DNA of 64,000 bases from Xenorhabdus poinarii G6. Lineage in GTDB: Bacteria; Pseudomonadota; Gammaproteobacteria; Enterobacterales; Enterobacteriaceae. The notes under the pieces were generated by a model, which searched no databases, was not told the origin of the DNA, and worked only from the letters and a program-made list of their open reading frames with translations. The stretch is from positions 62,001 to 126,000 of the forward strand of contig NZ_FO704551.1 in assembly GCF_000968175.1 (NCBI RefSeq), read 5' to 3'. A program made the translations under genes and the position numbers. Below, piece after piece: positions 1 to 64,000 of the stretch (position 1 is the first letter of the stretch; each line of letters begins with the position of its first letter).

Positions 1-480
1 GATGCTTTAAATACCAATATCTTTGGTGAACCGGGTTGGATGGGAACAGGCTGGCGTGCAGCCCGTGACTTAAAACGCCGTGATATCGGTGGCAAAACCG
101 GAACGACCAACAGTTCTAAAGATGCGTGGTTCTCTGGTTATGGCCCGGATAGGGTGGCGACCGCCTGGATTGGTTTCGATGAACACAGTCGAAGCCTCGG
201 ACGGACTCCGGCTTTCAAAGGCGAAGGGGGAGCAAAGACAGCTCAGCCAATTTGGGATGATTTTATGAAAGTTGCGCTGGAAGGGGTTCCTGAGCAGAAA
301 ATAGAACCGCCAGCGGGTATTGTTGCTGTCACGATTGATCGCACTACCGGTAAGTTATCTGACGGTGGTGGGAATACCCGCAAGGAGTATTTCATTGATG
401 GCACGCAGCCGACGGAATACGCTGTGCCGGATGTGGGGACAACAGTGATTGAAAATGGTGAAAGTCATGAGTTGTTCTGA
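1..480 (+). CDS. mrcA: Penicillin-binding protein 1A, C-terminal part (5' end outside window)
   Basis: The reading frame is open from base 1 and stops at 478-480, so only about the last 159 residues are present. They carry the KTGTTN box (codons 32-37), the third transpeptidase motif of class A penicillin-binding proteins, preceded by the GWRAARDLKRRDIGG stretch typical of PBP1A. The protein is a periplasmic, membrane-anchored peptidoglycan glycosyltransferase/transpeptidase. The next genes (nudE opposite, igaA, hslR, hslO) match the enterobacterial mrcA-nudE-igaA order, which supports mrcA over the other class A enzymes. Confidence 0.93.
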   Translation, partial: DALNTNIFGEPGWMGTGWRAARDLKRRDIGGKTGTTNSSKDAWFSGYGPDRVATAWIGFDEHSRSLGRTPAFKGEGGAKTAQPIWDDFMKVALEGVPEQKIEPPAGIVAVTIDRTTGKLSDGGGNTRKEYFIDGTQPTEYAVPDVGTTVIENGESHELF

Positions 481-514
481 TTGTTGAAAATCAACAGTAC
501 AGCAACTAGAAATC

Positions 515-550
515 AAAAGGCTCTGTCATCAGATTGACGGAGCCTTTTTT
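515..550 (+). terminator. Rho-independent terminator of mrcA
   Basis: An inverted repeat GGCTCTGTC / GACGGAGCC is followed by a run of six T. It lies about 35 bases after the mrcA stop codon. Confidence 0.85.
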
Positions 551-760
551 AAAAGTGATGTTTTGCTGCAACATGATGATCTGAAATCACCCATAGAATA
601 ATAAGCGAAATGATTTTAATGATGATGAAAATGAATTTCAAAAATATAGTTAAGGTATTTATTTGTTATTTTTAATAAATGAAATTATTCTTTATCATTA
701 TTCCACTGATTAAACCTTACTTTATTTAAGTGTTTGTTTTTCCTTTCTGCGATTTTGTCT

Positions 761-810
761 AAAACGGGTAAAAAATGGGTATTGAAATATCCATTTTCCA
801 TACCCGTTTT
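761..810 (-). terminator. Long stem-loop ending nudE transcription
   Basis: A 10-bp outer stem (AAAACGGGTA / TACCCGTTTT) encloses an inner AT-rich stem. It lies just past the nudE stop codon between convergent mrcA and nudE. A/T tracts on both sides could let it work in both directions. The rest of the 481-831 gap is AT-rich and shows no gene. Confidence 0.7.
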
Positions 811-831
811 GAAAAACAAAAAAGACTAATA

Positions 832-1395
832 TTAATATTGTTTATTATTTTTTTCTTGCAAGTATCGCTGTGCAAAAAATAAAGCGCTGACATTTCTGGC
901 TTCATTGAAATCGGGATGTTCCAGTAGTGACATCATGTCAGCGAGCGGCCATCGAATCTGCACCAGAGGCTCCGGTTCATCACCTTTGAGGTGTTCTGGA
1001 TATAGATTATGGGCAATCACAATATTCATCTTGCTGGAGAAATAGGAGGGAGCCATCGTCAAGGTTGTTAACAATTCTAATTTTTCCGCGCCGAAACCAA
1101 TTTCTTCCTTCAATTCACGATTGGCGGCTTCAAACATGTTCTCTCCCACATCAATGGCGCCTTTTGGAAAACCTAACTCGTATTGTTCAATACCAACCGC
1201 ATATTCGTGGATAAGAATTAATTCTTCGCCCACGACCGGAATAATTAGAACTGCTTCACGATTTGTGGGTTTCATTCGCTCATAAATGCGTTTTACCCCA
1301 TTACTGAATTCAAGATCAACCGATTGAATATTGAATAAGCGTGAGTGAGCAATGTTATTTATATTCAATATCTTAGGTTTTTTTAAGTCAATCAT
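832..1395 (-). CDS. nudE: ADP compounds hydrolase NudE (Nudix family)
   Basis: This 187-residue cytosolic Nudix hydrolase should cleave ADP-ribose, NADH and diadenosine polyphosphates in a Mg-dependent reaction. A full Nudix box GX5EX7REUXEEXGU is visible at about residues 79-101 (G-AIDVG-E ... REL-EEIGF). Length and position between mrcA and igaA match E. coli nudE, which is also transcribed away from igaA. The ATG at 1395 begins at the conserved N-terminus. Nothing unusual is seen. Confidence 0.92.
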   Translation of the reverse strand: MIDLKKPKILNINNIAHSRLFNIQSVDLEFSNGVKRIYERMKPTNREAVLIIPVVGEELILIHEYAVGIEQYELGFPKGAIDVGENMFEAANRELKEEIGFGAEKLELLTTLTMAPSYFSSKMNIVIAHNLYPEHLKGDEPEPLVQIRWPLADMMSLLEHPDFNEARNVSALFFAQRYLQEKNNKQY

Positions 1396-1749
1396 GCTTG
1401 CCTCTGATGGCTGTTATATACTGGACGTTGAAAATAATAATGCGCTAAATAACTTAAAAATTATTGTTTTATTTAAGTGTTGTAATGCCATTGCGCACGA
1501 ATTCAACTTTGCTTTAATATGGCTGATTATGTTAGTAAATGATAGCGATTATCGCTTGAATGTATTTTTGTTGTTATCTTGCCCTTGCAAAAAGATGTTA
1601 TTTTATGGAAGGTTATTCAGAAATTTATATAACATTTTGTGAATACAATCAAAAATAGATAGCAATAATCGGAATTGCCTGATGCTCTGTGCTTAAAGAG
1701 AGGGTTATTTTTTGGATCTCTGTACTGCGGTCACGGTCGTGGAGAAGAA

Positions 1750-3831
1750 ATGAGTTCACTCGTCATTATATTAGCTGCTTTTATCATTAGCCTGATTATA
1801 ATGGCTTCCTTTCTGATTTTTAGATGGAGGCGGCTTGATAACACGAGTTATTTACAGTTACTCGCCAAAAAAAATCGCCGTAAGCTGGATGCTGATGAAT
1901 ATCAAACAATAGAATCTTATGTGCGAAATGCGCGTCTTATAACAACGAATCGTCGGTACAGCACGAGTTATCCGGTATTACCGATTAAACATCATGGCGT
2001 TTATACCATCACCCATCCTGTTACCCGTTTTTCCTCTGCGACAGATGAGGTACACCACTGGCTTTATTATATTGATGAGATGGAAATACATTTGCCTGTA
2101 TGGTTGGAACCCTTTATTAAGCAACAAAATACGCTGGAGATTGTACAAACAACCTCAATGCCACTTGTTATCACGGTAAACGGCCACTCCCTGAAAGACT
2201 ATCAGCAAGCGCCATCCATCGTACAATCGACCGCAAAAACCGAACAGGCCTCCATTCAAAAAAATGGCAATTCGAGAGCGAATTTATTGTATACCCGCAA
2301 AGAGACATTAGAAGAATATCGTTTACGGAAATCAACAGGTCTCCAGGAAGGTATTCTGATGTGTGCGGGTTTATCACTGTGGTTTGTGGCACTTTTCTTA
2401 CCTATCCCAATGTTCCCGTGGTTAATGCTGGTGGCGCTCCTGCTCATTCTGACAAGTTTTTGGCCATATTTCCGATTACCTTCTGACCGACAACGGGTCG
2501 ATATCCATTGTTTCAGCGGCGTTCCGAAACGATGGGGCGTCTTTAGCGAATTTGATCAGAAGAAAAGAAAAAACGTCTCCTTAGGGGGGATTGATCTGAT
2601 CTATCCCGCACATTGGGAGCCTTATGTTTCCCATGATTTTGATCAACATACCGATATTGATATGTACACCGACTGTCATGTCGTGCGACAGGGGCGTTAT
2701 CTCTCATTGCATGAAGAAGAGAAACACTATCCTTATCAGCGCTACAATAAGAATTTAATTCTGGCCATTTTCTCGATATTGGCCTTGCTGATGCTCTACT
2801 TTTTCCAACCGGTAAGCCTATCTATGCGGCTGAGTTTTGCGTGGTTATATGGCAGCAATACTAAAGTTATCACCAGTCACCATGAGCTACAAAACATGGT
2901 GGTGAAAGAGGGCGATGTCTTGAAGGTGAAAGGTGCCGGGATGTGCTATATGCCCCCCATTGCCCTCCCCGAATCCGATGATCGGCTATTTGCACCATTT
3001 GACTGTCGTGGGATCTATTGGAATAGTGAAATTCCATTACCTATCGTGGAGTCTGAACTGATCGAAGATATTTCAGCACTGATTAAATTACTCAATGAGC
3101 AATTGCATCCAGATGAACGCGACCGAAAGATCAACCCCAGATTGAAACAATCTATGGCCAAATCAGGCATGATCCCACTCGACAAATTTTCGCAAATCAT
3201 CTTGGCGACGCATAAAGTCTGTTTGCAAGATACGCGTTGTGATCGTTTGAAAACAGCGCTGGTCAATTTGGGAAATGCGGCTAATTGGGATGAATTGTTG
3301 AAAGAGGCTAAAACGGGAAAATTGGCTGAAACTAACGTGTTGTTGCGTGCTATCAGTGCCGATGCGTTGGAAAAGTTGGTTCACGCGACAACGCGAGAAT
3401 TTATCTACCAGGAAATTGGTCGGTGGATTTCGCTGATAAACAGCCCCTCTCCGGGGGGCGTTTTGCTGCGCAGCGATGAAGATAAGTCATTGACTGAATA
3501 TCCGGTGCGGACGAACTATATCTTCAATTTCACTCCGTTGGATCAGTGGTATGAATTACATGATATCTTAGCGCTGTTGCTGAAGACACCGTTTGATATC
3601 TCGGGGATTGTGACAGGCTTGTCCGTCGATCCCAATGGAACTCGTCATATCATGTTGCACCGTGAGCCTGATCCGGCGACGCTCATTCGTTATTTGTGGA
3701 GTTGTCTGCTGCTGGCGATCTTGTTGGCGACACTGACCATAAACCCCCTTTTGATTATCAAGAAACGACAGAAGAACCAACGACGCCTGCAAACAGTGAC
3801 TCAATACTATAATAGCTGTTTCAATCTGTAA
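1750..3831 (+). CDS. igaA: IgaA/UmoB family inner-membrane regulator of the Rcs phosphorelay
   Basis: This 693-residue membrane protein is the homologue of IgaA (YrfF; UmoB in Proteus), which in enterobacteria holds the Rcs envelope-stress phosphorelay off by contacting RcsD. Visible membrane segments are one at the N-terminus, a hydrophobic pair near residues 205-240, one near 335-355, and one at the C-terminus after a long periplasmic part containing several Cys. The frame extends upstream to 1675, but the ATG at 1750 has a GGAGAAGAA ribosome site and starts directly at the first membrane segment, so it is chosen. It lies upstream of hslR in the usual order. The 1396-1749 gap is the nudE/igaA divergent promoter region and contains no other credible gene. 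Confidence 0.9.
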   Translation: MSSLVIILAAFIISLIIMASFLIFRWRRLDNTSYLQLLAKKNRRKLDADEYQTIESYVRNARLITTNRRYSTSYPVLPIKHHGVYTITHPVTRFSSATDEVHHWLYYIDEMEIHLPVWLEPFIKQQNTLEIVQTTSMPLVITVNGHSLKDYQQAPSIVQSTAKTEQASIQKNGNSRANLLYTRKETLEEYRLRKSTGLQEGILMCAGLSLWFVALFLPIPMFPWLMLVALLLILTSFWPYFRLPSDRQRVDIHCFSGVPKRWGVFSEFDQKKRKNVSLGGIDLIYPAHWEPYVSHDFDQHTDIDMYTDCHVVRQGRYLSLHEEEKHYPYQRYNKNLILAIFSILALLMLYFFQPVSLSMRLSFAWLYGSNTKVITSHHELQNMVVKEGDVLKVKGAGMCYMPPIALPESDDRLFAPFDCRGIYWNSEIPLPIVESELIEDISALIKLLNEQLHPDERDRKINPRLKQSMAKSGMIPLDKFSQIILATHKVCLQDTRCDRLKTALVNLGNAANWDELLKEAKTGKLAETNVLLRAISADALEKLVHATTREFIYQEIGRWISLINSPSPGGVLLRSDEDKSLTEYPVRTNYIFNFTPLDQWYELHDILALLLKTPFDISGIVTGLSVDPNGTRHIMLHREPDPATLIRYLWSCLLLAILLATLTINPLLIIKKRQKNQRRLQTVTQYYNSCFNL

Positions 3832-3952
3832 TAATTGTTTCAATCTACCGCCTTTGCGGGATTAGCGATAAGCCGGCGGGCTGTGTTACCCTCAGTTTGC
3901 TTTTTGCCAGCACCGGTTAGGTTTATGGATTAGTTCATTGGGAGAAACATCC

Positions 3953-4381
3953 ATGCAGAATTCAGACTCCGATCAGATTGTTCGCCTTGATAAATGGCTG
4001 TGGGCTGCCCGTTTTTATAAAACCCGTTCCATCGCACGTGAAATGATTGAAGGGGGAAAAGTCCATTATAATGGGCAGCGGAGTAGGCCGGGTAAACGGG
4101 TTGAGTTGAATGCAGAGATCAAACTGCGTCAGGGAAATGACGAAAAAACGGTCGTTGTCTTGGCATTAAACAGCCACAGACGGCGTGCCGTAGAGGCTCA
4201 GCAACTTTATCAGGAAACGGCTGAAAGTATTATGAATCGGGAAAAAACGGCATTGGCTCGTAAAATGAATGCACTCACCATGCCGCATCCCGATCGTCGT
4301 CCGGATAAAAAAGAACGGCGTACATTAATAAAATTCAAGAACACAAGATTAAATGGGTCGGAAGATACTGAAAAAGCCTGA
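3953..4381 (+). CDS. hslR: Heat shock protein 15, ribosome-associated S4-domain protein
   Basis: HslR binds free 50S subunits that carry a nascent-chain tRNA after premature dissociation and moves the tRNA so the subunit can be recycled. The S4 RNA-binding domain spans roughly residues 10-60 (RLDKWLWAARFYKTR ... GGKVHYNGQR). The basic C-terminus MPHPDRRPDKKERR is family-typical. The ATG at 3953, with GGAGA eight bases upstream, is preferred to an in-frame TTG at 3938. hslO follows 41 bases downstream, as in E. coli. Confidence 0.94.
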   Translation: MQNSDSDQIVRLDKWLWAARFYKTRSIAREMIEGGKVHYNGQRSRPGKRVELNAEIKLRQGNDEKTVVVLALNSHRRRAVEAQQLYQETAESIMNREKTALARKMNALTMPHPDRRPDKKERRTLIKFKNTRLNGSEDTEKA

Positions 4382-4422
4382 AGCCAGAGAGTATCGCCGT
4401 CTCAGTGAGATGAGAGAGATTT

Positions 4423-5289
4423 ATGACCAAGCATGATCAATTACACCGTTTTTTATTTGAAAGCCACTCTGTCAGGGGGGAACTGGTTTCTGTTAGTGAA
4501 ACTTACCAACGGATGCTGGAAAATCACTCATTTCCTCAACCCGTACAGCAGCTATTAGGTGAGTTGTTGGTCGCAACCAGTCTGTTAACCGCGACATTGA
4601 AATTCAATGGGGATATCACCGTACAAATTCAGGGGGACGGGCCAGTGAAAATGGCGGTGATTAATGGTAATAACCAGCATCAGATGCGTGGCACAGCTCG
4701 CATTGATGGCGAAGTGAATGCGGCCAGCAGCCTGCGCGACATGATCGGTAATGGCTATATGGTCATTACCGTGACCCCAACAGAAGGTGAGCGTTATCAG
4801 GGCGTTGTGGCACTGGAAGGCGAAACGTTGGCGGAGTGTCTGGATGTGTACTTTAAGCAATCAGAACAGCTATCAACCCGTCTGTTTATCCGTACCGGGG
4901 AACTGGATGGAAAAATGGCGGCAGGCGGTATGTTATTGCAGATCCTGCCGGGGGCACAGAAAGGCAGTGAAGGCATGCTTGACCACTTATCACAGCTGAC
5001 GGCAACTATTAAGGGAGAAGAGCTGTTTACATTGGAGGCGGCAGAAATTTTGTATCGCCTCTATCATGAAGAGGAGGTCACACTCTTTGATCCTCAGCAG
5101 ATAGCATTCCGTTGTGGCTGCTCTCGGCAGCGCTGTGCTGATAGTCTGGTGACATTACCCGACGCGGATTTGCAGGACATTTTGCACCAGGATGGCAACA
5201 TTGACATGGCATGTGAGTTTTGTGGTACGCACTATATGTTCGATGAGAAAGATATCGGTGAAATAAAGGCGGTTAAAGAAGAACCATGA
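4423..5289 (+). CDS. hslO: Redox-regulated molecular chaperone Hsp33
   Basis: Hsp33 is a cytosolic holdase switched on by oxidation and unfolding. The 288-residue length fits. The C-terminal zinc switch is complete: CXC at about residues 231/233 and CXXC at about 264/267 (RCGCS and CEFCG). It forms a pair with hslR upstream and is followed by a clear terminator. Confidence 0.95.
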
Positions 5290-5338
5290 CACGGATAGTC
5301 ATCGCCTGGATGACCGGTTTATCTCGAATGGTATTTAT

Positions 5339-5361
5339 AGGGCGTTATTTACGCCCTTTTT
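5339..5361 (+). terminator. Rho-independent terminator of hslR-hslO
   Basis: AGGGCGT / ACGCCCT stem with a TATTT loop, followed by a T run, 50 bases after hslO. Confidence 0.88.
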
Positions 5362-5513
5362 AGTCTGCATTCATCTGTCATTTCGTGTCCTGTGTCTCAT
5401 ATAAACTTAAAAAAAGTAACGTGCTTTCAATTTTTTGATAACAATCGCGGTTAATTAGTCATAATTATTTATTATCCCCACAGAAACAAAGTATAACTGA
5501 CCAGGAGTAATAA

Positions 5514-7142
5514 ATGGGCGTTACAGGCATTACTGAGCAGGCACTTGAGGTTTATGGTATTCATGGCGTGAGTGAAATCGTTTATAACTCAAGTTATGAA
5601 CAGTTATTCTCTGAAGAAACTCAATCCTCACTACAAGGGTACGAGCGTGGCACATTGACTCACCTCGGGGCGGTTTCGGTGGATACCGGTATTTTCACCG
5701 GGCGTTCCCCGAAAGATAAATACATTGTCCGCGATGATGTGACCCGCGATACGGTCTGGTGGGCTGATCAAGGTAAAGGAAAAAATGATAACAAACCGCT
5801 CAGTCAAGAAACCTGGTCTCACCTCAAAAGATTGGTTACTCAGCAGCTTTCAGGCAAACGTTTGTTTGTGGTTGATACTTTCTGCGGAGCTAATGCGGAT
5901 ACACGGCTGAAAGTGCGCTTTATCACAGAAGTGGCGTGGCAGGCACACTTTGTGAAAAATATGTTTATCCGTCCGTCAGATGAAGAATTAGTTGGCTTTA
6001 CACCTGATTTTATTGTGATGAACGGTGCTAAATGCACTAACCCACAATGGAAAGAACAAGGGTTGAACTCTGAGAACTTTGTGGCTTTTAACCTGACCGA
6101 ACGTATGCAGTTAATTGGTGGTACTTGGTACGGTGGGGAAATGAAAAAAGGCATGTTCTCAATGATGAACTACCTGTTGCCACTGAAAGGTATCGCCTCC
6201 ATGCACTGCTCTGCTAACGTGGGTGAAGCAGGGGATGTTGCCATTTTCTTCGGTCTTTCAGGGACAGGGAAAACCACACTTTCTACTGATCCGAAACGCA
6301 AGTTGATCGGTGACGATGAACACGGTTGGGATGATGACGGCGTGTTTAATTTTGAAGGTGGGTGCTACGCGAAAACCATCAATTTGTCCAAAGAAGCTGA
6401 ACCGGATATCTATCACGCCATTCGCCGTGATGCGTTGTTGGAGAACGTCACGGTATTGGCAGATGGGACAATTGATTTCAATGACGGTTCCAAAACAGAA
6501 AATACCCGTGTTTCTTACCCGATTTATCACATTGAAAACATCGTTAAGCCGGTCTCAAAAGCAGGTCACGCGACGAAAGTCATTTTCCTGACCGCAGATG
6601 CCTTCGGTGTCTTGCCCCCGGTTTCCTGTTTAACACCAGAGCAGACTCAATATCACTTCCTGTCTGGTTTTACCGCAAAATTGGCGGGCACAGAACGCGG
6701 CGTGACAGAACCAACACCCACATTCTCTGCCTGTTTCGGTGCGGCATTCCTGTCATTGCATCCGACACAATATGCGGAAGTGCTGGTTAAGCGTATGCAG
6801 TCATCAGGCGCGAAAGCTTATCTGGTGAATACGGGTTGGAATGGAACAGGCAAACGTATTTCCATCAAAGATACCCGCGCAATTATCGATGCGATTCTCA
6901 ATGGTGACATTGAAGATTCAGACAGCATTCAACTGCCGATTTTTGATTTGGCTGTCCCGACGACTTTACCGGGAGTAGAGACCAACATTTTAGACCCACG
7001 TCATACTTATGCGGATAAATCCGAATGGGAAGTGAAGGCAAAAGATCTGGCACAACGCTTTATCGATAACTTCGATAAATATACAGATACTGCGGCGGGT
7101 GCTGCATTGGTGAACGCTGGCCCTAAACTGTCGGTTTCTTAA
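5514..7142 (+). CDS. pckA: Phosphoenolpyruvate carboxykinase (ATP)
   Basis: PckA converts oxaloacetate plus ATP to phosphoenolpyruvate, the entry step of gluconeogenesis, in the cytosol. The 542-residue protein has the P-loop [11 protein letters not shown] at residues 247-257, followed by the DDEHGWDD metal/substrate-binding region and [11 protein letters not shown] near residue 63. The start has an AGGAG site 6 bases upstream. It follows the hslO terminator and has its own promoter region. Confidence 0.97.
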
Positions 7143-7204
7143 GGTGCTTATTTAACCTCAACTTTGCTTAAGCACAGCAATTTCTTGTTCACGTAAACCT
7201 AAGT

Positions 7205-7266
7205 TCGGCTTTTTCGGTTGGAACGTATCAGTCATTAAGCCTGATACCCATCCAACAAAAAGCCGA
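7205..7266. repeat. 62-bp imperfect palindrome downstream of pckA
   Basis: TCGGCTTTTTCGGTTGGA...GTATCAG is mirrored by CTGATAC...TCCAACAAAAAGCCGA around a short central loop, giving a nearly full-length hairpin. It could terminate pckA, or be a small mobile repeat or processed RNA. The T tract is inside the stem, so a classical terminator is not certain. Confidence 0.6.
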
Positions 7267-7304
7267 CAACCCGCAATAAGGGCTTAAGCTATCAGGTGAT
7301 CTGC

Positions 7305-7331
7305 AAAAAAAAGCCCCTAAAAAAAGGGACT
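7305..7331 (-). terminator. Terminator of the B3/B4-domain gene
   Basis: Read on the minus strand, AGTCCCT / AGGGGCT forms a 7-bp stem with a T loop and is followed by eight T. It lies directly past the stop codon of the gene at 7358-8026. Confidence 0.75.
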
Positions 7332-7357
7332 ATTATCTGATATCGGGTGTTTTGGTC

Positions 7358-8026
7358 TTAAAAAGAGACGGAGGTGTTTTGTGCTGTTAGGGTAAATTCT
7401 ATGACATTGGTGTTTATGTTGCTCGATTGTTCCTTAATGAAACTGAACGCTTTCATCGGATCCCCATTCAGTGTGGGTAGCGGTTTTTCGATAATGAATA
7501 GGATATTATTGGTGTCCTCTGTGATTTTATAATCATTGGACTCAATAAAATTCATTGAACGACATACGACAACATCGTCATTAATACCCCATATCACTTC
7601 TTTGGGGAATGGATTTTCTATCACACTCGAATTAAATGGAGTGAATGTTTCTTTTCCCGACGCAACGGAAAGATTCAAATGACCTTTACCTAGTTTATTC
7701 ACATCCTCTCCCCCGATAGGACACATGGAGATCAATGAGGCATAATTATAAATATCTACGATAGGATTTATTTTTTTTAACTTACCTTTCAAAAAAACAT
7801 CCAGAAGATACTTGATAGAAACCCTGGCTTTTTTGGGGTGGCTAAACGCATTATAAATACCGGACCATTTTTCAATCTCAGATTTGAAAATAGCCTGATC
7901 GATATCTCCTATATTGCCGAAATCTACAGGTTTTATTAATTTGTTATTTATTCCTTTAACAAGCAAACCATAAACTGCGATATCAGGGAACAATTCGATA
8001 ATGGGTCTAGCTATTGATACCTTCAT
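7358..8026 (-). CDS. B3/B4 tRNA-binding-domain protein of unknown function
   Basis: The 222-residue protein matches the stand-alone B3/B4 domain family (the fold found in the PheRS beta subunit). Visible family signatures are the W-IYNAF-PKK segment at about residues 54-66, NPIVDIYNYASL...PIGGEDVNKL at about 87-112, and a C-terminal CRSMNFIES...T...NILFIIE stretch. Some relatives are proposed to act in aminoacyl-tRNA or amino-acid recognition, but no reaction can be assigned. The GAGG ribosome site and ATG at 8026 are clear. The gene is visibly more AT-rich than pckA, which suggests acquisition. Stand-alone, with its own terminator. Confidence 0.75.
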   Translation of the reverse strand: MKVSIARPIIELFPDIAVYGLLVKGINNKLIKPVDFGNIGDIDQAIFKSEIEKWSGIYNAFSHPKKARVSIKYLLDVFLKGKLKKINPIVDIYNYASLISMCPIGGEDVNKLGKGHLNLSVASGKETFTPFNSSVIENPFPKEVIWGINDDVVVCRSMNFIESNDYKITEDTNNILFIIEKPLPTLNGDPMKAFSFIKEQSSNINTNVIEFTLTAQNTSVSF

Positions 8027-8219
8027 TTGAAAACCTCATTAAATAAGAATTCATAATAATCGATCCCTTGAAGGGAAACGACCGCAAATGAAAAAACTTA
8101 TCCAGAAAACCCGAGATAAGGACTATGATCCGCGGCTGATAGCATTTAGAAATACGCTGTCACTGAAAGTGTTCTACTCAGGGGAGGATTTTTCAATGAC
8201 GGCTTAAACCATCTTCGGG

Positions 8220-9128
8220 TTAATGAATCCGTAACTCTTTCTTTAGCAATGCTAATATGCTACTCACTTTAGGAAGCAATTGCTTGCCAATTGGCCATAC
8301 TAAATTCAGTGGTAGGCCATCTGTGGTCAGTTCAGGCAAAATGATCACTAAATCACCTCGTTTTATATCATCACAGACCAACCATGTTGCCAATTGTGCT
8401 ATGCCATATCCCGCTTTAACTGCACTCGCCTGCGCCTCGCCGCTACCAACGATAATACGTCCTTCCATTGTCTTACGTTCAACCAAACCCGTATTATTTG
8501 TGATCAACCAGGGACTCGTGCTTCCATCAGCCTTACCGTAGAGTACAGAATCATGAGATAGCAACTCGTTGACTGACGTCGGTGTACCATTTTTTGCTAA
8601 ATAGTCGGGTGAAGCACAAAAAATTAGACGCTCGCTACCAAGATAAGTGTGTCCCAAAGAAGCGGGCCAATGTTCCGCTCCCCCAATACGTACTGCTACA
8701 TCTATGCCCTCATTGAGCAGATCAACAAAGCGATCCGTGAGGGATACGTGAGGCAATAAATAAGGATGCTGTTCTGTAAGCTGTAAAATGAGTGGCATAA
8801 CATGTAAACGGCCAAACGCTTCTGGGGCATCTAAGCGCAATCGCCCTACCGGTTCTCTAAATTGGGTACTGAGAACAATTTCCGCTTCTTTTAAGTCAGC
8901 AAGAACACGTACACAAGTGCGGTAGAACGCACTGCCCGCGTCAGTCAGAGCCAATCGACGAGTTGTGCGTTCAAACAGGCGAGTACCTAGCCGATCTTCC
9001 AAACGTGCCACACTCTTGCTAATTGCAGAGTTGGTCAAATTCAACTGATGTCCAGCTGCAGTGAAACTCCCTAAATCAGCTGTGATTACGAAGGCTTCTA
9101 TACCTTTAAAACGTTCAAAAGGCGTCAT
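8220..9128 (-). CDS. LysR-family transcriptional regulator, divergent from an MFS exporter
   Basis: 302 residues. The N-terminal winged helix-turn-helix (about residues 5-65, FVITADLGSFTAAGHQLNLT...ISKSVARLEDRLGTRLFERTTRRLALT) is typical of the LysR CrgA/YhjC-like branch, followed by a periplasmic-binding-type effector domain. An AGGAGGG site precedes the ATG. It faces the MFS gene at 9246 across a 117-bp gap containing a palindrome, so it probably controls that exporter. The effector is unknown. Confidence 0.9.
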   Translation of the reverse strand: MTPFERFKGIEAFVITADLGSFTAAGHQLNLTNSAISKSVARLEDRLGTRLFERTTRRLALTDAGSAFYRTCVRVLADLKEAEIVLSTQFREPVGRLRLDAPEAFGRLHVMPLILQLTEQHPYLLPHVSLTDRFVDLLNEGIDVAVRIGGAEHWPASLGHTYLGSERLIFCASPDYLAKNGTPTSVNELLSHDSVLYGKADGSTSPWLITNNTGLVERKTMEGRIIVGSGEAQASAVKAGYGIAQLATWLVCDDIKRGDLVIILPELTTDGLPLNLVWPIGKQLLPKVSSILALLKKELRIH

Positions 9129-9142
9129 ATTACCCTCCTAAT

Positions 9143-9161
9143 TATGGATTTAAATTCCATA
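9143..9161. promoter_or_regulatory. Palindrome between LysR gene and MFS gene, candidate operator
   Basis: TATGGATTTAAATTCCATA is a near-perfect dyad just upstream of the LysR start. Its place in the divergent promoter region fits a LysR binding site. Confidence 0.5.
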
Positions 9162-9245
9162 GTAGTATGAAAAAAAAACAAATATAAGATTTATTTTTTT
9201 CAATAAACTAGCACAACAATTGATATTAAGCTGGAGTCTTTTTTA

Positions 9246-10424
9246 ATGTCTTCTTATTCCACATCGGTCGCAACAGAATCAGTTAGCCGTAATGGTCTTT
9301 CTATTGTTATCCTTGCCATCGCGGCTTTCGTTATTGTCACAACAGAATATCTCATCGTTGGGCTTCTTCCCTCATTGTCCCGTGACTTAAATGTTTCAAT
9401 TTCAGCAGCAGGGCAACTTGTGACATTATTTGCATTTACAGTTATGTTGTTCGGGCCAGTATTAACTGCATTATTATCTCACATCGAGCGTAAGCGCTTA
9501 TTTATCGTCATCTTGCTAATATTTGCGGTTTCTAATGCACTAGCCGCAGTTGCGCCAAATATTTGGGTACTTGCTATTGCGCGTTTTATTCCTGCTTTGA
9601 TGTTACCCGTATTTTGGGGAACAGCCAGTGAAACTGCCGGGCAAATTGTGGGGCCAAAACGTGCAGGACGAGCTGTTTCACAAGTTTACTTAGGTATTTC
9701 AGCAGCGTTACTGTTCGGTATTCCATTAGGAACGCTTGCGGCAGATTCCATTGGTTGGCGAAGCACGTTCTGGGGGTTAGCTGGCTTGTCTCTTTTGATG
9801 GCAATGCTTATCTTTATCTTCATGCCGACCGTTGCTCGACCAGAGAAGATAAAAATTAAGGAGCAAACTCGTATTCTAAAAGATCCTCGATTTGTCGCTA
9901 ACGTAGTGTTATCTGTTGTTATTTTTACTGCAATGTTCACCGCTTACACCTATTTAGCTGATACATTAGAACGCATTGTCGGGGTTCAACCGGCATATGT
10001 TGGATGGTGGTTAATGGGCTTTGGTGCTATCGGCTTGATTGGAAACTGGTTAGGTGGTCGCTATGTTGATCGTCATCCACTAAGCGTGACGGTGATATTC
10101 ACGCTATTGTTAGGTATAGGAATGGTCTTCACTGTACCACTGGCCAGCTCTTCGTTCCTGCTCGTCATGTCTTTAGCACTGTGGGGTATTGCTTATACTG
10201 CGTTATTTCCCATTTGTCAGGTACGCGTTATGAAATCAGCGTCACATGCTCAAGCTTTGGCAGGTACTTTGAATGTCTCTGCTGCTAACGCAGGAACAGG
10301 ATTAGGTGCAATCATGGGTGGGGTAGCCATCACACAATGGGGTCTGGGGAGTATTGGCTACGTGGCGAGCGGTATTGCTGTTATCGCTATCCTTATGGTG
10401 GCATGGATTGTGCGATTAAAGTAA
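9246..10424 (+). CDS. MFS (DHA1 family) efflux transporter
   Basis: 392 residues, about 12 hydrophobic segments. The first carries the DHA1 pattern TTEYLIVGLLPSLSRDLNVS, and loop 2-3 carries a basic motif (SHIERKRL). Such proteins export drugs, sugars or purine-like metabolites by proton antiport across the inner membrane; the substrate cannot be read from sequence. It is paired with the divergent LysR regulator. The gene ends before the ryhB locus, which is transcribed towards it. Confidence 0.88.
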   Translation: MSSYSTSVATESVSRNGLSIVILAIAAFVIVTTEYLIVGLLPSLSRDLNVSISAAGQLVTLFAFTVMLFGPVLTALLSHIERKRLFIVILLIFAVSNALAAVAPNIWVLAIARFIPALMLPVFWGTASETAGQIVGPKRAGRAVSQVYLGISAALLFGIPLGTLAADSIGWRSTFWGLAGLSLLMAMLIFIFMPTVARPEKIKIKEQTRILKDPRFVANVVLSVVIFTAMFTAYTYLADTLERIVGVQPAYVGWWLMGFGAIGLIGNWLGGRYVDRHPLSVTVIFTLLLGIGMVFTVPLASSSFLLVMSLALWGIAYTALFPICQVRVMKSASHAQALAGTLNVSAANAGTGLGAIMGGVAITQWGLGSIGYVASGIAVIAILMVAWIVRLK

Positions 10425-10505
10425 ATGGAGAGCTTAAAATAGAAAAGAGTAAAAGCTTCACCCTGGATTTTAAAATCGTTGAAAAAACGTGCGTCAATAT
10501 CAGGC

Positions 10506-10595
10506 AAAAAAAAGCCAACATAAAGTTGGCCTATAAAGTAAACACTGGAAGCAATGTGAGCAATGTCGTACTTTCACATGGACCCTGAAGGTGGT
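10506..10595 (-). ncRNA. ryhB: RyhB small regulatory RNA
   Basis: On the minus strand the region contains the RyhB core, including GCTCACATTGCTTCC within an unbroken 26-base match (10544-10569) to the conserved part of E. coli RyhB as I know it. It ends in a GCCAAC / GTTGGC hairpin (10514-10530) followed by eight T. The 5' end is set near 10595 from the promoter. RyhB is an Hfq-dependent RNA that represses mRNAs of iron-using proteins when iron is scarce. In E. coli it lies by the GNAT gene yhhY; here too a GNAT gene is next door. The 5' end is approximate. Confidence 0.9.
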
Positions 10596-10601
10596 GCACT
10601 G

Positions 10602-10630
10602 AAAGTATTAATAATGATAATCGTTCTCAA
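10602..10630 (-). promoter_or_regulatory. ryhB promoter with overlapping Fur box
   Basis: Minus-strand -35 TTGAGA and -10 TACTTT are 17 bp apart. The spacer and -35 contain AATAATGATAATCGTTCTC (10610-10628), which matches the 19-bp Fur consensus at 16 positions by my count. Fur with iron should block ryhB. Confidence 0.85.
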
Positions 10631-10713
10631 TATCATTTGTAAAGCGTTTTTTTAATCAAATTTGGGGGGCGTTTAAAAATGTGATTTAGCCAGGGTAGTC
10701 GTTATATTGTTGA

Positions 10714-11640
10714 TTATCCCCCCAGTTCCATTTGATAGAGATGTTGAGTCTCTGAGTCGTGAAATTGATAGGGTGTCAATTGATAACCTCGTAACCAGAG
10801 TAAAAACCAGCCATCATGTGTGTCTGGGCAAAGCCCAGCAAATCGAAAACCCCCTTTTTTGAGCAGTGAGTAGAACCCCAGCGTTTCTTCACAGGCCGGG
10901 AGTTTCAAATAAATTAGCTGACCGGTCGGAAAATCGATCACCTCCGATAAAAAGTCAGAATGAATCTCGTATAGCGTGATATCCAGACGACGACCGGATT
11001 TTTTAATCGTAAATGGTTCAGCGATCATTGAACGCTGATACACGGATGGGGTATATGGAGTTGATTCGCCGACATATTGGCCTATCAGGGAAACCCAGTT
11101 TTGCCAGGGCTGTGGCCAGTTGAGCTTAGGTAATGGCAATGATTTCAGCGGCAAAACCCCCTGAACGATACTTTCAGGTTCGGGTAAACCAAATGGCGAA
11201 TCGACATAATCCAGCATCAGCGCCGTAGAATGGAAACCTAAATTTCGGGCAATGTGCTGGCTTTTCGGATGTGAACATACCTGTTTTATCGTCAATAAGT
11301 TATAACCTTGCTCTTTCGCGTAATCGCATAAATAACTGCCCAGAGACTTCGCCACACCATAACCTTGAAAATCAGGATATACCGCAATCAGTGCTAACTC
11401 GGCCTGATTTGGCTGCATGGGATCTTTGACCAAAGAAGCATGACCGATAAGCCGCTCCTGATGGAATGCTAAGGCTGAGTGCCATTGCCCGGTGATTTGG
11501 TTATCATTGATCAGGCTTGGTAGATAAATGTCAGGATAAACATACGAATTGCCGTAAACTTCACGGAATAATTGGCTGATTTTTCTATCATCACCTGACT
11601 GATAGCGGCGGATCTGAATAGTGGGATGGAAGATAGTCAT
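10714..11640 (-). CDS. GNAT-family N-acetyltransferase, last gene of the LuxC/LuxE-like operon
   Basis: 308 residues. The N-terminal half (about 8-160) has the GNAT fold, with the acetyl-CoA loop near residue 95 (VYPDFQGYGVAKSLGSYL). The C-terminal half is unassigned and could be a second, degenerate domain. It starts 12 bases after the upstream PaaK-like gene with AAGG before the ATG, so it is almost certainly co-transcribed. In context it may acylate an amine or the product of the acyl reductase system; this is inference. Confidence 0.8.
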   Translation of the reverse strand: MTIFHPTIQIRRYQSGDDRKISQLFREVYGNSYVYPDIYLPSLINDNQITGQWHSALAFHQERLIGHASLVKDPMQPNQAELALIAVYPDFQGYGVAKSLGSYLCDYAKEQGYNLLTIKQVCSHPKSQHIARNLGFHSTALMLDYVDSPFGLPEPESIVQGVLPLKSLPLPKLNWPQPWQNWVSLIGQYVGESTPYTPSVYQRSMIAEPFTIKKSGRRLDITLYEIHSDFLSEVIDFPTGQLIYLKLPACEETLGFYSLLKKGGFRFAGLCPDTHDGWFLLWLRGYQLTPYQFHDSETQHLYQMELGG

Positions 11641-11652
11641 ATCGATTCAACC

Positions 11653-12897
11653 TTAATGATAATTACGCAGATCCACAACACGTTGCAATTTACCTGACCG
11701 TGGATGGGTATACATATCATCGATATTAGTTTGTACGATCTCCAACATATTTTTCTGAGTACAAAGTTTGTCCAAATGCGGAAAGGCAGTCATGACCCGG
11801 TGGCGTATTTTGTCAATGTCGACAGTCTGGAGGCTTGCAACCAATAAGCGGATTTGATCTTGCCCTTCTTTCTGGCTGAACTCCAATTGCCAGGCTAAAA
11901 GCTCGCGGTGTTGTGATAGCTGTGCTGCTAAATCGTCAGGGAATAAAGACAATGTGCCAAACCGGATACGGTAACCTTGATTCGCTCGTCCTTGTAAGGT
12001 GAACTTGCGCTCTGCCGGTTCTGAATCACACCAGCAAGCCATATCTCCGGTAGGATAACGGATGACGGGCATGAGCCGTCGTTGCAGATTAGTGACAACC
12101 AAGAGCCCACGTTTACCGGGTACAGTAATTGGCTGGTGGCTTATTTCATCGATGATCTCAACAATCGTATCGTTCTCAAATACCCGGTGTTCCCCTTTTT
12201 GACAGCCGGTATCCGCATAGCCGATTAAACCGGCATCGACACTGGCACACCCTATGGAGCCTAAACGAGCCTGAGGGAAAACATGTCGTATGATTGCAAT
12301 TTGTGCATCGAACATACTTTCTCCACCGTAAAGGATGGTTTCCACCCCTGGTAATGTTTGTCCTGTGTCTTTCAGATAGTGAGCCAGGCGGATTAACTGA
12401 ACCGGTACGCCTGCCAGCACATTGATATTATGAAGGCGGATATTGTTAACCAGCGATTCATCCTCGATCTTGCCAGCAAAAGGAAATTCCAATAGGGGCA
12501 GTGGTGCATTCGATAATGCACCGTGGATGAAAACAAAGCTGGTATAAAGATCGCCGGCAAAAAACAAATTGGCCACCCGATCCCCAGGATTTAATTGGCG
12601 GGCAATACCTTGGCCAAAGGAATGAATGAATGTTTTCCACTCTTGTTGACTGAAAACCGACAACCGTCCATCACTGGTTGAGCCGCCTGTTTTAAACACG
12701 TGACCGCCTTCCGGCGGCGCAGTCAGCACCGGCCATGTTGGCAAATTGTTTGAGTGTGCCCAATAATGACAGGGTTCCACGAGTGGCAAATCTTCTAAAG
12801 TCCAATGCTCTGGAATGGACTGATAGCATTCTCGGTAATAAGCAGAATGTTCGCGCACATAACGGATCAAATTAATCAAGGTTGTTCTGGTCATCAT
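11653..12897 (-). CDS. PaaK/CapK-like AMP-forming acyl ligase
   Basis: About 414 residues. The phosphate-binding loop FKTGGSTSDGRLS lies near residue 80. Later motifs are YGGES (about 205), GCASVDAGLIGY and the YPTGDM adenylation motif (about 295), followed by a small C-terminal domain. This is the phenylacetate-CoA ligase-like branch that adenylates carboxylic acids. An in-frame TTG at 12912 directly abuts the preceding stop; the ATG at 12897 is preferred, though its ribosome site is weak. Translational coupling with the fusion gene is likely. Its acid substrate is unknown. Confidence 0.8.
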   Translation of the reverse strand: MMTRTTLINLIRYVREHSAYYRECYQSIPEHWTLEDLPLVEPCHYWAHSNNLPTWPVLTAPPEGGHVFKTGGSTSDGRLSVFSQQEWKTFIHSFGQGIARQLNPGDRVANLFFAGDLYTSFVFIHGALSNAPLPLLEFPFAGKIEDESLVNNIRLHNINVLAGVPVQLIRLAHYLKDTGQTLPGVETILYGGESMFDAQIAIIRHVFPQARLGSIGCASVDAGLIGYADTGCQKGEHRVFENDTIVEIIDEISHQPITVPGKRGLLVVTNLQRRLMPVIRYPTGDMACWCDSEPAERKFTLQGRANQGYRIRFGTLSLFPDDLAAQLSQHRELLAWQLEFSQKEGQDQIRLLVASLQTVDIDKIRHRVMTAFPHLDKLCTQKNMLEIVQTNIDDMYTHPRSGKLQRVVDLRNYH

Positions 12898-12912
12898 GTT
12901 AATTTTACCCAA

Positions 12913-15348
12913 TTAATATTGACGCAAGTCGATGAACAATGGTGTTTTACCACTGTGTTCATTACGCTGAAAGTCAGCAGCAGAAGTGGAAATGATGTCT
13001 AAGATCAGGAGATTGCCTTCAACCACTTCCGTTATTTTGGGATTTTTCAATATATTCTGGCGTACTTTGGCTGGTTCGGCATGATCAACCAATAGCCGGA
13101 TAGTATCGATACCATCACGGTTATGATCGATTATCCATTGTACGGGTAACGCCAGTTGTTCCGACAAGTCAGCAAGATTAAAGAAAATACTGCCTATACG
13201 CAGTATGGTGCCATGACGCTCTTTAAGCCGGAAACGCGGTGAGGTAAGACCACAAGAGCAGGGTTGATTAACCCAACAACCAAGATCCCCTAAATCGTAG
13301 CGCTGGACACATTGTGCTTCACGATGGAGGGAGGTAAATACCAGACGCCCGGTTTCACCTTCTGCCACGGGTTGATCATGCTCGAGATTGAGAATTTCCA
13401 GCCATTGGGTATCCGCCATTAAATGGAAAACGCCATCCTCACTGGCTGCACAGGCATGACCCACCGGGCCGGCATCCACCGAACCGTAAATGGTTGAGCG
13501 GATCAGGGTAACGCCAAAACTGGACAGGAAGTTTCGCTGATGCATATTCAGATGTTCTCCCCCTAAGAAGAGCTTACGAATACCGCCATACTGACGTAAT
13601 TTGGTCGCTTCATTTAAAAATAACCGATGCAGTGTGCTTGGCATCCCCACCAGCGTATTAATGCGTTGGTTCACGATAAAATCTGCGATTTCCCTAAAGT
13701 CATTGTCAGCTGGGCCACCCATTGGATATTGCACCACACCCAATTTATCCAGAATGGTGAAGAAACTTATCATGCCGCCATACAATTTTCCGCCGTATAA
13801 CAGGTTCATGACCCGATCGGTGGCAGGCTCAAGCCCGGAAGCGAAAACACCATCGGCGGCTGCCCGCATTTGTCGGTGATAATCATCATAGCTGTAAGCC
13901 GCCAGTTTAGGCTTGCCACTGCTGCCACCACTGAGGAAAAACAGGCGAGCTTTATCATTAGGCACTTGTGCCTGAAAATCAGTCTTATTCATGAGCGGAA
14001 GATTTTCTAGTCCGCGTGGGCGAGATGGCGGCATATCAAGATGGGCACAACCCGCCATTAAATCAGGTGCAAGACTGACAGAAACTCGCTTGGTAAAACG
14101 TGACAGTGCATAGACACCATCGTGTGGCTCACCATGATAACCGTCGTGCATCTGACCTGCGGGCGTGATGCGATTAATGCCCGCGGCAAACAGAGTGTGG
14201 CTCATTTCGGTGATCTGCTCTTGGCGGGTTATCAACGCACAACTTTGCAGATAGTGGCGCCAGGGTAGCAAAATAGAGCACAAACGCTGACGCGGGGCAG
14301 GGCGTATCTGCAATGTACGGAATAGCGGAGAAGCGGCTAATTCCTCTTCATGACGCCATATGACCCGCCAGTCGTCAGTGCGCCAGATTTCTCCGCGAAC
14401 CTGCGTAAACGCGAAGTCGAGTTGTTGGAAAGCCGTTTGAGTCGTTATTTCCGCCGCTTCCTGAATATTCTTTTGCATGGTGGGATATTGCCCGGAACGG
14501 CGTTGCAGGGCGGCGGCCATGCGTTGTCCGATATGCTGTAAAACGTTAGGATCATCGCTATCGACCAGTAAACATTGTGGGCTAGAACAGGCTTGTTGAT
14601 CATAACGACAGATATCATCTGCCAAGGCATCCAGTTGCGTATCAGCAGTAGCTTCCGGGCTTAACCAGGCAATACTGATGCGGTGTCCCCAATCGATCCA
14701 GCGGCAACCCGTGGGCAGTTGAGAACGAATAGAGGCCAGAGATGAGTCGCTGCCCCAGGCAGAAACAGCATCGGCATGACTGAACAATTCTGCCAGTTCT
14801 GTCACGGGTAAAGGCAATACGGCGACTCGATCAGCTAAATCACCGGAAATATCATGGGCTAAAAATGCGGCCAGAAGTTGCGCACTAAACCCGTTATCGC
14901 TGCTGCTTGGACGTAACCAGTTAATATTACCTACCAGCAAACTCTCTATGACCGCCATAAAAGGCAGAAGTTCAGCATTGGACGGCGTAATATGGACAAC
15001 CAATCCTAACGGCTTCCATGACTCATATCGATTCTGGTTATAATCGAATCGGCGCAGTGAAAAAGCATTTTTGCCGAGTTCCCGTTCCAATTTGGTTTCC
15101 AGTGCTTCACGTTGGCAAAAAGCGATAAGCGCTTGCCGTGTCTGAGGGTCAAACAGGGGATGATCGTCCAGGTGGGAGAGATAATCGGCAAATTGTTGAG
15201 CGCAATCAAGTACCTGTTCAGCCGTATGGGGATGTGCCAGCAGCTCCGGTAAACGTTCACGCAATGTTGCAATGGTCTGTCCTGCCAACGGTTCAGTAGA
15301 AATCGGGGGAGTGATTGTTTTTATAGCAACGGTATTTACGGAAGACAT
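12913..15348 (-). CDS. LuxC-like acyl reductase fused to PaaK-like AMP-binding domain
   Basis: 811 residues in two parts. Residues ~25-400 match the LuxC acyl-CoA/acyl-protein reductase family (aldehyde dehydrogenase fold): GLVVHITPSNAELLP, GNINWLRPSSSD and the region YDQQACSSPQCL, whose Cys is the likely acyl-accepting nucleophile. Residues ~440-790 form an adenylate-forming ligase: FFLSGGSSGKPK phosphate loop, YGSVDAGPVGH and RYDLGDLG. Both motif sets look intact. It starts one base after the LuxE-like gene's stop. A reductase fused to its own ligase suggests channelling of an activated acid to an aldehyde. Confidence 0.82.
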   Translation of the reverse strand: MSSVNTVAIKTITPPISTEPLAGQTIATLRERLPELLAHPHTAEQVLDCAQQFADYLSHLDDHPLFDPQTRQALIAFCQREALETKLERELGKNAFSLRRFDYNQNRYESWKPLGLVVHITPSNAELLPFMAVIESLLVGNINWLRPSSSDNGFSAQLLAAFLAHDISGDLADRVAVLPLPVTELAELFSHADAVSAWGSDSSLASIRSQLPTGCRWIDWGHRISIAWLSPEATADTQLDALADDICRYDQQACSSPQCLLVDSDDPNVLQHIGQRMAAALQRRSGQYPTMQKNIQEAAEITTQTAFQQLDFAFTQVRGEIWRTDDWRVIWRHEEELAASPLFRTLQIRPAPRQRLCSILLPWRHYLQSCALITRQEQITEMSHTLFAAGINRITPAGQMHDGYHGEPHDGVYALSRFTKRVSVSLAPDLMAGCAHLDMPPSRPRGLENLPLMNKTDFQAQVPNDKARLFFLSGGSSGKPKLAAYSYDDYHRQMRAAADGVFASGLEPATDRVMNLLYGGKLYGGMISFFTILDKLGVVQYPMGGPADNDFREIADFIVNQRINTLVGMPSTLHRLFLNEATKLRQYGGIRKLFLGGEHLNMHQRNFLSSFGVTLIRSTIYGSVDAGPVGHACAASEDGVFHLMADTQWLEILNLEHDQPVAEGETGRLVFTSLHREAQCVQRYDLGDLGCWVNQPCSCGLTSPRFRLKERHGTILRIGSIFFNLADLSEQLALPVQWIIDHNRDGIDTIRLLVDHAEPAKVRQNILKNPKITEVVEGNLLILDIISTSAADFQRNEHSGKTPLFIDLRQY

Positions 15349-15349
15349 G

Positions 15350-16492
15350 TCAGGATCTCTTAATCAATTCTGAAGCGGCAATAGCACAACTCCGATTTTT
15401 GCTGGTACCCGCCCGGCCAAGTAGTTCGAACCAGTCAGTTTCAATCTCACAACCACAATGTTTACCCGGATGTAGTACGGCCAGATCACTGGTCACGATG
15501 CTATGGGCTGGGCAGGAAGTAATAAAAGGAGAAGTAAAATGCAGAAAACCCGGCTCCCCATAAGGTTGGCACTCCAAACTGGCGGTATGGCGTACATATG
15601 CGCGGGCATAGACCGGAACGTGAAAATGATGGTGAGAACATTCCACATAAGGTACGGGATGTTCAACGGAACCATAGCCATCACGACAGCGAATATCAGG
15701 GATACCGAGCTGTTCGGTCAACCGTTGATACAGTTCTTTTTTAGGAATGGATTTATCGGCATGTGTTTTCCAGCCTCCGCCAAGGAAAACCAGCGATTCA
15801 GGATGTAATGTCAGTGCAGGTAGTCCCATTTGCTGCATTCTTTGCAGGGTAAACCATAAAAAAGCCGGGAAACCGAAGATACGTACCGGTAACCCTTCCT
15901 GAGCAAATTGCTGGAGTGCGGTAATGGTACCGAAGGGGTCGAATTCATTCCCTTGCCCGTTATGGCGCAACGCATAGTAGGCTCGATTGACGGGGGCATA
16001 TTTGCACAAGAATTGATCGGTGTAAGCCGTGCCTAAAGTGATGGCACCAGCCGGTTCGTAGCTAAGCAGCAGATAGTTACAGGGCTGATCCGGGGTATTC
16101 CAGCCATAATAGTCAAAAATACAATCCACCATATGCTGGGCGGCCTTAATACTTGCAGCATCATAGCGCATACGGCTTTTTTGCCCGGTAGTGCCGGAAG
16201 AAGTCAGTTCCAGTGCGTCTCGAGCACTATCACTTAAGATCAGATTGCGTTTGAAATAATTGGCAAAGAGTAAAGGCAGGCTTGACCAATCCTCCAGCGT
16301 CATTAACGCCTGTTTATCCAGCCCATGATCCAACAGCCACTGTTCATAACCGGGGGTATGGTCACAGTGGTACTGCGTCAGTTCACGCATTGCGTGATTA
16401 AATAATTCATCATATTCGGTACAAGCACGGTAAGGATGTGTGATAGCACACAGTGCTTTGACGTGAGGTAAGTCTTGCATATCAGAACTCAT
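15350..16492 (-). CDS. LuxE-like acyl-protein synthetase, first gene of the operon
   Basis: 380 residues of the LuxE family. The adenylation loop LTSSGTTGQKSRM lies at about residues 95-107, and DGYGSVEHPVPYVEC near 265 corresponds to the conserved LuxE region. LuxE activates a fatty acid to acyl-AMP, holds it on a Cys and passes it to LuxC. It heads a four-gene cluster with 1-, 0- and 12-base gaps. No luxA, luxB or luxD lies nearby, so the product is probably not light. The start at 16492 lacks a strong ribosome site; ATG 16480 is an alternative. Confidence 0.82.
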   Translation of the reverse strand: MSSDMQDLPHVKALCAITHPYRACTEYDELFNHAMRELTQYHCDHTPGYEQWLLDHGLDKQALMTLEDWSSLPLLFANYFKRNLILSDSARDALELTSSGTTGQKSRMRYDAASIKAAQHMVDCIFDYYGWNTPDQPCNYLLLSYEPAGAITLGTAYTDQFLCKYAPVNRAYYALRHNGQGNEFDPFGTITALQQFAQEGLPVRIFGFPAFLWFTLQRMQQMGLPALTLHPESLVFLGGGWKTHADKSIPKKELYQRLTEQLGIPDIRCRDGYGSVEHPVPYVECSHHHFHVPVYARAYVRHTASLECQPYGEPGFLHFTSPFITSCPAHSIVTSDLAVLHPGKHCGCEIETDWFELLGRAGTSKNRSCAIAASELIKRS

Positions 16493-17151
16493 TTTTCAGT
16501 AACAACCACGTAGGGTGATTAATTTAAATAAATTTAATTAATTTATTTGTTTTTATATCGGATGTAATCGTTTTTGATAGATTTTATTTATTATATTATT
16601 TAATAAATAAAATCACCTCTCTTAGACTTAATTGTTGATCGTAGTTACAGTGTGATGTTTTTATTGGTGATAATGATTAAGGTTGTTATTTAATTTATTT
16701 GTCATATATCAATATTAAATACTGGTTTTTTCTATTTGTGTAGTCAATGTGGGTTATGTGCTTTCTGCGCGTATTATTCCAAACCACATGGGAACAATCA
16801 AATTGTTTTTCTAATGATTCGTTCTGTTGTGAGGTTTAAGATAATCATTATTTAATAGAACAATGACATTAATTATTATTATGTTGTTGTTAATTTCAGT
16901 GTGGTTTTCATGGTGAATGGCAGAAAAATTTTTTCTTTTTCTAAGAAAAGGGCAGGAATGGTGGCTCATCATTTCCAGGCCTTAAGTCTTGCCTCTGCAA
17001 GTTAATTGCGCCTGGCACGCTTCCATGAAAAGCGAATTTTTAGATTCTATTTCTTTCGTTTATTCTTGTGATGCTTGTTTAATATCATCGATATGATAAT
17101 TCAGATGTTTGCTAACTCGTGAAAGAATCAAAGTTCAACAAAGGAGTAATG
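16493..17151. other. AT-rich promoter gap between LuxE-like operon and aldo/keto reductase
   Basis: About 660 bases, strongly AT-rich, with no open frame of credible composition. It must contain the divergent promoters of the two flanking units. I see no clear palindromic operator or RNA gene. Confidence 0.6.
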
Positions 17152-18150
<999 letters not shown>

Positions 18151-18168
18151 CTGTTAGTCCGTTTAATC

Positions 18169-18191
18169 CCGCCCGGTGTTCCGGGCGGTTT
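18169..18191 (+). terminator. Terminator of the aldo/keto reductase gene
   Basis: Perfect 8-bp stem CCGCCCGG / CCGGGCGG with a TGTT loop and following TTT. Confidence 0.85.
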
Positions 18192-18221
18192 ATTCACCAT
18201 GATTATTGTGCATATTGTATA

Positions 18222-18546
18222 TTAGCGAGTGACACTCAAAGCAATGCCTTCCCCTCCACCGATGCACAGCGCCGCAATTCCTTTATTGCAATTTTCTCGA
18301 ATGAGTCCGTGTATTAATGTTACACGTATCCGACATCCAGAGGCGCCAATGGTGTGCCCTAGTGCGATTGCTCCACCATAAGGATTTATGCGTTCAGCAG
18401 GAATACCGCAGGAATGAGAAACAGCTAGAGCCTGTGCTGCGAATGACTGAAGTTCCAAGCTCAACGGCTGACTGGTTGGCGAGAGCCCCCATAAAAGAAC
18501 CAGTTGCTGTTCGTTTTGCAGCTATTACAACGATTTCATCCATCAT
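18222..18546 (-). pseudogene. Thiolase (acetyl-CoA acyltransferase) with large internal deletion
   Basis: The first about 28 codons (from ATG at 18546) read MDEIVVIAAKRTATGSFMGA, a thiolase N-terminus. They are joined out of frame to the thiolase C-terminus, where NPYGGAIALGHTIGASGCR and ALCIGGGEGIAL are readable. About 300 internal residues, including the first catalytic Cys, are missing. The start overlaps the preceding stop (TAATG), so this was the third gene of the MFS-CMD-thiolase operon. Thiolase beside a carboxymuconolactone decarboxylase-like gene hints at a lost aromatic or acyl degradation route. Confidence 0.88.
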
Positions 18547-18773
18547 TAACCTCTTGATGCAATTGAGTTAGATTTTTCTGTAGCAACAATCGCAGCGCGG
18601 TATGCGGTTAGCCCATTCATACACGCAGGTACTCCCGCATATATTGCCATCTGTATGACAACTTCAAGTAACTCTTCTGGTGTTACACCAACGTTAAGAG
18701 CACCTCGCATATGTAATTCCAATTGGTTCATAATGTCCCGACCGTAATTTGTTAATTCAGTATCTTGTTTCAT
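18546..18773 (-). CDS. Short carboxymuconolactone decarboxylase (CMD) family protein
   Basis: 75 residues containing the C-terminal CMD/AhpD-like core ([14 protein letters not shown], then [11 protein letters not shown]). Family members usually have 110-130 residues, so an N-terminal helix region seems missing. The ATG overlaps the MFS stop by four bases (ATGA), so translation would still be coupled. It may be a trimmed remnant. It lies between MFS and the broken thiolase. Confidence 0.65.
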
Positions 18774-19933
18774 ATAGCCTTATCCGTAAATTTTTCACTG
18801 ACGGGTTTATTAGAAGGGATTATCGTAATGAGAAGTATCGATAGCGTAATTGCTGTACCTGCCGTAACAAATAGTGCATGAAGTGATAATGCGGAGACGA
18901 TCCAGGCCCCCACTGAGGCTCCAATACCGATTGCTCCGTTAAAAAACGAAACATAAACTGCAGATGCAGGAAAAGCTTCATCGCCTGCCAGACGGAAAAC
19001 CCAGGTTTGAAAACCGACGAAGATTCCTGAAATTGATATCCCCCACACAACCACCGTAATCAGGATATTGGTACGTGATATTGACTCTGAACTATTGCCT
19101 AACATCAGAAGAACAATACCGATAAGCAGAGCCGAGAGTATGACAGTGGCTTTTAGATACTTATCAATAATCATACCTGTCAGGAAATTACCAGCCAGGC
19201 CAGCAATACCATAAATGAATAGAACTGCAGGTATGAAATTTTTAGACAATGTTGGTTGTGAGTGAAGCCAAGGTTCGATGAAAGTAAAAGCGGCAAAAGT
19301 TGATCCCAGTACTTTTTTTAGGGCATTAATACCCAATGTACTTTTGGATGTGATCTTAGGGACAATAAGCATAATACCAATGAATGCGACTACACAGAGC
19401 AGTGCCATCAGCCAAAATGCCTGACGCCAACCGAAATTCAATCCTATATAGTTAGACAAAGGAACACCAAATACACTGGCAGCTGATACCCCACCAAAGA
19501 CAATAGATGTTGCTGTACCCAGATATTTTATAGGTACCATCGCCACTGCTGTGGCGCCGATCATTGCCCAAAAAGCACCATGAGCCAGAGCACCAACGAT
19601 GCGGGCAATCAGCAGTACGCCAAATGAATCAACAGTTGCAGACAAGGCATTTGATACGAACAGAATAATAGTTAGGGTTAACAAAAGGCGCTTTTTGGAT
19701 AAATGACCCAGAAATAGGGACGCAAAAAGCGCACTCAATGCACCTACCCAAGCGTAAAGAGATACTGTCATCCCAATACTGGATTCTGAAGTGTGAAGTC
19801 CGTCTGCAATAGGTGTCAACAAGCCAATCGGAGCCAACTCAGTTGTTACTATAGTAAACGTTGATATAGAGAGAATAAATAAAGCTAGCCATATCCTGAA
19901 TGACATCTCAGGATTTTTAATTTCTGAAGTCAT
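18770..19933 (-). CDS. MFS (DHA1 family) transporter
   Basis: 387 residues, 12 predicted membrane segments. The first segment has [21 protein letters not shown], and loop 2-3 has GHLSKKRLL, as in SotB/YdhP-type exporters. It heads an operon with the CMD-like gene (4-base overlap) and the broken thiolase. It faces a LysR gene across 447 bp, the likely regulator. Substrate unknown. Confidence 0.87.
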
Positions 19934-20380
19934 AAATTACGACCTGTGAATGAATGTTAAATATTGCTCCATCCTTTAATCTTCGCGTAATCAAGGCGCT
20001 TTTCATTAGATCCCACGCATACTGGATTAAATTAAATTCGAGTAAAATATATTTTTGAACCATTGGCTATCTCCTTAAATGCGCGTAATTTGATAAACTC
20101 ATCAATATTATGTGCTTCACAAACAAAGTGTTTTTTAGACTATTATTTAATCCATTAATAGATTTAAGATTAACGTTATTTGGGCGAAGAAATCTTGAAA
20201 TTAATATATATTTTTCAGACATATCAAATGCTCAGTGGTGATGGGGTTCATTTGCAAAATTACCACGATGAAATTTCATGAGAATTGTTAATTTTGTGAT
20301 TCATTTTTTATATCAATGGATTTCAATTCATCATGTCAATTAACATTTACAATAAAAATGGATTGATATAAGGTGATAAA
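19934..20380. other. Divergent promoter region, MFS operon and LysR gene
   Basis: AT-rich gap of 447 bases without a credible gene. It separates two divergent starts and should hold the LysR binding sites, but no dyad stands out enough to assign. Confidence 0.5.
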
Positions 20381-21349
20381 GTGAGAGGGCAAAATATTTG
20401 TCACGCAATATGCCATCCAATTCATGGAGACTCTGTGGACAGCATTAACAATAAGCTACCCAGTATAAAACAGTTACAATGTTTTTTAGCTGTTGCTCAG
20501 GAGCTTAATTTCAGGAGAGCCGCAGAGAGGCTACGTATGACACAACCCCCTCTGACTCGGCATATCAAATGTCTTGAAGAAATTCTCGGTTGTGATCTTT
20601 TTTCCCGTAATACTCATGAAGTTCATCTGACAGATGCCGGGCGGATGTTAGTTGAAAAAGCCACATATCTTATCAATGAATTTACGTTGTTTATGCGTGA
20701 AATTAAAAATGAGAAAGCGCATGTGCGGATTGGTTTCACCCGAACATTGAATTTCGACAACATACCCGAACTGGGTGATAAGATAAAAACACTGATGTTC
20801 GGCGATGATATTGATATACAACACCTGACTTCCAGCCAACTTTTGCATTTTCTCTCGAAGGGGCAGATGGACATTGTGATTACAGGGGAACGGAGTTTGC
20901 ATAGCGAACATGATTTCAAATTTCACTGGATCTATCGAGAACCTCTTTTACTTGCCATGCCATCTTCTCATCCCGCTAGTTTGAAGGGAAAAATTGCTCT
21001 CACCGATGTCTCAGATCTGCCTTTGTTTTGGTTTTCAAGGAACGCAAATCCCGTTTTTTATGACAAATGCGAAAAATATTTTCAGCGTTTGCCTTTCTTG
21101 TTGCAAAGGCGCAAAGAACCGGATGATTCACTGGTGATGCTTGCGAATATTGCAAGAGGAAAAGGAATGGCGCTTATGCCTCGTTCCATGTGTGTATTCA
21201 ATCAAGAAGGACTTTGTTACCGAGAGTTGGTTGATGATGCTGCTCAATCCCTGAATATTGATGTCTATGCTGTAACGAGTAAAAACGAAACCAGAGAAGT
21301 GGTTATAAATGGCCTAAACTATTTGCTTAGCGATACAGCCTCCGAATGA
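20381..21349 (+). CDS. LysR-family transcriptional regulator
   Basis: 322 residues from a GTG start with AAGGTG upstream. The helix-turn-helix reads FLAVAQELNFRRAAERLRMTQPP...RHIKCLEEILGCDLFSR (about residues 34-80), as in the BenM/CatM branch of LysR. Members of this branch often sense aromatic acids or muconates, which fits the neighbouring CMD-like and thiolase remnants. It is divergent from that operon. An in-frame GTG at 20435 is a possible alternative start giving a more usual length of about 304. Confidence 0.88.
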   Translation: MRGQNICHAICHPIHGDSVDSINNKLPSIKQLQCFLAVAQELNFRRAAERLRMTQPPLTRHIKCLEEILGCDLFSRNTHEVHLTDAGRMLVEKATYLINEFTLFMREIKNEKAHVRIGFTRTLNFDNIPELGDKIKTLMFGDDIDIQHLTSSQLLHFLSKGQMDIVITGERSLHSEHDFKFHWIYREPLLLAMPSSHPASLKGKIALTDVSDLPLFWFSRNANPVFYDKCEKYFQRLPFLLQRRKEPDDSLVMLANIARGKGMALMPRSMCVFNQEGLCYRELVDDAAQSLNIDVYAVTSKNETREVVINGLNYLLSDTASE

Positions 21350-21486
21350 ATATCTATCTTATTTTTCAAATAATTAAACACAGATCTAAAGCATGAACGT
21401 TTTTAGCGACTTTTTGAGTGTATCTATTCATTTTTAACGAATATCCTCATTTGGATGCTTATTTAAGCACTCCTGCGTTAAACCTA

Positions 21487-21515
21487 GATGGCGTTGGTAT
21501 CCAACCAACGCCATC
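21487..21515. terminator. Hairpin between convergent LysR gene and yhiN
   Basis: Perfect 11-bp stem GATGGCGTTGG / CCAACGCCATC with a 7-base loop. No T run follows on either side, but its place between two convergent stops suggests a shared terminator. Confidence 0.5.
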
Positions 21516-21534
21516 TGTCAAAGTGAAAAAGTGG

Positions 21535-22743
21535 CTATTTTATTCCTGGCTCACTAGTTGCCAATGCTTGCGCACAAGCCCACGCTGAGCTCCACGCCCA
21601 CTGGAAGTTATATCCACCGAGCCAGCCGGTCACATCGACGACTTCACCAATAAAGTACAACCCTTTTACCTTGTGAGCTTCCATCGTTTTTGATGACAAC
21701 TCATGAGTATCTACTCCGCCAAGTGTCACTTCCGCGGTACGATAGCCTTCTGTACCATTCGGTTGTACTTGCCAGCATTGTAGAGTCGCGATCAATGCTT
21801 TTTGCTGGGTGGAATTAAGCTGCTTTAAAGGCACTTCCGGTAATTGTCCAAGAGACTGAAAACACTCGATCAAACGCTTAGGCAGTAATTTAGCCAGCGT
21901 GTTTTTTAAACTCTGATTGGGATGAGAGCGCTGTTCTTTATCCAGAAAACAGGCTAAATCTGTATCGGGAAGTAAGTTAATACTCACATACTCACCGGGT
22001 TGCCAATAGCTGGAAATCTGCAAGATCGCAGGGCCGGAAAGTCCGCGATGAGTGAACAGGATATTTTCCCTGAATACGGTCGCGTCTTTGGCAGACACAA
22101 CAGCAGGAACCGCGACACCCGAGAGAATTTGTAATCGCTCTAGTAGCGGCTTATGCAGGGTAAAGGGAACTAATGCTGCCCGTGTGGGCAGGATATTCAG
22201 TCCAAATTGTTCTGCAATGCGGTAACCTAAAGGAGAGGCTCCCAGGCCGGGCATGGATAATCCACCTGAAGCCACAACAAGTGAGTGTGCACTTACTTTT
22301 TTTTCTGATGCGGTAATAACAAAGCCTTGCTCTGTTTTCTCGAGATGAGTGACCTCATTGCGCAACCGAATAGTGACTTGCCCTATTTCACACTCTTTTA
22401 AAAGCAGGTCTATAATTTGTTGCGCTGAGTCATCACAGAAAAGTTGTCCCAATGTTTTTTCGTGATAAGGGATATGATGGCGTTGTACAAGATCAAGAAA
22501 ATCCCATTGGCTATAGCGAGCAAGTGCTGACTTACAAAAATGGGGGTTGGCAGAAAGGTATGCCGTCGGTTCGGTATACAGGTTGGTAAAATTGCAGCGT
22601 CCTCCGCCGGACATCAAAATTTTTCGGCCTGCTTTTTTGCCGTTATCCAGTACCAGAACGTTTAATCCGGCTTGTCCTGCCTGCGCAGCACAAAATAGGC
22701 CGGCAGCGCCAGCACCAATAATAACTACATCAAATTTTTCCAT
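21535..22743 (-). CDS. yhiN: YhiN/HI0933 family flavoprotein (NAD(P)/FAD-dependent oxidoreductase)
   Basis: 402 residues. The Rossmann motif DVVIIGAGAAGLFCAAQAG lies at residues 5-23, then GRKILMSGGGRCNFTN, the family signature. The C-terminal GGVDTHELSSKTMEAHKVKGLYFIGEVVDVTG...GGYNFQWAW is also typical. Function remains unknown in E. coli. There yhiN adjoins pitA-uspBA-rsmJ-prlC; here about 13 kb of accessory DNA separates it from prlC. Confidence 0.9.
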   Translation of the reverse strand: MEKFDVVIIGAGAAGLFCAAQAGQAGLNVLVLDNGKKAGRKILMSGGGRCNFTNLYTEPTAYLSANPHFCKSALARYSQWDFLDLVQRHHIPYHEKTLGQLFCDDSAQQIIDLLLKECEIGQVTIRLRNEVTHLEKTEQGFVITASEKKVSAHSLVVASGGLSMPGLGASPLGYRIAEQFGLNILPTRAALVPFTLHKPLLERLQILSGVAVPAVVSAKDATVFRENILFTHRGLSGPAILQISSYWQPGEYVSINLLPDTDLACFLDKEQRSHPNQSLKNTLAKLLPKRLIECFQSLGQLPEVPLKQLNSTQQKALIATLQCWQVQPNGTEGYRTAEVTLGGVDTHELSSKTMEAHKVKGLYFIGEVVDVTGWLGGYNFQWAWSSAWACAQALATSEPGIK

Positions 22744-22776
22744 TAATCAGTCTCTATCTGGCCGAGTTATTTGTAG

Positions 22777-22829
22777 GAATTGACATCCTCCCCTCCGGAG
22801 TCACAAAGTGCGAAGGTGGGAAATTCCCA
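22777..22829 (-). mobile_element. Possible IS200/IS605-type end remnant
   Basis: On the minus strand the segment ends GGGGAGGATGTCAA after a hairpin-prone, CG-rich stretch, which resembles the right end of IS605-family (TnpB-type) elements. No tnpA or tnpB frame is attached. Assigned by resemblance only. Confidence 0.3.
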
Positions 22830-23072
22830 TTAGTGTTCGATGGGATTTAAATCTAGATGGTAAGGTAGTGACCATTCCAAATGGCATTCGTGGTTAGCTG
22901 TCGTTTGTAGCGTGCCATGCCGTTTACGGAATGAGGCACTATCCATATAATCCCTGCACCGTGTGGGGGAATAGGATACAAAGAGGCGAGTAAAACCGAA
23001 CTTATGTGGGGGGCGTCTCGTAAAGACGTTTACGTTTTTCTTCCTGCATCTACATCGACACACTTTTCCCAT
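22830..23072 (-). pseudogene. IS630-family transposase fragment
   Basis: The readable part MDSASFRKRHGTLQ ... LPYHLDLNPIEH matches the C-terminal DDE region of IS630 transposases (usual NASFH and YSPDLNPIEH). The N-terminal two thirds are missing and the upstream residues are out of context. It lies just upstream of yhiN, next to the possible IS605 end. Confidence 0.65.
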
Positions 23073-23317
23073 TAATTAAACTGAAAAAGTGCTGATTGTC
23101 TGCCCATATTCCTCCTGTAACTACCCATTTTACTCTATTTATCACGTGTATCGTGTAACTAATGCCATAATTAAACATGTTCTAACAATAGCAACACGAT
23201 ACGACAAATTGGTACGGCAATTAACGCCAGTTTAATCGCACAGGCTTTTTTCATCCTATAAAGGACAATGTGGGCTGTATGAACAACGGACTTAAATTGT
23301 CACCAGCCCCTGGAATA

Positions 23318-26300
23318 TTATTCTATTTCAATTAATTGCTGTTTTCTGGCGCTCATCGCGCTGGTGGAATGATTTCTTGCCAACAAGGTATATATTGTTG
23401 GCAACACAAATAAGGTGAAGAATGTCCCGACCAGCATGCCAGAAACAATGACGACGCCAATGCCAAAACGACTATTTGCCCCCGCACCACTGGCAAATAA
23501 CAGGGGGATCAGGCCGATAACCATGGCGGCTGTTGTCATCAGTACTGGCCGCAAACGAATTTTAGCTGCCTGTAAGATGGCTGAGCGTCGACTTTTCCCT
23601 TCCACCGCCTGCAATTCATTGGCAAATTCCACCATCAGGATACCATGCTTACTGATAAGCCCAATCAGTGTCACTAATCCGATTTGGGTATAAATATTTA
23701 ATGTGATGTATCCCATTGCCAGTGGGATCAACGCACCGCAGATAGAAAGCGGTACTGTAATCAAGATAATCAAAGGATCAACCAGGCTTTCATACTGAGC
23801 AGCCAGCACCAGATAAATGATGAGCAAGGCTGACAGAAAAGCAAACATCAGCGTATTGCCTTCCTGCTTATATTGACGTGAATCAGACTGCCAGTCATGA
23901 CTGAATCCTGCTGGTAAACGCTTGGCTGTCTCTTCAAGAAAAGCGAGAGCTTGCCCCAGCGTCACGCCCTGAGCGGGAATGGCCTGAAAAATGGCCGCAT
24001 TTTGTTGATTAAACTGGGTTAATTTATTGGGCTCAGTGATTGTCGAAACAGACACCAGGGTAGAGAGCGGAACCATGCTTTGGTTTTCGCTGCGCACAAA
24101 ATGCCGCGCCAGGGCTTCCGGTGTTAACCGCTGGCTGCGTAGACTTTGGGGGATAACATCATACGAGCGTCCTTCCATACCAAATCGGTTGATATAGTTT
24201 TCTCCCACCAGGACCGCCAGTGATTCACCAATGTCTTGCATTCGGATGCCAAGGCTATTGGCTTTGGCGCGATCAACCTGCACTTGTACCACCGGATTGT
24301 TGTAATCCAGGTCACTGTCTACAATGGCAAATAGTCCACTCAGGCGGGCCTGGTGCTTGATCTCTTCCATGGTCTGATACAACACGGGATACCCTTGTGG
24401 ACTGTGCAATACCATTTGTATTGGCAAGCCTCCGGTGGAGCCCGGTAAAGGTGGAAGTTGGAAAATAAAAATACTGTTGCCCTCGATTTCACCAACGGCG
24501 GCTTGTAACTGACCCTGGATTTCGGCCGCTGAACGCTGACGTTCAGCCCATCCGGATAAATTGGCACCAGCAAAGCTCGCCGAGGGGCCGTCAGTGCCAT
24601 TAATTATCCACGTGCCAACAGATTCAGGGATCTCGTTAAACACCTGCTCCAATTTTTGCGCAAATTTCTCGACATAATCCAGATTAGCATGTTGGGGCGA
24701 TTTTATTGCGGCTAGCACAACAGCCTGATCTTCCGTGGGGGCTAACTCTTGCTGTGCTTGTTTATAGAGCAAAGGAAGGCTGAGACACACCAGTAAGGCA
24801 AAGCCGCCGGTCACCCAACGGTGTCTCAGGGAGAAATCGAGCGCACGCGAGTAATGATGGGCCAGACCATCAAAAAATGCCCCTGCTGCCTGAGCCATCC
24901 GGTTTTCTTCCTGTTTTGGCTGTAATAGAAAAGAACTCATGACCGGCGATAAAGTCAACGCAACGATGCCCGAGATGACCACGGCTCCGGCCAGCGTCAG
25001 AGCAAACTCCTTAAAGAGTGCGCCGGTCAGGCCAGACATAAATCCAATGGGGGCGTAAACCGCCGCAAGGGTAATCGTCATGGCAATGACGGGTCCTGAG
25101 ACTTCACGCGCGCCAATTAATGCGGCGACCACCGGGGATTTGCCTTCCTCAATATGACGATGCACGTTTTCCACCACCACAATGGCATCATCCACCACCA
25201 GACCGATAGCCAGGACCATGGCCAGCAAGGTCAATAAATTAATGCTGAAACCAAATGCTAGCATCAATCCGGCGGCACCCAGCATAGATAACGGGATCGC
25301 AATAATGGGGATCAACACACTGCGCAGAGAGCCCAAACAGAGATAAATCACGGCGATAACAATAATCAGTGCTTCCAGCAGGGTATGCACAACTTCGTTA
25401 ATCGACGCTTTAATAAACCGTGATGTCTCAAAGGCCAATTCGACGTTGACTCCCGGCGGCAATGTTTTCTGAATATCCGGTAATAACTGTTTGATACCAT
25501 CAACAATCACCAGCGGGTTGCCCGTTGGCGTGGAAAATAACCCCAAATGCACGGCCGCTTTGCCACTCAATAACGCACTGCTTTCGGTGGTCGCGGCACC
25601 CAACTCTATGGTTCCGACATCTTTCAGGCGTACCAGGCCATTCCCGTCATTACGAATAACCAGATCACGGAACTCTTCAACATTGGTCAGGTCGGTATTC
25701 ACACGAACGTTGGCGATGACATATTCTCCTTTGACTTTTCCTGGGGCCGCCTGATAGTTATTTTGCCTGACTGCGGCGGCAACATCTGCTGCTGTGAGCC
25801 CACGACCCGCCAGGCGATCCGCATCCAGCCATAGGCGCATGGCCAGTTGTTGGCCGCCAAAGACCTGTATTTTTGAGACACCCGCGATAGAAGAAAACAT
25901 AGGCTCAACCACCCTGGAAAGATAATCCGTCACTGCCGGTATCGGTAAGGTATCACTGGAAAATCCCACATAGGCCACGGCTGTTGATTCACCGGATGAC
26001 AGTTCAATCACGGGGTCATAAGCCTGCTGCGGCAGCTTGTACCTGACCTGGTTGACCTTCGTCATCACCTGGGTTAACGCTTTAGTCGAATCACGATTAA
26101 GCTCCATTCGGATAGCCACACTACTTCTGCCTTGCACCGAAGAGGAAGACATATAATCGATCCCTTCGACAGACGAGACGGACTGTGAAATCGGCTGCGT
26201 CACAAATCCCTGAATTAAATCAGCAGAAGCCCCCGGGTATTCGGTTGTGACAGTAATTGTTGCGCTTTCTAACTGTGGATATTGTCGGATCGGTAATTTG

Positions 26301-26389
26301 CTCAAGGCAAATATCCCGATTAGGACCAGCAGGGAATTGACGACCAATGCCAGCACTGGACGGCGAACAAAAAGGTCAGTAAATTTCAT
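23318..26389 (-). CDS. RND efflux pump inner-membrane subunit, MexI-like
   Basis: 1023 residues, typical HAE1-family length. Features: first membrane segment RRPVLALVVNSLLVLIGI, porter-domain sequences, and the proton-relay motif GLVVDDAIVVVENVHRH near residues 397-413. A second set of membrane segments ends before a short cytosolic tail. It pumps hydrophobic toxic compounds from inner membrane or periplasm with a fusion protein and an outer-membrane channel. Its ATG overlaps the fusion-protein stop by four bases. Sequence style and the DoxX partner resemble Pseudomonas MexI. No outer-membrane factor is encoded here; TolC elsewhere may serve. Confidence 0.92.
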   Translation of the reverse strand: MKFTDLFVRRPVLALVVNSLLVLIGIFALSKLPIRQYPQLESATITVTTEYPGASADLIQGFVTQPISQSVSSVEGIDYMSSSSVQGRSSVAIRMELNRDSTKALTQVMTKVNQVRYKLPQQAYDPVIELSSGESTAVAYVGFSSDTLPIPAVTDYLSRVVEPMFSSIAGVSKIQVFGGQQLAMRLWLDADRLAGRGLTAADVAAAVRQNNYQAAPGKVKGEYVIANVRVNTDLTNVEEFRDLVIRNDGNGLVRLKDVGTIELGAATTESSALLSGKAAVHLGLFSTPTGNPLVIVDGIKQLLPDIQKTLPPGVNVELAFETSRFIKASINEVVHTLLEALIIVIAVIYLCLGSLRSVLIPIIAIPLSMLGAAGLMLAFGFSINLLTLLAMVLAIGLVVDDAIVVVENVHRHIEEGKSPVVAALIGAREVSGPVIAMTITLAAVYAPIGFMSGLTGALFKEFALTLAGAVVISGIVALTLSPVMSSFLLQPKQEENRMAQAAGAFFDGLAHHYSRALDFSLRHRWVTGGFALLVCLSLPLLYKQAQQELAPTEDQAVVLAAIKSPQHANLDYVEKFAQKLEQVFNEIPESVGTWIINGTDGPSASFAGANLSGWAERQRSAAEIQGQLQAAVGEIEGNSIFIFQLPPLPGSTGGLPIQMVLHSPQGYPVLYQTMEEIKHQARLSGLFAIVDSDLDYNNPVVQVQVDRAKANSLGIRMQDIGESLAVLVGENYINRFGMEGRSYDVIPQSLRSQRLTPEALARHFVRSENQSMVPLSTLVSVSTITEPNKLTQFNQQNAAIFQAIPAQGVTLGQALAFLEETAKRLPAGFSHDWQSDSRQYKQEGNTLMFAFLSALLIIYLVLAAQYESLVDPLIILITVPLSICGALIPLAMGYITLNIYTQIGLVTLIGLISKHGILMVEFANELQAVEGKSRRSAILQAAKIRLRPVLMTTAAMVIGLIPLLFASGAGANSRFGIGVVIVSGMLVGTFFTLFVLPTIYTLLARNHSTSAMSARKQQLIEIE

Positions 26390-27510
26390 GGCCTTGTCCC
26401 CGCAGTTGAGCGTGCCGTTATTGCTAGCGTGTCAGTCTCCGCTGCGATCACTGCGGTGCCCTCGTTGAGTTTCAATTGCCCTGAGGTCACGACCTGATCG
26501 CCCAGACTGACCCCCTTCCTGATCTCGACTAGCCCTTCCCACCTTTTTCCCACCTCAACAGAGACTTTCTTGACCGTGGTAATCTGATCAGCAGACGACG
26601 TGGGATTGACGACAAATACGGTACTCCCGTAAGCGGTATAGGTTACCGCAGTTTCAGGGATCATCAATGTTGGCGCCTTATCCTGATGGACCACCTGAAT
26701 GTTGGCGTACATGCCGGCTTTGAGCTTTCCGTCAAGATTGTTGAGTATGGCCTGAACCTGCATCAGGCGGGATTTACCAATTAAAGGATCGATGGCACTG
26801 ATTTTGGCGGGGAAAGTTTGATTCGGATAAGCATTAATCATGACATTCACCTGTTGCCCTGCTGTCAGCTCAGGACTGGCCTGTTCATCCAATGAAAAAT
26901 TCAATCGGAGGTGCTGAGCATCCACCAAATTAGCAATCGTTTCCCCCGCCTGCAGATATTGCCCTTCATGCACCTGCCGAATCCCCATCACGCCAGCAAA
27001 CGGTGCACGAATGGTTTTCTGGGAAATCAGCGCTTCAGTCTGGCGGATAGCGGCTTGCGCCATATCACGCTCCGCCTGCACACTATCCAGCTGTGCAGCA
27101 GAAACACCATGACTGGAAAATAGCTGGCGGGTACGTTGATAAAGCTTGTCCGCATGTTTCCACTGCGCTTGCAATCGCACTAATTCTGCCTGTTCAACCG
27201 CATCATTGAGACGGACCAGAAGTTGGCCTTTCTCAACATATTGCCCTGATTCAAATTCGATATGCGTAATACGGCCTGCTGTCTCGGCGGCAACATGCAC
27301 CTGTCGGGCAGCCTCAAGCTCTCCCACGCCATGTATGATGCTGGGAATATGACTCTCTTTCACGGCCGCCAAGGCAACCGTCACTGGAGGATAGGCCGGA
27401 TTTTTTTGCATATCCGGTGTTAAACCATTTATGCGATAAATAGCAAAACCTATCATTCCCACCAATAAGGTTATTACCACCCCAATAACTATCTTCTTTT
27501 TTGCCATCAT
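26386..27510 (-). CDS. RND efflux periplasmic membrane-fusion subunit, MexH-like
   Basis: 374 residues. An N-terminal membrane anchor (VIGVVITLLVGMIGFAIY) is followed by a lipoyl/barrel-sandwich region (VHVAAETAGRITHIEFESGQYVEKGQLL) and an alpha-hairpin of about 60 residues. The returning half reads IRAPFAGVMGIRQVHEGQYL, then a beta-barrel. AGAGGTGG precedes the start. It is the second gene of the DoxX-MFP-RND operon under the SoxR promoter. Confidence 0.92.
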   Translation of the reverse strand: MMAKKKIVIGVVITLLVGMIGFAIYRINGLTPDMQKNPAYPPVTVALAAVKESHIPSIIHGVGELEAARQVHVAAETAGRITHIEFESGQYVEKGQLLVRLNDAVEQAELVRLQAQWKHADKLYQRTRQLFSSHGVSAAQLDSVQAERDMAQAAIRQTEALISQKTIRAPFAGVMGIRQVHEGQYLQAGETIANLVDAQHLRLNFSLDEQASPELTAGQQVNVMINAYPNQTFPAKISAIDPLIGKSRLMQVQAILNNLDGKLKAGMYANIQVVHQDKAPTLMIPETAVTYTAYGSTVFVVNPTSSADQITTVKKVSVEVGKRWEGLVEIRKGVSLGDQVVTSGQLKLNEGTAVIAAETDTLAITARSTAGTRP

Positions 27511-27570
27511 CCACCTCTGTCGGCTTTTTTTTGTGAAAAGTTCAGTGCCTCTATCAGCCCAGTCAGCCCA

Positions 27571-27990
27571 TTACTTACTTTTTATTTTCTTTCTCAAATG
27601 ACTCGCAATCGCAGTGGCCATTAATCCGCCTATCACCGTGGTATGCTCAAGCGCAAAATACAGTGAGATTTTGGCGACGTCGCCAGAGAAAAGCCAAAAG
27701 GTATGCACCATCACAATGGTGAAAAAGAGGAAAACGGACAGCATTCCGGCTCCAAGCCAAACAAAACGGTCAAATAAGATAAGCGCTGAACCGGACAGTA
27801 AAACCAGGGCTGAAGCGATATTAAATAACCAATCCGGATGCAAGCCTGCGGCGCGCATTTCTGCCAGACTTCCTTCGAAATCGAGAAGTTTGGCAAGCCC
27901 GGAAGATATGAAAATAACCAGAAGCAGTAGCCGGACAATCAGCCACCCCCCATCACTCTCCAGTAAGTTTTCAATAAAACGTTTCATCAT
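27571..27990 (-). CDS. DoxX-family membrane protein, MexG-like, first gene of SoxR-driven efflux operon
   Basis: 139 residues with four hydrophobic segments in DoxX style (LLLVIFISSGLAKLLDFEGSLAEM near residues 20-45). In Pseudomonas mexGHI-opmD the DoxX-type MexG precedes MexH and MexI and is linked to phenazine sensing or transport. The same gene order occurs here. Its promoter contains the SoxR box. Its exact role is unknown. Confidence 0.85.
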   Translation of the reverse strand: MMKRFIENLLESDGGWLIVRLLLLVIFISSGLAKLLDFEGSLAEMRAAGLHPDWLFNIASALVLLSGSALILFDRFVWLGAGMLSVFLFFTIVMVHTFWLFSGDVAKISLYFALEHTTVIGGLMATAIASHLRKKIKSK

Positions 27991-28081
27991 CTCTTTTCCT
28001 GAGCATTAAACACAAACAACCCCACCTTTCTGGTTAAAAAACAGAGAGAACGGTATGGGTTGACAGAGACAGTAATATTGC

Positions 28082-28112
28082 ACTATAAATCCTTAAGTTA
28101 ACTTGAGGTCAA
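28082..28112 (-). promoter_or_regulatory. SoxR-activated promoter with SoxR box
   Basis: Minus-strand -35 TTGACC and -10 TATAGT are separated by 19 bp, the overlong spacer typical of MerR-class activated promoters. The spacer holds the dyad CCTTAAGTTAACTTGAGG (28091-28108), close to the SoxR consensus. It drives the DoxX-MFP-RND operon, while soxR starts on the other side within 10 bases. Confidence 0.92.
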
Positions 28113-28117
28113 TAGAC

Positions 28118-28579
28118 ATGACAAAAGATAAAGGCATAGATTTTGATCGGGCTTTGACTATCGGCGAAGTTGCCAAACGAAGTGGTATTGCCGTTTCGGC
28201 CATTCATTTTTATGAATCGAAGGGGATAATTAAAAGTTCGCGCAGCCCCGGTAACCAGCGACGTTTTCATGCCGTTGTGCTACGTTATCTTGCCATTATA
28301 AAAATTGCGCAAAGTACCGGGATCCCCCTGAAAGAAATTCAGGAGGTTTTGTGTCAATTTCCAGCTAACAGTAATTTAACGGCGGAACAATGGCAGACAA
28401 TTTCTTCACAATGGCGCAATAGACTGGATGAGCGTATTGAGACACTCACAAAATTGCGCAATCACTTAAATCGCTGTATCGGCTGCGGCTGCCTTTCACT
28501 GACGGAGTGCCCTTTACGCAATCCGAATGATATTTTGGGTAAAAAAGGAACAGGGGCTGTTATTTTGAAAAAACCCTGA
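28118..28579 (+). CDS. soxR: Redox-sensitive transcriptional activator SoxR
   Basis: 153 residues of the MerR family. The N-terminal DNA-binding domain reads [25 protein letters not shown]...GNQRRF, followed by a dimerisation helix. The [2Fe-2S] ligands are complete: C120, C123, C125 and C131 in [12 protein letters not shown]. The ATG at 28118 has GAGGT eight bases upstream; a TTG at 28103 inside the SoxR box is less likely. SoxR senses redox-cycling compounds through cluster oxidation. No soxS lies next to it; its direct target here is the divergent efflux operon, as in non-enteric bacteria. Confidence 0.95.
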
Positions 28580-28955
28580 AAATCCAACCTTATATTAATT
28601 ATCTCTATAGAAATAATATTATATTAATGCAATAAGTCAATATGACTATTTTATAAATGGAGTAAACTATCGTACAGTTTATCCTAAACAAAAAATAGTA
28701 AAATGCAATTAAAGAATAGTGGATAAACGTTGATGCTTTCCGCTTCTAGTTAAAAGTTTGTTCTTCATAATATTGAATTTCTATCATTTTTATATATTAA
28801 TAACCATTCCTACTAGCGTAGTGTGATAATATAAATTTAATATTATTAAAATAAAAATATTATCTCAATGATATTTGTTGTGGTTAATAATATTGAAAGC
28901 ATTTTAAAAGTGGTTTAACGTTTCATTCTTTATATTAAGCTATCTGGGAATATTG
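28580..28955. other. AT-rich gap between soxR and an MFS gene
   Basis: About 375 bases, very AT-rich, no gene or clear hairpin seen. The promoter of the downstream MFS gene must lie here. Confidence 0.5.
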
Positions 28956-30113
28956 ATGAAACATCATAATATTATGCTCTTGCTTGTCCTGGCTATTGCT
29001 GTCTTTGGCGTTATTACCACTGAAGTCGCTGTCATCGGCCTGCTACCGCAATTAGTCTCACAACTTCACGTTACACCTACACAAGTCGGTTTTCTTGTCA
29101 GTATTTATGCTGTCATTGTTGCCATAACCGGACCATTCATCACATTATTACTATCGCGATATAATAAAAAATACATTCTTCTTACCATCCTGCTTATATT
29201 TGTTATCTCTAATTTTATTTATGCCACAACAAGCAGCTTTGATTTAATTTTATTTTTCAGAATATTGCCAGCACTGTTTCATGCCACTTTCTTTGCTGTA
29301 GCGCTCGTCATAGCGGCCAATTCAGTCGCTAAAGAGGAAAGCCCAAGAGCAGTGGCGAAAGTTTTTGCCGGGGTTGCGGTAGGGTTGGTATTAGGTATGC
29401 CGGTTAGCTCGTTTATCGCAGAACATTTATCATTAAGTGCTGCCTTTTATTTTGGTTCAATATCTTGTTTGCTCGCTTTTATCGGTATTTTGTTCTTTAT
29501 TCCTGCTTCAATCCCAACAGAGAAGGTCAACCTTTCCAGTCAATTAATGATATTACGCAATGGAAAATTATGGTTCACCATTGTTACAGTAACAGCTGTA
29601 TTCTCAGCAATGTTTGCAAACTTTAGTTACATTGCCGACTATCTTGCTAAAATTACGCGTCTTGATAATGACACTATCAGTATTTTTCTCGTCTTATTTG
29701 GTATTAGCGGAATATTTGGGAATTTTGTTTTTGGCCTTTTTTTACAAAGAAATGCGATAAAAACAACGAAATTATATCCTATTTTGTTGACGTTATTATA
29801 TATTATTATTTGGATTATGGGTTTTTCCCCAATAGCGATGTTGATATTAACTTTTTTTTGGGGCGCGTTACATGCATCAGGACTCATTATCAGCCAAACC
29901 TGGCTTATGAAGGAAGCCAATGAAGCACCTGAGTTTGCCAATAGTCTGTATATATCGTTTTCAAATTTAGGAATCACCGTCGGAGCTATGGTCGGTGGAT
30001 GGGGAGTCGCTTATTTAGGCGTCCATTCTATTGTTCTTATTAGTATAATCTTTACGATTACGGCATTTTTAAGCATCTATCTTAAGAGTAACATGGATAA
30101 TAATACTCAATAA
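28956..30113 (+). CDS. MFS (DHA1 family) transporter
   Basis: 385 residues, about 12 membrane segments. The first carries TTEVAVIGLLPQLVSQLHVTPTQ, and loop 2-3 carries SRYNKKYILL. ATG 28956 follows a TTG codon and sits eight bases after GGGA. It is more AT-rich than the other MFS genes. No dedicated regulator is adjacent, unless the upstream soxR acts on it. Substrate unknown. Confidence 0.86.
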   Translation: MKHHNIMLLLVLAIAVFGVITTEVAVIGLLPQLVSQLHVTPTQVGFLVSIYAVIVAITGPFITLLLSRYNKKYILLTILLIFVISNFIYATTSSFDLILFFRILPALFHATFFAVALVIAANSVAKEESPRAVAKVFAGVAVGLVLGMPVSSFIAEHLSLSAAFYFGSISCLLAFIGILFFIPASIPTEKVNLSSQLMILRNGKLWFTIVTVTAVFSAMFANFSYIADYLAKITRLDNDTISIFLVLFGISGIFGNFVFGLFLQRNAIKTTKLYPILLTLLYIIIWIMGFSPIAMLILTFFWGALHASGLIISQTWLMKEANEAPEFANSLYISFSNLGITVGAMVGGWGVAYLGVHSIVLISIIFTITAFLSIYLKSNMDNNTQ

Positions 30114-30339
30114 TCGTAAGGCTGATGTTTAGCCAATCGGGCACCTTATTTAAGGTAAAAAAATATCGCTCATAGACGGCCGAGAAACCAAAACCATGCA
30201 TTGATTTATTATGACGTTATGGGCTTTACGGGAACGATCAGGGCAAACCTTGGCGATCACAGGAGTCATATTTTATGGTTAAGTTATTGATTTAGTTTGT
30301 ATAATTTTCGCTTGATAAATGAGTACCCCCATAATTGTA

Positions 30340-30503
30340 GCGGCCCGCATTTAAAATATGGCGGGCTTGCATTTATCTGCTTTTTTAGCCCACATTAATT
30401 GTAAATGAAAATACCTTCCAGCTCATATTAACTGCAAATGAGCTTGCATTTATCTTTTTCGGCTCGAATTTCATTTCGACCAGCTCACAATAACTACAAA
30501 TGA
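30340..30503. repeat. Short-repeat cluster upstream of the resolvase, candidate res/crossover region
   Basis: AGCYCAYAWTAAYTRYAAATG-type units recur at 30387, 30420 and 30482, and the word CTTGCATTTATC recurs at 30366 and 30443, some as imperfect dyads. They lie about 160 bases before a serine recombinase start, where Tn3-type elements have res subsites. The rest of 30114-30340 shows no gene. Confidence 0.45.
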
Positions 30504-30662
30504 AATTTTCTGCTTAACCCAATCTATTGGATTGTATGGGTATACCCTATAAAGACAATGCAATGAGACAGTTTTTGTGTTAATCCAGCATTAGGGTTGT
30601 TTTTGTCTCATCCACATGCTACGTTTCATTCATCTAAAGGTAAACGAGACACTTTCCCCATT

Positions 30663-31070
30663 ATGGCTCTTTATGGCTATGCCCGCGTATCAACTAATGA
30701 TCAGGATCTCGCCCTACAGTCACAAATGCTTCGTGTTGCCGGTTGTGAAATCATCCGGGCCGAAAAAGCCAGCGGAACCAAACGGGATGGGCGGAGTGAA
30801 CTGCAATTGTTGCTGGATTTTTTGCATCCGGGCGATACGCTGATTGTCACGCGTATAGATCGTCTGGCTCGTAGCATCAAAGACTTGCAGGATGTTATTT
30901 ATTCTTTAAATCAGCGGGGGATTACCCTTAAGGCTACAGAGCAGCCTGTCGATACACGCACGGCAGCCGGAAAAACCTTCCTCGAAATGGCATATAATCA
31001 GCACAAGTCAATCTTCTGGCACAACCAGCAGAAAAACCTTTGGAACATGAAAATGAACAACACAACCTAG
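30663..31070 (+). pseudogene. Serine recombinase (resolvase/invertase), C-terminally truncated
   Basis: The catalytic domain is well preserved: GYARVSTNDQDLALQ with the active Ser near residue 9, then KASGTKRDGR...LLDFLHPGDTLIVTRIDRLARS...LNQRGITLKA and TAAGKTFLEM. After about residue 117 the family sequence stops and junk follows, so the DNA-binding helix-turn-helix of about 60 residues is missing. The ATG at 30663 fits the family start. The break joins it to a toxin remnant. Confidence 0.82.
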
Positions 31071-31233
31071 CAGAATTTCCCCATCTGTACGCAGTCGATT
31101 CACGCTATGGTGAAGATGTACGCCGCATAAGTTTGGTAGGGCAACTGTGCTTTACGAGGTAGACGATCAGGCTAAACAAGTTAGTATACTGGCAGTTGTT
31201 GGTCAGAGACAGGCTCCCTACTCAATACGCTAA
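31003..31233 (+). pseudogene. ParE/RelE-type toxin remnant
   Basis: In two frames the sequence reads LAEFPHLYAVDSRYGEDVRR followed by VLYEVDDQAKQVSILAVVGQR. This is the usual C-terminal half of ParE/RelE toxins (conserved EFP..., R-L, LYRVDD, ILAV-HQR). A frameshift at about 31140 and the missing start make it a ghost. It abuts the truncated resolvase. The 31234-31466 gap holds nothing else I can identify. Confidence 0.6.
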
Positions 31234-31466
31234 TTCAGCATTATTATTTGCAGTCATCTTAGAAACAGATTTTAATCTTATTCCTTTTTGCAGGTGTTTT
31301 TAACGTACCTAACGGGGATTTTTAGTGACTAACCTCACCCGTTTGACATAATGAGTTATGGGTATCTTAACGTATAGATAAGATAGTTTTTTCATTTTTA
31401 AAATTTTATTTTGAGTCATTTTTGTAATATCATGTTTTTTTACAGTAAATCATATAGGGTATAGTA

Positions 31467-31946
31467 ATGGCGAATATTATTTATCTTAAGTTACAAGGAA
31501 AGACACAGGGGTTAATCTCTGGAGGGTGCTCTACTGTAGATTCTATAGGGAATAAATTTCAAAAAGGTCACGAAGACGAAATATTGGTTAATGAGTTATC
31601 CTCTAACTTATCAATGCATCAAAATGTAAATTTTCAGCCTATAGATATACGTAAACCTATCGATAAATCATCTCCTTTATTATCACAAGCGTTAGCATCA
31701 AATGAAATATTAACCTGTGAGTTTTTCTTTTATCGAACTTCGATGAATGGTGGTCTTGAACTATATTATAAAATTAAACTAACCGAAGCATCTTTAGTTA
31801 ATATAAATTTCTTTTGCCCAAACTCTATAACACATAATGATGCGCAACCAGAGGAATCACTATCCATTAAATTTAAATCCATTACGTGGGAGCATGTAAC
31901 TGCCGGAACCAGCTCTTATAGTATATGGGATGAGAGGGTATACTAA
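31467..31946 (+). CDS. Hcp-family type VI secretion protein
   Basis: 159 residues, Hcp (TssD) fold. It starts MANIIYLKLQGKTQGLISGGCS and has PIDIRKPIDKSSPLLSQALASNE, followed by FFFYRT...LYYKIKLTEASLVNI, all family signatures. Hcp hexamers form the T6SS inner tube and can carry small effectors. No other T6SS component lies here, so this is an orphan Hcp. Its stop overlaps the start of the next gene (TAATG), which suggests the next product is its cargo. Confidence 0.88.
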   Translation: MANIIYLKLQGKTQGLISGGCSTVDSIGNKFQKGHEDEILVNELSSNLSMHQNVNFQPIDIRKPIDKSSPLLSQALASNEILTCEFFFYRTSMNGGLELYYKIKLTEASLVNINFFCPNSITHNDAQPEESLSIKFKSITWEHVTAGTSSYSIWDERVY

Positions 31947-32869
31947 TGATAATAATGCCAACAATGGAACAATTTGATTATTATGGTGATGAATTAATTA
32001 AATTATCCAGATATTCAACAGCTTATTTGTTGGATGATGTTGAATCTAAGCGTGAATATTTATATGAAATTAGTCAAGTGGTTAGATTAATAAGGCGTGA
32101 TTATCAAATTGCCTTATATAATTATAATCAAGGTCGTCGTGAGCACTGGGCTGACATGAAAAGATGCATAGCCGAAATAAGAAGGGAATTGGATGCTGAA
32201 AGGTATGGTTATGAACAAGGAAGAAGAAAAGATAGGAAAACATATTTAAATACCCAAGAATACTCAGGAAAAGGATTTCTATATTATGGTAAAAATGGGT
32301 TAAAAGTTGTTGGAGGTATTGTGCAGCTTGGAGCTGGAATTATGGCTTTTGGCACAAGGGGAGGGTGGGTAAGAGGCATGGAGTCTAAGGGCATGGGAGT
32401 TCTAGCTATAGCCACAGGGGTTGGCGACGCAGTGGAAGGGGCAAGCAATATTATGTATGAATGGACAGATGGCTATATAAATCCAAATAATCCAACTAAG
32501 CTTTTGACAGAAAAGGGTTTTTCTTTTTTTGGTGCTGATGAGGGTACTGGGGAATTCGCGTATGATATGGTAAACTTTGGCGTTGGTATTTATTTGGGGT
32601 TTACAGCTTTTGCTAAATATGATCCTTCTAAAAGAATTATAAACTTACCTGTGAAAACAAAAAGTGGTCTTGAAAAAGTACCACTTTTACATAAATTATT
32701 CACTGAAAAAGGGGGGGTTAGGTTATTCAGGCATATGGAAAATGATTATAAAAGAAAAATGTTTACCAGTGGTAAAGCGGTACTTACTTATAAAGCTAGT
32801 AATGCGGCAATTAAAGCATATTTGCTGTTAGATAAATATTTTCTTAATGAGAAAGATGAAAGTAACTGA
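31946..32869 (+). CDS. DUF4225-type putative T6SS effector
   Basis: 307 residues. A charged N-terminal part with coiled-coil character (about 20-110, many Arg/Glu/Tyr) precedes a Gly-rich hydrophobic region (about 115-165, GLKVVGGIVQLGAGIMAFG...GVLAIATGVGDAVEGASNIMYE). I match this to DUF4225 from memory. The hydrophobic Gly-rich part suggests membrane insertion. It is translationally coupled to hcp, the usual layout for an Hcp-delivered effector. Toxicity and mechanism are inference. Confidence 0.72.
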   Translation: MIIMPTMEQFDYYGDELIKLSRYSTAYLLDDVESKREYLYEISQVVRLIRRDYQIALYNYNQGRREHWADMKRCIAEIRRELDAERYGYEQGRRKDRKTYLNTQEYSGKGFLYYGKNGLKVVGGIVQLGAGIMAFGTRGGWVRGMESKGMGVLAIATGVGDAVEGASNIMYEWTDGYINPNNPTKLLTEKGFSFFGADEGTGEFAYDMVNFGVGIYLGFTAFAKYDPSKRIINLPVKTKSGLEKVPLLHKLFTEKGGVRLFRHMENDYKRKMFTSGKAVLTYKASNAAIKAYLLLDKYFLNEKDESN

Positions 32870-33206
32870 AAAGGTAAATTATTTTCGCCTTTAAGTATAG
32901 AAAAAAACTAAATTTTCTATCTAAGGATATTACTATGGATAGAAGTATTATAGAAGAAAAATATATGAATGCATAAATGAAAAACATCGCAATAGGATTA
33001 TTATTAGTTGAGTATATGCTTACGAAATAAAGTAATATGATTATGGTGTTGAGTGTGAATACTGTTGATAGATTCCAGCGAAACAAATCACTAAGCCACT
33101 CATCATATTTGTCCATTGACTCGTGCTCTCTTTCGTATGCATTTTTTAAAGAATTAATGTCTTTTTTTGACAATTTACTTAATAGATAAATATTATTTTT
33201 CTTCAT
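32844..33206 (-). CDS. Small membrane protein, candidate immunity protein
   Basis: About 120 residues. It has two hydrophobic segments (around STVFTLNTIIILLYFVSIYS and MFFIYAFIYFSSIILLSIVI) and a charged N-terminus. It is convergent with, and overlaps by 26 bases, the DUF4225 gene. The ATG at 33206 has an AAGAGAAA site; an upstream ATG at 33245 is possible. A membrane-embedded immunity protein would fit a membrane-targeting effector. No family recognised. Confidence 0.55.
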   Translation of the reverse strand: MKKNNIYLLSKLSKKDINSLKNAYEREHESMDKYDEWLSDLFRWNLSTVFTLNTIIILLYFVSIYSTNNNPIAMFFIYAFIYFSSIILLSIVISLDRKFSFFLYLKAKIIYLFSYFHLSH

Positions 33207-33329
33207 GGTGTTTCTCTTGTTTATGGGGGATAATGTTTTTATCACCCAGTGTAAATTTTCATTATCAAGCTAGTTTTAGTTGTATTTTCTCATAAGGTGA
33301 ATCTTTATCCTCTTCTGAGAAATTAGTGT

Positions 33330-33629
33330 TTATTTTTCTATAAATGCATTTTGAAATTTAAATTCATGGGTTATTTTATCATCAATGCACTGAAAAATTT
33401 TCAATTCTAAACTTTCATTTTTATCAATAGCATTAAGTAATAAAGGTGATGCACCATCTACGTTTTTTTCTAAAATGATTTTGTCTATATGACTTAAGCC
33501 ATCAATGCCCTTTGATAACTCAAGGGAGTGGAGCTGTATTTTATCTTTGTGGACACCATTTTCTGAACAGTTTTTCGATAACAATCCTTGCTCTGCCCCT
33601 GAGATTTCCATGTAAGTAGTATACTGCAT
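33330..33629 (-). CDS. Short Hcp-like protein
   Basis: About 99 residues from ATG 33629 with AGAGGAAA upstream. The pattern MEISGAEQGLLSKNCS...DKIQLHSLEL...KNVDGASPLLLNAIDKNESLELKIF parallels the first two thirds of the Hcp at 31467 (GLISGGCS, DKSSPLLSQALASNE). It ends where the third Hcp section would begin, so it is either truncated or a specialised variant. Very AT-rich. Confidence 0.6.
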   Translation of the reverse strand: MQYTTYMEISGAEQGLLSKNCSENGVHKDKIQLHSLELSKGIDGLSHIDKIILEKNVDGASPLLLNAIDKNESLELKIFQCIDDKITHEFKFQNAFIEK

Positions 33630-34069
33630 AGTATTTCCTCTTTTGTTAATTAATCCCAAGTAAGCCATTTTTTTTGAAAATAGGCAATGAGAACCTAATG
33701 CAATAATAGGGTTTCTGTAAATTTACATAATGAATCGTCTCAGAAAATGGGAATTTAAAGTCCGTCAGGCAGTGAACGTTGTCACCGTTCACCGTCTGAT
33801 GATTAGACAAAATGATTATTGCAGAGTCATTTTAGACTATAAACACATACGCCCCCGAAATTGTGTATCGACTTGGCGGAAGACTCACTATTCACGAGGG
33901 CGCAGGCTCAAAACTTAAAAAGAGTTTAGCATATGTACAGACAGAAACAACACCCCGCCATAAGCCTGTCTTTCATACACAAATCCCTGAGAAAAAATCG
34001 GGGGATTTTTTTGAATCTTTTTCCACTTTATCGATCTGAGTAATAACGATTTCATTGAGGTACGGTAAA
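33630..34069. other. Non-coding stretch with one terminator-like hairpin
   Basis: About 440 bases without a credible gene. AAATCCC / GGGGATTT followed by T (33981-34012, plus strand) is a likely terminator, and GTGAACG / CGTTCAC near 33770 is a smaller dyad. The end lies just before an IS4-type transposase fragment. Confidence 0.5.
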
Positions 34070-34162
34070 ATGTTCCAAACTCACGCAGAACAATGGGCTG
34101 ATGAAACTTTTTCTCGCGCAAATTTGGGTGATAGTCGGCGTACAAAACGGCTTATCAAATTC
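34070..34162 (+). mobile_element. IS4-family transposase N-terminal fragment
   Basis: About 31 codons read MFQTHAEQWADETFSRANLG then DSRRTKRLIKF, the N-terminal signature of Tn5/IS4-type transposases (W-EE-F--A-LGD-RR-KRL). The frame then runs into the 3' end of the integrase on the other strand, marking a deletion or recombination junction. Confidence 0.65.
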
Positions 34163-34177
34163 ACACCACTGCATCAT

Positions 34178-35208
34178 CTATCTTCTCCCTTCCAGATATT
34201 GGGCATGATTGTATGTCCCGCGAATCGCGTTCTTATCCACATGTGCAAGCTGTGTTTCAATCCACGCTGAGTTAAAGCCCTGTTCGTGCAGAATGGTGCT
34301 CATCGTGTGGCGAAAACCATGCCCCATTAGCCTGCCTTTATACCCCAGCAGCTCAATAACCTGATTAACGCTTTCCTTGCTGATAGGCTTGCGAGGGTCG
34401 TTTCGATCGATAAAGACCAGCGGATGATGCTTCGAGATCGGTTCAAGCTGTTTAAACAGCGTAATAACCTGCTCTGAGAGCGGCACAATATGGGGCCGCT
34501 TCATCTTCATCACCTCTGCGGGTATTTCCCATAATTTCTTCTCAAAATCGATATCCACCCAGCGTGCGAAACGCAGCTCTTGCGTGCGTACCCAGGTCAA
34601 CATAATGGTCTGTGTGGCGGTTTTGGTCTGTGTATCCGGCCAGAGCTGTTGAAAGATCTGCTACAGGGTTGTATTCAGCTCTTCCGGTAACAATAGCGTA
34701 GCGGTAGACCTCATTACAACGCTGACGGACTTTGCGCGCCGCGCTTTTCAATGCGACGAAGAATCTCAAGCCAGTCCATCGGCTTAATATCGATGATAGG
34801 GAGTCTTCCCGTATGAGGGAAAATATCTTTCTAAAAAGTATCAATGATTTCATCACGATAGCGTAATGACTAGCGATCGGATTTTGACTAATGCCATTCA
34901 CGAGCAATGGCTTCGAAGGTATTTTTCTGACTTATTTGCAAGGCGAGCTTTTCTTCTTTCTTAACCTCACTAGGATCGTTCCCAGCGGCAAGGATTTTCC
35001 TGGCCTCACTACGTTTTTCACGTGCGTCAGCCAGTGAGATATCAGGGTAGACACCAATAGAAAGCACCTTTTCTTTACCGGCAAATCGGTACTTCATACG
35101 CCAGTACTTGGAGCCATTTGCGTTGACAAGCAGGTACATACCGTTGCCATCAGCTAGCTTATAAGGCTTTGGTTTTGCTGTTTTGACTTTTACGTCAGTT
35201 AGCGCCAT
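34178..35208 (-). pseudogene. P4-type tyrosine integrase, multiply frameshifted
   Basis: Pieces in order: N-terminal DUF4102 domain (MALTDVKVKTAKPKPYKLAD..., ATG 35208 after GGAGG), a stop after AIAREWH, then DIFPHTGRLPIIDIKPMDWL and KVRQRCNEVYRYAIVTGRAE in other frames. The catalytic C-terminus follows, with R in TQELRFARW, HGFRHTMST and the nucleophile Tyr in GTYNHAQYLEGRR. At least two in-frame stops and two frameshifts are present, and the last residues are cut off by the IS4 fragment. Such integrases insert at tRNA genes; selC lies 300 bases upstream. Confidence 0.88.
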
Positions 35209-35504
35209 TTCATCCTCCGGTTTTGATGAAGCCATCCTCCAGGGGGATTTCCGCTAGTAGCCTATCTGATACCCCTTAACCTTTCGCATAACAAAGATGC
35301 TGTTACAACATTTTGTTATATATAGCATTTCTACCATTATGGGGGTGTTGATGTTTTGAGGGGAAAATAGTACCCCATAATGCACCCCAAAAAATTGCTT
35401 GATGTCTGTTGAGGTAAGTTGACTACAGAAGAATAATTTTTTTATTTTATCTGTAGTTAATGGGATTTTGTTGACTTAGGGAGAGTTCAGAAGAGGTATA
35501 ATAG

Positions 35505-35596
35505 CGGAAGATCACAGGAGTTGAACCTGCCAAGGGCCGCTGGCGACCCCATCTGGATTTGAAGTCCAGCCGCCCCACCGGGGACGATGATCTTCC
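35505..35596 (-). tRNA. selC: tRNA-Sec (UCA anticodon)
   Basis: The minus strand reads GGAAGAT...ATCTTCCG with the long acceptor and extra arms of bacterial selenocysteine tRNA. The anticodon TCA is at 35560-35562 within GGACTTCAAATCC, and the T arm GGTTCAACTCC is near the 3' end. CCA is not encoded after the discriminator G. selC is a classical island integration site, and a broken integrase lies downstream. Confidence 0.95.
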
Positions 35597-35818
35597 ATTA
35601 AATAACTTGATGGTAAGTGAGGATTATAGCGCGTCTTCAATCATATCTAAACACCGTCATGATTCTCAGATCGCGGATAGAAATAGTGTTCAATTATTCG
35701 CAGAAAAGTGCAGCATTAGCATTGAACTCACGATATCTTATCCCCATCTATCGTCAACAACCCATTGGGATATAGCTGGTTTCAGCCTATACTCAGCGAC
35801 ACATATAAGGCGCTCATT

Positions 35819-37861
35819 ATGACTAATCCGTTACTGACATCTTCTGCATTGCCTCAGTTTTCTGCAATCGAACCCAAACATGTCGTGCCTGCAGTGAAAG
35901 AGACGTTGGCCAACTACCGTCAAATAATTGAGAAGATTTTATCTGAAAATTCCATCTTTACTTGGGATAATCTGTGCCAGCCTATTTCAGAAGAGAAAGA
36001 TAAACTTTCCCGCGTCTGGTCTCCTGTCAGCCACCTGAATGCGGTCAAAAACAGTCCAGAACTTCGCGAAGCCTATGAACAAAGCCTGCCCCTGCTCTCT
36101 GATTTTGATACTTGGCTAGGGCAACACAAAGGGTTGTATCAAGCCTATAAGACGCTGAAAGAGAGTGAAACTTTCAAAACGCTTTCCCAACCACAGCGCA
36201 AAGTGGTTGAAAATACGTTGCGTGATTTTGAATTGACCGGGATTGGCTTGCCGGAAGAGAAACAAAAGCGTTACGGTGAAATTACGGCCCGTTTGTCTGA
36301 ATTAGGTGCGAAGTTCGGTAATAATGTGCTGGATGCCACAATGGGATGGACTAAGCTGATTACCGATGAGCGCGATCTGTCCGGTCTGCCTGAAAGTATC
36401 AAAGCCGCTGCTAAAGATGCCGCCGAAGCTAAGGGACTGGAAGGATGGCTTCTGACGTTGAATATGCCAAGTTATCTGCCTGTTATGACCTACGCTGATG
36501 ATAGTGCATTGCGTGAGGAAATGTATTACGCCTATACGACTCGGGCTTCTGAGCAAGGGCCTGCGGCCGGTAAATGGGATAACAGTGATATTATGGCAGA
36601 AATACTCGCGCTGCGTCATGAAGTTGCTCAGTTGCTAGGGTTCAAAAACTATGCTGAAAGCTCCCTCGCCACCAAAATGGCAAATACACCTCAACAAGTC
36701 CTCGATTTTCTACACGATCTGGCCAAACGCGCCCGCCAACAAGGTCAGGAAGAGTTAGAAGCACTCACCGATTTTGCCAAATCTCACTATCAGGTTGATG
36801 AGCTGAAAGCATGGGATCTCACCTATTACAGCGAGAAGCAAAAACAGCATCATTTCTCCATTGATGATGAACAGCTTCGTCCTTATTTTCCTGAGCAACG
36901 TGTATTGGAAGGGTTGTTTGAGGTCGTTCGCCGTATTTATGGCATCACCGCCAAAGAGCGACTCGATATAGATACATGGCATCCTGATGTGCGTTTCTTT
37001 GAATTGTATGATGATAAACAAGCCTTGTGCGGCAGCTTCTATTTGGATCTCTATGCACGAGAGCATAAACGCGGTGGCGCATGGATGGACAACTATGTCG
37101 GCAGAATGCGACGCGCGTCCGGCGAATTACAACATCCGGTTGCCTATCTGGTTTGTAACTTCAACAAACCCATTGGTGATCAACCGGCTTTGTTCACCCA
37201 TAATGAAGTGACAACACTGTTCCATGAGTTCGGGCATGGTCTGCACCATATGCTGACCCAAATTGAAGCCCTGGATGTTGCCGGCATTGATGGTGTGCCA
37301 TGGGATGCCGTAGAGTGCCCAAGCCAGTTTATGGAAAACTGGTGCTGGGAACCGGAAGCACTGGCGTTTATTTCCGGTCACTATCAAACGCATGAACCCC
37401 TCCCCAAAGAGATGCTGGATAATATGCTGGCTGCCAAAAATTATCTGGCAGCGATGAGTATTCTACGTCAGCTTGAATTTGGTCTGTTTGATTTCCGTCT
37501 GCATGCGGAATATGACCCAACGCAAGGCGCCCAAATCCTGGAAACGCTGCGCTCAGTGAAAAAACAAGTCTCTGTTGTGCCATCACCGGATTGGGGACGC
37601 TTCCCGCACGCCTTTAGCCATATCTTTAGTGGTGGTTACGCCGCAGGTTATTACAGCTACCTATGGGCGGATGTTCTGGCAGCAGATGCCTATTCTCGCT
37701 TCTCAGAAGAGGGCATTTTCAATCGCACAACGGGTCAATCATTCCTCGATCATATTTTGTCCCGTGGCGGTTCAGAAGAGCCAATGACGCTGTTTGTTCG
37801 TTTCCGCGGCCGTGAACCAGAACTGGATGCCATGCTGAAGAGCTATGGCATCGGTGGATAA
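35819..37861 (+). CDS. prlC: Oligopeptidase A
   Basis: 680 residues, M3 metallopeptidase of the cytosol that degrades peptides of about 5-20 residues, including cleaved signal peptides. The zinc motif HEFGH is at residues 469-473 ([13 protein letters not shown]), with the third ligand Glu downstream in the [14 protein letters not shown] region. The ATG at 35819 gives the E. coli length; an upstream in-frame start at 35765 has no support. rsmJ follows 6 bases later, as in E. coli. Confidence 0.97.
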
Positions 37862-37867
37862 TAACCT

Positions 37868-38611
37868 GTGAAAATTTGTTTAATTTGTGAAGAAGGCGCT
37901 GATCGCAGTGCCTTATCGCGATTGGCGGAACGGTGGCATCTGATCCACGATGACACGTCTGTCATGGCTCTGGTATTAACCCCCGAACGGCTGGAATTGC
38001 ATAAACGCGATGAACCCAAGTTAGGTGGGATTTATGTCGATTTTGTTAGTGGAACAATGGCACACCGTCGCCGCTTTGGTGGCGGGCGTGGTGAAGCTGT
38101 CGCTAAGGCGGTAGGCATTAAGAAAGATTATTTACCCCATGTCGTAGATGCCACTGCCGGATTGGGACGTGATGCCTTTGTATTGGCCGCTATCGGTTGT
38201 CATGTCAGCATGTTGGAGCGTCATCCTGTGGTCGCGGCCTTGCTGGATGATGGCCTGCAACGCGGTTATCAAGATGCAGAGATTGGCGGCTGGCTGAAAG
38301 AGCGAATGACGCTTCTCCACACCTCAAGTATTACTGCATTGGCGGAGATGACACCGGTGCCAGATGTGGTTTATCTCGACCCCATGTATCCACACAAGCA
38401 AAAAAGTGCGCTGGTCAAAAAAGAGATGCGGGTTTTCCAATCACTGGTTGGTGCTGATGAGGATGCAGATAATTTGCTGGAACCAGCTCGGATGCTGGCA
38501 AAACGTCGCGTTGTCGTAAAACGACCAGACTATGCAGAACCATTAGCCGGTATTAAAGCGTCTGCGTCAATTACCACCAAAAACCACCGTTTCGATATTT
38601 ACCCCTGTTGA
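37868..38611 (+). CDS. rsmJ: 16S rRNA (guanine1516-N2)-methyltransferase
   Basis: 247 residues from a GTG start. SAM-binding motif [17 protein letters not shown] at about residues 93-109, catalytic-type motif YLDPMYPHK at about 171-179, and [10 protein letters not shown] near the C-terminus match RsmJ (YhiQ). It methylates G1516 of 16S rRNA. It is in an operon with prlC. Confidence 0.96.
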
Positions 38612-38617
38612 AATAAA

Positions 38618-38639
38618 CCCCATGTTCGTTTACGTGGGG
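38618..38639 (+). terminator. Hairpin after rsmJ
   Basis: CCCCATG / CGTGGGG stem with an 8-base loop directly after the rsmJ stop. No clear T run, so efficiency is uncertain. Confidence 0.45.
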
Positions 38640-38663
38640 CAATATTCCCCCCGGAAGATGGCT

Positions 38664-38699
38664 ACCCCCGTCCGTTATTAAATCAGGCGGGGATGTCAC
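38664..38699 (+). mobile_element. Possible IS200/IS605-type end remnant
   Basis: CCCCGTC ... GGCGGGGATGTCAC forms a GC-rich hairpin ending in GGGGATGTCA, like the sequence at 22777 read on the other strand. No transposase is attached. Identification by resemblance only. Confidence 0.25.
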
Positions 38700-38737
38700 A
38701 TGGCGGTTAACGGATCTGTTGATGATTATCGGCGAAA

Positions 38738-40081
38738 TTACACAATTCCCTGCGATAACATCGCTTCCGCCACTTTAACAAAACCGGCAATATTCGCACC
38801 CTGTACGTAGTTAATTCGCTTGCCTTCTCCACCATATTCAACGCAAGACTGATGGATATCGAGCATAATTTGACGCAAGCGAATATCCACTTTCTCCGCT
38901 TTCCAGCTTAAACGCGCTGCGTTTTGCGCCATTTCCAGCCCTGAGGTTGCCACCCCACCCGCATTGGCGGCTTTCCCCGGTGCAAACAAAACGCCAGCAT
39001 CAAGGAAAACATCCGTTGCTTCAATCGTTGTTGGCATGTTGGCGCCTTCTGCAATCGCTTTCACACCATTTTTAATCAACGTCTTCGCCGCGTCCAAATC
39101 CAGTTCGTTCTGCGTAGCACAAGGCAGGGCAATATCCACAGGAATAGACCACGGGTTTTGCCCCTTAAGGAAAGTCAGCCGACGCTCTTTAGCATATTCT
39201 TCCACCCGGCCGTAACGCTGATTTTTGATCTCTGCAAGATGAGCCAGTTTCTCCGGTGTAAAACCGTCTTCATCCAATACGCAACCGCCTGAATCCGATA
39301 CTGTCACTACTTTCGCGCCCAATTCCAGACATTTTTCAATAGAATATTGGGCAACATTCCCCGCCCCCGAGACAGATACCCTCATGCCTTCAAACCCCAT
39401 ACCATGACGTTTAAGCATTTCATGGGTGAAATAAACCAACCCGTACCCGGTTGCTTCCGGACGGATCAGGCTGCCACCAAAAGCGAGATCTTTGCCCGTA
39501 AAAACACAAGCGGTATTGTTGGACAGCTTTTTCATCATGCCCGCCATAAAACCAACTTCACGATTCCCGACCCCGATATCGCCGGCAGGTACATCAGTAT
39601 CGGGACCCAAATGACGGTAGAGTTCGGTCATCAGCGCCTGACAAAACCGCATAATTTCACCGTGGCTTTTACCCTTGGGATCGAAATCAGAACCGCCTTT
39701 TCCTCCCCCCATTGGCAGCGTTGTCAGCGCATTTTTCAGTGTCTGCTCAAAACCCAAAAATTTTAGGATAGACAGGTTGACGGAAGGGTGAAAACGCATC
39801 CCGCCTTTGAATGGCCCAATGGCAGAATTAAACTGTATTCGCCACGCCCGGTTTACGTGTACTTTGCCTTGATCATCCACCCAACTGACACGGAATTGGA
39901 TAACCCTTTCCGGCTCGACCAAACGCGCCAATAATCCTTGAGCACGATATTGTGGGTTTTGTTCAAGAAAAGGCCAGAGAGAGTTCAACACTTCTCGCAC
40001 TGCCTGTAGGTACTCTGGTTGATGTGGATTGTGGGACTGAATCGAATCGAGAAATGAGGCTAAAGAGGATGAAACATTCAT
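38738..40081 (-). CDS. gdhA: NADP-specific glutamate dehydrogenase
   Basis: 447 residues, the E. coli GdhA length. It makes glutamate from 2-oxoglutarate and ammonia with NADPH. The substrate motif GGGKGGSDFDPKGKS has its catalytic Lys near residue 128, and the dinucleotide motif VSGAGNVAQYSIEK is near 240. A good ribosome site AAGGAAG precedes ATG 40081. Stand-alone, between rsmJ and uspA. Confidence 0.97.
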   Translation of the reverse strand: MNVSSSLASFLDSIQSHNPHQPEYLQAVREVLNSLWPFLEQNPQYRAQGLLARLVEPERVIQFRVSWVDDQGKVHVNRAWRIQFNSAIGPFKGGMRFHPSVNLSILKFLGFEQTLKNALTTLPMGGGKGGSDFDPKGKSHGEIMRFCQALMTELYRHLGPDTDVPAGDIGVGNREVGFMAGMMKKLSNNTACVFTGKDLAFGGSLIRPEATGYGLVYFTHEMLKRHGMGFEGMRVSVSGAGNVAQYSIEKCLELGAKVVTVSDSGGCVLDEDGFTPEKLAHLAEIKNQRYGRVEEYAKERRLTFLKGQNPWSIPVDIALPCATQNELDLDAAKTLIKNGVKAIAEGANMPTTIEATDVFLDAGVLFAPGKAANAGGVATSGLEMAQNAARLSWKAEKVDIRLRQIMLDIHQSCVEYGGEGKRINYVQGANIAGFVKVAEAMLSQGIV

Positions 40082-40285
40082 TTAAGGCTTCCTTTATTGT
40101 CATTCAGAAGTGATGCCCCCCTGCTATTTTCCATATTATTTTTTTGTCGAAAATGCGAGGTAATTACAGTTTGCTTTCTGAATATAGCACTGTTTTATGC
40201 TTAAATTTCAATAACTATTTTTTATTTTATTTCTGAAAAAACCTTTGACAATGGTTAAAGCAGTTTCATCATCTTTTCTTGCGCC

Positions 40286-40315
40286 AAAAAAATCGCCCGC
40301 ATAAGCAGGCGATTT
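40286..40315 (-). terminator. Terminator of uspA
   Basis: On the minus strand a stem TCGCCTGC / GCGGGCGA with a TTAT loop is followed by seven T, just past the uspA stop. Confidence 0.88.
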
Positions 40316-40340
40316 TACAGAGTAAAAAATCAACCGAAGA

Positions 40341-40772
40341 TTATTCTTCATCACGCAAAGGAACAATCAACATATCAACATGAACAGTGTTAATCAGTTG
40401 GCGAGCCGAAGACATCAACTTACTCCAAAAATCCTGATGGTGACCACAGACCACTAAATCCATATCGTATTGTTTGATCGCATCAACCAGGACTTGCCCT
40501 AAGTCACCACTACCACTCAACGTTTCCTCAACGGGGTAGCCTGCACCCTCAGATAATTCTTTCAGGGAATTGCGTGTCTCATCGGCGATACGCTCCTGCA
40601 TATCACCGAGGTTCACATCAATCAGACCGGTATAAAGATCGGAGTAGTTAACATCAACATGGATCAGGGAAACTTTGGCATTGTACGGTTTCGCCATTGA
40701 CACAGCTTTCTCCACCAAAACCTGACTTTCTGGAGATAAATCAACCGCAACAAGAATATGTTTGTAAGCCAT
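40341..40772 (-). CDS. uspA: Universal stress protein A
   Basis: 143 residues starting [16 protein letters not shown], the UspA N-terminus, with [21 protein letters not shown] further on. A small cytosolic dimer induced by growth arrest and stress. The ATG at 40772 has a GGAAGGAG site; the frame is open up to 40853 but that extension lacks support. No uspB is visible beside it, unlike E. coli. Confidence 0.95.
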
Positions 40773-41013
40773 AAGAACTCCTTCCATAACGTCGATTAAA
40801 GGGATTGACAGCATTAAATGCCATGATTCGATAGGGATACTATAACGGTTCAAGCCGCTTTTCGAGTGTTGTTTTGATCACAACTTATTGTTTTATTTTC
40901 TTTGCTATTTGAAAACTTAAGAACCGTTGTAGAAAAAACAACATGATTGGCAGGTGCGTCGCAATGACTTTAAGGCGCAATTTATCCTGGCGGGAGTATC
41001 GTGTAACGTTGTT

Positions 41014-41057
41014 CAGGCTAGGCCTGATAAACAAGGATACATTCACGTAACGTTACG
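41014..41057. repeat. Two palindromes upstream of pitA terminator
   Basis: TCAGGC-TAG-GCCTGA (41014-41028) and CGTAACGTTACG (41046-41057) lie in the 355-base uspA/pitA gap. The first resembles a REP-type element; GTAACGTT also recurs near 41001. Nothing else is seen in this gap. Confidence 0.45.
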
Positions 41058-41074
41058 CGATGAATATCAACGAA

Positions 41075-41113
41075 TAAAAAAGGGCCGGCTTGCAATCGCA
41101 AGAAACCAGCCCT
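41075..41113 (-). terminator. Terminator of pitA
   Basis: Minus-strand imperfect stem (GGGCTGG..CTTGC / GCAAG..CCGGCCC) followed by six T, 15 bases past the pitA stop. Confidence 0.85.
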
Positions 41114-41128
41114 CTTTTTAAGACATAA

Positions 41129-42619
41129 TCAGATCAGTTTCAGCGCGATCCAATACAGCAAGCCTGACAGCCCAATCGAAATAGGCAACGTCAGCACCCA
41201 CGCCAACATGATATTTTTGATGGTCTTGCCTTGCACCCCACCCCCATCAACCAGCATGGTTCCCGCTACCGCAGAGGAGAGCACTTGTGTTGTGGAAACG
41301 GGCATTCCCGTATAGCTGGCAACACCAATAGAAACAGCCGCAGTGACCTGAGCAGAAACGCCCTGAGCATAAGTCATGCCCTTTTTGCCGATCTTCTCAC
41401 CGATAGTCACAGCAACACGTTTCCAACCCACCATAGTGCCCAAAGACAGAGCAAGCGCAACAGCAACAATGATCCATAACGGAGCGTATTCTACCGTCTT
41501 CAGGATATCTTTGCGGTAACCGTTCAGAGAACGCGCATCTTCCGGTTTGGTTTCAGGCAGTTTAGCCACAACGCTTGCGGTATCAGCAATACACATCAGC
41601 AAACGTCGCATTTTACTACGCTGCTCTGGATTTAACTCATTGAAGTTCTGGATATTTGTCAGCATGCTTTCCGCCGTGCCTAATACCTCCAATGCCCGTG
41701 AATTATCACAGTGGAGTGTCATATCCGATTGATCTTCAACAGAGGACGCGACGGTGTTCAATTTAATCGTATGAGCCAACTCAGGCGCGTGCTGTTCATA
41801 ATGCGACCGCAAATGGAAAACAGCATCACGTGTACGAGAGATATCATAACTCGCTGAATTCATATTGAGGACAAAGCCCGCTGGCGCAACGCCAATCAGA
41901 ACCAGCATGATCAAACCAATCCCTTTCTGACCATCATTCGCACCGTGGGAGAAACTGACCCCCACCGCGGAGAGGATCAGTGCCGTACGTGTCCAGAATG
42001 GCGGTTTACGTTTACCATCCTGTTTTTCACGTTCAGCCGGTGTCATATGAATACGACGACGTTTTTTCGTACCACTCCAGTAACGACGCAGCAAAAATAC
42101 CATGACGCCAGCAATGATCAACCCAACCAGAGGAGACAGGATCAAGGACATAAAAATCTGTATCATCTTCGGAATATTCAACGCATCCACCATCGATGAA
42201 TGGGTAACTATCGCATTGGTGATACCGATGCCGATAATAGAGCCAATCAACGTATGGGAACTGGAGGCAGGAAGACCGAAATACCACGTACCCAAATTCC
42301 AGATAATCGCCGCCAGCAGCATAGAAAAAACCATAGCCAAACCGTGCGCCGAGCTGACATTCAGCAGGAGATCAGTCGGTAGTAGATGCACAATCGCATA
42401 AGCGACACTTAATCCACCCAGGAGAACACCCAAAAAGTTAAATACCCCTGCCATAACAACGGCAAGTTGCGAACGCATCGCACGGGTATAAATAACAGTT
42501 GCTACTGCGTTTGCGGTATCATGAAACCCATTGATGGCTTCATAGAAAAGCACAAACAACAGAGCAAGCACTAACATAAGGCCGGTATAAAATTCCAGGC
42601 CAGTAAACAGATGTAGCAT
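41129..42619 (-). CDS. pitA: Low-affinity inorganic phosphate transporter
   Basis: 496 residues of the PiT family, about ten membrane segments. The two family repeats are visible: [19 protein letters not shown] near residue 30 and [13 protein letters not shown] near 225. It imports metal-phosphate with protons. The ATG at 42619 ([14 protein letters not shown]) matches E. coli; the extension to 42730 is not conserved. One conserved position differs: E. coli VSTTHVLSS reads VSTTQVLSS here. It is separated from yhiN, its E. coli neighbour. Confidence 0.95.
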
Positions 42620-43578
42620 AAACGTTAAGCCAGTTAGTAGGACATGAACGCGCGCATTATCATGGACAAACGTTAGCACGAAAAGAAAAATATGACCTTT
42701 TTTTGATTTAAAGACAATCAAATAATACAAAAACCATTTTATTTTGCAAAAATATCAAAGAGTTAATTAAACTTAATGGTTTAATGTTTTTTTGGCGAAA
42801 AATCACTTTTTTCCGCAGAACATGAAACCAAATGCACATTTTTCTCTGTAGTGCATGCGCAGAGCCTTCACAATGTCGCCCTCTTTACCTCCAAAGAGTA
42901 CTCCTGCCGACATAAGACGGGAAGGGAATTTGGCTGGGGTTGAAAAGTTCGTTGCATTGAAACGGCTGAATATGAACTTCAAAAAAAGTGTTAAAACACA
43001 CCAACGCTGCCGCTTAGGTAAATCCCCTTATCCCACCCTAATAAATTGCGGGAGACCCTGACACCAGAACCATCAACTGGTATATAGCCCAATCCTCAAC
43101 GTTCGGTTAATTTTTCGATAACGGGATACCCAGCAAGTTGATATGTCTACACTATTTTAATCAGTAGCAGCATGGGAAAAAACGTAGTGTTCTACAGACA
43201 TATCCCCATCTGATCCTGGTCACAGAGGATTATTTGAATATAAACTTGATAATCCATAATATAAGAACCCAGTTTATTAATGCGAACGGTTACCCAGATT
43301 CCGTCCATACCTTGCTTTCGTTGATTATATAAATCTTATTTATACAAAGCTAAATCCAGCGACTAAATCTGCCAATGGCTAGTTCTGGAAATATCACTTC
43401 ATAATCAGATTCGTCATGGGTTATCTCTCTGCTAACAGGTAAATACAGACAGCATAACTATTTAAAATACAGACAAAAATAAGACTAAAACTCCCAAAAA
43501 ATATTTATTTTTCCTCTTCTTATTTCTGAAAGAAAAATTCTTATTCATGTTATTTTCTCTATTTATTTTAAATTTTAT
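42620..43578. other. Non-coding region upstream of pitA with unreadable decayed sequence
   Basis: About 960 bases. The pitA promoter must lie at the left edge. The remainder gives only short broken frames (for example minus-strand MDGIWVTVRINKLGSYIMDY near 43300) that I cannot assign to a family. It is probably decayed accessory DNA. Confidence 0.5.
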
Positions 43579-43834
43579 TCATAAAAGTTTATGTTGAAGA
43601 TTTTTTTGCTTTATCAATAAGTTTGTAGCCCGTTGAAATGGGCTATGTTCATCTATCTGGCTATCCAAGGATAAGATCTTTATTGTCATCCCTCGACTAC
43701 TGGCTTTTCCGTAACGGGTTGCAATACGCCGATTTCTTTCAGAAAATCGAAACAATTGCTCTGCCGATTCCTCGAGACCCACCAGTAACTAATGCAACTT
43801 TACCGTTTGGTTTACTTGCTTTTAAAGTATCCAC
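43579..43834 (-). pseudogene. SDR-family oxidoreductase, N-terminal ghost
   Basis: From a GTG at 43834 after GGAGG, the frame reads NGKVALVTGGSRGIGRAIV and then hits a stop at 43739-43741. A few further SDR-like residues appear in other frames to about 43579. Only the NADP-binding N-terminus of a 250-residue enzyme remains. It lies next to an MFS gene, as another SDR does at 48337. Confidence 0.75.
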
Positions 43835-43991
43835 TTACGCCTCCATATTTTATGGACCTAATGGTGATTTAGTTCTATCTTGATGCAGTTGAAAAACGCA
43901 TAAACTCTGGATTTTTGGCAATTTGGCAATATAGATTGCTACCAGATTGAAAATATATATATCTTGCTGATTTAGTTACTTTCAGAATATG

Positions 43992-45140
43992 TTATCTTTT
44001 TTTAAAATTAGCTACTTGCAAAGTAAGCACACATAAAACCAAAACAACCAAAAATACCCCTGTCCAAGTGGCAACTACAGGATTTTCACCAAAAATCCCC
44101 ATTGAGAATGAACTGAACGTGGTGCCTGACGTTACACCTAGAGTTACTAAAGTAGTGTGAACTGTGGTGACGAGAAATCCAGTTCCTCCTGCTTTAGTAA
44201 CGCGGGTTACTAAAGCAGGGTTCATAGAAATCCCTATTAACCCAACAATAAGAACCATAATTAAAGTTATTGTTTTCACATGACTAAATAAAGATAGAGT
44301 AATCAGTGCAACAAGCAGGATTGAGTGTCCAGTTATCAGAATACCGACTGGATGTGCATCGGCAAATCGCCCCACAATTAAATTCCCAATAACAGTACAG
44401 ATACCATAACCGAAGAGAATTGTAGTGGTTGCATCTGAACTGAAGCCCGCATTTTCTTGCAATAATGGCGTGAAGAAAGAAAAGGAACCATATGCTGCCC
44501 CAATGGTAAGAAAACTTACAAGATAACATGACCACAGCTTTGGTGATGTTAAATTGTGCAGATCCTCGGCAGACTCACTTTCAGATGCTTTTTCAATATC
44601 AGGTAAGCCCTTAGCTACAATGAAACTAATAATTAATGCAGCAATTCCTAGTAGATAAAAACATGCCTGCCAGTCCCACTGATTAGCTATATAGTGGCTC
44701 ATCGGCAAACCAATGACAGTTCCCACTGTTAAGCCACTTAACACGATCGAAACAGCACGCCCAATTTGAGAAGGGGATGGAGCTAAACGTGTTGCAAATA
44801 TTATAGACAGGCCAAAGGTTGCTCCAGATAAACATCCAGTAACCAGTCGAGCCAATGCTAGCCACCAATATTGATGCACAACAGGCGCTACCAATTCGAT
44901 TACTGCATACCCAGCGATGACACAGGATAATGCCAGACGTGGTGATTGGCGGCGTAAAAAAAATGTAATGATAGGCGCCCCAATTGCCATTCCTAGCGCG
45001 TAAATGGACACCAAAAGCCCTACACGGCTAATTGGCTCATTTAGATCAGTCGCAATGCTAGGTAACATTCCAGCAGTTTGTAATTCGCTCATTGTGACAA
45101 TAAGAATTGCCATCATCAAAATATATAAATAGCGTTTCAA
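43992..45140 (-). CDS. MFS (DHA1 family) transporter
   Basis: 382 residues from a TTG start with AGAGGTG upstream. About 12 membrane segments; first segment MSELQTAGMLPSIATDLNEPIS, loop 2-3 FFLRRQSPRLALS. Its start overlaps the stop of a cupin-like remnant frame. The lineage differs from the truncated MFS N-terminus at 45.4 kb. The TetR gene at 45641 is divergent and may regulate this unit. Substrate unknown. Confidence 0.86.
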   Translation of the reverse strand: MKRYLYILMMAILIVTMSELQTAGMLPSIATDLNEPISRVGLLVSIYALGMAIGAPIITFFLRRQSPRLALSCVIAGYAVIELVAPVVHQYWWLALARLVTGCLSGATFGLSIIFATRLAPSPSQIGRAVSIVLSGLTVGTVIGLPMSHYIANQWDWQACFYLLGIAALIISFIVAKGLPDIEKASESESAEDLHNLTSPKLWSCYLVSFLTIGAAYGSFSFFTPLLQENAGFSSDATTTILFGYGICTVIGNLIVGRFADAHPVGILITGHSILLVALITLSLFSHVKTITLIMVLIVGLIGISMNPALVTRVTKAGGTGFLVTTVHTTLVTLGVTSGTTFSSFSMGIFGENPVVATWTGVFLVVLVLCVLTLQVANFKKR

Positions 45141-45441
45141 GCTTTCACCTCTTGGTATGAACCATATTTTGCTCCTATTACACGAGCGAGCTCCTGATTG
45201 GTGTTGGAAACTTCAGGAATCGGACGGCCAGCTTGTGCCGTTAATCCTACGTTAAAGAAAAATTGTTCAAACCCGCCTGCGAAATAGAAACGCCAAGGTC
45301 ACTTGCCATCACCGGAATCATGCCGGCAACCTGAAACTCACTGGTAACCATGGCAAAAATGCCGAATGTCAATATATATACGGCAAATGGCAACACTTCA
45401 TTTTTACTGTCTGCGACGGATGTATGCTTCATAAATATCAT
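45137..45441 (-). pseudogene. MFS N-terminus joined to cupin C-terminus (deletion product)
   Basis: The first about 60 codons (from ATG 45430 or nearby) read LPFAVYILTFGIFAMVTSEF...AGMIPVMASDLGVSISQAG, an MFS first segment, then stop. In another frame the following sequence reads FEQFFFNVGLTAQAGRPIPE and RVIGAKYG, the C-terminal tail of cupin-domain proteins, and ends in the TGA overlapping the next gene's TTG start. A deletion has removed most of an MFS gene and the cupin core. Confidence 0.65.
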
Positions 45442-45640
45442 TCCTTTTCCTAAGCAGCACCCAGAGGGATGCCATGTAACACATCTGAAGTTTCTGTCGT
45501 GTTTCCGGTACGTTTTTCTTAAGCCGATGTACTATGCTGCACTATTTTGTAATAGTGACTACAAAAAAAGCTAACTCACTTGCGAAATAGCGTCAAGAGA
45601 TTTATGTTATTCCTACTACATAATTGTATGGGAGGGTAAA

Positions 45641-46234
45641 ATGGCTCAGAGAGGTAGGCCTGTCAGTTTTGATCGCGAGGTTGCGCTTGAACGAGCTATG
45701 AAGATCTTTTGGTCCAAAGGATATGTTGGTACTCAGCTGGTGGATCTCACTTCTGCAATGAATATCAATCCGCCGAGTTTTTATGCTACCTTCGGCAATA
45801 AAAGGAAAGCATTCTACGAAGCGGTTGAACTGTACATCCGTTCCGTAGGTTCCAAATCTATGCTTAAGCTGGCGGAAGGTGATACTGCCGCGGATGGATT
45901 GCGCGCCATGCTGGAATCGACGATAAAAATTGCGAGGTCGAATGAGGCCGGCGGATGTTTATTGATGATGAGCGTGGTCAATCATGTACCTGGCGACGAT
46001 GACGAATGGGTTCATTTGAAGAATATTCGTCAAAAGACTTTGTCTTTGATCCGCGAGCGAATTGAGCGCGGCATTGCCGACGGGGACTTACCGAAAAAGA
46101 GCGATGCCAAGGCTTTGGCATCGTTTTTTTTCGGCATTACTCAAGCTATTTCCTTCCAAGCTCGTGATGGAGCGTCCGAAGAAGAACTGACCCGCCTGAT
46201 AGAACCGGCAATGGCGGCGCTTTCACCAAAGTAG
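45641..46234 (+). CDS. TetR/AcrR-family regulator
   Basis: 197 residues. N-terminal helix-turn-helix RPVSFDREVALERAMKIFWS...INPPSFYATFGNKRKAFYEAV (about 5-55), then a ligand-binding alpha domain with GGCLLMMSVVNHV. GGGAGGG precedes the ATG. Divergent from the MFS/cupin remnant, so probably the former regulator of that exporter unit. Base composition is richer in G+C than the flanking gaps. Confidence 0.88.
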   Translation: MAQRGRPVSFDREVALERAMKIFWSKGYVGTQLVDLTSAMNINPPSFYATFGNKRKAFYEAVELYIRSVGSKSMLKLAEGDTAADGLRAMLESTIKIARSNEAGGCLLMMSVVNHVPGDDDEWVHLKNIRQKTLSLIRERIERGIADGDLPKKSDAKALASFFFGITQAISFQARDGASEEELTRLIEPAMAALSPK

Positions 46235-46258
46235 GCAGTAGGCACTCCTGATGCAAAC

Positions 46259-46289
46259 CGCTTGAGGGTGAAATTATCCCCCTCAAGCG
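46259..46289. terminator. Hairpin after TetR gene
   Basis: Perfect 10-bp stem CGCTTGAGGG / CCCTCAAGCG with an 11-base loop, 25 bases past the stop. No T run. Confidence 0.5.
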
Positions 46290-46435
46290 CTAAGTTGCCA
46301 GAACATCACCGCAATATTCCCGATAGTGCCTATTACCAGGACGGTAGCCGTTTCTCATCCGTGTTTGCAAACTCAATAAAACGTTTTTGAAACCATTAAT
46401 TCACGATTTTCTTTAGGAGAAAATCAACACATCCT

Positions 46436-47150
46436 TTAAAATGCGCCAGGTAATACGAACCCGTTTGCTGGCCAAGGTGGCCGTGTCTCCATAACCCCGC
46501 ATCGGGCAATCAACTTTTTCAGCCACTCACCCAAGCCATCATCACGTTTTTGACAACCGAGTATCACCGCGCGGGCGCCATGAATGATTAACGTTCGCAG
46601 GTGACGGTTGCTCTGTTTGGTCATACCTGACAGGAGAATTTTCCCACCGGAACTGTATTGGCGTGGAACCAGACCACACCAGGAATGGTCAATACCCGAT
46701 GAAAAACAGCCTGAATGTCTTTATCTATTCGTGAATGCGCGCATCAAATCGTTGCATATCTTCTTGTAACGAATGGAATAGGCGGAGGAGTAAAGGATAA
46801 TGAATAGTTTCCTTCCTCCGAAATATCAGGCAGAGCCTGCCGGAGTTACTGAATTCCCGCAGGGATAACGATCCCCTGCTCAACGAGCAACGCCCGGATT
46901 TGATTAACCCATGCGGTACGTCGTTCTACCGCGAGTTGTCGGGCACTGCGTAGTGCTTTGATACCCTGTTATTTAAGGGGTTTGACCGGAACAAAGTGGA
47001 TCCCTGAACGACAGTCGGTTTTACAGATAGTCAACACATCTTTTGCCTTAAGACTTTTTTGTTTCAGGTAACATAGTTATCAGCTAACCAGACACAGATC
47101 TGAAAAACGTTTTTGGCGAGATCAATGCTCACCATTTTGATGGTGTTCAT
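46436..47150 (-). pseudogene. IS110-family transposase, broken
   Basis: The start (ATG 47150) reads MNTIKMVSIDLAKNVFQICV, the DEDD N-terminus of IS110 transposases, then decays through several stops. At the other end WCGLVPRQYSSGGK...QSNRHLRTLIIHGARAVI is the family's C-terminal domain. The very C-terminus is replaced by unrelated residues; a matching C-terminal piece (LNKPAVALTNKNARIVW) is found near 56.1 kb. Confidence 0.82.
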
Positions 47151-47348
47151 GTGAGAACCTCCCAAAATGCAATGTACTCAGTATCACGTCAAAGATGACA
47201 CAGTTAGCAACTGAAAAAGGGTGCGTCCATCACCACAGTTAGCTTATGGTGTGATGAAATCAGGAACATTATTTAACGCAGAAATACCACTTGCAGTTTA
47301 ATGACTGAGGCGGTATCTGATTTATATAATATAAATGGGGCTGTCCTA

Positions 47349-47489
47349 GTACTACAGCCGTACTCTCTTGGGAATCAATGAGCTTTTTGCGTGGGCGGAA
47401 ATCAGCATTCAAAAAAAGAAGAAGTAACATCAATTCAAGTGTTCTATGGAATTATTCTCTATTGAGAAGAGTGAATACGGCTGTAGTAC
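47349..47489. mobile_element. MITE-like element with 14-bp perfect inverted ends
   Basis: GTACTACAGCCGTA at 47349-47362 is matched by TACGGCTGTAGTAC at 47476-47489, enclosing about 113 bases without a transposase. A further copy of TACGGCTGTAGTA lies near 56934. Likely a non-autonomous IS derivative. Confidence 0.6.
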
Positions 47490-47584
47490 CACATAGTATC
47501 GTCATGAGATATTCAACCAAAGCGCGAGACAACGGATCTGAACGATGGCAAGAAATGAGGCACTATTTTTCGCATATCGCGTTG

Positions 47585-47821
47585 CTATACCCCACCAATG
47601 TTTTTGTCCGTCCCATATCCTGATTCCCCCCCTTTAGCGCCAGCCACATGAGGATGAACTTTGATATGGCTGGCATCCATCATTAACCATTCGAAATCCG
47701 GTTCAGATATCAGGTGTTCAAGTAGGGCTTCCCATACCCCTTTACGCCCCGGCAAATGTGGACCAAGTAAGTTCCAAATATGATCTGAAATATCATGACG
47801 GCGGTATGCGGGTGTGTTCAT
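47585..47821 (-). pseudogene. IS5-family transposase with internal deletion
   Basis: YRRHDISDHIWNLLGPHLPG is the IS5 N-terminus. The next residues GRKGVWEALLEHLI jump straight to the region LISEPDFEWLMMDASHIKVH containing the first catalytic Asp, so about 50 residues between two GVW repeats are gone. The 3' end is frameshifted after GAKGGE. Confidence 0.8.
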
Positions 47822-48029
47822 TGTAGTCAGGATAATGGGGGAGTTTAAACGCGTTTCGGATCAGGAATACCATCTTGGATTTGCTCAAAAACAGGGGGAG
47901 CTTACCTGATGACTGTTTAATACGACAGAACCTTTGCTGGACAGCTTCATCACGATCCGGGATCAAAGGTGTGGGAACGCCCCATCTGTACTATCTCAGA
48001 TTACTTTACTCATTAATATAAATACCAGT
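47822..48029 (-). mobile_element. Possible IS6-type transposase scrap
   Basis: A stretch around 47868-47930 resembles part of the IS6-type remnant at 51140-51190 (shared GCTCAAAAACAGGG and a following similar segment). Too decayed for certain assignment. Confidence 0.35.
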
Positions 48030-48094
48030 CGATATAAAAGTTGTTGACAAAGACAATCTTGCACCGTAGATTTATATCAATTGGTATATAAATC
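48030..48094 (+). promoter_or_regulatory. Promoter/operator module of the SDR-MFS operon (copy A)
   Basis: TTGACA (48045-48050), 17-bp spacer, TAGATT (48068-48073). It is flanked by TCGATATAAAAGT (48030) and TTTATATCAATTGGTATATAAA (48072), a dyad overlapping the start region. The same two 13-mers recur at 52771 and 52815 beside a TetR gene, so they are likely TetR-family operators. Confidence 0.65.
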
Positions 48095-48336
48095 AGTAGG
48101 GTGCGTACCTGCTGAAAAAGGATAGACAAATGCCGCCAATTCGTCACGTCTACCGGGATATCCAAGTGAATCATTCTCATACTGCTGGAGTTCGACTTGG
48201 CCTCATTGGCTGGAGCCTCACATCGACACGGATTCAATCCTTATCACAGAGCTACTGGATCACGCATACCGTCAAGCTACTGAGGCTTGCCTCCAAAATA
48301 ATCTTTCATTTTTAACCATTCATAGGAGCTTTAATC

Positions 48337-49077
48337 ATGAATTCACTCACAGGCAAAGTCGCCCTCGTTACTGGTGGCAGCCGCGGTATTGGTTCTGCCA
48401 TTGCTCGCATGCTAGCAATGCACGGTGCGGACGTTGCCATCACCTACGGTTCTTCCAAGGACAAAGCAGAGGCCATTGCGGCAGAGATCCGCGCATTCGG
48501 TCGGCGTGCTGAAGTCATCGCTGCCGATGCGTCCGATGTCACCCAGATCATCGCCGCCGTGGATATGACCGTCGCGAAACTCGGACGACTCGACATTCTG
48601 ATTAACAATGCTGGAAACTTCCTTACCGGTACTATCGACCAGCTTACACTTGATGATTTCGAACGCACCATGTCGGTCAATCTGCGAGCGGTGTTCGTCG
48701 CTATCATGCAAGCGGTCAAGTACTTGCCCGATGGCGGGCGTATCATCTCTCTGGGGAGCTGCCTTGCCCCTCGCGCCGGGCGAGCCGGCATCAGTCTGTA
48801 CGCTACTAGCAAGTCGGCCTTGGTCGGTTTAACTAAAAGCGTTGCGCATGACCTAGGCAAACGCGGCATCACAGTCAATCTAATCCATCCGGGCCCAACC
48901 GACACTGATATGAACCCAGCCGACGGGCCGCGCGCACCATCAACACTGGCTGAATTGGTTCTGCCCGCCTACGGTCAACCCGAAGATATTGCTGCCACCG
49001 TACTGCACTTAGCTAGCGATAGCGGGCGTTATATTACTGGTGCAGTGATTGACGTGGACGGCGGCTTCAACGCTTGA
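48337..49077 (+). CDS. SDR-family NAD(P)-dependent oxidoreductase
   Basis: 246 residues, classical SDR. Cofactor motif TGGSRGIG at residues 12-19, NNAG near 89, catalytic YATSK with Y155 and K159. FabG-like, but the exporter operon context suggests a stress or xenobiotic role. GGAG precedes the ATG by about 8 bases. Visibly richer in G+C at third codon positions than neighbours, as is the following MFS gene, suggesting acquisition from a GC-rich donor. Confidence 0.9.
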   Translation: MNSLTGKVALVTGGSRGIGSAIARMLAMHGADVAITYGSSKDKAEAIAAEIRAFGRRAEVIAADASDVTQIIAAVDMTVAKLGRLDILINNAGNFLTGTIDQLTLDDFERTMSVNLRAVFVAIMQAVKYLPDGGRIISLGSCLAPRAGRAGISLYATSKSALVGLTKSVAHDLGKRGITVNLIHPGPTDTDMNPADGPRAPSTLAELVLPAYGQPEDIAATVLHLASDSGRYITGAVIDVDGGFNA

Positions 49078-49103
49078 ATCGGTCTAAACAGAGGAGCATC
49101 GTA

Positions 49104-50627
49104 ATGAAAAAATCCTATGCCAGTATACGGCGCTGGCTACTACTACTCACTGTCTGTCTAACCGGAATTTTGACGCCGCTATGTTTCACCGGCCCGGCAG
49201 TGGTATTGCCATCAATCCAGCAGGTATTGGGTGGTACACCCAATCAGCTTAACTGGGTGATGAATGGCTATATTTTGACCTATGGCAGCCTAATGATGGC
49301 AGGTGGAAGTCTAGCCGACATCTATGGTCGCAAGCGGGTCTGGTTGCTTGGGTTGATGCTGTTCATCGTGGTCACGTTCACCATTCCCTACGCGCCGTCG
49401 GTGTTATGGATGGATGTGTTGCGTATGCTTCAGGGTGCAGCGGGAGCCGTGGCATTCGCCGGAGGTGTTTCGACCCTGGCACAAGTCTTCCACTCCTCGG
49501 AGCGCACCCAGGCATTCAGTATCCTCGGCACCTGCTTCGGCGTAGCGCTGGCCTTTGGCCCGCTAGTGGCTGGCTGGCTGGTAGACACGGCTGGCTGGCG
49601 CTGGGTGTTTTTTGCGACTGCGTTGCTCAGTGTCGTTAGCCTAGTTCTAGCGCTCTTTACCGCCGACGAGTCGCGCGATCCGCAGGCTACTGGCTTGGAC
49701 TGGCCGGGTGCGATCAGTTTCACCGGCTTTCTGACGCTGTTGACTTATGGACTGTTGCGGGTACCCGAGCATGGGTGGGCGGACACTGGCGTCGTCGCGT
49801 CGCTGGTGGCGACTATCGTGCTGTTCGTCGCCTTCGTTGTCATCGAGCGGAGGCAGGCTCGCCCCATGCTCGACTTGTCTCTGTTCGCCAGCGCCCGCTT
49901 CGTGGGTGTGCAACTACTCGGCGCTTCGCCTGCTTTTTTCTATATCACCTTGATCGTGATCTTGCCAGCGCGTTTCATCAGCGTGGATGGTTACAGTGCA
50001 TTGGAGGCAGGGCAAATCATGATCGCCTTATCTGCGCCACTGCTGGTCGTGCCTTTCCTCGCCGGTGTGCTGGCGCGCTGGGTGTCGGCTGGCGTACTGT
50101 CGGGCATAGGCCTATTGATCTTGGCACTGGGCCTAGCTCTGTTGGGCCATAACTTGGCGGGAGGCGCTGTCGATGATGCATTGCATTGGCCAATGCTGTT
50201 GATCGGCGTGGGTATCGGCTTACCCTGGGGTCTGATGGACAGCTTGGCTGTCAGCGTGGTAGAAAAAGAACGAGCAGGGATGGCCACTGGCATCTTCAAT
50301 GCGGTCCGCGTGTCAGCCGATGGTTTAGCATTAGCTGTATTAGGTGTGCTGCTGGTGATCCTTATCCAGTCTGGTTTGTCCGATGTCACTTCCAACACCG
50401 CATTGAGCCAGGCTGCCAGCCGTGCCGCCATTGGTGATCTAGCTGGCGCCAACACCTTGTTGCCTGGATTAGGAGACGCGGTGCTACGTAGTTACGACGC
50501 AGCATTTCGTACTACCCTATTCATCCTGTCTGGTGCTTCCGTGCTAACGGCGCTGGTGATCTTCACGCTGTTGGGTCGAGCGGGCACGCATGGTGAAAGC
50601 ATATCCGTTTCGGCAAACAATGTCTGA
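49104..50627 (+). CDS. MFS transporter, 14-TM EmrB/QacA (DHA2) type
   Basis: 507 residues with about 14 hydrophobic segments, longer than the DHA1 genes in this window. Motifs LNWVMNGYILTYGSLMMAGG, then GSLADIYGRKRVW (loop 2-3), and GVALAFGPLVAGWLVD (motif C, antiporter signature). The ATG at 49104 has AGAGGAGC upstream and is 26 bases after the SDR stop. Proton-drug antiporter; substrate unknown. GC-rich like the SDR gene. Confidence 0.9.
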   Translation: MKKSYASIRRWLLLLTVCLTGILTPLCFTGPAVVLPSIQQVLGGTPNQLNWVMNGYILTYGSLMMAGGSLADIYGRKRVWLLGLMLFIVVTFTIPYAPSVLWMDVLRMLQGAAGAVAFAGGVSTLAQVFHSSERTQAFSILGTCFGVALAFGPLVAGWLVDTAGWRWVFFATALLSVVSLVLALFTADESRDPQATGLDWPGAISFTGFLTLLTYGLLRVPEHGWADTGVVASLVATIVLFVAFVVIERRQARPMLDLSLFASARFVGVQLLGASPAFFYITLIVILPARFISVDGYSALEAGQIMIALSAPLLVVPFLAGVLARWVSAGVLSGIGLLILALGLALLGHNLAGGAVDDALHWPMLLIGVGIGLPWGLMDSLAVSVVEKERAGMATGIFNAVRVSADGLALAVLGVLLVILIQSGLSDVTSNTALSQAASRAAIGDLAGANTLLPGLGDAVLRSYDAAFRTTLFILSGASVLTALVIFTLLGRAGTHGESISVSANNV

Positions 50628-50673
50628 TATGATTTTCTTCAACTTTTTCTAATCTCTGAAAAGGAAATTAATT

Positions 50674-50867
50674 ATGAGCAAGATAGTTCTCTACACCTCC
50701 TCTGCCATCTCCAGCGGCAACGGGTGCAATGGACATGTACGAAGTACCGATGGATTGCTGGGCCTCTATCTGGCGTCCCCAAGTAATTTGGCGGTATGGA
50801 TGAAAGATCAATCCAGAGCAACTGTTTGGGTTATGTCCCATTAATGACGGCAAATTAGCAAAAGTTG
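50674..50867 (+). pseudogene. Ohr-family peroxiredoxin, N-terminal ghost
   Basis: From ATG 50674 the frame reads VLYTSSAISSGNGCNGHVRS and TDGLL, the Ohr N-terminus, then shifts frame (GGMDER continues in frame 2). The gene is cut by an IS6 remnant at 50882 before the catalytic Cys. A complete Ohr is at 53289, so this is a decayed relative in the SDR-MFS operon. Confidence 0.75.
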
Positions 50868-50881
50868 AGGTGATTGTTTTT

Positions 50882-51199
50882 CAGGCGGTCAGCAGATAGA
50901 AGTATTCCGCGGGAGAAATCGAGGTTCCGTACTGTTGCACATACTGACCTTTGCTGAGCATGCAAAGCAACTCTATGCAAGCCAGCAGGGTCTGTGCCCG
51001 CCGAAAATTTTTGAACCCCTACAGTCACGTTTGCTCTCGGCGGAACGATTTAAATCCTAACATCGGGCTGAGCCAGCGTTTGACATGGAGAGGGCCTTGT
51101 TCAATGAGATTATTCAGGTATGTGTTTGGCAGGATATCGCTCTGGACTCGCTCAAAAACAGGGAGGATGACCTGATGTTCTGCTAATGCGATAGAACGG
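50882..51199 (-). pseudogene. IS6-family transposase C-terminal fragment
   Basis: Reads LPNTYLNNLIEQ...KRWLSPMLGFKSFRR, then after a stop resumes at FKNFRRAQTLLACIELLCML and ends ISPAEYFYLLTA. The partial duplication of the GFKSF segment shows a recombination junction. It truncates the Ohr ghost. Confidence 0.75.
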
Positions 51200-51268
51200 G
51201 TCTGTATGTTGCGCAAAGGAGAATACCCGCAAGCACTAGAATATCCAATTTCACCGGCGGCCTATTTC

Positions 51269-52053
51269 GGTCGTGTATTCAACCTGTTGATTGGCCATCA
51301 ATAATAGAACTCACGCTCGATGAATGTGCCAATGATCTTGTCATGCATTTCAACTGACTTAGAATAACCCAGCGTCTTGCGATTGAGTCGCTTTAGCCTG
51401 TTACGCAGGTTCAGATTTTCTCGTTCAATACGTTGAGTATAAAGTTTACCGGTGATATGTTTCTCATCAGCCAATATGTCATATGCCCCGAAATTATCGG
51501 TGCACCAGAATGCCACATCAAAAGCGGATAACTTTTCCAGCAACGTCCTGAGTGTCTGTTTGCTACGGGCGCCAAAAGCGTGAGCGACAATACGTTTCAA
51601 GCGAGGCTCCCACGCGTACCACAACCAGCGTTGCCGTTTTTTGTTACTGATGAATGACCACATTTCATCGACTTCACAGATAAGCTGAAGCTCAGGGGTA
51701 TCCAGCGGCAGCGTGGTTACACATCGCGGCGCGAGTTTTTTAAAGTGCGTACAACAGCGTTAATGCTGACATGAAGTGCCCGTGCCGTATCACGAATACC
51801 GGCGTTATTCATGGCAAGCTTGACGATTTGCTCTTTTATACCCGAATGGCAAGCCCGGTAAGTGTATTCGAGCTGGAAGGTTCTACGACAGGACTGGCAA
51901 TAATATCGTTGATGCCCACCTTCTCCTTTACCGTGTTTTTTAACAGGCGTGGTTTGGCCACAAAACCGACACTTCACTTCAACTAATGCCATCACTATCC
52001 CTCACGTATTTACCCTCATTATACGTGAGAAACAACGGGATGAATACGTGACC
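51269..52053 (-). mobile_element. Complete IS1-family insertion sequence
   Basis: 785 bp with terminal inverted repeats (GGTCGTGTATTCAACC left; GGTCACGTATTCATCC right, read inward; 17 of 21 positions agree) and a perfect 9-bp target duplication GCCTATTTC (51260-51268 and 52054-52062). Both reading frames are intact, so the insertion looks recent. Confidence 0.92.
51298..51995 (-). CDS. IS1 transposase InsAB' (programmed -1 frameshift)
   Basis: InsA (51717-51995) has the zinc-finger CRFCGQTTPVKKHGK...CQSCRRTF and a helix-turn-helix. InsB continues in the -1 frame through KLAPRCVTTLPLDTPELQ to the catalytic part DEMWSFI...WYAWE...CTDNFGAYD...ERENLNLRNRLKRLNRKTLGYS. The slippery A6C is at 51735-51741. 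No internal stops, so transposase should be functional. Confidence 0.9.
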
Positions 52054-52116
52054 GCCTATTTCTATCAGCTAACTGCATAAAAATAAATTAAGATACTTGT
52101 GTTTGCGCGTGCTGTA

Positions 52117-52734
52117 TTAGCAACTGCTAGTGCTGGCTCTAATATCCCAAACATTCATTATTTGCGTAATGGATGACTCGAGAACTGCCAGAGGAACTCC
52201 GCCCCTAGCTAGGGTTGAAAATCCTAACAGGAAGCTGTCGAACATTGTAGCCATTACTGTTGGATCACTTTCTCCTGCCAATTCACCGTTATCTATGGCC
52301 CGCTGGACACAGGAAGTGAACCCTTTCCGTACTCGTTCTCTGGCATCGATCAGCAGTTTTTGGATACGATTGTGCTCCGGTGAGCAAACACTCGCTGACA
52401 GCACCAACAAGCAGCCAGGAGGATGGTTACATTCCGTCTGCATTTTTGCTGAACGACGTAAAGCCAGTTCAATTCCCTCCTTAGGAGGAATATTTTTATC
52501 CCAAAGACTAGTGGTGACTTGACCGTACGTATCAATATAACGGGCTACCACTTCTTTAAATAATGTCTCTTTGGAACCAAAGGCCGCATAGAAACTAGGC
52601 GCTGATATACCGCCCATCCCAGCCTTTAGTAGGTTTAGAGACGTTGATTCATAGCCATGCTCCCAGAACAACAACATTGCTTGATTGATTGCTTCATCAC
52701 GATCGAAGCTACGTGGGCGTCCCATCTTAGCCAT
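52117..52734 (-). CDS. TetR/AcrR-family regulator
   Basis: About 205 residues from ATG 52734 (GGGGA upstream). Helix-turn-helix GRPRSFDRDEAINQAMLLFW...ISAPSFYAAFGSKETLFKEV, similar in style to the TetR at 45641. The domain end RASTSSC is complete despite the IS1/IS6 debris 40 bases away. It faces the MFS remnant and Ohr gene across the duplicated operator module, so it should repress that unit, and possibly the SDR-MFS operon too. Confidence 0.88.
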   Translation of the reverse strand: MAKMGRPRSFDRDEAINQAMLLFWEHGYESTSLNLLKAGMGGISAPSFYAAFGSKETLFKEVVARYIDTYGQVTTSLWDKNIPPKEGIELALRRSAKMQTECNHPPGCLLVLSASVCSPEHNRIQKLLIDARERVRKGFTSCVQRAIDNGELAGESDPTVMATMFDSFLLGFSTLARGGVPLAVLESSITQIMNVWDIRASTSSC

Positions 52735-52770
52735 AACCATTTCCCCATTAAAAACAGACTTAGATATTAA

Positions 52771-52836
52771 TCGATATAAAAGTCCTTGACAAGATAACTT
52801 CACGACCATTATATTTTATATCAATTGATACATATA
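52771..52836 (+). promoter_or_regulatory. Promoter/operator module (copy B) of MFS-remnant/Ohr unit
   Basis: TTGACA (52786-52791), about 18-bp spacer, TATATT (52810-52815). TCGATATAAAAGT (52771) and TTTATATCAATTGATACATA (52815) correspond to copy A at 48030-48094. It lies between a divergent TetR gene and the MFS remnant. Confidence 0.7.
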
Positions 52837-52853
52837 TTGAAGGGGTCATTGTG

Positions 52854-53165
52854 ATGCGCGGAAACACCTCTGCGTTACTTGAAACAGAGAGTGAACTCCG
52901 GCCAATTTCTGGGCTATTCGTACTCGCAATGACGAGTTTTATCGCTATCCTGACAGTGATACTTCTCGCAGGACTCTTACCACAAATTGGCATGAACCTC
53001 AGTGTATTAGAGGCGTTAGCTGGTCAGCTCGCTCTAAGCTTTCTATTAGCGGCAATTCCTCTTACAACAGCAACACGCAATTTGCGCCAACAATCTGTCT
53101 CATCATATTTTCGAAAGGTAAGCGATTTCCTAGGCATTGGGCAAGACGGTGATATAAAAATGTAA
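52854..53165 (+). pseudogene. MFS (DHA1) transporter, truncated to the first about 100 codons
   Basis: Reads LRPISGLFVLAMTSFIAILT...LAGLLPQIGMNLSVLEALAGQL, an MFS N-terminus, then SFLLAAIPLTTATRNLRQQS with a small internal deletion, and ends in unrelated residues. About 300 residues are missing. Confidence 0.8.
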
Positions 53166-53288
53166 ATCTACATCTACACATACAAAACCGATAGCCTAGC
53201 ATTAACAATAGAGGACTCGTTAACCAAAAATAGCAATTTTATTTTTTGGCTTCAGTGAAGCTATTTTACTTTGATAAGGAATCAAATT

Positions 53289-53714
53289 ATGACTAAAACT
53301 TTGTACACTACATCTGTAATTTCTACGGGCAATGGCCGTAATGGCCAGGTTAAAAGTGCTGATAGCCTGTTGGATCTAGCGCTCAGTTTCCCTAAAGAAT
53401 TCGGCGGCGAGGGTGGTAACACCAACCCTGAACAGCTTTTTGCTGCGGGCTATGCGGCTTGTTTTCATTCTGCGTTGAAATTGGTTGCCGACCGTGAAAA
53501 AATCTCTCTAGGGGAAACAACTGTTAATGCCCAAGTCAATGTGCATCCAACGGATGATGATGGCTTCTTTCTAAGCGTTGCATTGCACATTACTGCACAC
53601 CACGTAATGCAAGCTGATATAGAAGAATTGGTAAATAAAGCACATCAAGTATGTCCTTACTCAAATGCAGTAAAAGGAAATATTGACGTGACATTAGCGG
53701 TTAGTATCGCTTAA
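53289..53714 (+). CDS. ohr: Organic hydroperoxide resistance protein (Ohr/OsmC family)
   Basis: 141 residues. Both catalytic Cys are present, C58 in GYAACFHSAL and C122 in HQVCPYSNA, with the Ohr N-terminus YTTSVISTGNGRNGQVKS. It reduces organic hydroperoxides with lipoyl-type thiols in the cytosol. ATG 53289 follows AAGGA. It is usually MarR (OhrR)-controlled; here a TetR gene with its operator module lies upstream instead. Confidence 0.92.
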   Translation: MTKTLYTTSVISTGNGRNGQVKSADSLLDLALSFPKEFGGEGGNTNPEQLFAAGYAACFHSALKLVADREKISLGETTVNAQVNVHPTDDDGFFLSVALHITAHHVMQADIEELVNKAHQVCPYSNAVKGNIDVTLAVSIA

Positions 53715-53923
53715 GTGCAACACACAATTAATGACAGGTTTCTTCTTCATGGAGGGACCTTCTATATCTTATTTTTAGGTGACTGTAATTTTTACAGTGC
53801 AGAAAATACACCTTATGCCTCTATAAACCCATTACCTTTGGGATCGTAAAATAAAATATTTGGATGGTTTATTAAAAAATATTCTAAAAATACCTTTTAC
53901 TATATACATCAATAGGAATGCAA

Positions 53924-55630
53924 ATGTATAAAAAAATACTAAACTCACTCACTTTCACAATGCTTTTGGTAACACTGGTGACCTCAGCCAATAGTCCTAC
54001 GTTACCAGAGAAAAAAACAATAATAGAGGTTTCTGATCGAGAAATGGATAATGTGAAAAAGGAAAAAAATGTAGCGCATGTTTCAACCAAAGCAGAGTTG
54101 ATTTCTGCAGTAGCCGATCAAACTATCAGAAAAATTCTCGTATATGAATCACTTTATGATGTGCCTAATTTAAGCCTAAAACCCGGACAATCATTGATCG
54201 GTACAGGACCAAATTTATTTATTGATTTTTCAAAAGATATTGATGGATTGCAGCTGAGTGAAAACAATACTATTAGTAATATTACTTTAAAAGTTACACC
54301 TACTAAGAGAGCTATATACAATACCTATAATATATTATCTTTTGGTAAGTTTGAACTGGAGGATATTAAAACCATAGGCCAAGTGCAAATTGTAGCTAAA
54401 GATAAATTGATTCAAGGCGCACTCAAGATTAATAATCTTCATGTTATATTTTCTGATACTACAGCCACACCAGAACGCCCTAGCACTGGAATCGGCAGCA
54501 AAGCAACAAGTAATATTGATATATTACAAGGTGCGGTTACGTTATTGAATCTCCAACAAAGTAAAAACTCTATTATAACTGCGGAAATTCGTGGATTAAC
54601 GATTGGATTGGCAGAACAACCTGTATATGGTTCAGGACTGCTTATTTCTGGCGGTAAAGGAAATATCTATACCCACTCAGGAGATACTTTAGGTGGACAA
54701 GTCAAAGTATCCGTTGTAGAAACTGGTGATGTTTTTAATGATTCTAAGATCCCGGCGGGTACAGATAATCTCATATCTGGCAGCGTATTTATTGCATATG
54801 CTAATGCTGAGCAGGTAATCAATCGTGGACGAACTATTTCATACGGCACTAATGGTCTTGGACTCGACAATTGGGGACGAGTGAAAAACTGGACGTCTAT
54901 TGGCCCAGTTGAAACCTTCGGTGACAGTGGGATGGGAGTTGTCAATTTCGGCGTCCTAAATTATCTATCAGTTGCGTCCATCCAAACTCATGGTAACGGT
55001 GCCAGAGCGTTTAATGTACTGACAGGTACTGTTGATAATGCTTATTTTGGTTCGCTGAAAACCTATGGTAATGGTGCGACTGCGATTTTAATATCTCAAC
55101 CGATTGGCCGCCTCTCTGTTAATAGTAATATTGAGACATTTGGTGCCAGTGCCAACTCACTTACCGCTGGCATTCTTGACAAACAACCTTCCGCGGCTTT
55201 GAGAATGTTATCTGGTTCTGCCAAAGAGATATTCATTGGTGGAAATATGGTGACCAGAGGAGAAGGTAGCGGCGCTATTGAGCTTCAGGATGCCACGTTA
55301 GAACGATTAGTTGTTCAGGGTAAAATTCAAGCCAGCGGAAAAAATTCCAATGCATTAAAAGTTGTGAACAGTAACTTACCCTTGATTAACCTAGATCTAA
55401 AATCTGCTTTCGATAGTGCAATATTTCTCTCTAGAGCCCATATTGTAGCGTTAAGCGGTGTTAAGGCTTCAGGTATACAAGGTGATTTGGTTGTGGAACA
55501 AGATTCTTCCATCGTGACGAGATCCCAAAGCACGGAAGCACTTTCCTACAGTTTTGGTAACCACTTCAATATTAGTGGTGCTGATAAGTTAACTATTGAA
55601 AATAACGTATTTGTAGACGCAGCCGATTAA
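53924..55630 (+). CDS. Large secreted beta-solenoid-like protein of unknown function
   Basis: 568 residues from ATG 53924 (AGGA six bases upstream; another ATG at 53918). A Sec signal peptide is clear (YKKILNSLTFTMLLVTLVTS). After residue 60 the protein is rich in short beta-strand/Gly/Asn turns, with loosely repeated I-T-G-GA-A elements (for example SIQTHGNGARAF, SLKTYGNGATAI, NIETFGASANSL, NMVTRGEGSGAI), typical of right-handed beta-helices. No autotransporter barrel, anchor or catalytic motif is seen. It may be an adhesin, a carbohydrate-acting protein or a toxin part; no function assigned. AT-rich and flanked by IS debris, so probably acquired. Confidence 0.75.
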   Translation: MYKKILNSLTFTMLLVTLVTSANSPTLPEKKTIIEVSDREMDNVKKEKNVAHVSTKAELISAVADQTIRKILVYESLYDVPNLSLKPGQSLIGTGPNLFIDFSKDIDGLQLSENNTISNITLKVTPTKRAIYNTYNILSFGKFELEDIKTIGQVQIVAKDKLIQGALKINNLHVIFSDTTATPERPSTGIGSKATSNIDILQGAVTLLNLQQSKNSIITAEIRGLTIGLAEQPVYGSGLLISGGKGNIYTHSGDTLGGQVKVSVVETGDVFNDSKIPAGTDNLISGSVFIAYANAEQVINRGRTISYGTNGLGLDNWGRVKNWTSIGPVETFGDSGMGVVNFGVLNYLSVASIQTHGNGARAFNVLTGTVDNAYFGSLKTYGNGATAILISQPIGRLSVNSNIETFGASANSLTAGILDKQPSAALRMLSGSAKEIFIGGNMVTRGEGSGAIELQDATLERLVVQGKIQASGKNSNALKVVNSNLPLINLDLKSAFDSAIFLSRAHIVALSGVKASGIQGDLVVEQDSSIVTRSQSTEALSYSFGNHFNISGADKLTIENNVFVDAAD

Positions 55631-55689
55631 TGGTTCTGTCGTATTAACAGAGAGATCGCGAACGAAAGTATCTTGATGTATTTGAAAAG

Positions 55690-56014
55690 CGTTCAAACGT
55701 CTACACTATTCTATTGATATTATCACCCAGTGTGTCCACTGGTACCTCGCTTGTGCCTTGAGGTCGACCATTCCACGTTGTGCCGCTGGGTTCTCCGACT
55801 GTCTCTATCTACTGGATAAGGCATTCCGTCGGTGTAAGCGTACTATAGGGCGGCGTTGGCGAATAGATGAAACCTCCATAAAATCAATGGACAGTGGAAA
55901 TATTTGTACCGGGCGGTCGATATGCCAGGTTAGACTGTTGACTTCCTACTGACAGCCAAGCAGGCTACCGTAGCCGCGTTGCGCTTCTTTATATATCAGT
56001 AAAAACATATTGCA
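55690..56014 (+). pseudogene. IS6-family transposase, central part, broken
   Basis: HYSIDIITQCVHWYLACAL, then frameshifted RRWRIDET, INGQWKYLYRAVDMPG (stop) TVDFLLTAKQATVAALRFF. These are the IS6 DDE region in order with at least one stop and two frame changes. Confidence 0.75.
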
Positions 56015-56179
56015 GCGTCGGTTAAAAGGCGTGATAACCCGTAGCGAACTCAATAAGCCAGCAGTAGCGCTGACAAATAAAAATGCCCGAATAGTGTGGC
56101 TACGGGTCAACCAACAATCGAGTTATGAAGCGCGATGGATAACCCTTTATGTAGCAAAAGTAAAAGCCCATAATTTGAT
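56015..56179 (+). pseudogene. IS110-family transposase C-terminal scrap
   Basis: GVITRSELNKPAVALTNKNA then RIVWLRV resembles the C-terminal tail of IS110 transposases, which is missing from the copy at 46436. It directly follows the IS6 piece. The rest of the 56180-56380 gap holds nothing recognisable. Confidence 0.55.
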
Positions 56180-56380
56180 GTAACTTAATGACTGACAGGT
56201 AGTGCCGACTCTCTGTGAACCTGGTAAACGGATCAGTCTATCGAGACTGTTGAATTAATGAGGACAGAGAGTACGGGTTTTCATCAGGGCTCACTGCAGC
56301 CGAATATATGTTTGCGACTATATTGTCATGTCAGAAAAATTCACCCTCCACTTGAATTAAGTCGGTGTCCATATATCGGG

Positions 56381-56632
56381 TTATCTATATATCTCGGCAG
56401 TTCCATTTAAATTATTCTGACCAAAAGCAGAAGTAATACGGAAATATTTCGCTCCAGACTCATTAGCTTTTTGGGATAATTGTTCAGTGAGTGTATCTAG
56501 GGTTTCTGCTCCTGTTACGGAAATGACCCCAACTTTCTCTCCGACAGGGGATTTGACTTCAGTAGCAGCTAATGAACCAAATGAAATAGCACTTAATGCT
56601 AATAAAGCAATAATACATTTTGAACTTTTCAT
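56381..56632 (-). CDS. DUF1471 (YhcN/BhsA-like) periplasmic stress protein
   Basis: 83 residues. Signal peptide KCIIALLALSAISFGSLAA, then the DUF1471 core EKVGVISVTGAETLDTL...LSQKANESGAKYFRI...NNLNGTAEIYR. Family members are small secreted proteins induced by acid, peroxide or metals and linked to biofilm and outer-membrane permeability. Its promoter has a SoxR-type box in a 19-bp spacer, so redox-cycler induction is predicted. Confidence 0.88.
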   Translation of the reverse strand: MKSSKCIIALLALSAISFGSLAATEVKSPVGEKVGVISVTGAETLDTLTEQLSQKANESGAKYFRITSAFGQNNLNGTAEIYR

Positions 56633-56710
56633 CTCGTAATCCTATGTTAGTTTTCGACTTACGAAAAAAGCTATACGGTATTTTTCAATTGACAGAATAG
56701 TCAGGTACAC

Positions 56711-56741
56711 ACTATAAAACCTCAAGTTAACTTTATGTCAA
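56711..56741 (-). promoter_or_regulatory. Second SoxR-type promoter, driving the DUF1471 gene
   Basis: Minus-strand -35 TTGACA and -10 TATAGT with a 19-bp spacer containing AAAGTTAACTTGAGG. It matches the SoxR promoter at 28082-28112 in layout and nearly in sequence. Confidence 0.82.
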
Positions 56742-56800
56742 TAGATATAAAGAAAAATAAAGGCATTGATTTTAATAGAGCTTTTATTATGGAGCTGGTT
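56735..56800 (+). pseudogene. soxR ghost (first about 20 codons)
   Basis: ATG 56735 reads MSIDIKKNKGIDFNRAFI, matching the first residues of the intact SoxR ([16 protein letters not shown]) and placed like soxR relative to the SoxR box. The remainder is deleted and replaced by IS debris. The two loci are related by duplication or by loss of a second soxR. Confidence 0.75.
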
Positions 56801-57007
56801 GAACAGCCGAAGAGAATCTCACCCTCATACTCTCATGCAACTGACGTTAGGGTAGGAGAGTGAAAATTTCCCTGTTCCACATATCGGGTAGAGCCTGTCA
56901 GCGTTGCTGAATGCCCGCAGGGATAAATAGTGTTACGGCTGTAGTAATAAATAATCTGATATTAAACCAGCCCTGTTCTTATCCGTTGCGATTTTTATTG
57001 GCAGTGT
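56801..57007. mobile_element. IS110/MITE debris
   Basis: GGGTAGAGCCTGTCAGCGTT and the following bases resemble part of the IS110 pseudogene near 46835, and TACGGCTGTAGTA (near 56934) is the terminal repeat word of the MITE-like element at 47349. No gene. Confidence 0.5.
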
Positions 57008-57577
57008 TCACCGATTCAGAAACTCAGCATACAACGACAGCCAGTTTTCCAAGAGAGATACGACCTGATCACTCTCTTCGCCATATTGAGCCATGACAAT
57101 GGCACCATCGATAAGCAATGTCATTTGCTTAGCCAGAACCGGCCTTTCCGATGTGGCAGGCAGGAATGTTGCGAGGATTTCTGTCATTTCCTGCTTATGA
57201 GATTGCACAACAGGCTGTATTTCCGGTAATGCCTGAGAAAATTCAACGACAGAATTGATGAATGCGCAGCCGCGGAATTCTGCGCTCATAAACCATTTTT
57301 TCAGGACTGCTGGAAGCGCTTTTACAAGGGTGCCATAGGCAGACATATCCGCAGCTAATGTCGTACTAAACCAGTGAATCCAGCGCTGATGTCGATAGTC
57401 GAGAAAAGCCATAATCAAATCATTTTTAGAGGGAAAATGCCGATAGAAGGTCACTTTGGTGACGCCGGCTTCCTTGATGATACGATCTATCCCGGTGGCC
57501 CTAATCCCTTCTTGATAAAAGAGATCATGAGAAACCTGGAGAATACGTTCACGTGCAGTTGAGCTATTTTTTGACAT
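57008..57577 (-). CDS. TetR/AcrR-family regulator
   Basis: 189 residues. Helix-turn-helix RERILQVSHDLFYQEGIRAT...EAGVTKVTFYRHFPSKNDLIMAFL (about 8-58), with a C-terminal ligand domain including FRGCAFINSVVEF. It is divergent from the DUF1348 gene with a perfect 16-bp dyad between them, so it should autoregulate and control that gene. Confidence 0.9.
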   Translation of the reverse strand: MSKNSSTARERILQVSHDLFYQEGIRATGIDRIIKEAGVTKVTFYRHFPSKNDLIMAFLDYRHQRWIHWFSTTLAADMSAYGTLVKALPAVLKKWFMSAEFRGCAFINSVVEFSQALPEIQPVVQSHKQEMTEILATFLPATSERPVLAKQMTLLIDGAIVMAQYGEESDQVVSLLENWLSLYAEFLNR

Positions 57578-57608
57578 AGAACCTCCTTTAATAAAATTAT
57601 CAACTAAG

Positions 57609-57624
57609 TAGACAGAGTTGTCTA
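57609..57624. promoter_or_regulatory. Perfect 16-bp palindrome, TetR operator candidate
   Basis: TAGACA-GAGT-TGTCTA between the divergent TetR and DUF1348 genes. Confidence 0.7.
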
Positions 57625-57654
57625 AACAAAGAAACCGCGATTGAAAAAGTTCGT

Positions 57655-58062
57655 TTGGCTGAAGATGCCTGGAACAGTTGTGATCCTGAGAGAGTTTCAG
57701 GTGTATACGCTCCAGATACTCATTGGCGAAATCGTGCAGAGAGTGTTGATGGGCGTGAAGCCGTAGTGGAATTTTTACGCCGAAAATGGCTCAAGGAGCT
57801 GGAATACCGATTGATTAAAGAGTTATGGGTCTACGATGAGAACCGTATTGCAGTCAGATTCTCCTATGAATGGCATGACGATTCAGGCAACTGGTTTCGT
57901 AGCTATGGTAATGAAAACTGGGAGTTTAATGAACAGGGGCTTATGATCAACAGATATGCCTGTATTAATGATATGCCGATCAGGGAAGAAGAACGCCTCT
58001 TTTTATGGCCGCTGGGGCGCAGACCTGATGATCACCCTGGGCTTTCAGAATACGGGCTTTAA
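57655..58062 (+). CDS. DUF1348 (SnoaL/NTF2-like) protein with uncertain start
   Basis: About 135 residues, matching the DUF1348 family of NTF2-like cone-fold proteins: [58 protein letters not shown] and [12 protein letters not shown]. The conserved frame is open upstream to 57595 ([13 protein letters not shown] is family-like) but contains no ATG or GTG. A TTG at 57655 or an ATT at 57640 would have to start it, so the true start is lost or non-standard. TetR-controlled by position. Confidence 0.7.
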
Positions 58063-58187
58063 TGGTCTGTTTTGGCATAAATACAATGAGTGATAAGAAA
58101 GGATATCTCTTGGTCAGTTAAAACTAGCCAGCATGATTTTAAACTATTTCTTTAGCTTATTGAGGGGTAGATCATATTTATCATGCA

Positions 58188-58222
58188 CTTTATTCTCCCT
58201 CGTTCTGTGAGGGAGAATAAAG
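58188..58222. terminator. Bidirectional terminator hairpin between DUF1348 gene and treC
   Basis: Perfect 14-bp stem CTTTATTCTCCCTC / GAGGGAGAATAAAG with a 7-base loop, between convergent genes. Confidence 0.8.
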
Positions 58223-58249
58223 CAAGTCCAAAATTATTGGATATAAATA

Positions 58250-59914
58250 TTATTCTGTAACAATTAAATATATTGCCTCATACGGTTTAATGTTCATTGC
58301 ATTATCTATTTTTGTCGCCGATGGATAATTACTGATTAATACCTGCCATGCTTTGTTGGCAAGCGAAGGTTCTGGAGACCAACGCTGTGTTTCATCGCTT
58401 AAATTGGCAATGACCAGCAAAGTTTGCTCCTGCCAACGACGTAAATAGCACCAGAGTGATGGATGCTCTGGCAGCAGATCCTGGTAGTCACCGTAGGTCA
58501 GAATCGGTTGTTGTTTTCTCAATTTAATCAAATCGCGGTAGCAATAGAAGATAGAATCTTCATCCTGTAATGCGACTTTGGTATTAATTTCTGAGTAATT
58601 ACGGCAAGGTGCGATCCACGGTATCCCCGTTGTGAAACCGGCGTTTGCCGAATCATCCCATTGCATAGGCGTTCGACTATTGTCACGGGATTTCTGCGCC
58701 AGAATGGCCAGGATATCCTCTGGTTGCATACCTTTCTCAATACGCTCTTGATACATATTCAGGCTTTCAATATCCCGATAGCCCTCAATATGCGTAAAGT
58801 GAGGATTCGTCATCCCCAATTCTTCCCCCTGATAGATATAAGGCGTACCCTGCATGCCATGTAGCACCATTGCCAGCATTTTAGCCGATATTTTGTGGTA
58901 CTGATGCTCATCGCCAAATCGGGAAACAATACGGGGTTGATCATGATTACACCAGAAGAGGGCATTCCAGGCTTTTTGGTGCATACCTTGCTGCCAGGTT
59001 GAGAAGATCTTTTTCAGTTCAACATAATCGGGTTTCGCGAGAGACCATTTTTCTCCATTTGGATAATCAACTTTTAGGTGGTGAAAATTAAACGTCATGG
59101 ATAACGCTGTCCTATCCAGAGTACTATAGCGTTGACAGTGTTCAAGGCTCGTGGAGGACATTTCACCAACAGTCATCAACCCTTTGGGTTGGAAAACATC
59201 ACGGCTCATTTCTTGCAGAAATTCATGTATCCGCGGGCCATCAGTATAGAATCGGCGGCCATCGCCGTACTCATCATCAGGATAGGTTTGCTGTTTTGAG
59301 ACAAGGTTAATGACATCCAACCGCAAACCATCAACGCCACGATCCGCCCAGAACTCACAGATTTTTTTCAGTTCAGCGCGAACAGGCTCATGCTCCCAGT
59401 TTAAGTCAGCTTGTTCTACTGCGAACAAGTGGAGGTAATATTGCTGACTCTCAGCATGCCATTGCCATGCATTACCGCCGAATTTAGATTTCCAATTGTT
59501 AGGCAGGGCGTCTTCTGTGCCATCCCGCCAGAGATAAAACTGGCGGTAGGGGCTATGAATATCTTGCGCGGCCTGAAACCACGGATGTTGGGTTGAGGTA
59601 TGATTGAAAACCATATCCAGGATGATACGAATACCCCGTTGGTGGGCACTTTTCACCAAATGATCAAAATCCGCCATGACACCGTAATCAGGGTTGATAG
59701 CACAGTAATCAGCAACATCATAGCCATTATCAATTTGTGGCGAGGGATAAATGGGTGTGATCCAGATGGCATCAACCCCAAGTTGTTGTAGATAATCCAG
59801 CCGTCGGGTGATCCCGTTGATATCGCCGGTGCCACAACCTGTACTATCCTGAAAGCTCTTGGGATAAATTTGGTAGATAACGCTATTCATCCACCAGGGT
59901 TTTTGTTCCGTCAT
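58250..59914 (-). CDS. treC: Alpha,alpha-phosphotrehalase (trehalose-6-phosphate hydrolase)
   Basis: 554 residues, GH13 glycosidase: hydrolyses trehalose 6-phosphate to glucose and glucose 6-phosphate in the cytosol. Motifs LDMVFNHTS, GLRLDVINL (nucleophile Asp), GEMSS (acid Glu) and FWCNHDQPR are in the usual order. ATG 59914 (MTEQKPWW) follows treB by 19 bases; the frame's extension into treB is not used. Trehalose is the main insect blood sugar, which suits an insect pathogen. Confidence 0.96.
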   Translation of the reverse strand: MTEQKPWWMNSVIYQIYPKSFQDSTGCGTGDINGITRRLDYLQQLGVDAIWITPIYPSPQIDNGYDVADYCAINPDYGVMADFDHLVKSAHQRGIRIILDMVFNHTSTQHPWFQAAQDIHSPYRQFYLWRDGTEDALPNNWKSKFGGNAWQWHAESQQYYLHLFAVEQADLNWEHEPVRAELKKICEFWADRGVDGLRLDVINLVSKQQTYPDDEYGDGRRFYTDGPRIHEFLQEMSRDVFQPKGLMTVGEMSSTSLEHCQRYSTLDRTALSMTFNFHHLKVDYPNGEKWSLAKPDYVELKKIFSTWQQGMHQKAWNALFWCNHDQPRIVSRFGDEHQYHKISAKMLAMVLHGMQGTPYIYQGEELGMTNPHFTHIEGYRDIESLNMYQERIEKGMQPEDILAILAQKSRDNSRTPMQWDDSANAGFTTGIPWIAPCRNYSEINTKVALQDEDSIFYCYRDLIKLRKQQPILTYGDYQDLLPEHPSLWCYLRRWQEQTLLVIANLSDETQRWSPEPSLANKAWQVLISNYPSATKIDNAMNIKPYEAIYLIVTE

Positions 59915-59933
59915 AAAAAGATACCTAACAAAA

Positions 59934-61373
59934 TTAATTGGCGAGTTCGTTTGCCTTGGATAAGGCGGCTTTGCGTTCATGTCTGTGATAAGCCATAACA
60001 GTCAGGAGTAATGGCACAACCACGGCAACGAGCATCGCAATCAGATAAATAACCCAGAATTGTGGCTTAATGGAGAGGATGCCTGGTAGCCCGCCTACGC
60101 CGATACCATTGGCAGTCACATGGTTCAGCCCACAAATCAGCCCGGCCAGAGACGAGCCAATCATTGCACAGAACATCGGGTAACGATATTTAAGGTTAAT
60201 GCCGTACATGGCTGGTTCGGTTACCCCAAGATAGGCTGAAATTGCCGCAGGAATAGAAACTTCGCGCTCTTTTTGCTTCTTGCTTGCCCAGATAATGCCC
60301 GCAACCGCAGAACCTTGGGCAATATTAGACAGCGCAATAATCGGCCAAATCGGTGTTCCGCCGGTGCTTTGGATCATTTGCAGGTCGATGGCCAGCGTCG
60401 TTTGATGTACACCCGTGATCACCAATGGGGCGTAGAAGAAACCAAATAGCGCGGCGCCGATGGGGGCAAGACTCCCTGTCATTAATCCTTTCACCACCCA
60501 GGCAACACCATCGCCAATCGCCCGTCCGGCAGGGCCGATCAGAGCATGGGCGAGGAAGACGGCCAGAAGCAGAGAAGTCACAGGAACAATCACAAGATAG
60601 AGGTAGTCTGGAACCCATTTTTTCAGCCGCGTTTCAATCCATCCTAATGCCAGACCGGCTAATAAGGATGGGATGACCTGTGCCTGATAACCGACCTTAG
60701 CAATGGTAAACCAGCCGAAATTCCAGACTTCAGGCGTTTGCTGACCAAGCAGATAAGCATTCATCAGTTGCGGGGAAACCAGCGTAATGCCGAGAATAAT
60801 CCCCAGGATGGGTGTTCCGCCCATTTTTTTGACGGCAGACCAGCAGATACCTACCGGGAGGTAGAAGAATATCGCTTCGCCGATGAGCCAGAGAAAATCA
60901 TAGACACTTTGCCAGACAGGGTAGAGTTGAGCGAGTGATTTACCTTCACTAAAAGGGATATCCCCGATCAGATTACGAAAACCGAGGATTAAACCGCCGC
61001 TGATCAGAGCTGGCAGTAATGGGAAAAAGATCTCAGCAAAATGTGAAATTGCGTTTTCATACCATTTCATATTTTGACGAGCTGCTTGTTTCACCTCTTC
61101 TTTATTAACAGATTGTTTCCCTGTGGTTGCTAGCAGTGCTTGATAATAGACATCCACATTCGTCCCAATCACTACCTGAAACTGCCCGGCATTAGTGAAA
61201 CACCCCTTGACCATAGGTAACGCTTCTATGGCTTTGGCATCGGCATTTTCGGGGGAATTTAGAACGAATCTGAGTCGGGTAATACAATGACTAACGGAAG
61301 CGATGTTCTCTTTTCCACCAATCAGCGTAATAAGGTTATCAATATCCTTTTGATTTATTTGTTTTTTCTTCAT
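59934..61373 (-). CDS. treB: PTS trehalose-specific EIIBC component
   Basis: 479 residues. The EIIB domain with the phosphorylated Cys lies near the start (ASVSHCITRLRFVLN, about residues 25-40), followed by about ten membrane segments of EIIC. No EIIA domain, so it depends on the glucose EIIA (Crr). AGGAG precedes the ATG. Operon treB-treC; no treR lies within the window upstream. Confidence 0.95.
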   Translation of the reverse strand: MKKKQINQKDIDNLITLIGGKENIASVSHCITRLRFVLNSPENADAKAIEALPMVKGCFTNAGQFQVVIGTNVDVYYQALLATTGKQSVNKEEVKQAARQNMKWYENAISHFAEIFFPLLPALISGGLILGFRNLIGDIPFSEGKSLAQLYPVWQSVYDFLWLIGEAIFFYLPVGICWSAVKKMGGTPILGIILGITLVSPQLMNAYLLGQQTPEVWNFGWFTIAKVGYQAQVIPSLLAGLALGWIETRLKKWVPDYLYLVIVPVTSLLLAVFLAHALIGPAGRAIGDGVAWVVKGLMTGSLAPIGAALFGFFYAPLVITGVHQTTLAIDLQMIQSTGGTPIWPIIALSNIAQGSAVAGIIWASKKQKEREVSIPAAISAYLGVTEPAMYGINLKYRYPMFCAMIGSSLAGLICGLNHVTANGIGVGGLPGILSIKPQFWVIYLIAMLVAVVVPLLLTVMAYHRHERKAALSKANELAN

Positions 61374-62567
61374 GCCTTTTCTCCTTATGTGGCAGGAGTG
61401 ATAAATAACGGGATTTTTCGATTAACAGTGCGATTAACAGAATGATTACTCTCGTGATGAGATAATAAATAGACTGAATTAATAGCGGTTTAATCCTAGA
61501 CAGATCTTCTTATTCTGGATATGAAAATATGTTTTGTTTGGGTCAAAGATCACATTTCATATGATTGATTTTAAATTAAAGAATTTTTACCTTTTCAAGA
61601 TTTTTTGTTTTAGTACGTTGAGCTTCTCTGAGCATTAATAGATACAGGTTATGATTGTGTGCCATGGCACGCTTTTTTAATCAATGAAGTGACGTTTCTC
61701 TGGCTTGAACCTAAGTCATCAAACAATATACGGAAACGCTCAAAAATAAATCAGAAAAAATATCTACAGCCAAAAATGAATAACATGGCCCTTAATTGGC
61801 TGAGGTGATCTGAAAAATACACTTTTTCATTTTTGTTAATGTATGCAATTAAATCCCGTCATAAGAAATCGGTCATGAAAAAATCGTTGCGACAGAAATG
61901 GTGACGATGAAATACGTCCGATAATCATGGCGATGTCTTGCCCTACACCAATGCACAGGGTGCATATTGCAGAGTATATTTTTTTGAGTGAAATAAGTGC
62001 TATGGATTTTTTAATAATAAAATAATTTGATTTGAACCGGGTTAGGTGCTAGTACTTAACGTAAGCGGATTTAAGGTTATTAACGCCTGATTTTGTTTTT
62101 GTATCATTAAGTTAAATTTTCGGGTAGAGAATAAAAACAGCTGAACTACCTTATGTCATGAGTAACGAAAATTTTCAGGTTGATTTTATCATCATAATCA
62201 GGCGTTATATTTTTCCCATGATATTAATGAAATGAAATTCTTGATTTACGGTTCTTTCATTGTCTTGACAGCCTATTTTTTATCGTGACTTTTTATTTTT
62301 ACGTCTAAATTTGTTTTATCTGCTCGATGAGACGATACCTATCAATACTGATCTTTCCCCTTTTTCAACAAACAATTTCCCGTAAAATACGGAGCACGGT
62401 ATCCGCGCCGCTGCGATTAGGGTTAATGCGGATCATACGTTGTTCCAGTATGGGAGCGGTTTTTTTAAGATAAGGGATTTCAATAAAAAATAGGGGGGAT
62501 TTCGAAAATTCCCGGCTGTTTGTATTTGGGGGCATAGATGAGTGGGGAAGAGGCATTCATTGAAGTG
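61374..62567. other. 1.2-kb non-coding region upstream of treB
   Basis: AT-rich, no credible gene. It contains a 12-bp palindrome GTGCCATGGCAC (61659-61670) followed by T, and a possible CRP half site TGTGATCTTT near 61545 (minus strand). A minus-strand frame near 62365-62556 ends ...NRSGADTVLRILREIV, but I cannot assign it. No treR is found here. Confidence 0.55.
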
Positions 62568-62598
62568 GAAAATGGCAATAAAAATGATTGCCATTTTC
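62568..62598 (-). terminator. Terminator hairpin of glpD
   Basis: Perfect 12-bp stem GAAAATGGCAAT / ATTGCCATTTTC with a 7-base loop, 20 bases past the glpD stop. The T tract lies in the stem end. Confidence 0.7.
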
Positions 62599-62617
62599 CT
62601 CGCGATCAGTCTCGCAA

Positions 62618-64000
62618 TTAAGCGGCTTTAACGTTTTGTGCCAGCCAGTTAGCTACCTGCTGTTTCTGTTCATCGCTGAGCCACATACCTAGTTTTGTAC
62701 GACGCCAGATGGCATCATCTAACTGGGTTACCCACTCATAATCAACTAAATAACGTAGTTCTGCTTCATATAAACCATGACCAAAGAATTCGCCGAGATC
62801 AGCCAGAGTTTCCGCACCTTTTAGGATGATTTGGCTGTGACTGCCGTAAGTACGGGCATAACGCAGTGCGACTCCTTCAGGTAGCCAGGTATAGCGCTGA
62901 CGTAACAGACGTGCATAACCATCACGGTCGCAGCCTTCCAGCTCACCACCCGGTAATTGACCATTTTTCGTCCATGCTTTGCCTGCGCTGGGATAGTACT
63001 GTGCCAACTTATCTATTGCGTGTTCAGCCAGCTTACGATAGGTGGTCAGCTTGCCACCGAAGACGGACAGTAAGGGGGCTTGCCCTTTTTCATCCTGTAC
63101 ATCCAACGTGTAATCACGGGTAATCGCTTGTGGTGAATCAGATTCATCATCACACAGCGGGCGAACGCCAGAGTAGGTCCAGACAATATCATCGCGAACA
63201 AGCTGTTTTTTGAAGTGGTCGTTATAGACTTTCAGCAAATAGTCAATTTCTTTATCTTCAATGTTGACGTCTTTTGGATCGCCTTTGTATTCAACATCCG
63301 TGGTGCCAATGATCGAAAATTCGTCATTCCATGGGATCACAAACACGATGCGATGATCTTCATTTTGCAGAATATACGCCTGAGATTCATCGTGGACGCG
63401 AGGCACAACGATATGGCTGCCTTTGATTAAACGGATACCATAAGGTGATTTCAATTGCATGCCATTGTCGAAGAAGTTTTTCACCCACGGGCCAGTTGCG
63501 TTAACTAAACCTTTTGTGCGCCATGTATTGGTTTCACCAGTCTTGAGATCTTTGGCCTCAACCATCCAGTCGCCATCTTCACGCCATGCGCGAGTCACAT
63601 GGGTACGGGTGCGTACTTCGCCACCGTGTTTTTGAACTTCCTGTGCATTCAGAACAACCAGTCGTGCATCATCAACCCAACAGTCAGAGTATTCAAAGCC
63701 ACGGCTGATAGAAGGTTTCAATACTGAATTTGCACCAAATTTCAGTCCCTTACTACCCGGTAAGCTAACACGTTTACCCAAGTTATCGTACAGGAACAGA
63801 CCAACACGGATCATCCAGGCCGGACGCAAGTGTGGTTGGTGTGGTAAGCGGAAACGCATTGGAAATGCAATATGTGGGGCCAGTTTTAACAGCACTTCAC
63901 GTTCTGCCAATGCTTCACTGACCAAACGAAATTCATAGTGTTCCAGATAGCGTAAGCCACCGTGGATCAGCTTAGAGCTGGCTGATGAGGTCGCGCTGGC
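62618..64000 (-). CDS. glpD: Aerobic glycerol-3-phosphate dehydrogenase (5' end outside window)
   Basis: The last 460 residues are present; the frame runs on beyond base 64000. SSKLIHGGLRYLEHYEF, VNATGPWV, GSHIVVPR, FVIPWND...IGTTDVEY and FGGKLTTYRKLAE are GlpD signatures. A peripheral inner-membrane FAD enzyme that oxidises sn-glycerol 3-phosphate to dihydroxyacetone phosphate and passes electrons to quinone. The N-terminal FAD motif lies outside. Confidence 0.96.
   Translation of the reverse strand, partial: ASATSSASSKLIHGGLRYLEHYEFRLVSEALAEREVLLKLAPHIAFPMRFRLPHQPHLRPAWMIRVGLFLYDNLGKRVSLPGSKGLKFGANSVLKPSISRGFEYSDCWVDDARLVVLNAQEVQKHGGEVRTRTHVTRAWREDGDWMVEAKDLKTGETNTWRTKGLVNATGPWVKNFFDNGMQLKSPYGIRLIKGSHIVVPRVHDESQAYILQNEDHRIVFVIPWNDEFSIIGTTDVEYKGDPKDVNIEDKEIDYLLKVYNDHFKKQLVRDDIVWTYSGVRPLCDDESDSPQAITRDYTLDVQDEKGQAPLLSVFGGKLTTYRKLAEHAIDKLAQYYPSAGKAWTKNGQLPGGELEGCDRDGYARLLRQRYTWLPEGVALRYARTYGSHSQIILKGAETLADLGEFFGHGLYEAELRYLVDYEWVTQLDDAIWRRTKLGMWLSDEQKQQVANWLAQNVKAA

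Follow-up and report, generated by a model that had tools for sequence, protein, structure and literature searches.

A RyhB small RNA locus of Xenorhabdus poinarii G6 and its conserved 5' hairpin

RyhB is a small RNA that bacteria make in iron shortage, and it decides which proteins a bacterium gives up at low iron. In E. coli the gene order is yhhY-ryhB-yhhX-yhhW, and the sequence at the ryhB locus runs TGGACA, 18 bases, TATTAT, then TGTCTC and GCGATC, the E. coli RNA presumably beginning with GCGAUC. A peptide, RyhP (MAHIASSIT), is reported from E. coli O157:H7 (PMC5331693). According to a 2014 review, Yersinia (RyhB1 and RyhB2) and Salmonella (RfrA and RfrB, or RyhB-1 and RyhB-2) carry sibling RNAs, one at the E. 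coli-type locus and the other at a different site, which have their core in common and have diverged at their 5' ends; the review leaves the role of the RyhB 5' end open for Salmonella and Yersinia (PMC4211561).

Literature matches listed for Xenorhabdus, Photorhabdus, Proteus mirabilis and Morganellaceae include no title or abstract start on their RyhB, and those listed for Xenorhabdus small RNAs and Hfq, or Fur and iron limitation, none on a RyhB of these genera; a mention in the full texts is possible in both cases. We analyzed the locus in a 64,000-nucleotide stretch of the X. poinarii G6 genome (the window; NZ_FO704551.1, positions 62,001 to 126,000) and compared it with loci from the genus and the wider family. 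It holds a known kind of small RNA, RyhB, with a lineage-specific 5' domain, and what merits an experiment is the conserved 5' hairpin of the Xenorhabdus lineage.

Identity and position of the locus

A cmscan search with all Rfam families matched RyhB (RF00057) at 10575-10506 on the minus strand, covering the model from end to end (1-67 of 67) at 68.6 bits and an E value of 1.1e-10, which excludes chance. The curated cut-off of the family is 55 bits. An earlier note, made from the letters alone, had placed a RyhB small RNA on this strand of a gene-free gap and offered a model match above cut-off as the test; the observation is confirmed, and the gap almost certainly holds a real RyhB copy, the ordinary chromosomal one. 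Besides RyhB, the window has just one Rfam match above cut-off, a selenocysteine tRNA gene (35504-35596, minus strand).

The 26-nt core that the note had singled out, ACGACATTGCTCACATTGCTTCCAGT, lies exactly where it had been read, occurs once in the window, and is letter-identical in the E. coli locus. Across 30 Xenorhabdus genomes its mean pairwise identity over 24 bases is 1.00 in both RyhB copies that these genomes carry. The terminator claimed for the gene has its counterpart in a terminator-like hairpin with a T run at 10532-10512 on the minus strand. The coordinates of the features are collected in Table 1.

Table 1. Features of the ryhB region, in window coordinates
Feature	Position	Strand	Basis
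RyhB core, target-pairing stretch	10544..10569	-	Rfam match, E. coli identity, sodB/sdhC start complementarity
Intrinsic terminator, hairpin and T run (Rho-independent, U tail as putative Hfq site)	10506..10532	-	Rfam match, terminator-like hairpin
ryhB (copy B), predicted transcript of about 100 nt ending in the T run	10506..10606	-	Rfam match, model R1, TATCAT distance, 5' hairpin; inferred
Predicted 5' hairpin, stem ACUUUCA/UGAAAGU, apical ACCUUCAG	10570..10606	-	genus-conserved sequence, folding
Predicted -10 hexamer TATCAT	10614..10619	-	30/30 orthologs
Predicted -35 hexamer TTTACA	10638..10643	-	30/30 orthologs
Fur-box-like region, overlapping 19-mers, spanning the -10 hexamer and some of the spacer	10610..10634		match to 19-base Fur consensus
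pckA, downstream side of ryhB, 3.4 kb off in this genome	5514..7142	+
GNAT acetyltransferase, upstream side of ryhB	10714..11640	-

Genes of this kind were said in the note to be missed by protein-only annotation, and in all five E. coli records listed, out of 5,367 with a RyhB match, there is indeed no annotated feature under the match. As the RyhB case shows, genes like this are lost when annotation centres on proteins.

Within about 2 kb on each side of the window-type copy, the GNAT gene is found in 28 of the 30 Xenorhabdus genomes and pckA in 21, with one or both present in every genome. The gene yhhW stands beside this copy in 18 genomes, in 16 of them with pckA in the same stretch; a tblastn search (1e-5) did not find it in the X. 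poinarii window, and none of the 30 Xenorhabdus stretches around ryhB showed yhhX or yhhY. Because yhhW follows ryhB in E. coli and lies beside it in 18 of the 30 Xenorhabdus genomes, the window copy is, as judged from gene order, the E. coli-type copy, a positional ortholog of the E. coli gene. The model R1, which matches the genome at C1:72507-72606 (window 10507-10606), has matches in 191 of 295 family genomes; the sequences viewed were those of 30 obtained as loci and of loci searched later. Among 26 R1 loci viewed outside Xenorhabdus, ten have ryhB together with yhhW and pckA (L125-L132, L136, and L138; five genera), eight have yhhX, yhhY, and/or yhhW without pckA, and eight have none of the neighbor genes queried.

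A LysR gene and an MFS transporter gene separate pckA from ryhB (window 8220-10424) in only one of the 30 stretches, that of X. poinarii G6 itself. Relatives of the MFS protein among the matches listed come from Ensifer, Pseudoxanthomonas, and other distant genera, with one from X. mauleonii; a search with its 936 bases gave near-complete matches in three of the 30 Xenorhabdus genomes and one of 119 bases in a fourth, and its best NCBIfam match, Cmx/CmrA, is far below cut-off. The plus-strand frame that the note had dismissed as spurious (10337-10588) exists, with a length of 83 amino acids, and gave no match in Pfam. Since it begins inside this MFS gene, which among the 30 genomes lies within 2 kb of ryhB in this one only, the frame is very probably spurious. 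On the other side of ryhB, a row of minus-strand genes (10714-16492) encodes the GNAT protein, a protein without a Pfam match, a LuxC and AMP-binding fusion, and a LuxE-family protein; relatives of the Pfam-less protein resemble part of the next protein (27-29% identity).

Promoter and predicted mode of action

The promoter proposed in the earlier note, TTGAGA-17-TACTTT, probably assigned the -10 and -35 elements wrongly. It is exact in only four of 30 orthologs (25 when the -10 element may vary at its first T), whereas all 30 window-type copies and 28 of the 30 sister copies in Xenorhabdus have TTTACA-18-TATCAT, on sequence grounds the more likely promoter. On this reading TACTTT would be the RNA start and one arm of the first stem, not a -10 box. 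A start placed at the E. coli-like distance falls on 10607, one base from the first base of the hairpin (10606). Transcription would thus begin near 10606, further upstream than in the earlier reading, and would give a predicted RNA of about 100 nt rather than the roughly 90 nt suggested before.

This putative sigma-70-type promoter is overlapped by a putative Fur box. Scored against a 19-base sequence that we take to be the Fur consensus, the site at 10610-10628 agrees at 16 of 19 positions in plus orientation and at 15 in minus orientation, so that the count of 16 given previously holds for the plus orientation and the coding strand reads 15. A second register at 10616-10634 scores 15 (minus) and 14 (plus). 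The 10610-10628 site is the best in the window and the only one to reach 16; five mononucleotide shuffles yielded no site of 16 and one of 15. Fur-like sites scoring 15 also occur at 16834-16852 and 9800-9818, which means that sites of this grade are not rare in the window. The LuxE-family frame starts at 16492, some 340 bases downstream of the first of these two.

The promoter geometry, the Fur-like site, the terminator, the occurrence in all 30 genomes, and the neighbor shared with E. coli ryhB agree and support, at the level of sequence, the RyhB interpretation. We consider it very probable that E. coli ryhB has its positional ortholog in this locus and that the locus encodes a Fur- and iron-controlled, Hfq-held small RNA that represses mRNAs of the sodB and sdhC type. 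Genes for both Hfq and Fur are present in the genome. By analogy with what is known of RyhB, from which we infer iron control, Hfq binding, the start site, and target repression, the locus would work as follows. With plentiful iron, Fur-Fe(II) would sit on the box overlapping the -10 region and block transcription. When iron falls, the RNA of about 100 nt would be transcribed from around 10606 as far as the terminator (10506) and be held by Hfq, and its core would pair with mRNAs for iron-using proteins, such as sodB and sdhC, at their start regions and stop their translation. Two such RNAs, identical in their core, are encoded in the genome.

Complementarity to these targets was examined across the genus. 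The sequence GCAAUGUC, the complement of GACAUUGC in the core, lies across the start of sodB in each of 17 distinct regions, which represent 25 of the 30 genomes; the site is 8 nt long, and the duplex energy is equaled by five of 28 control start regions and by 28 of 300 shuffled cores. The duplex of core and sdhC has a mean energy of -24.4 kcal/mol over 30 genomes, a strength matched by none of 28 control start regions and by ten of 300 shuffled cores. Pairing with sdhD gave no signal (seven of the 28 controls were as strong). The core target energies are thus only moderate.

The 5' hairpin

The note had remarked that the 5' part differs from that of E. coli RyhB, and we agree. Over the 38 bases before the core, mean pairwise identity in the 30 genomes is 0.96 for the window copy versus 0.60 for the sister copy. 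From 10606 the predicted fold is ACUUUCAGUG.ACC(ACCUUCAG)GGU.CAU.UGAAAGU. Its apical CCUUC is invariant, both in all 30 Xenorhabdus genomes and in 15 of 15 sequences spanning four genera. At the ryhB locus the CCUUC hairpin was found in every genome searched of the genera g106 (3/3), g117 (3/3), and g162 (2/2); it is absent from g152 (one genome) and g114 (three genomes) despite the same ryhB position, and the 5' parts of 16 other RyhB RNAs viewed are different.

Evidence for the predicted structure is modest. The outer stem forms in 15 of 15 hairpins from the four genera, each folded alone, and the hairpin by itself reaches -10.6 kcal/mol, equaled or bettered by 25 of 1,000 mononucleotide shuffles. 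For a 97-nt segment of the RNA, z = -1.74 (eight of 200 shuffles as good). When four orthologs were folded at full length, the hairpin formed in three; in the fourth, L065, the GAAAGU arm pairs elsewhere. A two-sided change was seen at one of 20 predicted pairs, in one of the 30 Xenorhabdus sequences, L040, where A-U is replaced by G-C in compensatory fashion. The second predicted helix involves the invariant core, and variation among these 30 sequences lends it no support. RNAalifold on the 15 hairpins of four genera gave four inner pairs with no two-sided change; in the automatic alignment of these hairpins (A2) the groups stand one base out of register.

The fixed CCUUC loop sits inside CACCACCUUCAG, which in our view resembles the anti-Shine-Dalgarno end of 16S rRNA. 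We suggest that the hairpin may be a second mRNA-pairing site. We put forward, as a tentative reading held at somewhat less than even confidence, that in Xenorhabdus and three related genera the 5' hairpin of the E. coli-type RyhB, with its CCUUC loop, serves as a second recognition site that pairs with purine-rich ribosome-binding sites. If so, iron starvation would control two sets of mRNAs through one RNA, with the sister copy between sapA and pspF serving the classical set.

The candidate targets were sought at start sites. Against the sdhC start the 5' part gives a mean of -21.2 kcal/mol, a strength reached by one of 28 control regions; for sdhD and sodB, six and 16 of 28 controls are as strong. 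In the X. poinarii genome, 68 start sites fit the loop-complementary pattern GRRGGTGGN{2,13}ATG, versus 35 for the reversed control pattern. Frames were checked at 67 of the 68, the site at 1539741 (read as inside sodB) being left out; 15 have at least 50 codons, and only potB exceeds 100 codons with a close in-frame stop upstream. As a conserved target potB was rejected: the 11-bp match is found in one of 30 genomes, the longest run in the other 29 is 6, and 36 of 300 shuffled loops pair equally well. Among the start sites scanned, of which potB was the one followed, no conserved target of the loop was found. Genus-wide, and by number of sequence hits, the pattern CTGAAGGTGN{2,12}ATG exceeds its reversed control in 30 of 30 genomes.

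The hairpin could instead have been kept as a stability element that protects the 5' end against RNases, a possibility that we regard as real if somewhat doubtful. It would fit the outer stem that forms in every single-sequence fold, the replacement of A-U by G-C in L040 and, when Xenorhabdus is compared with g162, at the first pair, and the lack of conservation of potB, the one start-site candidate examined for the loop; stability, however, needs no fixed loop, and CCUUC does not vary within the genus or across the four genera. That the conserved block is a signal in the DNA, such as a promoter-proximal element or regulator site, and not a feature of the RNA, seems to us improbable. The block adjoins the promoter, itself kept at 0.89 mean identity, and the hairpin is incomplete in one of the four full-length folds (L065), but the predicted start is upstream of the block, and the few changes seen in it preserve base pairing.

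It is most unlikely that a RyhP-like peptide encoded in the region explains the conservation. Its first seven codons are identical in the window copy, but the frame there runs without a stop to the terminator T run, so that an ATT-started nine-codon frame with a stop is not found in this copy; the frame is closed before the T run in only 20 of 98 distinct RyhB sequences (at exactly nine codons in four), and in four of 30 distinct window-type and three of 28 distinct sister-type Xenorhabdus sequences. Just as remote is the notion that the window locus is a decaying duplicate that owes its core to descent while the sapA-pspF copy does the work: it has the lower Rfam score (68.6 versus 82.7 bits), but its better-kept 5' part, its promoter hexamers (30 of 30 versus 28 of 30), and its perfectly kept core, as in the sister, are unlike a decaying gene. 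The sibling RNAs, with identical cores and opposite fates of their 5' ends, offer a clean natural test of the role of the RyhB 5' end.

The sister copy and comparison with known RyhB genes

The second RyhB of the X. poinarii genome lies between sapA and pspF at C1:1555665-1555731. Two copies above cut-off are present in all 30 Xenorhabdus genomes (this one and 29 others), and a third match of 27.9 bits, below cut-off, occurs in two. For these counts L032 was excluded as a duplicate of L001, both being records of the second X. poinarii copy, and copies with more than three core substitutions were left unclassed. The sister copy has the higher Rfam score and a 5' part that changes fast within the genus. 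Of the five genera in which ryhB was seen together with yhhW and pckA, four also have a RyhB between sapA and pspF: g162, g152, g106, and g114 (in g114 at 51.6 bits, below cut-off).

Several other RyhB arrangements were observed in the family. Genus g106 has four copies above cut-off in three of three genomes searched (L388-L390, L370-L372, L379-L381); on a single contig, two of the four are separated by 1 to 4 kb. A further class (L382-L390, L039), found in several genera, has TTGAGTA or CTGAGTA within a related 5' stretch, and none of pckA, sapA, pspF, yhhW, yhhX, and yhhY was found beside it. Locus L076 (genome G036) has tandem RyhB-like cores 366 bases apart, with an altered core end and scores below cut-off.

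With E. coli RyhB the window copy has in common the 26-nt core, the 18-base spacing of the hexamers, the Fur-like box over the promoter, the terminator, and, in 18 of 30 Xenorhabdus genomes, yhhW on the downstream side. It differs in the sequence of its 5' hairpin, in having pckA nearby instead of yhhX or gntR, in the absence of yhhW from its own window, in lacking a closed RyhP frame, and in the presence of a second genomic copy. Compared with the Yersinia and Salmonella pairs, the Xenorhabdus sister adjoins sapA (30 of 30 genomes) and pspF (28 of 30), and it is the E. coli-type copy that has the conserved 5' end, a comparison made here within Xenorhabdus. In its 5' part the window copy resembles the RyhB genes at yhhW-pckA in g106, g117, and g162, which share both position and CCUUC hairpin with the window copy; the first stem pair is A-U in Xenorhabdus, unlike the G-C of g162 and the unpaired A/A of g106 and g117.
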